This document shows, one piece after another, positions 1 to 44,456 of a DNA stretch of 44,456 bases (positions are counted from its first letter, which is position 1; each line of letters begins with the position of its first letter). Made by a program: the position numbers and the translations under genes. The DNA comes from Acidobacteriota bacterium (GTDB lineage: Bacteria; Acidobacteriota; Vicinamibacteria; Vicinamibacterales; SCN-69-37), in NCBI GenBank assembly GCA_005799825.1, contig SYFT01000009.1, forward strand, positions 1-44,456, written 5' to 3'. The notes under the pieces are model-generated. The model made no database searches and had not been told where the DNA came from. It saw nothing but the letters and a program-made list of their open reading frames with translations.

Positions 1-51
1 ACTTGACTGGGGGTCAAGGGGTCCCGAGTTCGAATCTCGGCATCCCGACCA
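1..51 (+). tRNA. tRNA-Pro (GGG), 3' part only
   Basis: The window opens inside a tRNA. A 5-bp anticodon stem (cttga/tcaag) encloses the 7-nt loop ctggggg, which puts GGG at the anticodon position, so it should read proline codon CCC. A 5-nt variable loop follows, then a T arm with stem ccgag/ctcgg around ttcgaat, then the 3' acceptor strand catcccg, discriminator A and an encoded CCA ending at 51. The 5' acceptor strand and D arm lie outside the window. Confidence 0.88.
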
Positions 52-78
52 TTTCTTCTTCGTTTATTCTCAGTATTT

Positions 79-111
79 ATGGGCGGTCTGTTTGGGCCGC
101 CCATCGTTTTT
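79..111 (+). terminator. Probable intrinsic terminator after tRNA-Pro
   Basis: An 8-bp stem (atgggcgg 79-86 with ccgcccat 97-104) is followed closely by five T residues (107-111). It lies 28 nt after the tRNA CCA end, as expected for a Rho-independent terminator of the tRNA transcript. The rest of 52-256 shows nothing recognisable. Confidence 0.6.
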
Positions 112-256
112 GGGGCCATGGGCAACACATGGGTAACAAAATGCCGACCGTCTGGCGGTCTGATCCGTCAGTCGAGCGCCCATCCTCCTAGCGGTCTCAG
201 TCGATCCCACATTCTGCGCGTAGACTTTGAGGGACCGTTCTGGCCGCCAGGAGCCC

Positions 257-905
257 ATGTTCGAACAAGCCTTCAAAAACATCGACGACGTCCTCTGGAA
301 AGACGCCGGCTGCACTAGCGAACTCGATTACACCGAGCAGACCTCCTGACTGCTCTTCCTGAAATACCTCGACGCTCTCGAACACGACAAGGCCACCGAC
401 GCCGCCCTCGGCGGCAGGAAATACACCCACATCCTCGACAAACCCTATCGCTGGGGAACGTGGGCTACGCCCAAAGGCAAGGACGGCAAGGTCGATCGCA
501 ACACCGCCCAGATCGACAACGACCTCATCGCCTTCGTCAACGCCAAGCTCTTTCCGTATCGCAATGGTTTCAAGGCCAAGGCCAAGGCCAAGGCCAAGGC
601 CAAGGCCAAGGCCACCGGCCCGAACACCATCGAATACAAAATCGGCGCAATCTTCAGCGAGATAAGAAATCGCGTCCAGAGCGGCCACACCCTGCGTGAT
701 GTCATCGACCATGTGGACGAACTCCGCTTTCAGTCTCAGACGGAGAAGTATGAGCTTTCGCAACTCTACGAGACGAAGATCAAAAACATGGGCAACGCGG
801 GCAAGAACGGCGGCGAGTATCACACCCCGCGCCCACTCATTCGCGCGATCGTGGCCGTCACCACGCCCCGGCTCGGCGAGACCATCTGCGACCCCGCCGT
901 CGACT
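257..905 (+). pseudogene. hsdM: Type I restriction-modification methyltransferase HsdM, N-terminal remnant
   Basis: Read from ATG 257 in one frame, this encodes the start of a type I DNA methyltransferase M subunit: FEQAFKNIDDVLWKDAG, then EQTS-stop-LLFLKYLD, ELRFQSQTEKYELSQLYE and GGEYHTPRPLIRAIV, up to the start of the SAM-binding motif (ETICDPA). Two lesions inactivate it. A TGA at 347-349 replaces the Trp usual in the EQTSW motif. After ETICDPAV the reading runs into IS3-family transposase sequence, so the rest of the methyltransferase, including the NPPY motif, is gone. No hsdS or hsdR lies nearby. It also carries a hexanucleotide repeat coding for Ala-Lys. It is best read as a dead fragment of a transferred island next to the tRNA. 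Confidence 0.85.
571..612 (+). repeat. Seven tandem copies of CAAGGC inside the hsdM remnant
   Basis: Seven perfect copies of the hexamer caaggc run from 571 to 612 and encode an Ala-Lys run in the hsdM frame. The period is a multiple of three, so copy-number change would alter linker length and not the frame. The host gene is already broken, so it is probably only a slippage product. Confidence 0.9.
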
Positions 906-1088
906 CGGCCGTGGCGGTCGCTCGAGGCGGTCGAGTTCAGCACGCTCGTGTGGAGCGACTGGTTCAATAATCGGCGCCTGTTCGGACCGATCGGCGACAT
1001 CCCGCCCGCCAAGGTCGAAGCGCTGTACTATGCTCAGGCCAAGGTGGCTTGATTCAATAAATCCGGTCTCCGACGAACCCGGTACGCT
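903..1088 (+). mobile_element. IS3-family transposase C-terminal remnant
   Basis: In the frame starting at 906 the sequence reads RPWRSLEAVEF, then WSDWFNNRRLFGPIGDIPP and ALYYAQAKVA before a TGA at 1050-1052. This is the conserved C-terminal tail of IS3-family (OrfB, DDE) transposases, of which only about 48 residues remain. The catalytic DDE core and the left end are absent. The 35 nt after the stop (aataaatccggtctccgac and on) resemble the usual right-end region of such elements, so the remnant probably ends near 1088; that boundary is estimated. It is fused directly to the broken hsdM, consistent with insertion followed by deletion. Confidence 0.8.
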
Positions 1089-1180
1089 GCAATGAGCAAC
1101 ATGAGAACACCCCACATAACACCCGTTCTCGGACTCGGCACCATTGAGCCAGAATGTTTCCAATGTTTACGGTGATGATG

Positions 1181-1196
1181 GACTTAAGGTTAAGTC
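1181..1196. promoter_or_regulatory. Inverted repeat GACTTAA-GG-TTAAGTC
   Basis: A perfect 7-bp inverted repeat with a 2-nt centre lies about 170 nt upstream of the lipoprotein start. It is AT-rich against a GC-rich background and is the size of a dimeric repressor operator. No regulator is known for it and a chance match is possible. The rest of the 1089-1363 gap holds a run of nine C (1204-1212) and nothing else I recognise. Confidence 0.3.
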
Positions 1197-1363
1197 GCAA
1201 CAGCCCCCCCCCGACGCGTGCGCTAAATCGAGTCCGTCAATGGGCGCCCTTGCCGTCAGCCGGTCGAGTACCAGCGCTTCGAGGTCGGAAATCAAGTCAG
1301 TCCTTCATTACGTTCGGTTCGTTTAACTTCCAAGGGGCCGGTCTGACCGGTCTGGGAGGCTCC

Positions 1364-2371
1364 GTGGGTCCAATTCGCCGGGTCGGCGCGTGTCTGGTCA
1401 TTGCGGTCGCATCCAGTCTGTGGCTCGGAGCGTGTTCGGGCAGTCCAACTGCGCCGGACGCCAGCTCAGGGGGCACCAGCAGCCCGAGCGGGGGGACCAC
1501 GAAGACACCCAACCCGGTCTACGTCGTGCTGTTCACGCACATCGAAGACAACACGCCCCTGGGCACTCTCGGGTCCGCTCAGTCGCGCGCGTCCTATCTC
1601 GACTGGCGCAACGATCTGATGGCGATGGGTGAAGCGGCCCGCCGGAAGGGTGTGCCGTGGGTGCTCCAGCCAGACTGGAAGTTTCTCGAAGCCGCACGCC
1701 TCTACGACGACAGCTCGACGACATCCTCAACGGGCGGACGCAATCTGCTCCGATACCTGCGTGATTCGCTCGGGGTCATCATCGATCCCCACTCGCACGA
1801 AAACGGCGGCTACAACTACACGGACGTCGCGTATTTACTCGATCAACTGGGTGTGGGCGGCAGCACGGTCATCGGCGGACACATCTGGGATCCGTCCCTG
1901 CCAGAGTTTTCCAGATGGGATCGTTATCGCAGCTCGGTGGCGGGACAGAAGTATCCGCAGGCGTCGTGGCGAGGGGACATCCTTATGGGTGCGGGAACGC
2001 CCAATCACACCAACGATCCGGTGGTCAGCGGCGTATGGCGGCCCCGAGATCGATCCAATTATTTCACCGACGACCCGTCCGGAAACATCGTGAGCGTTGG
2101 ACCATTCTCGCGTGACCTGGAAGGTGTCTCGACATTGTGGACTCTTGGCAAGGCGGGCACGATCGCCTCGTCCTGCATGCTCACCTCGTCGTACCACGTT
2201 CGGCCTGCCGATATCGCGAATGCATCGGCATTGGCGGCCGTTGAGCGTGATGTGTTTACTCCCTTGCTGAGCCTGAAGGGTGCGGGACAGGTGGTGCTCA
2301 CCGACTTTACGTCGCTGGTGTCCACCTGGCGTGCCCGATACAACGCGCAGGGGTGTGTTTATCGGCGGTAG
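1364..2371 (+). CDS. Lipoprotein of unknown function, possibly polysaccharide-deacetylase-like
   Basis: I chose the GTG at 1364 because a GGGAGG Shine-Dalgarno sequence lies 4 nt upstream and the protein then begins with a textbook lipoprotein signal: Arg-Arg, a hydrophobic stretch, then lipobox LGAC with the lipidated Cys at residue 24. Earlier in-frame starts add a low-complexity tail without signal character. A Ser/Gly/Thr-rich linker follows, then a domain with VVLFTHIED near the start, IIDPHSHENGGYNY and VIGGHIWDPSL. The His/Asp/Glu spacing recalls NodB-type carbohydrate deacetylases, but I cannot match the full catalytic motif set. It would act in the periplasm, anchored to a membrane. 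It stands alone between the decayed island and the pilin operon. Real gene: likely; function: unknown. Confidence 0.7.
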   Translation: MGPIRRVGACLVIAVASSLWLGACSGSPTAPDASSGGTSSPSGGTTKTPNPVYVVLFTHIEDNTPLGTLGSAQSRASYLDWRNDLMAMGEAARRKGVPWVLQPDWKFLEAARLYDDSSTTSSTGGRNLLRYLRDSLGVIIDPHSHENGGYNYTDVAYLLDQLGVGGSTVIGGHIWDPSLPEFSRWDRYRSSVAGQKYPQASWRGDILMGAGTPNHTNDPVVSGVWRPRDRSNYFTDDPSGNIVSVGPFSRDLEGVSTLWTLGKAGTIASSCMLTSSYHVRPADIANASALAAVERDVFTPLLSLKGAGQVVLTDFTSLVSTWRARYNAQGCVYRR

Positions 2372-2943
2372 TCACCCGCGCGCAACTATAGTGCGCGACT
2401 GCGACTCCCGCTGCTGCGCTGCGTACTGACGGTTACGAGCTCGAGCATCAATGTGGTGGCATCCATTACATCGGGCACACTGAGTGGAACCACAACGGTT
2501 GCCGCCAGCTCAGGTGTGGCCAGGAGACTTCCGTGTGCGAGTACGGGCCTCCACGAAGGACATTGAGGGCGAACCTGAAACGTGGGCGATTTCCGCTAAG
2601 ACCGACTTCCCCAGGAACGTCCCTGTTGGCAGCGAGGGGTTTGCGCAACGGGTCGTGAGCCTGTCGTCTGCCAGCTTCAGCACCTACTCCTGGCTCTATC
2701 CCCCGAAGGGGATGTTCGGAGCGGAAGGCGCGGGGGCCGTCGATGAGTCCGCTGCCCGGCTTTGTGCGCTTCCGCCAGGCAATAACAATTCTGTGAGCCT
2801 CTGGTCGAAGTCCGTCATTCGGGCCTCGACGACAGGCGCCAGTTGGCCTTTTGGCCTAGGAAACCCAGCAAAACCAGCTGGAATGCGCTGGAAATCAGGA
2901 CCGTTCCTTGCAGAGGAGGCAACCGAGATTCTCGGCGACCCCT
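2372..2943. other. 572-bp region without a recognisable gene, leader of the pilin operon
   Basis: No open frame here looks like a known protein. A 200-codon frame (2484-3086) crosses it, but it resembles nothing, has a proline- and glycine-rich composition and runs into the pilin gene in another frame. The segment has local dyads such as ggccttttggcc (2845-2856). A strong GGAGG lies at 2914-2918, but the nearest ATG in the pilin frame is 2944, 25 nt further on. It probably holds the pilin operon promoter and a long untranslated leader. I could not assign a riboswitch class. Confidence 0.4.
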
Positions 2944-3516
2944 ATGCGAACCCGTTTTCAACAGACCATTTCACCGGATGGGGGCTTCACGCTCCTGGAA
3001 GTGTTGGTCACCATCGGCATCATCATCGTGCTCTCGGGCATCACTGTGGCGGTCATGCCGGTGGCTCTGATCTCGGCCCGGTCTGACAGCAGCGCGGCCA
3101 CGATGGTGGCCGTCATGCGTGTGGCCAGGGAAGAGGCCATCTCGCAGCGCAGAAACATGCAGGTGGTGTTTACGGCTCCGAACAAGATCTCCGTATCTCG
3201 CATCGAAGTGCCGGGTCCGGGCACCACGCTTGTCCGCGAGGCCTACCTCGGCACCCACTACAGCTTCCGGCTGTTTGTTGGTGTGCCTGACACGCCCGAC
3301 GCGTTCGGCAACGGGACGGCCACAGCCTTTCCCGGCGCGACTTCGACCTTGTTCACGAGTTCGGGTGAGTTGGTGGACCAGGATGGTGACCCGGTCAACG
3401 GCACCATCTTCATCGGGCGGAGCGGCGAGACACTGAGCGCCAGGGCCGTGAGTATCTTCGGACCGACCGCGTTGATCCGGCAGTGGCGATGGACAGGTAG
3501 CGCATGGGCGCAGTAG
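2944..3516 (+). CDS. FimT/GspH-type minor pilin (type IV pilin-like)
   Basis: About 190 aa. The N-terminus carries a class III (prepilin) signal: a 14-residue leader ending in Gly-Gly, then FTLLEVLVTIGIIIVLSGI, with cleavage before Phe and the conserved Glu at mature position 5. The hydrophobic helix that packs in the pilus core follows. The rest matches the size and layout of GspH/FimT minor pseudopilins, which prime pilus or type II secretion pseudopilus assembly after cleavage by PilD. ATG 2944 gives a normal short leader; a TTG at 2908 in the same frame would add 12 residues. The GGAGG at 2914-2918 is oddly placed for either start, so the start is not certain. First gene of a four-gene pilin operon, overlapping the next by 13 nt. 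Confidence 0.85.
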   Translation: MRTRFQQTISPDGGFTLLEVLVTIGIIIVLSGITVAVMPVALISARSDSSAATMVAVMRVAREEAISQRRNMQVVFTAPNKISVSRIEVPGPGTTLVREAYLGTHYSFRLFVGVPDTPDAFGNGTATAFPGATSTLFTSSGELVDQDGDPVNGTIFIGRSGETLSARAVSIFGPTALIRQWRWTGSAWAQ

Positions 3517-4064
3517 TTCTCGTGCGCACCCGGCGCGAACATCGCGAAGACGGCTTCACGCTGATCGAAGCGATCGTGGCGATGCTGATCATGACCGTTG
3601 GTCTTCTCGGGCTCGCCCAGGCGTTCATCATCGGCCTCCAGCACATGGGCACGTCGTCGTCGAACCTGATCGCGCGCGAGAAGGCGCGCGAGGCCGTAGA
3701 GAGTGTGCACACGGCGCGTGATACCCGCACCATCACGTGGGCCGAGATCCGGAACGTGTCCGACGGCGGCGTGTTTCTGGATGGCGCGCTGACCCTGAAC
3801 GCCGCCGGCGTGGATGGACTGATCAACACCGCTGACGACTCGGCGGCCGGCATCGAGACGCAGCGGGCTCCAGGCCCCAACGGAATCCTCAGTGATGGAG
3901 ACGATGTGTTGACGCCGCTTGTTGGATTTCAGCGTCGCATGCAGATTCGTGAACTCGAGCCGGTCAACCCCGCCCTGCGTGAAGTGGTGATCACCATCAC
4001 CTACTCGGTTGGGCTGCAGCAGCGCACTTACACGCTGCGCACGTTCATCTCGTCGTTTTCCTGA
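3504..4064 (+). CDS. pilV: PilV-type minor pilin
   Basis: 186 aa. A 17-residue basic leader ends in Asp-Gly before FTLIEAIVAMLIMTVGLLGLA, the PilV/GspI form of the prepilin N-terminus, with Glu at mature position 5. PilV proteins are minor pilins that join the pilus tip-initiation complex. The gene starts inside the end of the fimT-like gene, which implies translational coupling. The C-terminal part has an Asp/Gly-rich stretch (GVDGLINTADDS, GPNGILSDGDD), possibly a metal-binding loop; that is an inference. Confident on family, less so on the exact subunit name. Confidence 0.85.
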   Translation: MGAVVLVRTRREHREDGFTLIEAIVAMLIMTVGLLGLAQAFIIGLQHMGTSSSNLIAREKAREAVESVHTARDTRTITWAEIRNVSDGGVFLDGALTLNAAGVDGLINTADDSAAGIETQRAPGPNGILSDGDDVLTPLVGFQRRMQIRELEPVNPALREVVITITYSVGLQQRTYTLRTFISSFS

Positions 4065-4074
4065 AGCCACGACA

Positions 4075-5193
4075 ATGCGCACCGAGCAATCCTGCCGCAG
4101 CGACGCTGGTTTCAACCTGACAGAACTTGTGGTTGCGAGCGTCATCGTGATCGTTGTGCTGGTCGCCACCATGACGGCGCTCCAGAATGCGTATCGAGCC
4201 ACCGAAATCGCCCAGGGCACGACGGGGCTCACCAACACTTTGCGCATCGGTATGGACTTGATTGTGCGCGACCTGATCCAGGTGGGGCAGGGCATGCCGC
4301 CCGGCCGGACGGTGCAGGTGCCTAATGGTACCGGCGCGCTGAGAGTTCAGCGGCCGCGGACGCAGGGCAGCACGTGCACCGAATGGCCGACAGGGACACA
4401 GGTCATTCCAGCGGTCACGGTCGGCCCTGGATGTGGTCCCACCATCAATGGCGTGGCCACCGACATCCTGACGACGCTGGCTGTTGATCCCCAACTTGAA
4501 GCGGTGCCGGTTCAAAGTGTCAACGTCGGCGCCCACACGGCGACTATCTCAACGCCGGCGCAATCCACAAGCGGCATCGACATCAGTCTTGGTGGCCCCG
4601 ACGACGTGACGGTGGGCGACCTGATGATGTTCACCAAGGGGAGCGCCAGTGCGCTGGTGTATGTCACGGCGGTGAACGGCAACCAGACGATCACGTTTAA
4701 TGGTGGCGACCCCTTCCAACTCAACCAGTTTGTCAGCAATCTGAACGGCACGATTGACGACCTGATCGTGCTGGCGCCGACCACTGCGCAGTCAGCCACC
4801 GTGTCGAGAATCCGGATGATTACGTACTATCTCGACAACACCCTTGACACCATCACGCCGAGACTCATCCGCCATATGAATTGGGGCAACCCAGCGGTGG
4901 CCCTGAACAAACGAGGCCGCACGGTTGCGTTCGCCATAGAGAATATGCAGTTCACGTATGACATGGTGGATGGCGCCACCAATCCATCGAACGTGCGGAT
5001 GGTGGCTGCGGATCTCACCACCGCAGGCAGTTGTGCTCCACTGGCATGCTCGCCGAACCAGATTCGCAAGGTCAATATTTACCTGGCCGGTCGTTCCACA
5101 GATAGGTTCTCAACCACAAAGAACTACTTTCGCAACTCACTGAATACACAGGTCAGCCTGCGTAGCATGGCGCTTGTAGATCGATACAAATAA
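4075..5193 (+). CDS. pilW: PilW-type minor pilin
   Basis: 372 aa from ATG 4075, the start that gives a 12-residue prepilin leader (MRTEQSCRSDAG) before FNLTELVVASVIVIVVLVA. Thr replaces the more usual small or hydrophobic residue at mature position 4, while Glu at position 5 is kept. Length, position after PilV and the long beta-rich C-terminal part fit PilW-like minor pilins. Cys pairs in the C-terminal half (SCAPLACSP near the end) could form disulfides in the periplasm. It follows pilV by 10 nt, so it is in the same operon. Confidence 0.82.
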   Translation: MRTEQSCRSDAGFNLTELVVASVIVIVVLVATMTALQNAYRATEIAQGTTGLTNTLRIGMDLIVRDLIQVGQGMPPGRTVQVPNGTGALRVQRPRTQGSTCTEWPTGTQVIPAVTVGPGCGPTINGVATDILTTLAVDPQLEAVPVQSVNVGAHTATISTPAQSTSGIDISLGGPDDVTVGDLMMFTKGSASALVYVTAVNGNQTITFNGGDPFQLNQFVSNLNGTIDDLIVLAPTTAQSATVSRIRMITYYLDNTLDTITPRLIRHMNWGNPAVALNKRGRTVAFAIENMQFTYDMVDGATNPSNVRMVAADLTTAGSCAPLACSPNQIRKVNIYLAGRSTDRFSTTKNYFRNSLNTQVSLRSMALVDRYK

Positions 5194-5220
5194 TAGATGA
5201 CTCCCACCAAGGTGTTGACG

Positions 5221-8013
5221 ATGCGACGGAGAAGTGATGCGGGCATGGCACTGGTGTCAACACTGCTCGTCCAGTTGTTGATGGGCGCTCTCGTGTTTGG
5301 CTTCCTTGCCGTCATCGCGGCCGATCAACAAGCGAGTGGGATCAACCGCGATCAAACGCAGGCGTACGCCGCTGCACACGCCGGCCTGGAGAAACTCACG
5401 GCCGACCTAGGTGCCCTCTTCATCGGCGGAAACTTCAGCCCCTCCGGCGCGCAGATCACTGCGTTGACCACGACGCCGCCTGTGCTGCCTGGGTTTGCGT
5501 TCATTGCCCCGGGCAACCTGCCGGGCTATACGATCACGCCAGGCGCTCTAAAAGTGGCTACCGTGCCGAGCGGGCCGTTCCACGGCCTGATCGGACTGAT
5601 CACGCCCTACGTCATTAATGTGACGGCGCGGTCTAATGTCAGCTCGCTTGGTGCCGCAGAAGCGCGCATGCGGCGTGAGTTGCAGACGGTGGCCGTACCC
5701 GTGTTCCAATTCGGGATTTTTTCGGACAACGACCTGAGTTTCTTCGCCGGCCCGAACTTCGACTTTGGCGGCCGCGTGCACACCAACCAGAACGCGTACG
5801 TCGCTCACAACGACGGCGCCACGCTGACGCTCCGCGAGGTGTTTACCGCAGTGGGCGAGGTCGTCAGAACGCACCTTTCCAACGGCCTGGCCATCTTTAC
5901 CAGCGGTCACCGAGGAACGGTCAGGCTGGCCACGACCGGTGGATCGAGCCCCACCTTCCGGAATCTGATGTGTGGGTCGCAAGGCGGTGACTGCAGCAGC
6001 AGCAACCAGGAAGGCAGTGTGAATGTGGCGAGTGTGCCGCCGAGCACGTTACAGACCGTGAACGGCCTACCAACCATGGTCCTCGTGGCAGGCAACACCA
6101 GGAACGAACCCAGATGGACGAACGTGTCGACCGGTGCCTACGGAAGCCGTGTGCGCAACGGCGCCACCGGTGGGCGCCGGTTGGACCTGCCGCTGGTGGC
6201 TGATGGGGCATCATCCGTGGACTTAATCCGGCGGCCATCCGTGACCGTGCCTGACGCGCAAGCGGTACTCGTCCAGCGGTTGTTCTCGATGGCGAGTCTA
6301 CGAATCCTCCTGTCCGATCGCGCGTCGGACATCTCGAGCCTGCAGACTGTCACGGCAGCCCCGCCAGTCGATCTGGCCCGGCTGGCCCTGGACGCGGCGT
6401 ACCGCGCGGATCCGAATGGCCAGGGCCTAGCGGTGACGTGGTTGGATGGTGTGCCCCTGGCGGTCGCGGGCCTTTATAGTACGGCTACGCCCGGTAATGT
6501 CTATCGGGTGCCGCCTGGAACGCCCTTGCAGAGCGGATTTCTGAAAATTGAGCGGCAGACGCGTGACGGCGCCTGGTCGGATGTGACTGTGGAAATACTG
6601 AACCGCGGCTTTACGGGACGCAATCTTGCCGGATCCGCCACATGGAATACCGCCGGCACGACGTGCGCCACCAACGCGGCCGACGACCCGAGCCCCAATG
6701 CCGTGATTCGATTGCAGCGCGTACGCGATAATCCCTTGTCTGGCTACGGCAACTGTGGCCACAACTCTAGCAGCTGGTCTACTGACGGCACGAACTATCT
6801 GCCGATAACTTTCTATGATCCGCGAGAGGGCGCCCGTCGCGACGACCCCACAGGTCAGGGCACCATGCCGCTGTTCGGAGGCGTCATGCACTACGCCGAA
6901 CTCGACGTCAACAACCTTCGGTTGTGGCTGGCCACGTATCCCGACACGATGGATATCACAGGCTTCGTAGTGTATTTCTCCGACCGCCGTGGCAACAAGA
7001 ACCTTGGGCCTGATTTGACGAAAGGGACGCGCGCAGGTGCCGACGGCATTTTGTTTACCGCCGATGACTTCGCCGACGACCTTGAGACGGGAGAATTTGG
7101 TTTTGAAGATCTCGTCAATCCCGCATCAGCACAGAGCGTCTCAAATGGACTCCTGAATACGGGCGAAGACGTGAATGGCAATGGTGTCCTGGATCTCTAT
7201 GGCGGGTCACCGCGCCTCTACCCAGTCGACGCCACCGCATACTGGATGGCTAATGTACCGGCATGGGTGCCCGCGACGGGCGCGACCGGCGCCTGGGTCG
7301 AGGGCGCTGTCACCACACTCACCACAGCGGTGTCCGTCGGCGAGGCGCGCGTCAATCCGCAGCTCTTCTTCCGCCGGGCTGTCAAGCTGGTGAATGGCGG
7401 CTACACGACCGGCAATCTCCGTCTGCCGGCGAATGGCACACAGGGGCTGACGGTGGCCACGGAAAATCCTATCTACATCCAGGGCAATTTCAACGCGCCG
7501 AATGCGGCGGGCACCGCCATGGGCACCACGCCGGGCACCGACCATGTGTCGGCGTCTGTCATCGCCGACGCCGTCACGTTTCTGTCGAACAACTTCAACG
7601 ACATCCGGTCGTTCATGTCGCCGCACGATGTCGGCTCGAATCGCGACGCCACTACCTCCTGGTACCGTGTGGCGGTCATATCGGGCAAGGGCCTCAACTT
7701 CCCGCGGCCCACTTCCAATACCGCCAATGATCACACTGACTTCGGAACCGACGGTGGCGCGCACAACTTCCTGCGGTACATCGAGAATTGGAGCGGCCAG
7801 ACGCTGAACTACCGGGGTTCGATCGCTAGCCTGTATCTGAATCGCCAGGCGACCGGTATCTACAAGTGCTGCAACGTGGTCTATTCGCCACCCACACGCG
7901 TCTATAATTTCGATACGGACTACCTGACACCGGCCCTGTTGCCGCCGCGCACGCCGATGTTCCGCGACATCAACACGCTGACGTTCAGGCAGCTCCTGCG
8001 TCCGAATCAGTAG
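5221..8013 (+). CDS. Very large PilX-like pilus assembly protein
   Basis: 930 aa from ATG 5221, preceded by AAGGTG at a 7-nt spacing; an ATG at 5197 would add eight residues without an evident ribosome site. The N-terminus resembles the PilX N-terminal domain: a basic start, then GMALVSTLLVQLLMGALVFGF, a polar segment and QAYAAAHAGLEKL, the usual 'AAEAGLE' signature. It lacks the canonical GFTLIE cleavage motif, as PilX-like proteins often do. The remaining 850 residues are Gly/Asn/Thr-rich and probably extracellular, with FGGRVHTNQNAYV, a Cys pair (LMCGSQGGDC) and VNGNGVLDLYGG, a possible Ca2+ loop. Typical PilX is under 200 aa, so this is a much enlarged form that may serve as a tip adhesin, a role usually filled by PilY1. 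Its end overlaps the convergent ATP-grasp/SET gene by 29 bp. Confidence 0.78.
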   Translation: MRRRSDAGMALVSTLLVQLLMGALVFGFLAVIAADQQASGINRDQTQAYAAAHAGLEKLTADLGALFIGGNFSPSGAQITALTTTPPVLPGFAFIAPGNLPGYTITPGALKVATVPSGPFHGLIGLITPYVINVTARSNVSSLGAAEARMRRELQTVAVPVFQFGIFSDNDLSFFAGPNFDFGGRVHTNQNAYVAHNDGATLTLREVFTAVGEVVRTHLSNGLAIFTSGHRGTVRLATTGGSSPTFRNLMCGSQGGDCSSSNQEGSVNVASVPPSTLQTVNGLPTMVLVAGNTRNEPRWTNVSTGAYGSRVRNGATGGRRLDLPLVADGASSVDLIRRPSVTVPDAQAVLVQRLFSMASLRILLSDRASDISSLQTVTAAPPVDLARLALDAAYRADPNGQGLAVTWLDGVPLAVAGLYSTATPGNVYRVPPGTPLQSGFLKIERQTRDGAWSDVTVEILNRGFTGRNLAGSATWNTAGTTCATNAADDPSPNAVIRLQRVRDNPLSGYGNCGHNSSSWSTDGTNYLPITFYDPREGARRDDPTGQGTMPLFGGVMHYAELDVNNLRLWLATYPDTMDITGFVVYFSDRRGNKNLGPDLTKGTRAGADGILFTADDFADDLETGEFGFEDLVNPASAQSVSNGLLNTGEDVNGNGVLDLYGGSPRLYPVDATAYWMANVPAWVPATGATGAWVEGAVTTLTTAVSVGEARVNPQLFFRRAVKLVNGGYTTGNLRLPANGTQGLTVATENPIYIQGNFNAPNAAGTAMGTTPGTDHVSASVIADAVTFLSNNFNDIRSFMSPHDVGSNRDATTSWYRVAVISGKGLNFPRPTSNTANDHTDFGTDGGAHNFLRYIENWSGQTLNYRGSIASLYLNRQATGIYKCCNVVYSPPTRVYNFDTDYLTPALLPPRTPMFRDINTLTFRQLLRPNQ

Positions 8014-9451
8014 CCTGTCGGGCGCGCCGCGCCTCTTCGCGCATCTGTACGCTCATGGACGTCGTGCCGGTGACTACGCCACGGCACGCCGAGGCGCCGC
8101 AGTGGCATGCGAACGCTTCGGTCTCGTCGTTGCAGAACTGGGCGTAGTCGAGGGTGAGTTCCTCGCCCGCGCCGATGTCGCGCAAGGCCAGTACATTGAG
8201 GCCGTCGTAGCCGGTGTTGGGCGCGCACGAGTGGTTCTGCGGCGCCCAATCGTGCGGATTCTCCGACCAGAGAATATAGACCTCGTCTGAGAGGGGATAC
8301 GCGTACTGCGCAAAAGTCTGCCGGTCGCGGGCTTCCCATGTCTCCTGCACCCAACGGCGAGTCACGATGCGCTGCGAGCGTTCCTCGCCGACAAAGACGA
8401 TCTCGCCTAGGCGAATCGTGCGCACCGCCTCGATCCCCAGGCCGCCGTTTCTGGTGCGTACGGCGAAGGGTCGTTGCTGCGCGGCGTGGCGGGCGAGACC
8501 TTCGCGGATGATGTGTCGGAGGAAATTCGCACCGCCGAAGCCGTCGTGCTGCAGGATGTAGTCGGCCGTGCCGTAGAACCCTTCCGGATAAAAGACCGAG
8601 CAACTGAAGTTGGCGTCGAGCACACTGGGCACGCCCTCGCGGTCGAGGCGGAAGTCCATCCGGCTGTAGCCTGTGCCGCCGAAGGTCAGAAAGACGCGGC
8701 GCCCAGCGTCAATCAGCACCGCCTCGAGTTCGGCATCGCCGACCGAGATATTGGCCTCGGGATGGTACTGCGCATTTTTCAAGTCGTAGGTCTTGAATTG
8801 TTCGCCGGGCGGGAAGCGGTATTCGATCGGTCGAAACGCCAGCGGTACCTTCGGGTTCGCAGGATCCGAGGCGACAAGCACCGAGAACTCACGTCCGTCG
8901 AGGAATTCCTCGATGAGGACCGTGTCGTACTGTTCCAGCAGAGCGGCGGCTTTAGCTTCGAGGGCGCCTGTGTCCGCGCAGAGGCTGGCGGCGTCGATGC
9001 CGAATGAGTCGCCGCCTTCACCCGGTTTCACGAACAGCGGAAACCGCAGCGAGGCTGCCGCGTGCACCACGTCGGCCGCCGATCGCGCAGCCACATGCGG
9101 CGGCGTGCGAACCATCGCGTAGCGCGCGACGACCTTCAACATCTCTTTGCCCGTTTCATAGCGGGCGGCGGGCGGGCCCGTGTACGGCAGCCCCAGGCTG
9201 TCGAGCGAGTGGATGACATCAATCGAGGGCACGTCCCAGTCGAGATGCCCCTCGCAGAGGTTCACGAAGATGTCGTAACCCTTCTTCTTGGCGTGACTCA
9301 GCTGAGCGTAGACGGTGGCCTTGTTCAGGAACAGGTTGGTGAACGACCATTCCGGAATCAGGGGCGAAAGGTCGCGTGGCGGGTCGTGGGTGGCGTACTC
9401 CTTCAGCAGCTCTGATTTGGCATACGACGGCTGAAGCACACACACGTTCAT
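7985..9451 (-). CDS. ATP-grasp ligase fused to a C-terminal SET methyltransferase domain
   Basis: 488 aa with two domains. Residues 1 to about 325 form a D-Ala-D-Ala-ligase-like ATP-grasp enzyme: NLCEG (64-68), ATP-binding Lys in FVKPGEGGDSFG (140-151), IEEFLDGREF (180-189), metal-binding Asp in MDFRLD (265-270) and VLDAN (277-281), where Ddl proteins usually have Glu-x-Asn. Residues about 330-458 form a SET domain: GGLGIEAV (336-343, motif I), NHSCAPN (406-412), GEELTLDY (429-436) and a post-SET Cys cluster C-x-C-x4-C (449, 451, 456) that normally binds zinc. ATP-grasp enzymes join a carboxylate to an amine using ATP; SET domains methylate lysine side chains. The obvious inference is ligation followed by N-methylation of a peptide, protein tail or amino metabolite. 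Last gene of a three-gene operon; its ATG overlaps the previous stop (ATGA). Confidence 0.88.
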   Translation of the reverse strand: MNVCVLQPSYAKSELLKEYATHDPPRDLSPLIPEWSFTNLFLNKATVYAQLSHAKKKGYDIFVNLCEGHLDWDVPSIDVIHSLDSLGLPYTGPPAARYETGKEMLKVVARYAMVRTPPHVAARSAADVVHAAASLRFPLFVKPGEGGDSFGIDAASLCADTGALEAKAAALLEQYDTVLIEEFLDGREFSVLVASDPANPKVPLAFRPIEYRFPPGEQFKTYDLKNAQYHPEANISVGDAELEAVLIDAGRRVFLTFGGTGYSRMDFRLDREGVPSVLDANFSCSVFYPEGFYGTADYILQHDGFGGANFLRHIIREGLARHAAQQRPFAVRTRNGGLGIEAVRTIRLGEIVFVGEERSQRIVTRRWVQETWEARDRQTFAQYAYPLSDEVYILWSENPHDWAPQNHSCAPNTGYDGLNVLALRDIGAGEELTLDYAQFCNDETEAFACHCGASACRGVVTGTTSMSVQMREEARRARQATDSDAGAA

Positions 9452-10512
9452 GATCGAAGCGTCCTGTCGAGTTGACGTCCGCGACCAGGGCGGTGGCGAG
9501 CCAGCGCGTCGGCTACGATCGTGTCCACAAATGACGCCATGGAGGTGCCGGAGTACTCCAGGATGCTGCCCACGGCTGATGTCACGTCTGCCGTCAGGCC
9601 GCAGTTGGCGTTGACTTCAAGCACAAGCGGGACGCCGGGGTCGCCGTCGTAGCGGATGTCTACGCGGGCGTAGCCGGTGCCGTCCACCGCCTGGACCGCG
9701 CGTCTGGCCAGGCTGGTCAGTTCGTCGTGCCAGGCGCCGGGCGCCGGTGCATACGAATACGCGTGGTCGTCGGTGCCTTCGGCCATAACGGTGTCGCTCG
9801 TCAGAAAGCGCTCTTCCACCGGAACGGACGCGTTGAACACGCGTTCGACGGGCGGGAGCGCGCGCAAGCCGTCCGGACGAGAGTGGTCGCCCAGTACTAA
9901 GACCGTGAACTCGCGCCCAGCCAGGAAGGGCTCAGCGATGAGGCGGCCATGTGTAAAGGCCTCCCGGGCCGCTCGCACCCCGTCCTCGACACTGGATGCG
10001 CGGCTTGAGGTCGTAATGCCGGCTGACCCGGCGGCCACGTCCGGCTTCACGAAGATGGGCCAGCCCAGCGTCTGCCCGGCGCGGCGGATGTCGGCCTTTA
10101 GGTTGCGGATGCGCACAAACGGCGTGGTCGGCACGCCTCTGGCGGCCAGGCGCCGCTTCATCGTGCCCTTGGAGGTGGAGATGTCGTAGAACCGCGATCG
10201 CGCCCCGGTAAACGGCACTCTGGCGGTCTCAAGGGCCTTGACGACCGACAACCCCGGGTACCCGTTCACGTCGTCTCCATCACACAGGTTCAGCACCACG
10301 ACGCGGCGGCGTTGCTGGTGCTCCCTGACCCGGCTGACCTCGATTTCGAGTGTGGACGCCGAGATAGCCACCCACTCCCACTCGCACCCGAGCGACCGCA
10401 TCCAGCCGTTGATCTCGGCGCGCACCGACGGGTCGTCGTATTCGGGGCTCGTCAGGCGGCCGTCGAATTCGGCATACGCGATGAACACCGACACAAATGG
10501 ACGAGTGTCCAT
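9448..10512 (-). CDS. D-Ala-D-Ala-ligase-like ATP-grasp enzyme
   Basis: 354 aa. ATP-grasp motifs are complete: VVVLNLCDG (71-79), IFVKPDVAAGSAG (153-165, ATP-binding Lys and Gly-rich loop), AEPFLAGREFTVLV (193-206), Asp in ARVDIRYD (282-289) and metal-binding Glu and Asn in VLEVNANCG (297-305). The N-terminus (DGRLTSPEYDDP, then RAEINGWM) matches the same place in the upstream gene, so the two look like tandem duplicates. It is probably not the cell-wall Ddl, because the usual Ddl signature GEDG is replaced by NLCDG and there are three such genes side by side. It should form an amide or peptide bond with ATP; the substrate is unknown. The start forms TGATG with the upstream stop and the stop forms ATGA with the downstream start, so translation is likely coupled. 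Confidence 0.87.
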   Translation of the reverse strand: MDTRPFVSVFIAYAEFDGRLTSPEYDDPSVRAEINGWMRSLGCEWEWVAISASTLEIEVSRVREHQQRRRVVVLNLCDGDDVNGYPGLSVVKALETARVPFTGARSRFYDISTSKGTMKRRLAARGVPTTPFVRIRNLKADIRRAGQTLGWPIFVKPDVAAGSAGITTSSRASSVEDGVRAAREAFTHGRLIAEPFLAGREFTVLVLGDHSRPDGLRALPPVERVFNASVPVEERFLTSDTVMAEGTDDHAYSYAPAPGAWHDELTSLARRAVQAVDGTGYARVDIRYDGDPGVPLVLEVNANCGLTADVTSAVGSILEYSGTSMASFVDTIVADALARHRPGRGRQLDRTLRS

Positions 10513-11585
10513 CAGCGGGTCATGCCATGTCGAAGGATGCGCTCAATGATCGGTGTCATGCGCTGTCCGCACAGATGAAGAATGCTACCCACAGTAGAAG
10601 AGTCGCTGGAGGATAAGCCGCACTGTGCGTTCACTTCAAGTACCAATAGCTGATTTGTGCGTGCATCGAGGCGGATGTCCACCCGCGCGTAACCTTCTCC
10701 ATCAACCGCGCGAAACGCGCGTCGCGCGATGTCGGCCAGCACGTGGCGCAGTTCAATCGGGGCAAGTTGATACCAATAATAGGGCTCGCCTGGTGGAATG
10801 GGGCGATCCACTTCGGGGAGTCCCCAATAACGTTCGAACGCGAGGAACCGTTCCTGCGCGGGCACGCGCGAGTCGAACACACGCTCGCCGGGCGTCAGCA
10901 CGAAGAGTCCGAGGGGCTCCATCAGGTCTTCCACCACGAGGACGGTGAATTCCCGTCCCTCAATGAAGGTCTCAATGAGCACGGCTTGGTCTTCGAAGGA
11001 CTGACCATGCAGGCCGGCGCGAACCGTCGTCACTTGCCGGTGCGCGGCTGCGCGGTCGCGCACCACGGAGTCCAGCTGGATGCCGTAGCTGCCGGCCGAG
11101 ACGTCGGGTTTGATGAAGAGCGGAAAGCGCAGGGTCTCTGCCGCGCGATCCACATCGGCGCCAGTACGTGTCAGCACCCAGGGGGCGGTGGGAACGCCGG
11201 CCGCCTGGAACCGGGTCTTGCTTGCGGCCTTGGAGGTGGTGACTCGGTAAAAATCCGCGCCCGCGCCAGTGAAGGGCACCGACTGTGCGGTGAGCGCCGT
11301 GACGACGTCAATCCCGGGAAAGCCGTCGGCGACCGTGCCGTCGCAGAGGTTGAGTACCATGACGTCCCCGGCACGAGACATGACGCTTGCGCGGGTTGCT
11401 TCAGCAGCTAAAGTATCCGCGGTAATGGGCACCCAGTCCCAGGCCCGGCCGAGGCCTTCCATCCAGCCTTCCACTTCCGCCCGGTATTCCGGCACGTCGT
11501 AATGCGGGCTGACCAGACGGCCGTCGTCAACCACATAGGGCACGAAGACCAGGACGCGGTTGGGGAGGGGAGTGATGGGACTCAC
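10512..11585 (-). CDS. D-Ala-D-Ala-ligase-like ATP-grasp enzyme, first gene of the operon
   Basis: 357 aa with a GTG start. Motifs: VMVLNLCDG (75-83), LFIKPDVSAGSYG (156-168), IETFIEGREFTVLV (204-217), RVDIRLD (301-307) and LVLEVNAQCG (314-323), so the residues for ATP and two metals are present. DGRLVSPHYDVP and AEVEGWM near the N-terminus match the next gene, and the C-terminal STVGSILHLCG matches its SAVGSILEYSG, which argues for a local duplication. The exact substrate is unknown. No good ribosome site or promoter is visible just upstream; the next 270 bp on this strand hold a broken kinase fragment. The operon may start within that fragment or further upstream under the opposite gene. 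Confidence 0.86.
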   Translation of the reverse strand: MSPITPLPNRVLVFVPYVVDDGRLVSPHYDVPEYRAEVEGWMEGLGRAWDWVPITADTLAAEATRASVMSRAGDVMVLNLCDGTVADGFPGIDVVTALTAQSVPFTGAGADFYRVTTSKAASKTRFQAAGVPTAPWVLTRTGADVDRAAETLRFPLFIKPDVSAGSYGIQLDSVVRDRAAAHRQVTTVRAGLHGQSFEDQAVLIETFIEGREFTVLVVEDLMEPLGLFVLTPGERVFDSRVPAQERFLAFERYWGLPEVDRPIPPGEPYYWYQLAPIELRHVLADIARRAFRAVDGEGYARVDIRLDARTNQLLVLEVNAQCGLSSSDSSTVGSILHLCGQRMTPIIERILRHGMTR

Positions 11586-11849
11586 GGCACCGAATTGGGC
11601 CGGCGTGAGATGTCCGCCATCCCGATGTCGACCTGGCGATCTTCGAGCGTGGAGAAGAATTGTCCCGCGCCGACCGCGAAGTGCGGGCGAATGGACACTC
11701 GCGATAAGTCTTCAAATCGCACAAGCACGTCACGCCCCAGTCGAGTATCCGTGCGCCCGACAGATCTCCCCCATGCCTCCCGCGCCAATCAAATTGGCGA
11801 TTTCATACGGCCCAAGACGGGTTCCAGCATTGAGTGATATGGGCGCCAG
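11582..11849 (-). pseudogene. N-terminal fragment of a Ser/Thr protein kinase, frameshifted
   Basis: On the minus strand from about 11849 the sequence reads LAPISLNAGTRLGPYEI, then LIGAGGMGEICRA, the N-lobe start of a PknB-type kinase with its Gly-rich loop. That frame stops within about 40 codons. A neighbouring frame continues with TDTRLGRDVLVRFEDLS, where kinases of this type have RDTRLGRDVAVKVL, so a frameshift separates the two halves. The beta-3 lysine is lost (VLVR), and nothing of the catalytic loop follows. It is a dead leftover upstream of the ATP-grasp operon. The last 40 residues before the stop at 11582 are not recognisable. Confidence 0.72.
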
Positions 11850-11914
11850 TAAATCTTAGCCGAGACTCAAACCTTTCGCTGAAGACTGACCGACGGATTC
11901 CGGATCCCGGTAAG

Positions 11915-14899
11915 ATGCGCTCCATGGTGCGCAAATGCATGCTGCTCGTCCTCGGTGCGATGGTCGCCGGCCTTGTCACGCAGGCTCAGCAGAAGCCTGC
12001 GGCCCCTCGCGCGACTGCCGCGGCGGCACCGATTGACGTTACGGTCAGCGAGGGCACCTCGATGTCGGTGTCGCTCTCGCCCGACGGTCGCACGCTTGCC
12101 GTCGACATGCAGGGCAGCATCTGGACCCTGCCTGCGTCGGGCGGCACAATGACGCGCATTACCGACCCGTTCAACGACGCGCGCCAGCCCATCTGGTCGC
12201 CCGACGGCCGCACGATCACGTATTTCGCCTACCGCGATGGCGGTTACGACATCTGGTCGATCAATCCTGACGGCTCGAAGCAGCGAAAGGTCACCTGGGG
12301 CACGTTCGACGATCGCGAACCGATCTGGTCGCACGACGGCACCCGGGTCGCATTCTCGTCAGACCGCGGCCACATGCTCGGCAGCGACTACAACATCTGG
12401 ATGCTCGACACGCGCTCGGGCGCCATCACGCAGATCACGAAGGCGCCCGGCGAAGACTTCATGCCGACCTGGTCTCCCGATGACACCGAAATTGCGTTCG
12501 TCTCTTCCCGCGACGCCTACGACGGCGTGTGGGTGATCAATGTGGCGACCGGCGCGGAGCGGAAGGTTCGCGCGGTGAAAGGCGCGCGCGTGGACGCGCC
12601 CTCGTGGGGGCCCGGCGGCCACTTGCTCTATCACGTGACCGCAGGCAACCAGACACGGTTCGAACTCGATGGTACGCCGGTGACCGGCGCCGAGAACGTA
12701 TTCGCGTTCCGCGCTTCGTGGGCCTCGCCCTCCGAGATCATCTACGTGTCGGACGGGAAGATTCGCAAGCGGTCGATCACCGGCCTGCCCATGCAGACCC
12801 TCGACTTTACCGCCACCATGCAGGTCACGCGTCCGCAGTACACCCGTCGGGTCCGCGACTTCACGTCGACGACGCCGCGCAAGGTCCTGGGCATCGTGCG
12901 GCCCGTGATTTCCCCCGATGGCACGCAGATCGCGTTTGCCGCCGTCGGCGATATCTACGTGATGCCGATTGGCGGCACGGCCGTCAACCTGACGAAAGAC
13001 GCGGCGCTCGACACCGACCCGTCGTGGTCTCCCGACGGCTCGTCGCTCGTCTACTCGTCCGACAGGGACAGCGAGCACTTGCAGTTATGGATTCGCGATA
13101 TGAAGATCGGACAGAGCCGTAAGGTGACCAACCTCGCGACCCAGCCGCAGGCGGCTTCGTTCTCGCCCGACGGCAGGCGCGTGGTGTTTTTTAATGTCGA
13201 TGGCATGTGGCGCGTGGCGGAAATGTCGATTCTGGATCTCGATACCGGGCGCGTGACTAGGATTCACGAGTCGCTGCCGCAGCCCGGAACCCCGACCTGG
13301 TCGCCCGACGGCACGCGCATCGCGCTGGCCGGCATTGCGCCCATGACGGTGCGTTTCCGCGAGGGCACCAACCAGGTGCAGACCATCTCTGCGTCGGGCG
13401 GCGATGTGAAGTGGTACGCGCCCATTCCGATGCTGTCAATCGACTCGCGCGGTGGTGGCGGGCCGGTGTGGTCGCCCGATGGCACCAAGATGGCCGCGAT
13501 CTACGAGGGCGTGCTATCGGTGTGGCCGGTTGCGGCAAGCGGCGAGCCGCAAGGCCCGCCGCGGCGCGTGACCGCCGAGAGCGCGCATGCGCCAAGCTGG
13601 CAGGGCGACTCGCGGCACATTCTGTATCAGTCGCTGGATCAGTTGCGCATCGTTGATATTGAGACGGGCGAGACCAGGACCGTGCCGTTCACCCTCACGT
13701 GGACGCCGGCGATTCCCACGACGCGCACGATGATTCACGCCGGCCGCCTGCTCGATATGAAAAGCGCCGAGCCTCGCACCAACATGGACATCACGGTCGT
13801 TGGCAACACCATCGTCTCGGTGGTGGCCCACGCTGCGGCCAACCACGTCGGGGCTGCGGTGGTCGATGCGTCTCATCTGACGGTCATGCCCGGCCTGGTG
13901 GAGTTTCACTCGCACCTGCAGAAGGACTACGGCGAATCGCAGGGCCGCGCGTGGCTGGCGTTTGGTATCACCACGGTGCGAAGCCCCGGCAACACGCCCT
14001 ACGAAGCGGTCGAAGACCGGGAAGCCAACGAGGCCGGCGTCCGGTGGGGCCCGCGTGTCTACGGCACCGGCTACCTGATGGAGTGGAACCGTGTCTATTA
14101 CAAGATGGGCATCGCCATTTCGAACGTGAGCCAGTTCGAGATGGAACTGCAGCGCGCCAGGGTGCTGGAGCACGACCTCATCAAGAGCTACGTGCGCCTT
14201 CCTGACTTGCAGCAGAAGCGCATGGTGGAATTTGCGCACAACATTGGCGTGCCGGTGGCCACGCATGAGATCTGGCCGGCGTCGCTTGTCGGCGTCGACA
14301 ACACCGAGCACACTGCGGCGACGAGTCGCCGGGGCTACTCGCCGAAGCAGGCGACGCTCCAGACCGCCTACCAGGACGTGGTGCAGTTGTTCGGTCAGAG
14401 CCAGCGCATCTTCTGCCCGATGATCCCGAGCAGTGGCGCGCGCAAGCTCTTCGAAGATGATCCCGCGCTGAAGCTCGACCCGCGCTTCACGGTCTATCCG
14501 GAGTGGATCCAGCGGCAGGTGGCGGCGCAGCCCAACGCCCCGGCCCCGAGCGGCGGTGTGAATCCCACCGGCGGTCACGGCAAGATGGTGCTCGACATCA
14601 TGAGAGCGGGCGGGCTGGTCGTCGCCGGTACCGACACGCCGAATGGCGTGAACCTGCACGGCGAGTTGCTGTCGTACCGCATGGCGGGCATGGCCCCGTT
14701 CGACATCCTCAAGACCGCGACCGTCAATCCCGCCCAGGCGCTGGGGCTGCAGGCCGGCACGATCGAAGCCGGCAAGCTTGCCGACATCATCATGATCGAT
14801 GGGGACCCGCTCGCCAACATTGCCAACACCGTCAAGGTGCGCAAGGTGATGGCGAACGGCCGCATGCATGACGTGGCACAGTTGATCGCGCCAAAGTGA
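11915..14899 (+). CDS. Secreted TolB-like beta-propeller fused to amidohydrolase
   Basis: 994 aa from ATG 11915, which is followed by a signal peptide ([20 protein letters not shown], then VTQAQQ); the frame stays open 81 nt further upstream, but that part is not signal-like. Residues about 40-600 hold WD40-like (PD40) propeller repeats, each with WSPDG-type motifs ([64 protein letters not shown]). From about 600 an amidohydrolase follows, with [13 protein letters not shown] (the HxH metal motif near residue 663), a GTDTPNG motif and the C-terminal [14 protein letters not shown] typical of imidazolonepropionase-like enzymes. It probably hydrolyses a peptide or cyclic amide in the periplasm; the propeller may bind the substrate. 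The substrate is not predictable. Confidence 0.88.
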
Positions 14900-14918
14900 T
14901 AGACTCTTCAATCCTCCA

Positions 14919-15392
14919 ATGGCACCTTCACTGTCCACTCTTCCAGTCCTGCTCCGGAGAGAAATTGAGGCACGAATCCTGGCTCCGGTGGTCGACGCCA
15001 TGGCCGCGGAATTTGGACGCGAACGGATAATCGAGATCCTCCGCGATACCATCATCAAGGTGGCGCGTGAACAGGGGGCTGAGTTGGCAAAAGCGCGCGG
15101 ATCCAACGCCCTTGAAGAGTTTGCCGACGCGACGATGGCGTGGACCTCAGGTGACGCGCTCACGATCGAAGTGATCGAACACAGTGCCGATCGTTATGAC
15201 TTCAATGTGACGCGTTGTCGCTACGCCGAAATGTATCGCGACCTGGGCATCCCGGAGCTCGGCGCCGTGCTCTCCTGCAACCGTGACTTCTCGTTGATTG
15301 AGGGCTACAACGCAGACATCACCCTCACGCGCGAAACGACGATCATGGGCGGCGCGTCGGCCTGTAAATTCAGGTACCGGCAGAAAACCTAG
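14919..15392 (+). CDS. L-2-amino-thiazoline-4-carboxylate hydrolase family protein
   Basis: 157 aa, the usual length for this small family. The C-terminal half carries the family signature: [40 protein letters not shown] and [13 protein letters not shown], with conserved Cys, His/Arg and Asp residues. The founding member opens the thiazoline ring of ATC in L-cysteine production, but most homologues are uncharacterised, so the substrate here is open. It starts 19 nt after the propeller-amidohydrolase stop and may share its transcript. No signal peptide. Confidence 0.8.
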
Positions 15393-15414
15393 TTAGCGCG
15401 GCCACTTTCGCCTA

Positions 15415-15443
15415 TTGATCGCCACTGGCAAGTTAGGTATACT
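15415..15443 (+). promoter_or_regulatory. Sigma70-type promoter of the imuA-imuB-dnaE2 operon
   Basis: TTGATC (-35, 15415-15420) and TATACT (-10, 15438-15443) are separated by exactly 17 nt. The predicted start of transcription is near 15450, about 29 nt before the imuA ATG. It is the best-formed promoter I found in the window. Confidence 0.7.
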
Positions 15444-15452
15444 CACGGCCAG

Positions 15453-15474
15453 AAAGCGAAAATAAAGCGAAAAT
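15453..15474 (+). repeat. Tandem 11-bp direct repeat AAAGCGAAAAT in the imuA leader
   Basis: Two perfect adjacent copies of aaagcgaaaat (15453-15463 and 15464-15474) lie between the predicted transcription start and the ATG at 15479. The 11-nt period places both copies on one face of the helix. The position is where an SOS repressor would block transcription. The sequence is not a classic LexA box (neither CTG-N10-CAG nor GAAC-N4-GTTC), so the binding protein is unknown. No Shine-Dalgarno sequence lies in this leader. Confidence 0.6.
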
Positions 15475-15478
15475 TATC

Positions 15479-16258
15479 ATGGCGTCAGTCGCGCTCTCCC
15501 GCCTCACTACACTGCTGCAAGCCAGGAAACTTGATGGCACGCTCACCCGGCCGCTCAGCACCGGGTTGCCCACAACCAGCACAGGCGTAGAGGCTCTGGA
15601 TCAGGCCCTTTCACCCGGTGCTCAAAAAACTGGTTGGCCGCGGGGCCATGTGTCCGAAATTGTTGGCCCCGCCTCGTCTGGCCGCACCAGCGTGGTGATG
15701 GCCGCGCTGGCCGCAGTCACGGCGCGCGACGGGGTAGTGGCCCTGGTGGATGTGGCCGACCGCTTCGACCCGGCGAGCGCGGCTGATGCGGGCGTGAATC
15801 TGGATCGCCTGTTGTGGGTGCGCGGACCCAACATGACGTGGGGCGCTCCGCACAGCATCGTGGGCGATCTCGCAGTACGCCGTGGCCTGCGCGCGTTTGA
15901 TCTGACTGTGCGCGCGGGTGGGTTTGCCGTAGTGGTGCTCGATCTGGCGGATGTGCCCGAACGCATGGTGCGCACCTTGCCCGCGTCCACCTGGTTACGA
16001 CTGGCGCATGTGATTGAAGGTCGCGACACCGTGGGGCTCTTGGTGGGCACCACGCCGATGGGGCGCAGTGCGGGGGGAGTCTCACTGGCCTTGCATGGCG
16101 CCGGGCAATGGGCCGGCACCAGCGTGCAGAGCCGCCGATTGTCAGGCGTGGCGGTGCAGGCACGAGTCAGTCGAAGCGCCATGCAGATGAAGGTGGCGAG
16201 CCACGCGTCAGGAAAGGCGGCCTCGTCATGTTTCTTTGCCTCGTCCGAGATTCGCTGA
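15479..16258 (+). CDS. imuA: ImuA, RecA/SulA-like protein of the mutasome
   Basis: 259 aa. The layout is that of ImuA: a start with TSTGVEALDQAL, then GWPRGHVSEIVGPASSGRTSV, a RecA-like Walker A region, then VVVLDLADVPE near residue 160 as Walker B. ImuA works with ImuB and DnaE2 in translesion synthesis after DNA damage and helps recruit the polymerase. Gene order imuA-imuB-dnaE2 supports the call. It is driven by the promoter just upstream and overlaps imuB by 31 nt. The C-terminal 30 residues are Ser/Ala-rich and lack a clear fold. Confidence 0.85.
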   Translation: MASVALSRLTTLLQARKLDGTLTRPLSTGLPTTSTGVEALDQALSPGAQKTGWPRGHVSEIVGPASSGRTSVVMAALAAVTARDGVVALVDVADRFDPASAADAGVNLDRLLWVRGPNMTWGAPHSIVGDLAVRRGLRAFDLTVRAGGFAVVVLDLADVPERMVRTLPASTWLRLAHVIEGRDTVGLLVGTTPMGRSAGGVSLALHGAGQWAGTSVQSRRLSGVAVQARVSRSAMQMKVASHASGKAASSCFFASSEIR

Positions 16259-17568
16259 GCCCTTCAATCACCGGCGTCCTCGAGTCTGTAGCCCGCGCGT
16301 GTTCGCCCAGGGTGGAACCGCATGGCGACGATGTGGTGGTGTGTGATGCGAGAGGGTTGACACGCGTCATCGGTGAGCCGGCGGTCATTGCCGAGGAAAT
16401 GCGGCGTATGGCCTGGGACCGCGGCGTGGGCGTGCGTGTGGCTATTGCCGGCACACACACGGCCGCGTGGCTGCTGGCGCATGTGCGACCGGGCCTGACC
16501 GTGGTGGCGCCAGGTGATGAGGCGCACACGCTGGCGCGCCTGCCGATGACGGCTCTGGCGATGCTGCCGGAATGCCGGGCCCGCATCTTCAGCGATGTGC
16601 TGGTCACGCTTGATCGCTGGGGTGTGTCCACGCTTGGCGATCTGGCGCGGCTGCCGCGTGCCGACGTGTCGTCGCGGCTGGGCCTGGCCGGAGCGCGATT
16701 GCATCAGGCGGCCTGGGGAGAAGATGTGGTGCCCCTGGTGGCGACGGCAGAGGCGCCGCGTTTTATCGAACGTGTCGAACTTGAATGGCCCGTGGACGGG
16801 CTTGAGCCGTTGTCGTTTGTGCTGGCGCGTGTGTGCGAAGCGCTGTCGGGTGCGCTCGAACGCGCCGACCGGGGCGCGGTCACGATTACCACGCGACTGA
16901 CCCTGATCAACAAAAGCCTGGCGGAACGAACGCTGACGCTGCCGGCACCGATGCGCGACGCCAAGGTGCTGCGGACGCTGATCCTGCTCGATCTCGAAGC
17001 CCACCCACCTGGCTCTGACGCCGAGCACTTTGCCGGCATTGATGTCGTCGAGGTGGAGTTGGGGGTGACTCCGGGTCGCATCGTGCAGAAATCGCTACTG
17101 GCACACGACATGCCTGCCGTGGAAGACGTTGCCACACTGGTGGCGCGTCTTCAGGCACTGATGGGGGAGTCGCGTGTGGGCGCGCCGGTGGTGCTTGATA
17201 CACACGACCTCCGCAAATCATCGCTCAAGCCATTTGTGGTGCCCCCTTCGACTCACTTTTCGGCTCGCCCCTTCGGAGCTCGCTCGGGGCAGGCCGCCGT
17301 CATTCGCCGTTTCCGCATGCCGATGGCCGTGCGTGTGGTGACCGACCGTGGAGCGCCGGTGCGCATTGTGCTCAGCGAGAGAGGAATGAGCGAACCGCGA
17401 ATCACGCATCGGGCCGGGCCGTGGCGCACATCGGGGCAGTGGTGGACGGCCGATCGCGATACCTGGGATCGCGACGAATGGGATGTGAGTGTGGAGACCG
17501 GCGTGGTGTATCGCCTAGCGCGCGATCGTGCCACCGATCGCTGGGAAGTGGAAGGCGTGATCGATTGA
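16228..17568 (+). CDS. imuB: ImuB, inactive Y-family DNA polymerase homologue
   Basis: 446 aa from ATG 16228, which follows a purine-rich GGAAAGGCGG; longer in-frame starts read through imuA. The N-terminal half resembles Y-family polymerases with a helix-hairpin-helix (LDRWGVSTLGDLARLPRADVSSRL), followed by a little-finger-like domain and a long C-terminal region with WWTADRDTWDRDEWDVSVETG and YRLARD, which is usual for ImuB. The acidic catalytic residues of active Y-family enzymes are not evident, as expected: ImuB is thought to bridge DnaE2 and the beta clamp. A Pro/Ser/Arg-rich stretch near residue 345 (VPPSTHFSARPFGARSGQ) comes from a palindromic DNA segment and looks inserted. dnaE2 follows by 25 nt. 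Confidence 0.85.
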   Translation: MFLCLVRDSLSPSITGVLESVARACSPRVEPHGDDVVVCDARGLTRVIGEPAVIAEEMRRMAWDRGVGVRVAIAGTHTAAWLLAHVRPGLTVVAPGDEAHTLARLPMTALAMLPECRARIFSDVLVTLDRWGVSTLGDLARLPRADVSSRLGLAGARLHQAAWGEDVVPLVATAEAPRFIERVELEWPVDGLEPLSFVLARVCEALSGALERADRGAVTITTRLTLINKSLAERTLTLPAPMRDAKVLRTLILLDLEAHPPGSDAEHFAGIDVVEVELGVTPGRIVQKSLLAHDMPAVEDVATLVARLQALMGESRVGAPVVLDTHDLRKSSLKPFVVPPSTHFSARPFGARSGQAAVIRRFRMPMAVRVVTDRGAPVRIVLSERGMSEPRITHRAGPWRTSGQWWTADRDTWDRDEWDVSVETGVVYRLARDRATDRWEVEGVID

Positions 17569-17593
17569 CGCCGCGCGTCCGGAGCCTGAGCAC

Positions 17594-20500
17594 ATGTACA
17601 TCGAGCTTCATACGGCCTCGGCCTTTTCGTTTCTCGCCGGCGCGTCATTGCCAGAGACGCTTGTCGCGCGTGCGGCAGCGCTGGGATATCCCGCGATTGC
17701 GTTGCTCGACCGCGACGGCGTGTACGGCGCCCCGCAATTGTATCGCGCTGCCAAAGCCGCCGGCCTGCGCGCCATTGTCGGCGCCGAACTGACGATTGCC
17801 CAGACCCATCCGGGGGGGGCGTCTTTGTGGACCCTGCCCGTCCTCGTCGCGTCTGTCGAGGGATATCGCAATCTCTGCCGGCTGATTACTCGCGCCAAAT
17901 CGAAGGCCGTAAAAGGTGAGTCCCTGCTCACACTGGCAGACCTAGATGGGCACTGCGGCGGATTGATCGCCCTGGCCGGACGTCCGGCTCTGGTCGCTGA
18001 GCGTCATGGCGTGGGCGGCCTGGTGGATCAGATCGTCGGTATCTTTGGCCGCGATCGCGTCTGGGTCGAATTGCAAAGGCATCTGCGTCGTGATGAGGAA
18101 GCCGCCAACGCGTCGTTGCTCGATTTAGCCGCCGCGTTCCGCGTGCCTGTCATGGCATCCAACGACGTGCGGTTTGCCAAGCCTGAAGACCGCCCCGTCT
18201 TTGATGTCCTCACATGCCTACGGCATAAGACCACACTTGCGCAGGCGGGGCGGCGGCTGTCGGTGAATGCCGAGCGCTACCTGAAGCCGCCTGAGATGAT
18301 GGCGCGGTTGTTCAGCGATTTGCCGCAGGCGCTTGCCGGCACCGAGTCGCTGTTCGAACGGCTCGAGTTCACCCTAATGAATCTGGGGTATCGCTTTCCG
18401 GAGTATCCAGTGCCGGTGGGCGAAACCCAGGCGTCGTTTCTGCGGCGCCTGACACATGTGGGCGCGCGCGATCGATATCACCCGCTCGACGAGGCGTTTG
18501 GTGGCCGAGCGAAAGCCCAGATCCAGCGCGAGCTCGATCTCATCGATAAACTTAATCTCGCCGGCTACTTTCTCATCGTCTGGGACCTGGTCAATTTCTG
18601 CCGGCAGCAGGGGATTCTTGTGCAGGGCCGTGGGTCGGCGGCCAATAGCGCCGTGTGTTATTCGCTGGGCATCACGGCTGTGGACCCGGTGGGGATGGAG
18701 TTGCTGTTTGAGCGATTCCTGTCGGAGGAACGTGGCGAGTGGCCTGATATCGATCTGGATTTGCCGAGTGGCGACCGGCGTGAACGGGTCATCCAGTACG
18801 TGTATCAGCGATACGGCGCGGCGGGAGCCGCGATGACGGCCAATGTCATTTCGTATCGCGGCCGCAGTGCCGCACGCGAAGTGGGGAAGGTGCTCAGCAT
18901 GGACAAGGGCGAGATCAACGTTTTGTCCAAAATGATGAGCCGCTTCGAGTTTGTGGATCCGGCCGACACGGTCACGCAGCACCTGAAAGAGGCCGGTGTG
19001 GATGTCGGCAAACAGGTCTACACGCAGTTCGCCACGTTGTGGCAGCGCATGCAGGATCTGCCGAGGCATCTCGGGCAGCACTCGGGAGGCATGGTGATGT
19101 GCCACGGCCGGCTGGACGAGGTGGTGCCGCTTGAGCCTGCGTCGATGCCCGGCCGGATGGTGGTGCAGTGGGACAAAGATGATTGCTCGGATCTCGGGAT
19201 CGTGAAGGTCGATTTGCTGGGCCTGGGCATGATGGCCGTGCTGGAAGAGGCGGTGCTACTGACGGGTGTGGATCTCGCGCATCTGCCGCCCGATGACCCC
19301 GAGGTGTATCGCCTGCTGCAGGCGGCTGATACGGTGGGGGTGTTTCAGGTGGAGTCACGCGCGCAGATGGCGACGCTGCCGCGACTCAAGCCCAAACACT
19401 TTTACGACATTGTCGTTGAAGTCGCGCTGATTCGCCCGGGCCCCATCGTGGGCCAGATGGTGCATCCGTACCTGAAGCGGCGGCGCGGTGATGAGGCGGT
19501 CACGTACGCGCATCCCAGCCTGGAGCCGGTGCTAAAGCGTACGTTGGGTGTGCCGCTGTTCCAGGAGCAGTTGCTGCGCATCGCGATGGTTATTGCTAAT
19601 TTCAGCGGTGGGGAAGCCGAGGAACTGCGCCGAGCGATGGGCTTCAAGCGATCGGCGAAGCGCATGTTGGACATCGAAGGCCGGTTGCGGGCCGGGATGG
19701 CCGCCAACGGCATTGTCGGCGCGGTGGCAGATCAGATTGTGCTGTCGATTTCGTCGTTCGCGTTGTACGGATTTCCAGAGTCACACGCGGCCAGTTTCGC
19801 GCTCATTGTCTATGCCAGCGCGTATCTGAAGGTGCATTTTCCGACGGCGTTTTACACGGCGCTGCTCAACAACCAGCCCATGGGTTTTTATGCGCCGGCC
19901 ACGCTCGTCAAGGACGCGCAGCGGCGTGGCGTGCGGTTCGCACCTGTGGATGTGCAATCGTCCGACTGGCCGTGCACGATTCAGGATGATGGTGTCATTC
20001 GACTAGGCCTGATGTATGTGCAGGGCCTGCGCATCGATGCCGGCCGAAAAATTGCAGCTGCTAAAAATACGTCGGGTGTCTTTTCACGATTTCGGACACT
20101 CGACGAGCTTGGGGCGCGCACGGGCCTGCGTCGCGATGAACTGCGCATGCTCGCTGAGTCTGGCGCGCTCGCTTCACTCGGAGGCGATCGCCGATCGGCG
20201 CTGTGGCAAGCTGAGCGCGCTGCCCGCCCTGCGGGGCCGCTGCTGTGCGACTCGTTCGATTCGCCACAGGATGCGGAAAAGACGTCGGCGGAAAAGACGT
20301 CTGGTGTCTTTTTCGAGACCGCAGGGAAAAAGACACCCGACGTCTTTTCCGCGATCAGATCCCCGCTCCCAGTGATGACACTACTTGAACGCGTGGAGGC
20401 CGACTATCACACGACGGGGCTGACCATCGGTCCGCATCCGATGGCGCTGGTGCGCCGCACGTTGTCGGCGCGCGGTGTGGTGCGCGCGGTGGATCTGGCG

Positions 20501-20791
20501 CATGGACGACCGGGACGCCGGGTGCGTGTGGCCGGGGCCGTGATCACGCGGCAGCGGCCGCGTACGGCCAAAGGATATGTCTTTTTGTCGCTGGAGGATG
20601 AAACGGGTATCGCCAATGCGATCCTCACGCCCGATGTGTTTACGTCACACAAACGCACAGTCGTGGACGCACCGTATCTGCTGATTGAAGGCGTTCTGCA
20701 GAATCAGGACGGCACTATTTCGGTAAAGGCCGAACGTGTAGAGGCGCTGGCCCACCAGCGCCCGCCGCCACAATCTCATAATTTCAGGTGA
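17594..20791 (+). CDS. dnaE2: Error-prone DNA polymerase III alpha-type DnaE2
   Basis: 1065 aa, within the normal DnaE2 range. Order: PHP domain from residue 1 (YIELHTASAFSFLAGAS), polymerase palm with the catalytic Asp pair in WPDIDLDLPSGDRRERV (near 385-400), GRGSAANSAVCYSLGITAVDP, HLGQHSGGMVMC, QVESRAQMATLPRLKP and YGFPESHAASFALIVY, then a helix-hairpin-helix part and a C-terminal OB fold (RVRVAGAVITRQRP, SLEDETGIANAI). The DnaE2 type is supported by the imuA-imuB context and the length. It carries out mutagenic translesion synthesis with ImuAB. Oddly, residues near 823-831 and 894-920 are encoded by copies of a palindromic repeat (EKTSAEKTSGVFFETAGKK), so repeat elements seem to have inserted in frame between the HhH and OB regions. 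Confidence 0.93.
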   Translation: MYIELHTASAFSFLAGASLPETLVARAAALGYPAIALLDRDGVYGAPQLYRAAKAAGLRAIVGAELTIAQTHPGGASLWTLPVLVASVEGYRNLCRLITRAKSKAVKGESLLTLADLDGHCGGLIALAGRPALVAERHGVGGLVDQIVGIFGRDRVWVELQRHLRRDEEAANASLLDLAAAFRVPVMASNDVRFAKPEDRPVFDVLTCLRHKTTLAQAGRRLSVNAERYLKPPEMMARLFSDLPQALAGTESLFERLEFTLMNLGYRFPEYPVPVGETQASFLRRLTHVGARDRYHPLDEAFGGRAKAQIQRELDLIDKLNLAGYFLIVWDLVNFCRQQGILVQGRGSAANSAVCYSLGITAVDPVGMELLFERFLSEERGEWPDIDLDLPSGDRRERVIQYVYQRYGAAGAAMTANVISYRGRSAAREVGKVLSMDKGEINVLSKMMSRFEFVDPADTVTQHLKEAGVDVGKQVYTQFATLWQRMQDLPRHLGQHSGGMVMCHGRLDEVVPLEPASMPGRMVVQWDKDDCSDLGIVKVDLLGLGMMAVLEEAVLLTGVDLAHLPPDDPEVYRLLQAADTVGVFQVESRAQMATLPRLKPKHFYDIVVEVALIRPGPIVGQMVHPYLKRRRGDEAVTYAHPSLEPVLKRTLGVPLFQEQLLRIAMVIANFSGGEAEELRRAMGFKRSAKRMLDIEGRLRAGMAANGIVGAVADQIVLSISSFALYGFPESHAASFALIVYASAYLKVHFPTAFYTALLNNQPMGFYAPATLVKDAQRRGVRFAPVDVQSSDWPCTIQDDGVIRLGLMYVQGLRIDAGRKIAAAKNTSGVFSRFRTLDELGARTGLRRDELRMLAESGALASLGGDRRSALWQAERAARPAGPLLCDSFDSPQDAEKTSAEKTSGVFFETAGKKTPDVFSAIRSPLPVMTLLERVEADYHTTGLTIGPHPMALVRRTLSARGVVRAVDLAHGRPGRRVRVAGAVITRQRPRTAKGYVFLSLEDETGIANAILTPDVFTSHKRTVVDAPYLLIEGVLQNQDGTISVKAERVEALAHQRPPPQSHNFR
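20064..20085. repeat. Palindromic repeat copy 1 within dnaE2
   Basis: The sequence aaaaatacgtcgggtgtctttt is a diverged copy of the unit found twice more at 20288-20352. It is itself partly palindromic (AAAA...ACGT...TTTT). It is translated in frame as KNTSGVF. Confidence 0.65.
20288..20352. repeat. 26-bp inverted repeat inside dnaE2
   Basis: The left arm (20288-20313) starts gcggaaaagacgtc and ends ggtgtcttttt. The right arm (20327-20352) is its reverse complement in 25 of 26 positions, around a 13-nt loop. A half copy (gcggaaaagacgtc) also sits directly before it at 20273-20286. The structure resembles a REP or BIME-type element carried in a coding sequence with the frame kept. Confidence 0.85.
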
Positions 20792-20800
20792 ACCACGCGG

Positions 20801-22320
20801 CTACTTCCTGAGGCGACCTGACTGCTGGCCCGACAGGTAGCCGATGGTGGTGGCGCCCGGTGAGACCACCACGGTCTTGGATGTCTGTCCGGCTGTTTCG
20901 ATGGTGCGCTTCGAATCTGCCGCCGAGCCGGCCGTGGTCCGACTGTTCAGCTTTGTACCGTCAAGCGCGTCAACGGTCTTCAGCTGAATCGTCGCCTTCT
21001 TCTTGTCATGGTTGACGATGACAGCGATGACCGACGCGCCACTGGCAATCACCGTCTCGCCCGTCCCCCCCCCCACCCCGACGGTGACGTTCCGTGTCCC
21101 AGTGAACCGCAGTTCCATCCCGGCGGTCGCCTCGAGTGGAATTTCGGTCTGCAATTCCAACGCGATCAGCAGGGCGTCGGGCACGGGCACGAGTAAGACG
21201 ACGGTCTTGGCCACTGGCGCTGCGGCTGTGGCTGGTGGTGGCACAGCGGGATCGGGCGTCGCCGCGACAGGTTCAGCCGTTGGAGACGGTGCGGGCATGG
21301 CCGCCAGAGGTTCAGGCTGCGGCGTCACAGGGGGGGCGGCCGCGTACTGAACCACCAGTCATCCGCGCCGGGCTTTGCTATCTGGGCGGCAGCCGCGGGC
21401 TGCTTCGACGCAGCCGGACCGCTGACAGACGTCAGAAGCACAGGCTGCGACATGATGCCCGACGCCAGCGGCGACTGGGCACACAACACGCCCGATGACG
21501 AGAGTTGCCGAAGTCGCATCAGCGCATCGCGTACCTCGATCATCGACTGGAAACGCGCATCAGGGTCCTTTTACAGGCACTTGTGGATGACGTCTGAGAG
21601 CCCCTCTGGCACTTCGAGCCTGATCTCCAGGACCCGCCGAGGATCATCGCGCAAGACACTCGTGAGTGTGCTGATGCTGTTTTCGCCGGTGACCGCGCGA
21701 TTGCCATTGCCATTTCGTACAGCACGGCACCAAACGAAAAGATGTCGGACCGCGCATCGACAGTGTACGCTGCGCCTGCTCCGGCGACATGTAGGACAAG
21801 GTGCTGACGATGGTGCCCTGGACCGTGAGGCCGGTGGCTTCGGGGTCCTCGCCAAACGCGCCTGGTGCCAGCTTGGCTAATCCGAAGTCGAGCAACTTCA
21901 CCAGATTACGCGCGGTGACCATGATGTTACCGGGCTTGAGGTCGCGGTGGATGATACCCGCGCCATGCGCGACCGCAAGCGCATCGGCGACCTGAGCGCT
22001 GTAGTTGATGGTCTGCGACACTCGCAGGCCGCCATGCGGGATGACCGCATCAAGTCTTTTGCCCACCACCATCTCCATCCCCGTGATGTCGGCGTCGTGT
22101 TCCGTGATGACGCCATGGATGGTGATGATGTTCGGCGGATTCAGAGCGGAGGCCGCCTGGGCCTCCTGCATGAATCGTTACCGCCGTGTCGGATCGCCGC
22201 TGTGATCCGCGCGAAGAAATGTGAGCGCCACCATGCGGTTGACCTTCAAATCCTTAGGCTTGATGACGTCGCTCATGCCTCCGGAGCCTCGCGGCTCCAG
22301 GGGTTGATATTTGCCGTGAA
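20801..22320 (-). pseudogene. Degraded Ser/Thr protein kinase with C-terminal extension
   Basis: On the minus strand a PknB-type kinase can be read across several frames: GKYQPLEPRGSGGM (Gly loop), VALTFLRADHSGD (the beta-3 Lys is now Thr), QEAQAASALNPPNIITIHGV, IIHRDLKPGNIM, LLDFGLAKL, LSYMSPEQAQ. Then come a frameshift to DARSDIFSFGAVLYEMA, another to ENSISTLTSVLRDDPRRVLEIR, a TAA after DVIHKCL, then KDPDARFQSMIEVRDAL. An earlier TAA interrupts DPTRR-stop-RFMQEA. A Pro/Ala-rich tail and a 184-codon open piece (20801-21355) follow, probably the former extracellular domain. There are at least two stops, two frameshifts and a lost catalytic Lys, so no active kinase is possible. A run of ten G on this strand (21065-21074) lies in the tail. 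Confidence 0.85.
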
Positions 22321-22337
22321 TGATGAGAGCCACGGTG

Positions 22338-23555
22338 TTACCGCCCAATGACCTTGCCTTGCGACATGACGAATCGCACGGACCGCAACGCCTCGATGTT
22401 CACAGTCGGATCGCCCGACACGGCAATGATATCCGGCAAATAGCCTGGCGCAAGCCGTCCGAGTGTGGCACCCATCCCCAAAGATTCCGCCGCGAGCGAC
22501 GTGGCGCTGATGAGCGCGTCCACAGGTCGCTGACCCGCCTGCACCCGCACAAACGCTTCGCGCGCGTTCTGCCCATGAGCGCCGGCCACCGCATCGGTGC
22601 CGAGTGGCATGCGCAGGCCTGCATCCAACGCTTTTTTGAAGATCGGGCCGAGTGTTGGGACCGCGAGCTCCATGAACGCAAACCCCTCGTCGGTATAGCT
22701 GCCCGTGCCGATGAACTTGGCTTTGTTCTCGATGTAGTTTTGCAGGACCAGCCCAATGTTGGGATCAAAAAAGACGCCCGCCGCTTTCATCGCCGCGATC
22801 GCGCGGTCGTCGGCCAACGCGCCGTGTTCAATTTGATGGCAACCTGCTTTCACGGCCGTGACGATGGAGTCGGGATCGTGGGCGTGCACGACCGCACGGA
22901 GGCCTTGCGCCCGGGCCTCACCACAAACGGCATCGAGCTGTTCCTGCGTGACGCTGAGTTTGCCGCCGTCACGAATGCTGCCTGAGGCGAAGGTCTTGAT
23001 GACGTCGGCGCCGGCGGTTTTGGACGCGCGCACGGCTTCTCTGAGCTGATCAGGTGTGCGAGTGCCGGGCTGTAGCTGCCCGAGCGACGACACGATGCGC
23101 GGTCCCACCAGGGTTCCATCCGCGACGGCTGCGCGGAGCGCCGCATCGCCGCGACTACCCAGGTTCTGGACCGTGGTAAACCCCGCCATGAGCGTCGCCT
23201 TGAGGTTGGCGGCAATGGCCGCGTCGCGCTGTTCCGGGGTTTCCCGCGGGCCGTCGGGCCGGTTGCCATAGCGCCCGTCGGGTCCGAAGTGCCAGTCGAT
23301 GTGCGTGTGCACGTCGATCAGGCCCGGCATCAGCGTGACGTCCCCAAGGTCGATCGCGTCCCCTTCAGCGGGCCCGACGAAGGTGATGCGGCCATTGGTG
23401 ACCGTCACGGCGAAGTTCCGGTGTAACACCCCCGTGACGCCGTCAAAGACCCGTGCGGCTCGAAAGGTCATCGAGGCCGGCGCTTGCAGCGCGGCGACAG
23501 GCGCACCCACTGCAGCAGCTGCGACCAGTAGGGAACACACGACAGGCATGCGCAT
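22338..23555 (-). CDS. Secreted imidazolonepropionase-like amidohydrolase
   Basis: 405 aa from the ATG at 23555, chosen because GGAG lies 8 nt upstream and a signal peptide follows (MRMPVVCSLLVAAAAVGAPV). Metal-site motifs of the amidohydrolase superfamily: VTLMPGLIDVHTHIDW (HxH), Lys in GADVIKTFASGS, VVHAHD, HQIEHGAL and LGTDAVAGAHG. The C-terminus has GRLAPGYLPDIIAVSGDP as in prolidase-like secreted members. It probably cleaves dipeptides or related amides in the periplasm. It is divergent from the SET gene over a 57-bp shared promoter region and convergent with nothing intact. Confidence 0.88.
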   Translation of the reverse strand: MRMPVVCSLLVAAAAVGAPVAALQAPASMTFRAARVFDGVTGVLHRNFAVTVTNGRITFVGPAEGDAIDLGDVTLMPGLIDVHTHIDWHFGPDGRYGNRPDGPRETPEQRDAAIAANLKATLMAGFTTVQNLGSRGDAALRAAVADGTLVGPRIVSSLGQLQPGTRTPDQLREAVRASKTAGADVIKTFASGSIRDGGKLSVTQEQLDAVCGEARAQGLRAVVHAHDPDSIVTAVKAGCHQIEHGALADDRAIAAMKAAGVFFDPNIGLVLQNYIENKAKFIGTGSYTDEGFAFMELAVPTLGPIFKKALDAGLRMPLGTDAVAGAHGQNAREAFVRVQAGQRPVDALISATSLAAESLGMGATLGRLAPGYLPDIIAVSGDPTVNIEALRSVRFVMSQGKVIGR

Positions 23556-23577
23556 AAGGAACTCCCTGAAAGACACG

Positions 23578-23603
23578 AGTATAGACGCGGGCTCGGTTAG
23601 AAT
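23578..23603. promoter_or_regulatory. Divergent -10 elements for the amidohydrolase and the SET gene
   Basis: In the 57-bp gap between two divergent starts, the minus strand has TATACT (23578-23583) and the plus strand TAGAAT (23598-23603). Neither has a good -35. The plus-strand -10 lies only 9 nt before the SET ATG, so that leader would be nearly absent. The two promoters must overlap and may compete. Confidence 0.42.
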
Positions 23604-23612
23604 GAGAGGCTT

Positions 23613-24050
23613 ATGGCACAACGTCGGGCACGAGTAGAGGTTACAGAAACGGGCATTCGGATCATCCGCAAGAAATCCAGAATTTCTGGCTGGGGTGTCT
23701 ACGCGTCAGAGCCGATCAACAAGAACAAGCGCATCATCGAGTACACGGGAGAGAAAATCTCGTGCGCGGAAGCGGATCGACGTGAGACGAAATACCAGAA
23801 GAAGGGGCAGATCTGGTGTTTCACCCTGAACCGGGCCTGGTTCCGCGACGGTAACGTCGGTGGCAGTATGGCGCGGCTCATCAATCATTCCTGCAATGGC
23901 AACTGTTACTCCGAAGTCATCAAGGACGTCGTCTGGATTCGCGCATCTAAAAACATCACCAAAGGCGAGGAGTTGAGTTACGACTACAACACCGAGGGTG
24001 AGGCTGGCATGCGGTGCCGGTGTCATCCCACATGCACGTACAAAATCTGA
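23613..24050 (+). CDS. Stand-alone SET-domain protein lysine methyltransferase
   Basis: 145 aa, essentially one SET domain. Motifs: SRISGWGVYASEPI (motif I), EYTGEKIS, GGSMARLINHSCNGNC (the NHSC pseudoknot motif), GEELSYDYN and a post-SET end CRCHPTC. All parts needed for SAM and lysine binding seem present. Such small SET proteins are known in several bacteria, where some methylate histone-like or ribosomal proteins; the target here is unknown. The start is at most 9 nt from a -10 element. The esterase gene follows after 13 nt and is probably co-transcribed. This is the second SET domain in the window, besides the ATP-grasp fusion. Confidence 0.87.
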   Translation: MAQRRARVEVTETGIRIIRKKSRISGWGVYASEPINKNKRIIEYTGEKISCAEADRRETKYQKKGQIWCFTLNRAWFRDGNVGGSMARLINHSCNGNCYSEVIKDVVWIRASKNITKGEELSYDYNTEGEAGMRCRCHPTCTYKI

Positions 24051-24063
24051 CGAGCGGTCCGAC

Positions 24064-24744
24064 ATGACTGCGCCTGTTCGTCACGTTGTCTACCTCCACG
24101 GATTCCCATCGTCGCCCGCGTCATCAAAAGCCGGGATGTTCCGGCGCGGGCTCACCGCCGCAGGTGTAAGGTTGTCGAGTCCGGACCTTAACCAGCCGGA
24201 ATTTGAGACGCTGACGACCACGCGCATGCTGGCGCAGGTGCGCAACGAGCTCGAGCAAATCCCTGAAGGGCCGGTGGCGATCGTCGGATCAAGCCTCGGC
24301 GCATTTGTCGCGGTGCTCGCCGCCGAGGCGGACCCCAGTGGCCACGTTGACCGGCTGGTGCTGCTGGCTCCGGCGCTGGACTTTGGCGGGCCCCGACTGC
24401 AGCAGTTTGGCCCGCATTCGGTGGAGGACTGGCGGCAGGCGGGCGCACTGCGCGTCCATCACCACGCGTGGAACGAAGAGCGCGAGATCAACTTTACGCT
24501 CTATGCAGACGCGGCGCAGTACGACGCCCTCGCGCTGCCCACGCGGTTTCCGACACTGGTGTTCCAGGGAGACCGCGATGAGGCGGTGGATCCGGCTATG
24601 GTCCAACGATGGGCGGCGGGACGTCCGAGGGTGGACCTCCGGATGTTGTCGGACGGGCACCAGCTGTCGGATTCTATCGACGTCATTTGGCGCGAAAGCG
24701 CCCGATTCCTCGGCGTCGACGAGACGCCCGGGCACCGCGTATAA
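24064..24744 (+). CDS. Alpha/beta-hydrolase, YqiA/UPF0227-like esterase
   Basis: 226 aa. HVVYLHGFPSSPASSKA at the N-terminus (oxyanion region), the nucleophile elbow GSSLGA with Ser near residue 80, FQGDRDEAVDP carrying the probable catalytic Asp, and LSDGHQLSD with the His. The short length and the lack of a cap fit the YqiA/YcfP esterase group. Substrate unknown. No signal peptide, so cytoplasmic. It lies 13 nt after the SET gene. Confidence 0.83.
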   Translation: MTAPVRHVVYLHGFPSSPASSKAGMFRRGLTAAGVRLSSPDLNQPEFETLTTTRMLAQVRNELEQIPEGPVAIVGSSLGAFVAVLAAEADPSGHVDRLVLLAPALDFGGPRLQQFGPHSVEDWRQAGALRVHHHAWNEEREINFTLYADAAQYDALALPTRFPTLVFQGDRDEAVDPAMVQRWAAGRPRVDLRMLSDGHQLSDSIDVIWRESARFLGVDETPGHRV

Positions 24745-24807
24745 CCGCCACTGGCGTGCGGTCGTAGTTGGAATCACAAGGTAGAATCAGGCTTAGAGGC
24801 CCCCACC

Positions 24808-25758
24808 ATGTTACTCAAGCGCGCATCGGATATTCGTTCATCAGAAATCACACCTGAAGCGGTCTACCGCTCTCGCCGTGAATTTCTGCAGACTGCCGCG
24901 GCCGGGGCGCTGGGCGCGTACGCCGGAGCGTCGTTGCTGAGCGATGATCTGTGGGCGCAGGCCGCAATCGCCGGAGTGAAGAAATCGCCTTTATCAACGA
25001 CCGAAGCCACCCACACGTGGGAGCAGGTCACGCAGTACAACAACTTCTACGAATTCGGCACCCAGAAGTCAGACCCGGCCCGGTATGCCGCCCAGCTCAA
25101 GGTGAAGCCGTGGACCGTGAAGGTGGATGGCCTGGTGACCAAACCGGCCGACTACGCGCTCGAAGACCTGATTAAGCCACACCAGCTCGAGGAGCGCATC
25201 TATCGCTTCCGCTGCGTGGAGGCCTGGTCGGCTGTCATTCCCTGGGTGGGAGTGTCCCTGGCGGATTTGATCAAGCGCGTGCAGCCGCAGGGGAAAGCGG
25301 CGTACGTCGCGTTCACGACGTTGCAGCGCCCCAGTGAAATGCCCGGCCAGCGTACGAGTTCGCTGGACTGGCCGTACGTCGAAGGCCTGCGCATGGACGA
25401 AGCGATGCATCCGCTCACGATCCTGGCCACGGGCATCTTCGGCAAGGAGCTACCGAATCAAAACGGAGCGCCGATTCGACTGGTGGTGCCCTGGAAGTAT
25501 GGGTTCAAGAGCATCAAGTCCATCGTCCGTATCAGCTTCGTGGAGAAGATGCCGCCCACGTCGTGGAACATTGCGAACGCGGCGGAATACGGGTTTTATT
25601 CCAATGTGAATCCGATGGTGGACCATCCGCGATGGAGCCAGTCGCGCGAGACCCGGCTGGGCTCGTTCGTCAAGAACAAGCCGACGCTGATGTTTAATGG
25701 TTACGCCGATCAGGTGTCGAAGCTCTACGACGGCATGGACCTGAAGAAATTCTACTGA
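24808..25758 (+). CDS. msrP: Protein-methionine-sulfoxide reductase catalytic subunit MsrP
   Basis: 316 aa. A twin-arginine signal ([19 protein letters not shown], near residues 27-45) exports the folded molybdoenzyme. The molybdopterin fold follows, with the Mo-ligand Cys in [14 protein letters not shown] (near residue 135) and [19 protein letters not shown]. MsrP repairs oxidised methionines in periplasmic proteins, taking electrons from MsrQ. The stop overlaps the msrQ start. It depends on molybdenum cofactor, which fits moaA lying nearby. Confidence 0.94.
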
Positions 25759-26390
25759 TGTCAGCGGGCGCGATGCGCGCCGTGAAGGTGCTGGTGTGGG
25801 CCGCCTGCATCTGGCCGGGCGCAAACCTCTTTCATAAGGCGTTCTGGGGTGACCTAGGCGTTAATCCGGTCGAGACCCTGGAACATACCAGCGGCGAAGC
25901 CGCGCTCGTTATCCTGCTGTGTTCACTCGCCATCACCCCTGTGCGACGGTTGACGGGTTGGAATCGTCTGCAGTCGCTGCGCCGGCTGCTGGGTCTCTGG
26001 GCGTTCTTCTATGCACTCGGGCATTTGTCGTTCTACATCCTCTTCGACCAGGCCTGCCTCTATTGGTCCGACTGCCAACTCAACGCCGTGGTGGACGATG
26101 TGATGAAGCGGAAGTTCATTTTGTCGGGGATGGTCGCGTTCTTCGCGATGCTGCCTCTAGCGCTGACGTCCACGAAGGGCTGGATCCGACGTTTGGGCAA
26201 GCGCTGGCAGACGCTGCACCGGCTGGCTTATGTCGCGGGCGCGGCGGGCGCGACCCACTTCATCTGGAAAACCAAGGTGCCCGAGCCGAAGCCGTTCATC
26301 TACGGCGGGATCATCCTGGTGCTGCTGGCCGTGCGCGTCATCTACAGTTGGCGGAAGAGGACTGGGGAAGTGAGGAAATGGGGAAATTAG
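25758..26390 (+). CDS. msrQ: MsrQ, heme-binding membrane subunit for MsrP
   Basis: 210 aa integral membrane protein of the ferric-reductase-like family. Several hydrophobic segments can be seen (VLVWAACIWPGANL, AALVILLCSLAITPV, LLGLWAFFYALGHLSFYILF, GMVAFFAMLPLAL, ILVLLAVRVIYSW), with His in ALGHLSFY, TLHRLAYV and ATHFIW as likely heme ligands. LRRLLGLWAF and WQTLHRLAYV are family signatures. It passes electrons from the quinone pool to MsrP. The start lies in the msrP stop (ATGA-type overlap). The last codons and the following gap are unusually G-rich. Confidence 0.92.
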   Translation: MSAGAMRAVKVLVWAACIWPGANLFHKAFWGDLGVNPVETLEHTSGEAALVILLCSLAITPVRRLTGWNRLQSLRRLLGLWAFFYALGHLSFYILFDQACLYWSDCQLNAVVDDVMKRKFILSGMVAFFAMLPLALTSTKGWIRRLGKRWQTLHRLAYVAGAAGATHFIWKTKVPEPKPFIYGGIILVLLAVRVIYSWRKRTGEVRKWGN

Positions 26391-26415
26391 GAATTGGGAG
26401 TTAGGGGAGTCAGGC

Positions 26416-27177
26416 ATGCGAATCACGGGTTTAGCCAACATCATCCTTTTGACTGCGGCCACAGCCGCGTGTGGCGCGGACCCTCAGGACTCTGCGCTGC
26501 CGCTGCCGCCGCCGGTGGTCGTTGAGGCGACGCCCGCCAGACTGGGCGACGCCTGGCTCAAGGGTGAACCGATCGAGTCGGAGCCCGTGATGTTCGCTGT
26601 GCTTGCGGGCGACTGGACCGTTCGGGAAGAGTCCGGCGAGCGATTCCTGCGAGTGGACGGAACGAACTGGACGGTTGGGACGCCGGCGGGGAGGTTGTCC
26701 GACAAAGCCGCCGCGTTGTTCCCTGTGTCTGCAGCGACGTTCGAGAAACATGTGCTCGCCGGACTCCAGTTTCCGTACGGCGTGGTGCGCCAGGCGGGCA
26801 CATTTACTGATGGTGAATTGCAGGTGGACTTCAGGCTCATCGGTGGCGCCTCGGACCAGTTCGCATCGCTGCTGTTTGGCTTGACCGAGGATGGCAATCA
26901 CTACGCGTTTCGCTACAACACCAAGGACGGTGACACGGCGTTGTGGAAGGTCGTCAACGGCCAGCGCGAGCGGTTGCACCACGGCGGTGTGCCGGTCGCC
27001 GTCACGCTCGGCGAGTGGCGCACATTGCGACTCAACGTCGAAGGCAGCCAGGTATCCGGATGGGTCAACAATGTGCAGGCCCTAACGTTTGACCTGCCCG
27101 CCTCGGTCTCCGGCCGAGTCGGCCTCTGGTCCAAGGCCGACTCGGTCACGGACTATCGACGGTTCATCGTGAAGTAG
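26416..27177 (+). CDS. Lipoprotein with DUF1080/LamG-like fold
   Basis: 253 aa. The signal peptide ends in a lipobox (TAATAAC, Cys near residue 19), so the protein is membrane-anchored outside the cytoplasm. A Pro-rich linker leads to a beta-sandwich with DGELQVDFRLIGGASDQFASLLFGL, NHYAFRYNTKDG, LGEWRTLRLNVEGSQVSGWVNN and SGRVGLWSKADSVTDYRRF. These are the strands of the DUF1080 (3-keto-disaccharide hydrolase/concanavalin-like) family. Whether it cleaves or only binds sugar is open. A GGGGAG ribosome site lies 8 nt upstream. Confidence 0.75.
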   Translation: MRITGLANIILLTAATAACGADPQDSALPLPPPVVVEATPARLGDAWLKGEPIESEPVMFAVLAGDWTVREESGERFLRVDGTNWTVGTPAGRLSDKAAALFPVSAATFEKHVLAGLQFPYGVVRQAGTFTDGELQVDFRLIGGASDQFASLLFGLTEDGNHYAFRYNTKDGDTALWKVVNGQRERLHHGGVPVAVTLGEWRTLRLNVEGSQVSGWVNNVQALTFDLPASVSGRVGLWSKADSVTDYRRFIVK

Positions 27178-27182
27178 GCGTG

Positions 27183-27202
27183 TCCGCCGAAGCTTCGGAG
27201 GA
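27183..27202. repeat. 20-bp palindrome between lipoprotein and hydrolase genes
   Basis: tccgccgaagcttcggagga is a near-perfect palindrome (one mismatch) starting 6 nt after the lipoprotein stop. With no T run it is a poor terminator, so it may be a dispersed short palindrome or an operator for the next gene. Confidence 0.5.
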
Positions 27203-27231
27203 TCGAAGGTGGAAACTGGGGAACTGGGCCG

Positions 27232-27237
27232 TATACT
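27232..27237 (+). promoter_or_regulatory. -10 element TATACT for a leaderless mRNA
   Basis: TATACT ends 7 nt before the ATG at 27245, so transcription should start at or next to the start codon. No clear -35 is visible. Confidence 0.45.
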
Positions 27238-27244
27238 TCGGCGC

Positions 27245-28456
27245 ATGTTTATGCGACCCCGCCCGTGGCTGATCTCCGCCGTTGTCGCGCTCACGCTTAT
27301 GTCCTCGGGCCTGCTGGCCCAGCGGACGGCGACTGCCATCACCTACTACCCGCCGCGACTGGATTGGGCACGGGTGTCGCCGGCCGAGGCTGGATTTGAT
27401 CCCGTCAAGCTGAAGGCTGCCGTTGATTTTGCGATTGAGAATGAAAACCCAGGCACCAAAGATCTGGCGCTGGACATTCCGAATACGTTCCGCCGCGAGG
27501 TGCCGTACAACGCGCTGATCGGCCCCACGTCACCGCGGGCGGCCGCCAACGGGCTTATCGTTCACCGGGGACGAATCGTGGCGGAGTGGGGAGACACGGC
27601 TAGGCCCGACATGACGTTCAGTGTCACGAAGACGTTTCTCTCGACAATTGTCGGCCTCGCGTACGACCGCGGGCTGATTAAAGACCTCAACGATCGCGTA
27701 GGTCCGTACATGCCGGCGAACCTGGACCTGTTTGCGTCGGAAAAAAATGCGCCGATTACCTGGGACCACCTCCTGCGGCAGACGAGTGACTGGTCCGGCA
27801 CGTTGTGGACCAAACCTGACTGGGCCGATCGGCCGGTGGGTGCGACAGAGGCGGAATGGGAGAAGCGGCCGGTCTATCCAGCTGGATCGCATTTTAAGTA
27901 CAACGACACGCGAGTGAACGTGATGGCGCTGGCCGCGCTGCACGTGTGGCGCGATCCGCTGCCCGAGGTGCTGCGCCGCGAAGTGATGACGCCAATCGGC
28001 ACGTCGAGCACGTGGCGCTGGGAAGGGTACAACAACTCGTGGGTCGATCTCGACGGCCGCAAGGTGCAGGCGTCCACCGGCGGTGGCCACTTCGGTGGCG
28101 GTATGTTCATCAGCGCGTTCGACCTGGCACGCTTCGGCTATCTCTTTCTGAGGAACGGTAAGTGGGAAGACCGCCAGCTTGTGTCCACGAAGTGGATCGG
28201 GCTCGCGCGCACACCTGGAGTGAATCCCGAGTACGGATTCATGAACTGGTATCTGAATCCCGGCCGTAAGGCTCTGCCGTCCGTGCCAGAGAATAGCGTC
28301 CGATTCGTCGGCAACGGCAACAACATCGTCTATCTGGATTGGGAGAACGATCTCGTGGTGGTCGTGCGGTGGATCAAGGGAGGACGCGCCAACGGTGCCA
28401 CCAAGGGCAGCGCCCTCGACGACTTCCTGGGCAAGGTTGTGGCGGCGATGAAATAA
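27245..28456 (+). CDS. Secreted serine hydrolase, class C beta-lactamase fold
   Basis: 403 aa from ATG 27245, which begins a signal peptide (MFMRPRPWLISAVVALTLMS, then SGLLAQ). The fold of penicillin-binding-protein/class C enzymes is shown by SVTK (the SxxK nucleophile motif, near residue 125), YNDTRVN in place of the usual YxN, and GGHFGGGMFISAFDLARFGYL. Near the end VRWIKGG covers the region of the KTG-like motif. Members include esterases, D-aminopeptidases and 6-aminohexanoate hydrolases; the substrate is not evident. Faces a long hairpin and convergent moaA. Confidence 0.87.
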   Translation: MFMRPRPWLISAVVALTLMSSGLLAQRTATAITYYPPRLDWARVSPAEAGFDPVKLKAAVDFAIENENPGTKDLALDIPNTFRREVPYNALIGPTSPRAAANGLIVHRGRIVAEWGDTARPDMTFSVTKTFLSTIVGLAYDRGLIKDLNDRVGPYMPANLDLFASEKNAPITWDHLLRQTSDWSGTLWTKPDWADRPVGATEAEWEKRPVYPAGSHFKYNDTRVNVMALAALHVWRDPLPEVLRREVMTPIGTSSTWRWEGYNNSWVDLDGRKVQASTGGGHFGGGMFISAFDLARFGYLFLRNGKWEDRQLVSTKWIGLARTPGVNPEYGFMNWYLNPGRKALPSVPENSVRFVGNGNNIVYLDWENDLVVVVRWIKGGRANGATKGSALDDFLGKVVAAMK

Positions 28457-28460
28457 GGGA

Positions 28461-28536
28461 ACGGGCGTCGAGCGGTGGAACACTCCGGAAACACCGCTCT
28501 TGAAGAGCCCGGAGTCTTCCACCGCTCGACACCCGT
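28461..28536. terminator. Long hairpin between convergent genes, probable bidirectional terminator or repeat
   Basis: The left arm 28461-28488 and the right arm 28509-28536 pair at 26 of 28 positions around a 20-nt loop that contains a small inner hairpin (gctcttgaagagc). It fills the gap between the hydrolase (stop 28456) and the end of moaA (28545). No long T run follows on either strand, so it may be a dispersed repeat used as a terminator. Confidence 0.65.
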
Positions 28537-28544
28537 CCCCGTAC

Positions 28545-29567
28545 TTATCCCCCTCGCGTATGCATTTCCAGGTGCGCGTCTTTTTTTAGTACGCTCAGGG
28601 GGATGTAGGTGCCGCGGCCGCGCACAGAGCGACGTTCTTCGGCGCCGCGATCCGCCCGGCCCCTCCAAACCGCCTTCAGCATATTGAGCAACGTCTCAGG
28701 CGATGCACCGGCGCGCAGGGGGCGGCGCAAGTCCGTGCCGTGCTGCGCGTACAGACACAGCAACAACACCCCGTCGGCTGTGAGTCGCGCGCGGTCGCAC
28801 GTGCGGCAGAACGGCTGCGTAGTGGACGCGATGATGCCGAACGCCAGACCGTCGGGCAGTTGGAAACGATCCGCAGGCGCTGACGTCGGACTCGGCAGCG
28901 GCTCGATCGGCCCGTAGATCGACGCGAGTCGTTCCAGCATCTGCGCGCGTGAGAACACCGCGTCGGGACGCCAGTGTGTCGCGCCGCCTACGTCCATGTA
29001 CTCGATGAACCGAACTTCGGCGCCGACCGATCGCCCGTACTCCAGCAGGTCCCCGACTTCGTCGTCGTTGTCGCCCTTGGTGATGACCGAGTCGATCTTC
29101 AGGTCTGTGAACCCTACCCGCCGCGCGGCGTCGATGCCGGCGAGCACCTGCGGCAGCGCGTCCCTGCGCGTCAGCGCGGTGAAGCGCTCTGGACGCATCG
29201 TGTCCAGGCTGACCGTGACGCGATGGAGTCCCGCCGCTTTCAGGTCGGCAGCCGCGTCGGCTAGTAGCACGCCGTTAGTCGTCAGCGCCAGGTCCACGAT
29301 CCACGGCTTCGCCGCCAGTTGCGCGACAAGCGACGGCAGGTCGCGGCGCAGCAACGGCTCGCCACCCGTCAGCCGCACCCGGTCCACGCCCATCTGTCCG
29401 AAAAGCTCAGTGAGCTGGACGGTTTCCTCAAACGAGAGCACATCCTCGCGCGGCAGCCACACGTACTCGTCCTCCGGCATGCAGTAGTGACACCGCAAAT
29501 TGCACCGGTCGGTCACCGACAAGCGCAGGCTGCGCAACGGTCTGCCAAGCGTGTCGAGCGTGGTCAT
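28545..29567 (-). CDS. moaA: GTP 3',8-cyclase MoaA
   Basis: 340 aa from ATG 29567; a TTG at 29576 would add three residues. Radical-SAM motif RLSVTDRCNLRCHYCMP holds the N-terminal [4Fe-4S] cluster, followed by LTGGEPLLRRDLP and the SAM and GTP region (TNGVLL, TVSLDT). The C-terminal cluster motif is CRTCDRARLTADGVLLLC. MoaA converts GTP to 3',8-cyclo-GTP, the first step of molybdopterin synthesis; MsrP in this window is a user of that cofactor. A basic insert lies before the C-terminus (RGRADRGAEERRSVRGRG). No other moa genes are in the window. Confidence 0.95.
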   Translation of the reverse strand: MTTLDTLGRPLRSLRLSVTDRCNLRCHYCMPEDEYVWLPREDVLSFEETVQLTELFGQMGVDRVRLTGGEPLLRRDLPSLVAQLAAKPWIVDLALTTNGVLLADAAADLKAAGLHRVTVSLDTMRPERFTALTRRDALPQVLAGIDAARRVGFTDLKIDSVITKGDNDDEVGDLLEYGRSVGAEVRFIEYMDVGGATHWRPDAVFSRAQMLERLASIYGPIEPLPSPTSAPADRFQLPDGLAFGIIASTTQPFCRTCDRARLTADGVLLLCLYAQHGTDLRRPLRAGASPETLLNMLKAVWRGRADRGAEERRSVRGRGTYIPLSVLKKDAHLEMHTRGG

Positions 29568-29575
29568 GTGGGTCA

Positions 29576-29581
29576 AGTATC
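29576..29581 (-). promoter_or_regulatory. -10 element GATACT of moaA
   Basis: On the minus strand GATACT (in a TGATACT context) is 8 nt before the moaA ATG, so the transcript would start at or next to the start codon. No convincing -35 is seen. Confidence 0.4.
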
Positions 29582-29604
29582 ACTCGAAAGGGGCCCAGGC
29601 GTTG

Positions 29605-29669
29605 ACACGAGGCATGAAGGACCCGAAGGAAATCCAGGGCGTAGCTCCTTCAGTCCTCCGGCCTCGTGT
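29605..29669. other. Extended hairpin between moaA and the gamma-carbonic anhydrase gene
   Basis: acacgaggc (29605-29613) pairs with gcctcgtgt (29661-29669). Inside it aggac/gtcct and agga/tcct extend the stem with small internal loops. It sits upstream of both divergent promoters, so it is unlikely to be a terminator for either gene. It could be a regulatory DNA site, a repeat, or an RNA leader if moaA starts further upstream. It does not match a molybdenum-cofactor riboswitch that I can recognise. Confidence 0.45.
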
Positions 29670-29694
29670 AAAACCTCTTTGGTGCGATCGCTTC

Positions 29695-29700
29695 TATAAT
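29695..29700 (+). promoter_or_regulatory. -10 element TATAAT for a leaderless gamma-carbonic anhydrase mRNA
   Basis: A perfect TATAAT ends 6 nt before the ATG at 29707, so the predicted mRNA starts at or within a base of the start codon. No ribosome site is possible in such a transcript. Confidence 0.6.
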
Positions 29701-29706
29701 CACAAA

Positions 29707-30216
29707 ATGGCGTTGCGCAGATACCTCGGCACGTTCCCTGTGGTCGCACCAGACGCGTTTGTCGACGAGACCGCCCAGGTGATCGGCGATGTGGTCATCG
29801 GTGCCGAAAGCAGCGTGTGGATGCAGGTGGTGATTCGCGGCGACGTGAATTACATCCGCGTCGGCGACCGGACAAACGTGCAAGATGGCAGCGTCGTCCA
29901 CGTCCAGAACGACACCCACCCGACCGTTATTGGGAGCGACGTGACTATCGGACACGGGGCGGTGGTGCATGGATGTACGATTCGCGATCGCGTGCTGATC
30001 GGGATGGGCGCCATCATCCTCAACGGCGCGGTCATCGGGGAAGACTCGATCGTGGCGGCCGGCACCCTGGTGACCGAGCGCACCGTGATCCCGCCGCGTT
30101 CGATGGTGATGGGCAGCCCCGGCAAGGTCCGGCGGCCCCTGACCGATGCCGAGGTGGCCACGATCCTTGAGTTCTCGGGCAACTACGTCCGGTATCGCCT
30201 TGACTACATGGGATAA
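29707..30216 (+). CDS. Gamma-carbonic anhydrase family protein (left-handed beta-helix)
   Basis: 169 aa. Hexapeptide repeats run through most of it (VIGDVVIGAESSVWMQVVIRGDVNYIRVGDRTNVQDGSVVH). Zn-ligand His residues appear in VVHVQNDTHP and VTIGHGAVVHGCTI, spaced as in gamma-carbonic anhydrases of the YrdA/CaiE group. Family members either hydrate CO2 or have unknown roles; activity cannot be told from sequence. I chose ATG 29707 because it follows a perfect -10 and starts the fold; longer in-frame starts overlap moaA antisense. hisS follows after 15 nt. Confidence 0.9.
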   Translation: MALRRYLGTFPVVAPDAFVDETAQVIGDVVIGAESSVWMQVVIRGDVNYIRVGDRTNVQDGSVVHVQNDTHPTVIGSDVTIGHGAVVHGCTIRDRVLIGMGAIILNGAVIGEDSIVAAGTLVTERTVIPPRSMVMGSPGKVRRPLTDAEVATILEFSGNYVRYRLDYMG

Positions 30217-30231
30217 TGCCGGACGATACTA

Positions 30232-31479
30232 ATGATTCCAGCCATACGCGGGACACACGACATCCTTCCAGGTGACGTCGAAAAATGGCAGTTCGTCGAA
30301 CGCCTCGCGCGTGAGTTGTGCGAGCGCTACGGCTACGTCGAGATCCGTACACCGATCATCGAACGCGAAGAACTCTTCGCCAAAGGCACCGGGGAATCCA
30401 CCGACATCGTCCAAAAAGAGATGTATACGTTTACCGACAAGGGTGGGGAACGCGTCACGCTGCGACCCGAAGCCACGCCGAGCATGGTGCGGTCTTACAT
30501 CGAGCACAACCTTGAGCACACGATGCCGGCCGCGAAGCTCTATGCGATGGGGCCAATGTTCCGGTACGAACGGCCGCAGAAGGGCCGGTATCGGCAGTTT
30601 CACCAGCTCGACATCGAAGCTTTCGGCATGCAGGACCCGGCGGTGGACGCCGAGGTCATCGATCTTGCATGGTCCCTAATCACCGGGTTAGGCATTCCGC
30701 AGGCAGAACTCGTCATCAACTCCGTCGGCTGTGCCACGTGCCGGCCCGTGTTCCAGAAAGCCCTGCTGGATGCGCTCGGCGACAATCTGGGGAACTTGTG
30801 CGGCGACTGCCAGCGGCGTTCGGTCACGAATCCCTTACGGATCTACGACTGCAAGGTGCCGGCCGACCAGCCGATCATCGATGCGCTGCCGCACTCGATA
30901 GACTACCTCTGCGAGTCGTGCGCCACACACTTCACCGGCGTTAAAACTCACCTCGACGCCATCGGCATCATCTGGCGCCAATCCCATCGTCTTGTCCGCG
31001 GACTTGATTACTACACGAGGACGACGTTTGAGGTGTTGGGGCAGACGTTGGGTGCGCAGAATGCGTTGCTGGGCGGCGGGAGGTACGACGGCCTGGTGAA
31101 GCAGCTTGGCGGAGCAGACAAGACGGGCATCGGCTTTGCCGCCGGCATGGAGCGCCTCGTGCTGGCGCTGCCGGAGTCGGCGCCTATTGCCGCGCCCGGA
31201 CGCGCGTTTGTGGTGGCGATTGGTGAGGATGGCCGCGCCGCGGCCTGGCAGTTGATTCGCGAGCTGCGGCAGGCGGGTCTGCCGGCCCAGATGGAACTTG
31301 AAGCCAGAGGCGTGCGCGCGCAGATGAAGCGCGCCGACCGCCTGGCGACCCGTGTCACGCTGATTGTCGGCGGTGATGAACTGGCGCGTGGGGAAGTGAC
31401 CCTGCGCGACATGGCGAGGGGAGAGCAACGTGCGGTGGCGCGGGACGCGGTCGTGACGGCCGTTCGGGAATTGTTGTGA
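30232..31479 (+). CDS. hisS: Histidyl-tRNA synthetase
   Basis: 415 aa, normal length. Class II motifs: GTHDILPGD at the N-terminus, TLRPEATPSMVRSYIEH (motif 2 region), MFRYERPQKGRYRQFHQLDIEAFG, and the histidine-binding LVRGLDYYTRTTFEV. The C-terminal anticodon-binding domain begins near residue 320 (RAFVVAIGEDG). It charges tRNA-His in the cytoplasm. Its stop overlaps the aspS GTG start. Cys pairs (CATCRP, CGDC, CESC) form a zinc-like cluster seen in some HisS. Confidence 0.96.
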   Translation: MIPAIRGTHDILPGDVEKWQFVERLARELCERYGYVEIRTPIIEREELFAKGTGESTDIVQKEMYTFTDKGGERVTLRPEATPSMVRSYIEHNLEHTMPAAKLYAMGPMFRYERPQKGRYRQFHQLDIEAFGMQDPAVDAEVIDLAWSLITGLGIPQAELVINSVGCATCRPVFQKALLDALGDNLGNLCGDCQRRSVTNPLRIYDCKVPADQPIIDALPHSIDYLCESCATHFTGVKTHLDAIGIIWRQSHRLVRGLDYYTRTTFEVLGQTLGAQNALLGGGRYDGLVKQLGGADKTGIGFAAGMERLVLALPESAPIAAPGRAFVVAIGEDGRAAAWQLIRELRQAGLPAQMELEARGVRAQMKRADRLATRVTLIVGGDELARGEVTLRDMARGEQRAVARDAVVTAVRELL

Positions 31480-33257
31480 GTACTGTGGTGAATTATCGAA
31501 CGCATACCTGCGGCCAGTTGCGCCGTGAGCACGTGGGCCAGACCGTCTTGCTCCAGGGATGGGTGCACCGCGTCCGTGACCTGGGTGGCGTCACGTTCTT
31601 CGACGTGCGCGACCGCCACGGCTTGACCCAGGTAGTGGTGCGGGCGGGCGCCGACGGCGCCACGCCGGCGAAACTCCGGCCTGAGGTAGTGGTCGCGGTG
31701 CACGGCCAGGTAGAAGCGCGCGACGCCTCGGCGATTAACAGCAAGATCTTCACCGGCGACATCGAAGTGGTGGCGACTGGTGTGGAGATTCTGAACGAGG
31801 CGAAGACGCCGCCGTTTCCGATCAACGAAGACGTGGTGGTGCTCGAAGAGACGCGCCTCCGCTATCGCTACCTGGACCTGCGGCGTCCGGCGCTCCAGCA
31901 CAACCTTATTCTGCGTCACAAGGTGGCCATCGCGGCCCGCCGATATTTCGACGACGAGGGTTTCCTTGAAATTGAAACGCCGATTCTCACGCGTTCCACG
32001 CCTGAAGGCGCGCGTGACTATCTGGTGCCGAGCCGGGTGCATCGCGGTGAGTTTTTCGCACTGCCGCAATCGCCGCAGATCTTCAAACAAATTCTGATGA
32101 TTGCCGGTCTCGATCGGTACTTCCAGATCTGCCGCTGTTTTCGCGACGAAGACCTGCGCGCCGATCGGCAGCCCGAGTTCACGCAGATCGACGTGGAAGT
32201 CTCGTTTGCCACTGAGGAACTGATCTACGAAATTGTCGAAGGCGCAATCGTTTCCATGTGGACGGCCGCCGGCTTCGCCGTGTCTCGCTCCTTCGAGCGT
32301 ATGACGTATGCCGACGCGATGCGCCTGTATGGATCGGACAAGCCGGACCTGCGGCCTGGCATGCCCATCGCCGATGTCAGCGGCCTGTTCGCCGAGTCAC
32401 CGTTCAGTGTGTTTCGCGATGCGGTCGCGGCCGGTGGCGTGGTGCGGGGTGTTGTTGTCGCTGGGGGCGGCAAGTACTCACGCAAGGAACTCGACGAACT
32501 CACCGAGCAGGCTCGACAGATGGGGGGCTCTGGACTCATTTGGACGCGCGTGGTTCAAGGCGCGCTCCAGAGTTCGGCGCTCAAGGCTGCAGGCGAGGCG
32601 CCGTTGCGAGCGGCGTTTGAGGCGGCGGGCGGACAGGAGGGCGACCTGTTCCTGATGGCTGCTGGCCCGACCGACAAAACGGCGACGCTCCTCGGCAATC
32701 TGCGCCTCGTCGTGGCCCGCAAGGCAGGCCTGCTCAAGGCGGACGAATTCCGTTTCGTGTGGGTCACGAACTTTCCCCTGTTCGAGTGGAACCCCGATGA
32801 CTCCCGCTGGGATGCGATGCACCACCCGTTCACGTCGCCGATGCCAGACGATGTGGGCTTTCTGGAGACCGAGCCCGGCCGGGTGCGCGCGCGTGCGTAC
32901 GATTTGGCGGTGAACGGATCGGAGATCGCGGGCGGCAGCATCCGTATTCATCAGCCCGATGTGCAGCGTCATGTATTTCGGCTGCTCGGCATTACTGATG
33001 AGCAGGCGAGCGCGCGTTTCGGGTTCTTCCTAGAAGCCTTGGAATACGGCACTCCGCCCCATGGCGGCATCGCGTTTGGTCTGGACCGCATCATTGCCAT
33101 CCTTTGCGGCGAGTCGTCCATCCGCGAGGTGATGGCGTTCCCGAAAACCGCGCAGGCGGTGGACCTAATGTCTGGCGCGCCGTCTACCGTGGACGACCGG
33201 CAGTTGCGCGACCTGCACATTCACACCGTAGCTTCGCAGGGCCCGAAGGGCGACTGA
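31476..33257 (+). CDS. aspS: Aspartyl-tRNA synthetase, bacterial type
   Basis: 593 aa with a GTG start overlapping hisS (GTGA). Order: an OB-fold anticodon domain (VLLQGWVHRVRDLGGVTFFDVRDR), the class II core with FRDEDLRADRQPEFTQIDVE (motif 2), a GAD insertion domain near residues 290-420, and GIAFGLDRIIAI (motif 3). The GAD domain marks the bacterial form. Whether it is discriminating or also makes Asp-tRNA-Asn cannot be settled here; no gatCAB is in the window. Confidence 0.96.
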   Translation: MSTVVNYRTHTCGQLRREHVGQTVLLQGWVHRVRDLGGVTFFDVRDRHGLTQVVVRAGADGATPAKLRPEVVVAVHGQVEARDASAINSKIFTGDIEVVATGVEILNEAKTPPFPINEDVVVLEETRLRYRYLDLRRPALQHNLILRHKVAIAARRYFDDEGFLEIETPILTRSTPEGARDYLVPSRVHRGEFFALPQSPQIFKQILMIAGLDRYFQICRCFRDEDLRADRQPEFTQIDVEVSFATEELIYEIVEGAIVSMWTAAGFAVSRSFERMTYADAMRLYGSDKPDLRPGMPIADVSGLFAESPFSVFRDAVAAGGVVRGVVVAGGGKYSRKELDELTEQARQMGGSGLIWTRVVQGALQSSALKAAGEAPLRAAFEAAGGQEGDLFLMAAGPTDKTATLLGNLRLVVARKAGLLKADEFRFVWVTNFPLFEWNPDDSRWDAMHHPFTSPMPDDVGFLETEPGRVRARAYDLAVNGSEIAGGSIRIHQPDVQRHVFRLLGITDEQASARFGFFLEALEYGTPPHGGIAFGLDRIIAILCGESSIREVMAFPKTAQAVDLMSGAPSTVDDRQLRDLHIHTVASQGPKGD

Positions 33258-33264
33258 TCCATCT

Positions 33265-34155
33265 ATGCGTCTGGGCATCGATCTGGGCGGCACGAAGATC
33301 TCGGCCGTGGTGCTTGACGGTGGGGGGCGAGAGGTGTGGCGGACGCGAGTCGCCACGCCGCGCGAAGACTACGCGGGCACGATCGCAGCCATCGGCGGCT
33401 TGGTGGATCAAGCCGAGCGGGCCGTGGGCGTCACCTGTACTGTCGGCCTCGGCATTCCGGGCGCGCCGTCGCGTGTCACTGGGCGAATCAAGAACGCCAA
33501 TTCATCGTGTTTGAACGATCAGCCGCTGCACCAGGATTTGGAGCAGCGCTTGAATCGGTCTGTCCGCCTGGCAAACGACGCGAACTGCCTTGTACTGTCG
33601 GAGGTGGCTGACGGCGCAGCGGCGGGCAGGCGCACGGCGTTCGGCGTGATCCTTGGCACGGGCGTCGGTGGCGGGCTCTTTGTGAATGGCGCGCTCGTCG
33701 AAGGCGTCAATGCGATTGGTGGCGAGTGGGGCCACAATCCGCTGCCTTGGCCTGACGCAGCGGAGATGCCGGGCGATGCATGTTACTGCGGCCGCTCGGG
33801 GTGCATCGAGACGTGGCTGTCGGGTCCAGGGCTGGCGCGTGACTACGCGCGCGCCGGCGGACATCCAATATCGGGCGAAGAAGTGGTGGCGCGGGCCGCG
33901 CGTGGGGAAGCACGTGCCGAGGACACGTTAGCGCTGTGGGAGGGCCGCCTCGCGCGGGCCCTGGCGACGGTCATCAACCTTATGGACCCTGACGTGATTG
34001 TCGTCGGGGGCGGTCTTTCGCGGATAGAGCGGCTCTATAGCCGCGTTCCTGCGCTGTGGGCCAACTGGGTGTTCTCTGACGCGGTTGCGACGCGGCTCGT
34101 GCCCGCGCTCCACGGTGACGATTCAGGTGTGCGCGGCGCGGCAAGGCTATACTGA
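33265..34155 (+). CDS. ROK-family sugar kinase (fructokinase/glucokinase-like)
   Basis: 296 aa. GIDLGGTKISAVVLD (phosphate 1 motif), LANDANCLVLSE, ILGTGVGGGLFVNG, EWGHNPLPW and the ROK zinc site CYCGRSGCIETW, with sugar-binding residues SGPGLARDY after it. Such proteins phosphorylate hexoses (fructose, mannose, glucose or N-acetyl sugars) with ATP. The closest layout is Mak-type fructokinase; the exact sugar is uncertain. It has no DNA-binding domain, so it is an enzyme and not a ROK repressor. Starts 7 nt after aspS. Confidence 0.9.
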   Translation: MRLGIDLGGTKISAVVLDGGGREVWRTRVATPREDYAGTIAAIGGLVDQAERAVGVTCTVGLGIPGAPSRVTGRIKNANSSCLNDQPLHQDLEQRLNRSVRLANDANCLVLSEVADGAAAGRRTAFGVILGTGVGGGLFVNGALVEGVNAIGGEWGHNPLPWPDAAEMPGDACYCGRSGCIETWLSGPGLARDYARAGGHPISGEEVVARAARGEARAEDTLALWEGRLARALATVINLMDPDVIVVGGGLSRIERLYSRVPALWANWVFSDAVATRLVPALHGDDSGVRGAARLY

Positions 34156-34167
34156 CCTCGCCCCTTG

Positions 34168-35136
34168 ATGCCTGCCCAAGCCGTCCGCCGTGTCGCGATG
34201 CCAGATGAGGGCCTTGAAACCCTGTATGGCCCGTTCGACGAACACCTGAAGACGCTTGGCACCGCGCTGTCGGTGCGGCTGAAAACCCACGGGCGTGAAC
34301 TGATTATTGAAGGGAAAGCCGACGAGGTAGGCCGCGCCGAACACGTGATGGCGCAGTTGGGGAAATTGCTCGATTCGGGTTACCGCTTTGGCCGCGGCGA
34401 TGTGAAGACGGCCGCGCAACTCGTGCAGCAGAATCCGAACATCGAGCTGCAGGACTATTTCCTGCGCAACAGCGCACGGTCGGCGGGACGCAAACAGGTG
34501 GTGCCTAAGACGGTGGGGCAGCGCGCGTATTTGGACGCGATCGAAGCGCACGACATTATTTTGGGCGTCGGGCCCGCGGGCACGGGCAAAACGTATCTCG
34601 CCATGGCGCAGGCTGTGGCGTACTTGCTGGCCAAACGCGTGAGCCGCATCATCCTTGCGCGTCCCGCCGTCGAAGCGGGCGAGAAGCTAGGATTCCTTCC
34701 CGGGGACCTTCAGGAAAAGGTCAATCCGTATTTGCGTCCGTTGTACGACGCGCTACACGACATGCTCGATGCGGACCGTGTGGAGCGGCTGCTCGAGCGA
34801 GGGACGATTGAAGTGGCACCCATCGCGTTCATGCGCGGCCGTACGCTCAACGACGCCTTTGTCATCCTTGATGAAGCCCAGAACACCACCTCAGAGCAGA
34901 TGAAGATGTTTCTCACGCGCCTGGGGTTTGGCTCGAAGGCCGTCATTACCGGCGACATCACGCAGATCGATCTGCCCGCCGGCAAAGGGTCCGGGCTGGT
35001 CGAGGCGCTGAGAATCGTTTCGGGCCTAGAAGAAATTGCCGTCGTGCGATTCGATGAACGCGACGTGGTGCGGCATCCCCTGATTCAGAAGATCGTCCGC
35101 GCGTACGAGGCTCACTCCACACAGGCGAAGGCTTAA
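34168..35136 (+). CDS. phoH: PhoH-family ATPase
   Basis: 322 aa. A short N-terminal KH-like part is followed by a P-loop domain: [18 protein letters not shown] (Walker A), [28 protein letters not shown] (Walker B) and [19 protein letters not shown]. In many bacteria PhoH lies before ybeY, as here, and is thought to act in RNA metabolism. A TATACT lies at 34148-34153 in the end of the ROK gene and could give a short-leader transcript. ATG 34168 was chosen over TTG 34165. Confidence 0.92.
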
Positions 35137-35139
35137 ACG

Positions 35140-35607
35140 ATGTCGGCCGCCCGCGCGCGTCGAGGCCTCACCGTATCCGTGACCGATGGGCGCGGGCGCC
35201 CGTGGCCCGCGCCAGCCCTCGGGCGCTGGTTGGCGGCACACGCACCGGTTCGTGCGCGCGGGATGGTGACTATCGCGCTTGTGAGCGACCCGGCGATGCG
35301 CCGGCTGAACACGATGTTTCGCGGCGCGGATTACCCCACAGACGTCCTGTCGTTCCCTAGCGATCTGCCTGGCGTGCTGGGAGATATCGCCATTGCCCGC
35401 GGTGTGGCTGCGCGCCAGGCGCGCATGCTGGGACACGCCGTAATGATGGAGCTGCGGGTCCTGGCTCTCCACGGGCTGCTGCACCTTCTGGGATACGATC
35501 ACGAGCACGATCGGGGCGAGATGCGCAGGGCGGAAGACCGGTTGCGCAGGCGGGCCGGACTTCCGGCTGGCCTGATCGCGCGCGCGTCCCGGTTGCACGA
35601 ACGATGA
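35140..35607 (+). CDS. ybeY: Endoribonuclease YbeY
   Basis: 155 aa. The metal-binding motif HGLLHLLGYDHEHD (HxxxHLxGxDH) is intact and is preceded by RGADYPTDVLSFP. YbeY matures 16S rRNA and takes part in ribosome quality control. It follows phoH by 3 nt and overlaps the CBS gene by 4 nt, the usual phoH-ybeY-CBS-era layout. Confidence 0.93.
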   Translation: MSAARARRGLTVSVTDGRGRPWPAPALGRWLAAHAPVRARGMVTIALVSDPAMRRLNTMFRGADYPTDVLSFPSDLPGVLGDIAIARGVAARQARMLGHAVMMELRVLALHGLLHLLGYDHEHDRGEMRRAEDRLRRRAGLPAGLIARASRLHER

Positions 35608-36821
35608 TTCCCTTAGCGGTCTTCTTGGTGGTGTGCGCAATTGCCTATGTTGCGGTGGTCGAAACCGCATTTGGCGTCCTGATGCGCCTGCCCGAACGCC
35701 TCGAGGCTGAACGCGAAAGCGAAGCCGACGGCCTCGCGGCCTACCTCGAAGACCCCCTGACCTTCTTCGTCCCCGCGCGACTGGTCCGCGGCATGCTGCT
35801 GGTGCTGATGGTCGTCCTGATGGTCCAGCCAATTGGCACAGGCTGGTATAGCGGCCTGGTTCTGTTTTTTTCGTGCGCTGGGCTGACGCTTGTGGCCGGC
35901 CATCTGGTGCCAACGCTTGTGGTCAGGCACGCGCCCGAGCGCCTGTTGGTGATGTTGCTGCCGCCCTTCACGGCGATGGCGAACCTGGTGACGCCGCTGA
36001 CGGCGCTCATCATCGGCTGGCTCGGCACCGTGGAGCGCCGCGCGCCGCGGACCAACGGGAACGGTCACCCTTCACAAGAGCCGCAGGCCGAGGGCGCCGC
36101 CACGGCCGAAGATGGCCGACTGCTGCGGTCAGTGGTGGACTTTGGTGACGCGCTGGTGCGAGAGGTCATGACGCCGCGACCCGATGTGGTGGCCATTCGC
36201 GCTGAGGCGACGATTGATGAACTCCGTGCGCTCGTGCGCGAACAGGAGTACTCACGACTACCAGTCTTCCGCGAGAATCTCGACAACATCATCGGCCTCG
36301 TGGTGGTCAAGGATCTGATTCAACTCGAAGAGCCCATGTTGGGTACGGCCGCTGTGACCGGGCTTATGCGGCCGGCCGCTTTTGTGCCTGAAACCAAACG
36401 TGTAGCCGATTTACTGCGGGAGTTCCAGCAGAAACGATTCCAGCTGGCTATGGTAGTGGATGAGTATGGCGGCATCGCCGGCCTGGTCACGGTCGAAGAC
36501 CTCGTCGAAGAACTCGTCGGCGAAATTCGCGACGAGTACGACCTGGAGGCCGAACCCATCGTGCAGGAGCCCAACGGCGCATTTGTCTTCAGCGCCAAAG
36601 TCGCAATCGGTGAGATGACCGAGTGGCTTGGGATTACGATTGACGAAGAGGGGTTCGAGACCGTGGGCGGCTACGTGCTCACCCGCGCCGGACGAGTGCC
36701 CGCGGCAGGGGAGTCCTTCACAGCTGATGGCGTCTCGGTGGAAGTACTCGAAGCCGAGCGTCGCCGGATTCACAAAATCCGTGTGCGCCGCCTGCCGCCC
36801 GACGAAGGCCAGGAACAGTGA
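35604..36821 (+). CDS. CorC/HlyC-type membrane protein with DUF21 and CBS domains
   Basis: 405 aa. An N-terminal DUF21/CNNM membrane domain has four likely helices (LAVFLVVCAIAYVAVVETAF, MLLVLMVVLMV, GLVLFFSCAGLTLVAGHL, MANLVTPLTALIIGWLG). A CBS pair (VREVMTPRPDVVAI and IAGLVTVEDLVEELVGEI) and a C-terminal CorC/HlyC domain (ETVGGYVLTRAGRVPAAGE) follow. The old name 'hemolysin' is misleading; relatives act in Mg2+/Co2+ efflux. It lies between ybeY and era. Confidence 0.9.
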   Translation: MIPLAVFLVVCAIAYVAVVETAFGVLMRLPERLEAERESEADGLAAYLEDPLTFFVPARLVRGMLLVLMVVLMVQPIGTGWYSGLVLFFSCAGLTLVAGHLVPTLVVRHAPERLLVMLLPPFTAMANLVTPLTALIIGWLGTVERRAPRTNGNGHPSQEPQAEGAATAEDGRLLRSVVDFGDALVREVMTPRPDVVAIRAEATIDELRALVREQEYSRLPVFRENLDNIIGLVVVKDLIQLEEPMLGTAAVTGLMRPAAFVPETKRVADLLREFQQKRFQLAMVVDEYGGIAGLVTVEDLVEELVGEIRDEYDLEAEPIVQEPNGAFVFSAKVAIGEMTEWLGITIDEEGFETVGGYVLTRAGRVPAAGESFTADGVSVEVLEAERRRIHKIRVRRLPPDEGQEQ

Positions 36822-37714
36822 GGGCCGGCTACGTCGCACTCGTCGGACGGCCGAACGCCGGCAAGTCCACACTGATGAATCGCCTCATCGGCCAGAAGCT
36901 GTCCATCGTCTCAGACAAGCCGCAGACCACCCGCCATCGCATCACCGGGGTTCTGAACACTCCGGGCGGCCAGCTCGTGTTCATCGACACGCCAGGGATT
37001 CACAAACCCGAATACACGATGAATCGGCGCATGGTCAAGGCCGCGCTCGACACGCTGCGCGAGGCCGACCTGGTTGTGCTGGTGGTAGACGCGGCCGAGG
37101 AGCCCGGCTGGGGCGATCGCTTTGTGATGGACCGTCTCGTCGACCTCCACAAACCCCTCATCATCGTCTTGAACAAAGTCGATCGGGTGAAGGACAAGAC
37201 CAGCCTGCTGCCACGGATCGAGAGCTACGCGAAGGGCACCACGAACCACGCAGTGATTCCCATTTCGGCGCTCACAGGTGACCAGGTCGGCGGTCTCCTC
37301 AAGGAGATGCTGGCGGTATTGCCGGAACGCGAGCCGCTGTTTGATGAGGAGTACTTCACCGATCAGTCAGAGCGCACACTCGCGGCGGAGCTCATTCGTG
37401 AAAAAGTCCTCGCCCGCACGCGCGATGAATTGCCGTACTCCACGGCGGTGGTGATCGATCAGTTCGCGGAAGCTGAAACACTGGGAGGCGTGACCAAGAT
37501 CTATGCATCTATTCTTGTAGATCACGACTCCCAGAAGCCGATCGTCATCGGTAAAGGCGGCGAGATGATTAAGCGCATCGGCACCGAGGCGCGCAAGGAC
37601 CTCCAGGAGATGCTCGAGGGGCCCGTTTACCTAGACTTGCACGTGAAGGTGCGCAAGGACTGGCGCGAAGACGAACGTCTCCTCGACGAGTTGGGCCTGC
37701 CCAAAAGAAGCTGA
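36818..37714 (+). CDS. era: GTPase Era
   Basis: 298 aa with a GTG start overlapping the CBS gene (GTGA). GTPase motifs: GRPNAGKST (G1), DTPGIH (G3), LNKVD (G4). A KH domain at the C-terminus contains VIGKGGEMIKRIGTEARKDLQ, which binds 16S rRNA near its 3' end. Era is needed for 30S assembly. It ends shortly before the inverted-repeat element at 37756. Confidence 0.96.
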   Translation: MRAGYVALVGRPNAGKSTLMNRLIGQKLSIVSDKPQTTRHRITGVLNTPGGQLVFIDTPGIHKPEYTMNRRMVKAALDTLREADLVVLVVDAAEEPGWGDRFVMDRLVDLHKPLIIVLNKVDRVKDKTSLLPRIESYAKGTTNHAVIPISALTGDQVGGLLKEMLAVLPEREPLFDEEYFTDQSERTLAAELIREKVLARTRDELPYSTAVVIDQFAEAETLGGVTKIYASILVDHDSQKPIVIGKGGEMIKRIGTEARKDLQEMLEGPVYLDLHVKVRKDWREDERLLDELGLPKRS

Positions 37715-37755
37715 CGTTCTACAGAGGAGCTGACGTGCCTCGTAGCGCGGCGGAA

Positions 37756-38092
37756 CGTAGCTCGGCCTGATCCTCAAGGCCGAGGATCTAGGACCTGCCG
37801 AAGACCGCGGCCGCGTGGGAAGCGTGACTGGCCTGCCATTGGGCTCGTATCAAGTCGCCGCGTGTTCGCCAGTGACACATGCGCAACTGCAGGATGCCGA
37901 ATTCCTAAATCAGCTTGTTGGAGTATCGGCTGCGGTTGTGTTTACGAACGACATCCGGAAACAGTCAGTCGTGCTTCGCGTCCAGTGAAGCGGCGAACGA
38001 CTTTCAACGGGGCTGCCGAAGACCGCTGCCCTCATGGCCAGGGTCTTTGGCAGGTCCAAGGTCCTCGACCTTGAGGATCAGGCCGAGCTACG
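37756..38092. repeat. Long inverted repeat (51-bp arms) flanking a gene remnant
   Basis: The left arm 37756-37806 starts cgtagctcggcctgatcctc. The right arm 38042-38092 is its reverse complement with 47 of 51 bases matching. Each arm also folds on itself (for instance atcctcaaggccgaggat). A partial third copy of the inner edge (tgccgaagaccgc) occurs at 38014-38026. The 235 bp between the arms hold a decayed coding fragment and no transposase. It fills most of the 460-bp gap between era and mgtE. A MITE-like element or a pair of REP-type repeats around a deletion are both possible. I saw no clear target-site duplication. Confidence 0.82.
37815..37988 (+). pseudogene. C-terminal remnant of a carboxypeptidase-regulatory-like domain protein
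   Basis: In the frame at 37815 the sequence reads SVTGLPLGSYQVAACSP, then QLQDAEFLNQLVGVSAAVV and KQSVVLRVQ before TGA at 37986. This matches the last strands of the Ig-like carboxypeptidase regulatory domain common in acidobacterial surface proteins (typically GLPPGDYLVAA, a DPEFL segment, then LDLRLQ). There is no start or upstream domain, and both sides are inverted repeat. The identification is from motif resemblance only. Confidence 0.5.
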
Positions 38093-38162
38093 CACCTGCA
38101 CTCAATCGCAGATGCCGATGTAAATTTCCGATTCGGCTGCCCTTGCAAGACCCAGACCAGTC

Positions 38163-38168
38163 TAAAAT
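38163..38168 (+). promoter_or_regulatory. -10 element TAAAAT for a leaderless mgtE mRNA
   Basis: TAAAAT ends 6 nt before the mgtE ATG at 38175, the same geometry as at the gamma-carbonic anhydrase gene. A -35 match is weak. Confidence 0.45.
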
Positions 38169-38174
38169 GAAGGG

Positions 38175-39548
38175 ATGGCGGTGCCGCGCAGGAATAATCT
38201 CGTGCTGGAGTCGGTCCGGCGACTGCTCCGCATGGGTGCCACGGCCAACCTTCTGAACCTGCTCCAGAAGCAGCATCCAGCCGATCTGGCCCAGGTTTTT
38301 GCTGAACTGAAGGAGCGCGACTGCCACGCGGTCTTTAACGTCCTGGTCGAACGCAACGGGAAACTGGCCGTGGAGGCGCTCAGCGAATACGGACCCGAGA
38401 AGGGCTCCCTGCTCCTCGCCGATCGCCCGGCAGAAGAAATCGCCCGCCTGGTCCAGGAGATTCCCTCCGACGACGCGGCGGCGCTGATCGATCACCTGCC
38501 TGAGGAACTATCCGCGGTCGTCCTGGAACTGATCCGTCCGGAACCCGGCGGTGGCCCGTCCGAGCTGCTCGACTACGAAGAGCAGACTGCTGGCCGGTTG
38601 ATGAACCCGAACGTGTTCGCACTGTCGGAAGACCTGACCGCTGGCGAAGCGATCACCGCGATCCAGAATGGTCGCGACGTCGAGATGGTGTTCTACCTTT
38701 ACGTCGTCGACGAACGCCGGCATCTGGTGGGCGTCACATCGTTGCGGCGGCTCATACTGGTGTCTCCCGACACGCCGCTCAAGCGCATCATGACCTCCGA
38801 CGTCTACAGCGCGCGCGTGGACACGGACCAGGAAGAAGTGGCGCGTCGTGTCGCGTCGTACAACCTTCTGGCGATTCCGGTTGTGGATCCGGAAAACAAA
38901 CTTGTCGGCGTCATTACGGTAGACGACGTAATAGACATTCTGAAGGACGAAGCCACTGAAGACGTCTTCCGGCTCGCCGGCGTTTCCACATTTGACGGCG
39001 TGCTCTCGGGACCGTTTGAGTCGCTGAAGCGCCGCATGCCCTGGCTGCTCGTGAACCTGTTGACGGCGTTTGGGGCCGCGTGGGTGGTCAGTCGATTCGA
39101 AGCGACGATTACCCAGGTGGTGGCGCTGAGCTTCCTGATGCCCGTCGTCGCTGGCATGGGCGGCAACGCGGCCACACAGACGCTCGCTGTCATCGTGCGT
39201 GGTATTGCCCTCGGTGAATTGACCTGGAGCAACGCGCGCCAGGCGCTGATGAAAGAAGCGCTCGTCGGCCTGGGCAATGGCATTGCACTCGGACTGGTGG
39301 CCACGTTCGGCGCATGGGCTCTGACCGGCGACTGGGCGCTCGGGGCCATCCTCGGCCTGGCCATGATCATGAATATGTTCATCGCGGCCACGGCGGGCAC
39401 GCTGATTCCGCTCGGCCTGCGCGCGGCCAAAGTCGATCCCGCCCTCGCGTCCTCGGTCTTCATCACCACGCTGACCGACGTCTTCGGATTCCTCGCGTTC
39501 CTGGGCCTCGCCACACTCTTTCTCGGGTTCCTGCACACCGCGCCATGA
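38175..39548 (+). CDS. mgtE: Magnesium transporter MgtE
   Basis: 457 aa. N domain of helical repeats (HPADLAQVFAEL), two CBS domains (TAGRLMNPNVFALSEDLTA; MTSDVYSARVDTDQEEVAR then GVITVDDVIDIL) and five membrane helices from about residue 290 (PWLLVNLLTAFGAAWVVSRF, FLMPVVAGMGGNAATQTLAVIVRG, TLTDVFGFLAFLGLATLF). The Mg2+-gated channel signature AGMGGNAATQT is intact. The CBS domains sense Mg2+ and close the pore. It lies between the inverted-repeat element and recO. Confidence 0.95.
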   Translation: MAVPRRNNLVLESVRRLLRMGATANLLNLLQKQHPADLAQVFAELKERDCHAVFNVLVERNGKLAVEALSEYGPEKGSLLLADRPAEEIARLVQEIPSDDAAALIDHLPEELSAVVLELIRPEPGGGPSELLDYEEQTAGRLMNPNVFALSEDLTAGEAITAIQNGRDVEMVFYLYVVDERRHLVGVTSLRRLILVSPDTPLKRIMTSDVYSARVDTDQEEVARRVASYNLLAIPVVDPENKLVGVITVDDVIDILKDEATEDVFRLAGVSTFDGVLSGPFESLKRRMPWLLVNLLTAFGAAWVVSRFEATITQVVALSFLMPVVAGMGGNAATQTLAVIVRGIALGELTWSNARQALMKEALVGLGNGIALGLVATFGAWALTGDWALGAILGLAMIMNMFIAATAGTLIPLGLRAAKVDPALASSVFITTLTDVFGFLAFLGLATLFLGFLHTAP

Positions 39549-39600
39549 AACCTGTGGATGCGGGCCAACGGGGGATCTTCGAGCGGTTGCGGTCGTAGGC

Positions 39601-40365
39601 ATGCGTACCCATGTGGCCGAGGCCATCGTCTTGCGTACCTACCGATACGGTGAGGCGGACCGGATTGTGGTGTTCCTGACCGAGGACCGGGGTAAGAAAC
39701 GCGGTGTGGCAAAGAATGCCACGAAGTCCCGCCGGCGGTTTGGCGGAGCACTTGAGCCGTTTACGCGCGGCCGGGTGTCATATGTGGAGCGTGAAGGACG
39801 CGAGTTGGTAGGGCTCGATCGGATCGAACCCCTCGATGGCCCGATGCGGGCGGCTGAAGGCCGGGCCGACGACCAAGCGGCGCAGGTGCTGGGCCACGCC
39901 AGCTACTTTGCCGAACTCCTCGACGAATGGGCACCCGACGCGATGGCGAACGAACGGCTGTTCCGGCTGGGCGCGTCGGTCGGAGAGGCATTGTGCAGAG
40001 GCGGGTCGGTTGAAAGCCTTGCGCGGTACTTTGAGTATTGGCTCCTGCGGCTCGAGGGCGTCTATCCGTCGCTTGATCGCTGCGCGCGATGCGGTCTCTC
40101 GCTCGACGACGGGGCGGTGCTGGTGACTGGTGAGTGGCACATGGTGTGTGTCCGGTGTGGCACCGGGTCGCTGAGAGTCTCGCGGGAGGCGATGGGGTTG
40201 TTGCGACGAGCCGCCACGGCGACGCCTGCCGTCGTGACGGAGGCCGGCGCTGATGCCAGCACGTTGCGTGAACTCGAAGCGGTGCATGCGCGATTGATTG
40301 CGATGCACCTGGAAAAAGATTTGCGATCGGCGCGAGTGGTAAGGGAATTGAGGCCGCAGTTGTGA
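39601..40365 (+). CDS. recO: DNA repair protein RecO
   Basis: 254 aa. An N-terminal OB fold ([32 protein letters not shown]), a helical part ([15 protein letters not shown]) and a zinc-type Cys set: [12 protein letters not shown] and [12 protein letters not shown]. RecO loads RecA with RecF/RecR on SSB-coated DNA. Length and motif order are normal. The stop overlaps the GTG of glyQ. Confidence 0.92.
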
Positions 40366-41276
40366 CGTTTCAAGATCTGATCTCTAAACTTTCCGACTAT
40401 TGGTCGGCGCAGGGGTGCCTGATTCAGCAGCCGATGGACACTGAGATGGGGGCAGGCACCATGCATCCAGAGACGTTCCTGCGTGTGCTCGGTCCCGCAC
40501 CGTGGAATGTGGCGTACGTTCAGCCATGCCGCCGGCCGGCCGATGGCCGCTTTGGCGAAAATCCTAACCGTCTGCTTAAGCACCATCAGTTCCAGGTCAT
40601 TCTCAAGCCCGCGCCAGACGACGTGCAAGATCTGTATTTGCAGAGCCTGGAGGCATGCGGCATTGATCTGCGCGCGCATGACGTGCGCTTTGAAGAAGAC
40701 AACTGGGAATCACCAACACTGGGCGCGTGGGGTATTGGCTGGCAGGTGCTGTACGACGGACTCGAGATCACCCAGTTCACGTACTTCCAGCAGGCAGGCG
40801 GCATGAATCTGGCGCCTGTCGCGGTGGAACTCACATACGGATTGGAACGGTTCGCGATGTCACTGCAGGGGGTGGACAATCTGTTTGACCTTGAGTGGGC
40901 ACGAGGCGTGAAGTATGGCACGGTGCGGATGCGTGACGAGGTGGAGCAGTCGAAATACGCTTTTGCTCACGTCACGATGCCCGACGGTGAGTTCGGGCAG
41001 TTTCACCGAAACCTGTTTACGCAATACTACGACTTTGCCTGGACGCTGTTGAAGTCGGGCCTGCCGCTGCCGGCGCTCGACTACTGCCTCAAGTGTTCCC
41101 ACGCGTTTAATCTGCTCGACTCGAGCGGCAGCATCGGCGTGACGGAACGGACGTCCTACATCCTGCGTGTCCGCCAGCTCGCTGTGGCCATCGCCAAAGC
41201 CTGGAGCACGGATACGATGGTGCAGATCGAGCCACCCGTGGCGAGCGACCGAAGGGAGTCGAACCATGGATCGTGA
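40362..41276 (+). CDS. glyQ: Glycyl-tRNA synthetase alpha subunit
   Basis: 304 aa with a GTG start overlapping rec[26 protein letters not shown] at the N-terminus, then [36 protein letters not shown] and [14 protein letters not shown] are all hallmarks of the alpha2beta2 form. The alpha subunit holds the class II catalytic core. It overlaps glyS by 11 nt. Confidence 0.96.
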
Positions 41277-43533
41277 ACTGCTCATCGAGCTGGGTCTCGA
41301 GGAGTTACCCGCGTCGTGGTTGCCGCCGCTGACGCAGCTCCTGAGCGAGACGTTGCGTGCGGCGCTCAAGGCCCACGGCTTGCCTTCGACCGAAGCCATT
41401 GAAGTGCATGGCACGCCGCGGCGGCTCGCCGCGTGTGTGCCGTCGCTGGTCGATCGGCAGGATGATCGGGACGAGACGCTGACCGGCCCGCCCGTGTCTG
41501 CGGCGTTTGGCGCAGATGGGCAGCCCACGCCGGCGGCGCTGGGGTTTGCGAAAAAGCAAGGCGTAGAGTTTTCGGCCCTCACGCAGGTGGACACACCGAA
41601 GGGGCAGTACCTCGCGTTCGCGAAAAAGAGCCGCGGCCGCGCCACCGTGGATGTGTTACCGGACGTGCTGACGCAGTTGTTGCGGACGTTGCCGTCCCCG
41701 AAGCAGATGCATTGGGACGCGGAACTGCACGACGGCAAGGGCGAGCTGTTGTTCGGCCGGCCGATCCGCTGGCTCCTGTTCCTTTATGGCGGCCGTGTAG
41801 TGCCGTATACCATCGCCCGCACGTCGCTTGCGGCGGGCGTGAAGGTTCAGGACGTGGCGTCTGGCGCCGTGACGTACGGTCATCGCTTTCTGGCCACGAG
41901 CGGCCGGGCGGGTCGTGCCATCAAGGTGCGGGGCTTCGACGAATACAAGAAGAAGCTGGCGGAGAACTTTGTGTTCCTGTCGCGCATCGAGCGACGCGAT
42001 CGCATTGTGCGCGAGTTGGACAGCTACGCCCGCAAGATCGGCGGCCATGTGATGCTGCACGAGTCGGCCCAGGCCGAGGCACTGCTCGACGAGGTGCCTG
42101 ATCTGGTCGAGTATCCGTCGGTGGTGTCGGGCACGTTCTCGGCCGACTTTCTCTCGTTGCCGGCAGAGGTGCTGACGACTACGCTGATCCATCACCAGCA
42201 CTATTTCCCAGTGGTGGGTGCGGGCGGGATCTTGCTGCCGGCATTCCTTGCGGTCACTAACACGCAGGGCGGCCATGACAAGGGCATCGCCACCAATGCG
42301 AGCCGTGTGGTGGCGGCACGCCTGCGTGATGCGCAGTTCTTCTGGGATGCGGATCGGAAGATCGGCCTTGAGGCGCGACTCGGCCGTCTCGATACGCTGA
42401 CGTTTCACAAGAAGCTCGGGTCGTATCGCGCGAAGTCGGAACGGGTGGCGGCGCTCGCGCGCTGGATCGCGACCGTGGTGTTCAAGCAATCCGAGGACGT
42501 GGCCGCGCACGCCGAGCGGGCGGGCCTGCTCGCCAAAGCCGATCTCGCCACCGACATGGTGCGCGAGTTCACCGAGTTGCAGGGACAGATGGGTGGTATT
42601 TACGCGCGCGACGGTGGTGAGCCGGAAGCCGTGTGGAAGGCCGTGTATCACCACTATCTTCCGATGGCAGTGGAACCCACCGCGGCGCCGCAGGCGGCCG
42701 ATCTGGGTGGCGCACGTACCACCTGGGCGGCCGTTTCCCTGGCGGACAAGCTCGACACGATCGCGGGGTTGTTTCAGGCCGGCGAACGTCCCACCGGATC
42801 ACGCGATCCGTTTGGCCTGCGTCGCGCGGCTCACGGCGTGATGCGAATCCTCGTTGATCTTGAACAGCTGACGGGGCTCACCGTTCGTCCCGCGCTTGGC
42901 GTGTTGCTGAAGCGCGCCGTCAAGGGCTATCGCTCTGCCCACGCTGAAGGCGGGGCCGAGTCGCAGGATCACGTGATGTCTGAAGAGGCGTGGGTGGAGG
43001 TCAATGCGTTCCTACGCGAGCGGCTGGCCTACGTACTGGAAGCCCGGGGCGCGGATCGGAGAAACGTGCGGGCCGTGTTGACTGGTGCGGTGGATCGTCC
43101 GGTGGGCGATCTGGCAGCCAACGTGGCCGCGCTGCCGGAGTTTGCGGCCTCGGCGTCGTTCCAGGCGCTCGCCACGGCTTTCAAGCGCATTAAGAACATT
43201 GCGCGCGAACTGCCAGATGCCGATTTTCAGCGGCAGGAGGAGAGCGGCGCTGCCTTGGGCACACTTCTGACAGAACCGTCCGAACTGGCGCTGTTGGCCG
43301 AGCTCGACAAGCGGTCGGTGGTGATCGCCCAAGCGGTGGGCACAGGCCGCGGCTACCGCGAAGCCTATCTAGAAGCCTCGAAGGTCGAACCGGTGGTGGC
43401 GCAATTTTTTACCGATGTATTTGTGATGGCCGACGACCTGACGCTGCGTCAGGCGCGGCTTCGATTGATGAAGCGGTTGGAGCAATTAATTCTGCAACTT
43501 GGAGATATTTCCGAGATCGTGGCAGCGGAGTAA
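41266..43533 (+). CDS. glyS: Glycyl-tRNA synthetase beta subunit
   Basis: 755 aa from ATG 41266 ([20 protein letters not shown]); an upstream in-frame start would overlap glyQ by 110 nt and lacks homology. Motifs of GlyS beta: [51 protein letters not shown] and [15 protein letters not shown], with a C-terminal DALR-like anticodon domain ([21 protein letters not shown]). It binds tRNA-Gly for the alpha subunit. Confidence 0.95.
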
Positions 43534-43548
43534 GCGGAGTACATTCAC

Positions 43549-43896
43549 ATGGCGAAGACGACGAAGAAAGTAAGCAAGACGGGCAAGAACAGTAGCGCGG
43601 GTCGGGGAGTGAAGGCGGGCAAGACCAAGAAATTTGTCTACCTGTTTGGAAAGAAGACCGACGGTAATGGGACGATGAAGCCGCTCCTGGGCGGCAAGGG
43701 CGCGAACCTAGCCGAGATGTGTCGCATCGGCCTGCCGGTGCCGCCAGGGCTCACGATTACGACAGACGTCTGCACCTACTACTACGCTAATCGACGTACG
43801 TATCCGCCGGCCCTGCGGGCGCAGATCGAGGCGGGTGTATCCGCGCTTGAAAAGCAGACCGGCAAGAACTTTGGTGACCTGAAGAATCCGCTACTC
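43549..43896 (+). pseudogene. ppdK: Pyruvate, phosphate dikinase, N-terminal part cut off
   Basis: A Lys-rich start ([14 protein letters not shown]) precedes the PPDK N-terminus: [51 protein letters not shown] and [12 protein letters not shown]. In intact PPDK the next residues are VSVRSGA, but after base 43896 the reading becomes HCLFKGG and stops at 43918-43920. About 120 of roughly 900 residues are present; the ATP-grasp, phospho-His and PEP domains are missing. The loss coincides with a change of base composition, so the truncation comes from an insertion or an assembly join and not from slow decay. The start lies 15 nt after glyS. Confidence 0.88.
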
Positions 43897-43972
43897 CACT
43901 GCCTTTTCAAGGGCGGATGAACCGGAACGCTGCATTCTTGCGAATCCTCCCTTTCCACCGTAGAGAACCCCC

Positions 43973-44456
43973 ATGAACACTCATCTTCCACCCGTCCCCG
44001 ATACCGCTATCGGCTTCAAAGAATGGGCTTTTATCTGCGATGCCCTCACCCAAGGCGTGCAAAGTCTCATTCTGCGTAAAGGCGGTATCCACGAGGGTCG
44101 GGGCGGTTTCGAGTTCAAAAACCCCGCCTTTTTCCTTTTCCCAACCTGGTTTCACACCCAAGGAGCGCGGCTGCGCTGGGTCCCCCCGGCAGCTTCAAAG
44201 CCAGGCTACAGCAGCGATGTGGGTTATGACCCAACAACCCAAACTTTTTCTTCTGAGGACTCCAGGACAACCGTGGATATCGATGGTTTTTGCACTCTCG
44301 ATCAAACCTGGCGGGTAACAGATTGGGAAAAGGTCGCTGCACTCACAGAGCTGCATGTTTGGAATGCAGACGTTGTGCAGGAACGCTTTGCCTACGATGA
44401 AGAGAGCTGCCTTCATATCGCTCTCGTCCGGGCTTGGAAACTGCCCACTCGCTGGA
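43973..44456 (+). CDS. DUF1802 family protein, 5' part, running off the window
   Basis: From ATG 43973 an open frame of 161 codons runs to the window end: IGFKEWAFICDALTQGVQSLILRKGGIHEGRGGF, then FFLFPTWFHTQGARLRWVPP and TELHVWNADVVQERFAYDEE. These match DUF1802, a family of unknown function whose hallmark is KEWA...LRKGGI...FLFPT..H. Codon choice and GC content are visibly lower than in the upstream genes, so its origin differs from the rest of the window. The gap 43897-43972 holds no gene. Confidence 0.75.
   Translation, partial: MNTHLPPVPDTAIGFKEWAFICDALTQGVQSLILRKGGIHEGRGGFEFKNPAFFLFPTWFHTQGARLRWVPPAASKPGYSSDVGYDPTTQTFSSEDSRTTVDIDGFCTLDQTWRVTDWEKVAALTELHVWNADVVQERFAYDEESCLHIALVRAWKLPTRW

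Follow-up and report, generated by a model that had tools for sequence, protein, structure and literature searches.

An in-frame palindrome in an acidobacterial dnaE2 as a probable copy of a RAYT-linked REPIN family, with coding sites reused in related genomes

Why does a long palindrome lie in frame inside the gene of a DNA polymerase, and does it belong to the enzyme or to the DNA? The question is raised by a window of 44,456 nucleotides from an acidobacterium of the Vicinamibacterales (contig SYFT01000009.1, positions 1 to 44,456, the whole stretch that was analysed). The gene and its two repeat sites, A and B, have the following window coordinates:

17594..20791, + strand: dnaE2, error-prone DNA polymerase, the repeat host; an uninterrupted open frame of 1065 codons
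20064..20084, + strand: single REP at site A, reading KNTSGVF; 20 of 21 bases equal the family consensus
20273..20287, + strand: 15-bp in-frame tandem duplication of 20288-20302, at a spacing of 15; not in congener G001
20288..20352, + strand: REPIN at site B, reading EKTSGVFFETAGKKTPDVF; one REP at 20292-20312 (+) and one at 20328-20348 (-)

The host frame scored 1208.5 bits against the NCBIfam model NF004225 “error-prone DNA polymerase”, which has a cut-off of 939. The original prediction described a palindrome in frame at 20273-20352 accompanied by a half copy and a third, diverged copy at 20064. The palindrome is real and forms a REP-type inverted pair, with arms of 27 nt each at 20288-20314 and 20326-20352 that are 96% complementary across an 11-nt gap. 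Its 22-mer (at most 3 mismatches) matched three times in the window vs 0 in 100 dinucleotide shuffles. The repeat at 20273-20287 also exists, but a separate half copy was rejected in favour of a tandem duplication on account of the spacing and its absence from the G001 DnaE2 orthologue (95% identical); the duplication is in phase and reads AEKTS-AEKTS. The third copy is present as well, while the word “diverged” had to be dropped since it matches the consensus at all but one base. In an alignment with 5fku, a DNA polymerase III alpha chain, site A corresponds to a 3-residue gap following the chain's “EARNKGGY” and site B to a poorly aligned stretch following the segment ending “ALWQAER”. We take these sites to be the HhH region and the HhH-OB interdomain linker, respectively, and the linkers at both sites vary in length among orthologues.

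The genome of this window is referred to as G000 and its congeners (Vicinamibacterales, Acidobacteriota) as G001 to G006. A genome-wide search for the core repeat, as originally proposed, found it dispersed: the 21-mer (at most 3 mismatches) had 57 matches in the 2.9-Mb G000 genome, 29 forward and 28 reverse, while the mirror control (the 21-mer read backwards) had 0. Most of these matches are inverted pairs, 28 or 35-42 bases apart. The REPIN thus described consists of two inverted 21-nt REP hairpins with the REP consensus AAAAGACGTCGGGTGTCTTTT, and two REPIN traits, an inverted REP doublet with a hairpin and near-identical dispersed copies, were found. The dnaE2 palindrome is probably one copy of this non-autonomous mobile element. 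The six congeners had REP counts of 28, 0, 8, 5, 42, and 45, so that five of them carry 5-45 copies each, and 62 matches were obtained in G006 with the family consensus as the search pattern. An exact pair pattern searched in one genome per species (84,980 species, a collection that may omit the window's own genome) returned 17 stretches in only three metagenome-assembled genomes, JANLHE, SHUF, and JAURFE, titled Acidobacteria or Vicinamibacterales. Elements whose best REP differed from the family consensus at more than two positions (e.g., on contigs C78 and C91) were left out, as were, in the shared-site and G003/G006 coding analyses, elements with less than 150 bp of flank.

These searches, together with the shuffles, bear on two other answers: that the palindrome arose by chance, or that it encodes a motif conserved in the DnaE2 protein. 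With 0 matches in the shuffles, 57 in the genome, and none for the mirror control, chance is out, and the motif is out with the segment missing from the DnaE2 of G002 and of six proteins from other genera (G008-G013); we regard either answer as practically eliminated. The same comparison shows that the insert is absent from some relatives. Conservation of the segment in all DnaE2 homologues, named beforehand as the outcome that would speak against a repeat insertion, was not observed because one congener and the other genera lack it.

Copies inside genes are common. Genes were called by our own small coding-potential script, which ignores the element itself, so translations are predicted; elements were counted as intragenic if they lie in frame and 15 codons or more within a gene. 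This applied to 12 of 34 elements in G000, 6 of 15 in G001, 9 of 22 in G005, 18 of 43 in G003, and 13 of 31 in G006, together 58 of 145, in contrast to the extragenic location of a REP in the strict sense. Hosts in G000 include DnaE2 (twice), QueA, NagA, GluQRS, HpnE, an aminofutalosine-deaminase-like hydrolase, an ApbE-like protein, an HpnA-like epimerase, and a MeaB-to-methylmalonyl-CoA-epimerase fusion, of which the ApbE, hydrolase, epimerase, and GluQRS hosts score under the cut-offs of those models. In seven of these hosts the sequence before and after the insert can be aligned to the best solved relative, and in the fusion a solved MeaB matches one side and a solved epimerase the other.

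Intragenic pairs of the long type (56-63 bp) had a length divisible by three in 10 of 10 cases vs 8 of 16 elsewhere (Fisher p 0.009), a test that left out two copies near gene ends and in which the copies are not all independent, because two are the DnaE2 orthologues of G000 and G005. Eight of the ten read KTSGVF..KTPDVF. The canonical 51-bp REPIN is open in all six frames, as were only 164 of 20,000 shuffled-arm palindromes; a special adaptation was not read into this because the G003 REPIN has stops in two of three printed frames and yet sits inside genes. At L098 and L101 of G005, three REPs together make up a composite insert of 108 bp, or about 37 codons, that is likewise in frame.

Other copies lie at gene borders. 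At one G000 junction a REPIN encodes the C-terminal end of homoserine dehydrogenase and also provides the start codon for the gene that follows, and this junction is also occupied in G003 and G006. In G003, REPINs often begin where a gene ends and provide its stop codon (L132-L271; AAATGA, read as K and stop). A regulatory RNA element, either terminator-like or an mRNA-stability hairpin whose coding location is incidental, could be suspected from the many copies abutting gene ends, from the stop codons given by the G003 family, and from the strong predicted hairpin of site B (-48.5 kcal/mol as RNA, z = -7.3 vs 200 shuffles). It is nevertheless very improbable: more than a third of copies lie mid-gene and in frame, where a terminator would be harmful, and presence differs between close species.

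The fate of the same loops in relatives was followed in DnaE2, MeaB, HpnE, QueA, and NagA, five genes picked because G000 has an element in each; DnaE2 of G004 and G007 is too fragmentary at sites A and B. Site B holds the G000-type family in G000 and G005, a remnant with a deleted centre in G001, the G003 family (MSSEAISPEIASELI) in G003, and a shorter variant in G006, and it is empty in G002 and in the six DnaE2 proteins from other genera. Site A carries a REP read in one frame in G000 and G001 and in another frame in G003 and G006, and a CCCCGGGGCTTTAGCCCCGGGG palindrome in G005. The MeaB linker contains palindromes or REPs of three families in six of seven genomes. HpnE has intact palindromes in four of seven (G000, G003, G005, and G006) and a degenerate remnant in G004, while QueA is occupied in two of the six genomes having the site (incomplete in G005) and NagA in four of the six having the gene (no orthologue was found in G005). 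A further palindrome family, AAACGACCTCAGAGGTCGTTT, was observed in frame in QueA and NagA of G001 (L190 and L202), at the same loops that hold the G000-type family in G000.

The suggestion that the region tolerates linkers stands in part, as two DnaE2 linkers hold other palindromes or none in relatives. That the segment was taken up for a function, e.g., altered polymerase activity or mutagenesis, would be in line with two linkers struck in several species and with REPs found by others in DnaE2 and repair genes, for which the passages of PMC3733652 drawn on here speculate about a function. Such an uptake is nonetheless very unlikely: the peptide is not conserved, relatives have other families, other frames, remnants, or nothing, and the same elements occur in unrelated enzymes. 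The DnaE2 segment KTSGVF...KTPDVF would rather be a tolerated linker, showing no sign of polymerase function.

Each of the seven genomes of the genus has one or more Y1_Tnp genes that pass the Pfam cut-off. In G001 (L046), G005 (L045), and G006 (L048), two REPINs of the family flank a gene for a Y1/HUH tyrosine transposase (RAYT, REP-associated tyrosine transposase), and the downstream REPIN writes its last codons. The three proteins are mutually 67-72% identical. The NCBIfam profile REP_Tyr_transpos (NF047646) matched the four RAYTs tested with E-values of 1e-17 to 1e-20 and 63-75 bits, under its cut-off of 80. The RAYT of G003 (L044) is 50-53% identical to L046, L045, and L048. In G003, G001, and G006 alike, the RAYT has the same neighbour gene, presumably rho, with DNA that matches among them. 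The G003 RAYT is flanked by a different palindrome, AAAATGAGCTCGGAGGCGATTT plus its complement, an 18-mer of which has 80 matches in G003, 1-3 in each other genome (n=6), and 0 in the mirror control.

The cognate RAYT clade was not found in the G000 assembly, and no RAYT lies beside the G000 stretch matching the putative rho neighbour. The only RAYT of G000 is of the L031 type, which has relatives in G001, G002, and G004, is 40-45% identical to the cognate RAYTs, and has a GGGGGACGGGTGT-like repeat upstream. Because of this, G000 copies either persist without their transposase or the RAYT lies in the missing 6-7% of the assembly. G002, which has neither family copies nor a RAYT of this clade, is placed within the genus by an unrooted tree (supports 80 and 90), and one reading of its state is REPIN loss following RAYT loss. 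Apart from the family, a second long palindrome occurs in the window at 28451-28546 between convergent genes, with 38-nt arms that are 87% complementary. Its end resembles the GGGGGACGGGTGTC repeat, which occurs next to the L031-type RAYT and, in G001 and G004, within the MeaB linker. A third Y1 transposase, encoded at L053 (G003:C19), is more distant: it shares 23-31% identity with the others, and GGGCCCGCTG repeats surround it.

Very likely, this locus is occupied by a REPIN that a RAYT mobilises and whose coding insertions persist in permissive loops only, with these loops reoccupied or rewritten time after time. The RAYT would process single-stranded REPIN hairpins and insert copies; those in genes would survive only if the insert leaves the reading frame intact and its peptide lands in a loop that tolerates it; and such loops may then take up further insertions, or a change of the RAYT/REP pair may lead to rewriting of the REPIN already there. 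This reading follows from the dispersal of the family in the genus, the RAYT between two REPINs in three genomes, the many in-frame copies in conserved genes, and the sites that are empty or held by another family in relatives. Counted against it are the lack of a cognate RAYT in the G000 assembly, the NF047646 scores below cut-off, and the few sites shared by G000 and G001. The idea that the repeat spreads as a protein-coding insert is right as far as the 12 of 34 in-frame elements go, but the repeat appears to spread as a DNA element tied to a RAYT gene and not as a selected protein module.

How sites come to be shared was assessed in G003 and G006, sister species that are 91.9% identical over five proteins and whose REPIN families differ. 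All usable elements of both genomes were compared as an unchosen set. Positions matched (junctions within 36 bases, at a loose flank-identity threshold of 0.45) for 14 of 43 G003 elements and 14 of 31 G006 elements in a global-alignment pass, following 12 of 41 and 12 of 30 in a first pass, and eight of the 14 sites are intragenic in both species. REP identity at these sites is 0.64 between the species (14 pairs) vs 0.91 within each (91 pairs each). A shifted-position control gave 0 in each of 12 rounds, although shifts of at least 60 bp cannot, by design, reproduce the matches, and arithmetic expectations are therefore quoted: about 0.03 pairs genome-wide under random placement, and about 1.5 if the 25 homologous locus pairs, with alignments of about 1200 bp, are taken as given. 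Seven matching pairs were found between G000 and G003, which is more distant from it, and some of them have weak flanks; among the pairs from more distant species, L016/L252, L086/L136, and L086/L111 are doubtful. The closest pair, G000 and G001, has only three sites in common, which is against stable inheritance, so turnover is fast or some copies were missed. Since 14 matching sites have switched families and G000 and G001 share so few, sites are reused while sequences turn over, and repeated insertion and in-place rewriting both fit.

Each lineage's family may have entered, independently, whatever few protein loops and gene junctions allow an insertion, so that the same loops are struck again with no rewriting in situ. 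This explanation, which competes with the preferred one only on how matching sites arise, has a little less than an even chance. It agrees with the different frames and boundaries of the site A REPs in G000/G001 and G003/G006, with the scarcity of sites common to G000 and G001, and with the differences of this close pair at NagA, QueA, and HpnE, where G001 has another palindrome family or none. It is at odds with the 14 matches where random placement predicts about 0.03, and with HpnE, where G003 and G006 have identical outer bases, GGAAATGA..TCATTTCC, around a different interior, although the AAATGA end is common to both families in any case. Somewhat doubtfully, it can be proposed that upon a change of the RAYT/REP pair the new REPIN family is written genome-wide into places held by the old one. 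Equally tentative is that this would be in-situ replacement or REP-directed homing instead of spread to new sites with decay at the old. With coding loops among the rewritten places, each species would therefore encode a new peptide in the same protein linkers.

REPs are commonly regarded as extragenic, whereas more than a third of copies are coding here. REPIN population turnover and RAYT targeting of existing REPs, both little understood, become testable through matching loops in sister species, and the inserts provide a natural map of protein loops that tolerate roughly 16-21 residues. DnaE2 segments like KTSGVF...KTPDVF should not be annotated as polymerase features.

REPIN and RAYT (TnpA-REP) systems are known as REPtrons (PMC3116915, PMC3686654), and “orthoswitch” denotes different REP classes at syntenic RAYTs, with a model in which old REPs stay and decay (PMC3686654). 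Compared with the portions of these papers drawn on, the present system shares the dispersed inverted REP doublet, the hairpin, the gene for a Y1 tyrosine transposase with these repeats on its flanks, and the different REP families at syntenic RAYTs. It differs in that no GTAG-type tag was found in the G000-type family, in that more than a third of copies are intragenic, against only 14 gene-overlapping 16-mers in P. fluorescens SBW25, and, unlike in the orthoswitch model, in that families differ at matching sites. The part of PMC3733652 used here describes CGTC REPs with a terminal CGTC, an 8-9 bp stem, a 4-5 nt loop, and no linked transposase. As judged by eye in the printed copies, the GTAG (GTRG) tag is not next to the hairpin and CGTC lies inside the unit, not at its end, in a RAYT-linked family; both classes were rejected for the G000-type family, the tags not being at the ends.

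Intragenic REPs, including those in DnaE2, are already published: the same part of PMC3733652 (2013) reports GTAG and CGTC REPs and dimers in frame inside genes, DnaE2 among the hosts, as here, and, for recB, two Xanthomonas species whose REPs differ at about the same site. The present elements have the features of neither class, are RAYT-linked, which CGTC REPs were reported not to be, and occupy matching sites across many genes in sister species. By description and not by sequence, they resemble the TIRYT genes and TIR repeat families of Acidobacteria, with Y1 transposases bordered by inverted repeats such as Koribacter ORF1552 with its repeat family (PMC3733652). Also by description only, they resemble Rickettsia palindromic elements, in frame in many protein genes, and differ from RPE-4 and RPE-6, which that text classes with CGTC REPs and for which it reports no linked transposase. 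In-situ REPIN family replacement was not found described in the literature searched (supplements aside). As far as our searches show, what is new is the acidobacterial RAYT-linked family itself with its high coding share, and the filling of matching coding sites in sister species by different RAYT-linked families.

What the first reader, a model, noticed from the sequence alone, without database searches (positions are those of the whole stretch)
37756..38092. Inverted-repeat element with a domain remnant as cargo between era and mgtE
The 51-bp arms match at 47 positions, each arm forms its own hairpin, and the interior holds the end of a carboxypeptidase-regulatory-like domain with no transposase. 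This could be a non-autonomous mobile unit that carries gene pieces, or repeats left after deletion of a larger insert.
Basis: seen in the sequence. Interest (0 to 1): 0.6.

Follow-up and report, generated by a model that had tools for sequence, protein, structure and literature searches.

The report
Two RAYT-family REPs flanking gene debris
The inverted repeats between era and mgtE are two copies of a common short bacterial repeat (a REP, about 120 copies in this Acidobacteria genome, most likely spread by one transposase-like gene), and the DNA between them is the leftover tail of a dead gene, so this is ordinary genome debris and not a new cargo-carrying mobile element.

Summary
In detail: 37756-37824 and 38024-38092 are inverted arms (47/51 in the outer part, 86% over 69 nt), each starting with its own hairpin, around the 3' end of a gene with a carboxypeptidase-regulatory-like C-terminus. 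The hairpin (GTAG + 7-8 bp stem) is a REP: 98 copies at <=3 mismatches in the 2.9-Mb genome, 0 for the reversed pattern, about 122 with looser matching; stem changes are compensatory. The genome has one RAYT-type Y1 transposase, in a purN-purM site conserved in the genus. The sister genome Baikal-deep-G11 (G006) shares the family. Normal pairs have GTAG inside, 8-70 bp apart (33), or GTAG outside, 5-6 bp apart (5). The window pair (GTAG outside, 279 bp apart) fits neither; the only other wide pair brackets a tRNA-Asn gene. Interior and inner arms occur once, so nothing shows that the unit moves with cargo. In the sister genome a similar REP-flanked gene stump arose by a ~3.6-kb deletion whose genes are intact in the window's genome. 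Best reading: two REPs, one an inverted local duplicate of the other, bracketing a decayed gene tail. New REP family, known kind; low interest.

The parts
36818..37714 (+). era, upstream flanking gene
   Evidence: ORF; orthologues in 56 of 60 relatives
37756..37824 (+). left arm of the inverted repeat (69 nt)
37757..37784 (+). left REP: GTAG + stem-loop (CTCGGCCT .. AGGCCGAG)
   Evidence: one of 98 genome copies at <=3 mismatches, reversed-pattern control 0; hairpin
37825..37988 (+). remnant: last ~54 codons and own stop of a gene with a carboxypeptidase-regulatory-like C-terminus; no 5' part. The open frame runs back through the left REP to a TAG at 37758
   Evidence: junction at ~37824 placed by the inner end of arm homology
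38010..38056 (+). second hairpin after the stop codon, ~15-bp stem (CTGCCGAAGACC / GGTCTTTGGCAG); its first half is repeated in direct orientation at 37795-37812 in the left arm
38024..38092 (-). right arm of the inverted repeat
38064..38091 (-). right REP, inverted relative to the left one (head-to-head: both GTAG motifs outermost)
38143..38168 (+). block TTGCAAGACCCAGACCAGTCTAAAAT conserved upstream of mgtE in G005; perhaps part of the mgtE promoter
   Evidence: alignment with G005; promoter role is inferred, the simple scan finds none
38175..39548 (+). mgtE, downstream flanking gene
   Evidence: ORF; orthologues next to era in many relatives

Best explanation
The arms are two GTAG-type REP sequences of a family dispersed over this Acidobacteria genome, most likely by its single RAYT (REP-associated tyrosine transposase). 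The interior is a dead 3' stump of a former gene that lay or landed between era and mgtE. A paralogous gene elsewhere in this genome has a REP pair directly after its stop codon; the right REP with its preceding hairpin looks like such a gene-end REP. The left arm looks like an inverted local duplicate of the right arm (REP plus ~40 nt), joined to the gene tail at ~37824, with the rest of the gene lost. The pair does not form a transposing unit with cargo. Shown: the REP family, the RAYT gene, the pair geometry, the single-copy interior, the short era-mgtE gap in a relative, and a comparable deletion-made REP-flanked stump in the sister genome. Inferred: that this RAYT spreads this REP, that one arm is a duplicate of the other and which way, and that the gene's 5' part was deleted in place.
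For: REP family: 98 copies at <=3 mismatches, reversed-pattern control 0; 122 with a looser pattern. Stem kept by compensatory change: pair 9/22 is C-G in 65 and G-C in 44 copies; pair 5/26 is T-A in 102 and G-C in 8. One Y1_Tnp gene in the genome, with HWH at 60-62 and YVERNALQARLV at 122 and a sub-threshold match to NCBIfam REP-associated tyrosine transposase (63.2 bits, cut-off 80). Sister genome G006 shares both REP family (50+41 copies) and RAYT (95% identical). REP turnover: the REP beside the RAYT is a 55-bp presence/absence difference between G000 and G006. Geometry: 33 GTAG-inside pairs at 8-70 bp and 5 GTAG-outside pairs at 5-6 bp; the window pair (279 bp) and C47 (268 bp, around a tRNA-Asn) are the only wide ones. 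Local duplication: the arms share 18 of 22 nt after the REP against a mean of 6.0 over 7381 REP pairs; the other pairs that close belong to the long-tail subfamily or are 5-6 bp dimers, and the GATC loop is shared by only 4 REPs; the 15-mer inside the arms has no other exact copy in four genomes of the genus. Gene-end habit: a paralogous gene on C42 has a REP pair starting 9 nt after its stop codon. Precedent: in G006, REPs bracket the first ~100 codons of an NAD-binding reductase, left by loss of ~3.6 kb that G000 still has.
Against: No relative with the intact gene at the era-mgtE site was found; the closest genome, G006, is broken there (era ends at a contig edge; mgtE not in the assembly). 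No close parent of the tail was found in the genome, in 162 genomes of the order or in 396 of the phylum. The direction of duplication (right to left) is an inference. G005's short gap is also compatible with insertion of a ready-made block in the G000 lineage.
Confidence: 0.75

Rival explanations
1. A REP-ended composite: the RAYT cut at the two outward-facing REPs and moved the gene tail with them into the era-mgtE gap as one unit (a cargo-carrying REPIN).
For: The homology of the two arms begins exactly at the base before GTAG on both sides and nothing outside matches. A relative with 88% identical Era has only ~88 bp between era and mgtE. RAYT and REPs co-occur in the genome.
Against: Single copy in the genome. 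Head-to-head REP pairs here otherwise have 5-6 bp spacers. No donor gene in the genome. The exact outer boundary is expected anyway, since it is the boundary of the REP itself. G003 has different debris at the same site, so the gap varies without REPs.
Confidence: 0.08
2. Two independent REP insertions that happened to land on either side of an old gene stump; the extra arm similarity comes from gene conversion between them.
For: Independent REPs do flank unrelated DNA at similar spacing, e.g. a tRNA-Asn gene on C47. REPs are dense between genes.
Against: The arms share 18 of 22 nt beyond the REP, in sequence found nowhere else, and a rare loop. Conversion would need a pre-existing tract of similarity there.
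Confidence: 0.12
3. A functional RNA or regulatory element (mRNA 3' stabiliser for era or a leader for mgtE) kept by selection.
For: REPs have been credited with RNA roles in other bacteria (PMC3733652). Strong second hairpin at 38010-38056.
Against: No Rfam family at gathering score and only chance-level matches. Absent in G005, where the conserved pre-mgtE block is still present. No terminator-like site.
Confidence: 0.05

Closest known systems
GTAG REP families (repetitive extragenic palindromes; Di Nocera et al. 2013, PMC3733652)
   Same: GTAG at one end, 7-8 bp palindrome with a loop, about 120 copies, dimers in both inverted orientations, location near gene ends
   Different: That survey lists GTAG repeats from Proteobacteria, Cyanobacteria, Chloroflexi and the PVC group; Acidobacteria are named there only for a group of transposases. 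In this genome GTAG-inside dimers prevail, whereas GTAG-outside dimers are called predominant in the survey's table
REPINs (Bertels and Rainey 2011, PMC3116915)
   Same: Inverted REP doublets able to fold into one hairpin, with a RAYT in the genome; the family as a whole fits
   Different: The window pair has a 279-bp spacer made of a gene stump and is unique; it is not a replicating doublet
RAYT / TnpA-REP (PMC2817692, PMC8266576; NCBIfam NF047646, Pfam PF01797)
   Same: HUH motif HWH, Tyr motif, Pfam Y1_Tnp over cut-off, single chromosomal gene; kept in a purN-purM site in four genomes of the genus
   Different: Scores below the NCBIfam cut-off; the REP beside it is missing in the sister genome, and G005 and G003 have the RAYT without this REP family

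Membership tests
GTAG REP | GTAG followed by an imperfect palindrome | tested here: met
   Both arms; stem preserved by compensatory changes in 122 copies
GTAG REP | High copy number in the genome | tested here: met
   98 copies at <=3 mismatches, reversed-pattern control 0
GTAG REP | RAYT gene in the same genome | tested here: met
   One Y1_Tnp gene, C15:1453-2058; that it acts on this REP is inferred from co-occurrence with G006
REPIN (replicating REP doublet) | Two inverted REPs at the spacing typical of the family | tested here: not met
   Window spacing 279 bp; family spacings 8-70 bp (GTAG inside) or 5-6 bp (GTAG outside)
REPIN (replicating REP doublet) | More than one copy of the same doublet with its spacer | tested here: not met
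   Interior and inner arms found once in the genome
Non-autonomous transposon (MITE) with cargo | Several copies with the same ends and interior | tested here: not met
   Single copy
Non-autonomous transposon (MITE) with cargo | Exact empty site in a relative | tested here: inconclusive
   G005 gap is ~88 bp but too diverged around the ends to place an exact empty site
RAYT | HUH motif and catalytic Tyr in the Y1 transposase family | tested here: met
   HWH 60-62, Y122; Pfam PF01797 41 bits, cut-off 23
RAYT | Score over the curated NCBIfam NF047646 cut-off | tested here: not met
   63.2 bits, cut-off 80; so called RAYT-like here, not assigned to that model
RAYT | Cuts and joins single-stranded REP DNA | not testable with these tools
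   Needs biochemistry as in PMC8266576

The most novel reading that the evidence does not exclude
Outward-facing REPs can act as the ends of a larger unit, so that a RAYT picks up and moves pieces of neighbouring genes; this locus would be a captured gene tail.
Probability: 0.06. Interest if true: 0.6.

Novelty: new member of a known kind. Interest (0 to 1): 0.2.

Why it matters
It documents a GTAG REP family with a RAYT-like gene in Acidobacteria, shared by two species whose compared loci are ~86-90% identical in DNA, with syntenic REPs, one clear presence/absence site beside the RAYT, and two related genomes that keep the RAYT but lack this REP family. That is a usable natural series for asking how REPs arise under a vertically inherited RAYT. 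The era-mgtE structure itself matters mainly as a warning: a REP pair around a gene stump can imitate a transposon with terminal inverted repeats.

Tried and rejected
Mobile unit with cargo: rejected for lack of a second copy and of a donor gene. Inner arm as part of a wider repeat family: rejected, the 15-mer has no other exact copy. Structured RNA or riboswitch before mgtE: no Rfam match. Intrinsic terminator: none by the simple scan. tRNA in the window: none. G006 as the direct empty-site comparison: not possible, the junction is missing from its assembly. A collection-wide scan for the REP with one free loop base found it in Baikal-deep-G11, which is G006 (100% identical loci), and in one more Acidobacteria MAG, F1-120-MAGs236, which was not pursued further.

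Full report
What is in the sequence. The arms 37756-37824 and 38024-38092 are real: 69 nt, 86% complementary, 199 nt apart, 47 of 51 identical in the outer part and 12 of 18 in the inner part. The region folds far better than shuffles (z -8.6). Each arm starts with GTAG and a stem-loop. The right side carries a second hairpin (38010-38056) between the stop codon of the interior ORF and the right REP; the first half of it, CTGCCGAAGACC, is also present in direct orientation in the left arm.

The outer 28 nt are a REP. In the window's own genome (2.93 Mb in 111 contigs; the window is contig 57) the pattern has 98 matches at up to 3 mismatches; the reversed pattern has none. A looser pattern on fetched stretches gives 122. 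Stem pairs change together: C-G to G-C at pair 9/22 (65 and 44 copies), T-A to G-C at pair 5/26 (102 and 8). The genome holds one Y1 transposase gene: 202 aa, HWH motif, YVERNALQARLV, Pfam PF01797 over cut-off, NCBIfam REP-associated tyrosine transposase at 63 bits, below its cut-off of 80. It lies between genes that read as purN and purM, and the same place holds its orthologues in G006, G005 and G003 (95, 78, 73% identical). Of the six other genomes of the genus searched only G006, the Lake Baikal MAG Baikal-deep-G11, has the REP family (91 copies). Several REPs are at the same place in both genomes, but the REP beside the RAYT is a clean 55-bp difference. The action of this RAYT on this REP is inferred, not shown.

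Pair geometry. In the terms of PMC3733652, 33 neighbouring pairs are tail-to-tail (GTAG inside) with 8-70 bp between, and 5 are head-to-head (GTAG outside) with 5-6 bp. Only two head-to-head pairs are wide: C47 (268 bp), which brackets a tRNA-Asn gene, and the window (279 bp). So a wide inverted REP pair is not by itself a unit. The window pair differs from C47 in one way: its homology goes on for ~40 nt past the REP. After the REP 18 of 22 nt agree, against a mean of 6.0 for all 7381 REP pairs. The other pairs at that level belong to a subfamily with a long shared tail or are tight dimers. The loop GATC is shared by only 4 of 122 REPs, and the inner 15-mer has no other exact copy in four genomes of the genus. 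I infer that one arm is an inverted duplicate of the other, made locally.

The interior. The ORF's C-terminal ~55 residues match, weakly, only the last residues of longer proteins (32-41%). In C42 a paralogous gene ends 9 nt before a REP pair, so a REP just after such a stop codon is not unusual here. No second copy of the interior exists in the genome, and no close parent in 162 genomes of the order or 396 of the phylum.

The site in relatives. G005 (Era 88% identical) has about 88 bp between era and mgtE; G007 is similar; G003 has ~630 bp of other sequence; G002 and G004 have other genes directly after era. The site is variable. G006 cannot be read here.

A precedent for decay. In G006 contig 26, REPs at 69236 (+) and 69728 (-) bracket the first ~100 codons of an NAD-binding reductase gene. 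In G000 the same reductase gene is full length and ~3.6 kb, including a 792-aa ORF, lies between the two stretches that are joined in G006. The right REP is at the same place in both. The stump came from a deletion in G006 (or, less likely, its intact form from an insertion in G000), not from transport between REPs. This is the closest model for the window.

Conclusion. Two REPs of a RAYT-associated family, one probably duplicated in inverted orientation, around a dead gene tail. PMC3733652 does not list a GTAG repeat family in Acidobacteria, and a 2025 survey (PMC12306157) reports REP-like sequences in Acidobacteriota in general; this family is a further member of a known kind.

Noticed in passing
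G000 C109:17824-17926 (L066) and C95:935-1035 (L063), and others: A longer REP-pair subfamily ends in a shared 23-nt tail ACACGCAAACGAAAAACGCTCTA; 18 of 122 REPs carry it, on both sides in several pairs, so it looks like a ~160-bp element with terminal inverted repeats built around a tail-to-tail REP pair.
   Followed up: partly
L061:1453-2058: RAYT-like gene between purN and purM, kept at that place in four genomes of the genus, two of which (G005, G003) lack this REP family.
   Followed up: partly
L217:2230-2760 (G006 C26:69230-69760): REP-flanked stump of an NAD-binding reductase gene; ~3.6 kb present in G000 (C20:92156-95779) is missing in G006.
   Followed up: yes
L019:1501-1824 (G000 C47:5379-5702): Two REPs in inverted orientation bracket a tRNA-Asn (GTT) gene.
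   Followed up: yes
window 38163-38177: TAAAAT lies 6 nt before the ATG of mgtE and is TAGAAT in G005; mgtE may have a leaderless transcript.
   Followed up: no
window 571-614: Perfect tandem repeat CAAGGC, 7.3 copies.
   Followed up: no
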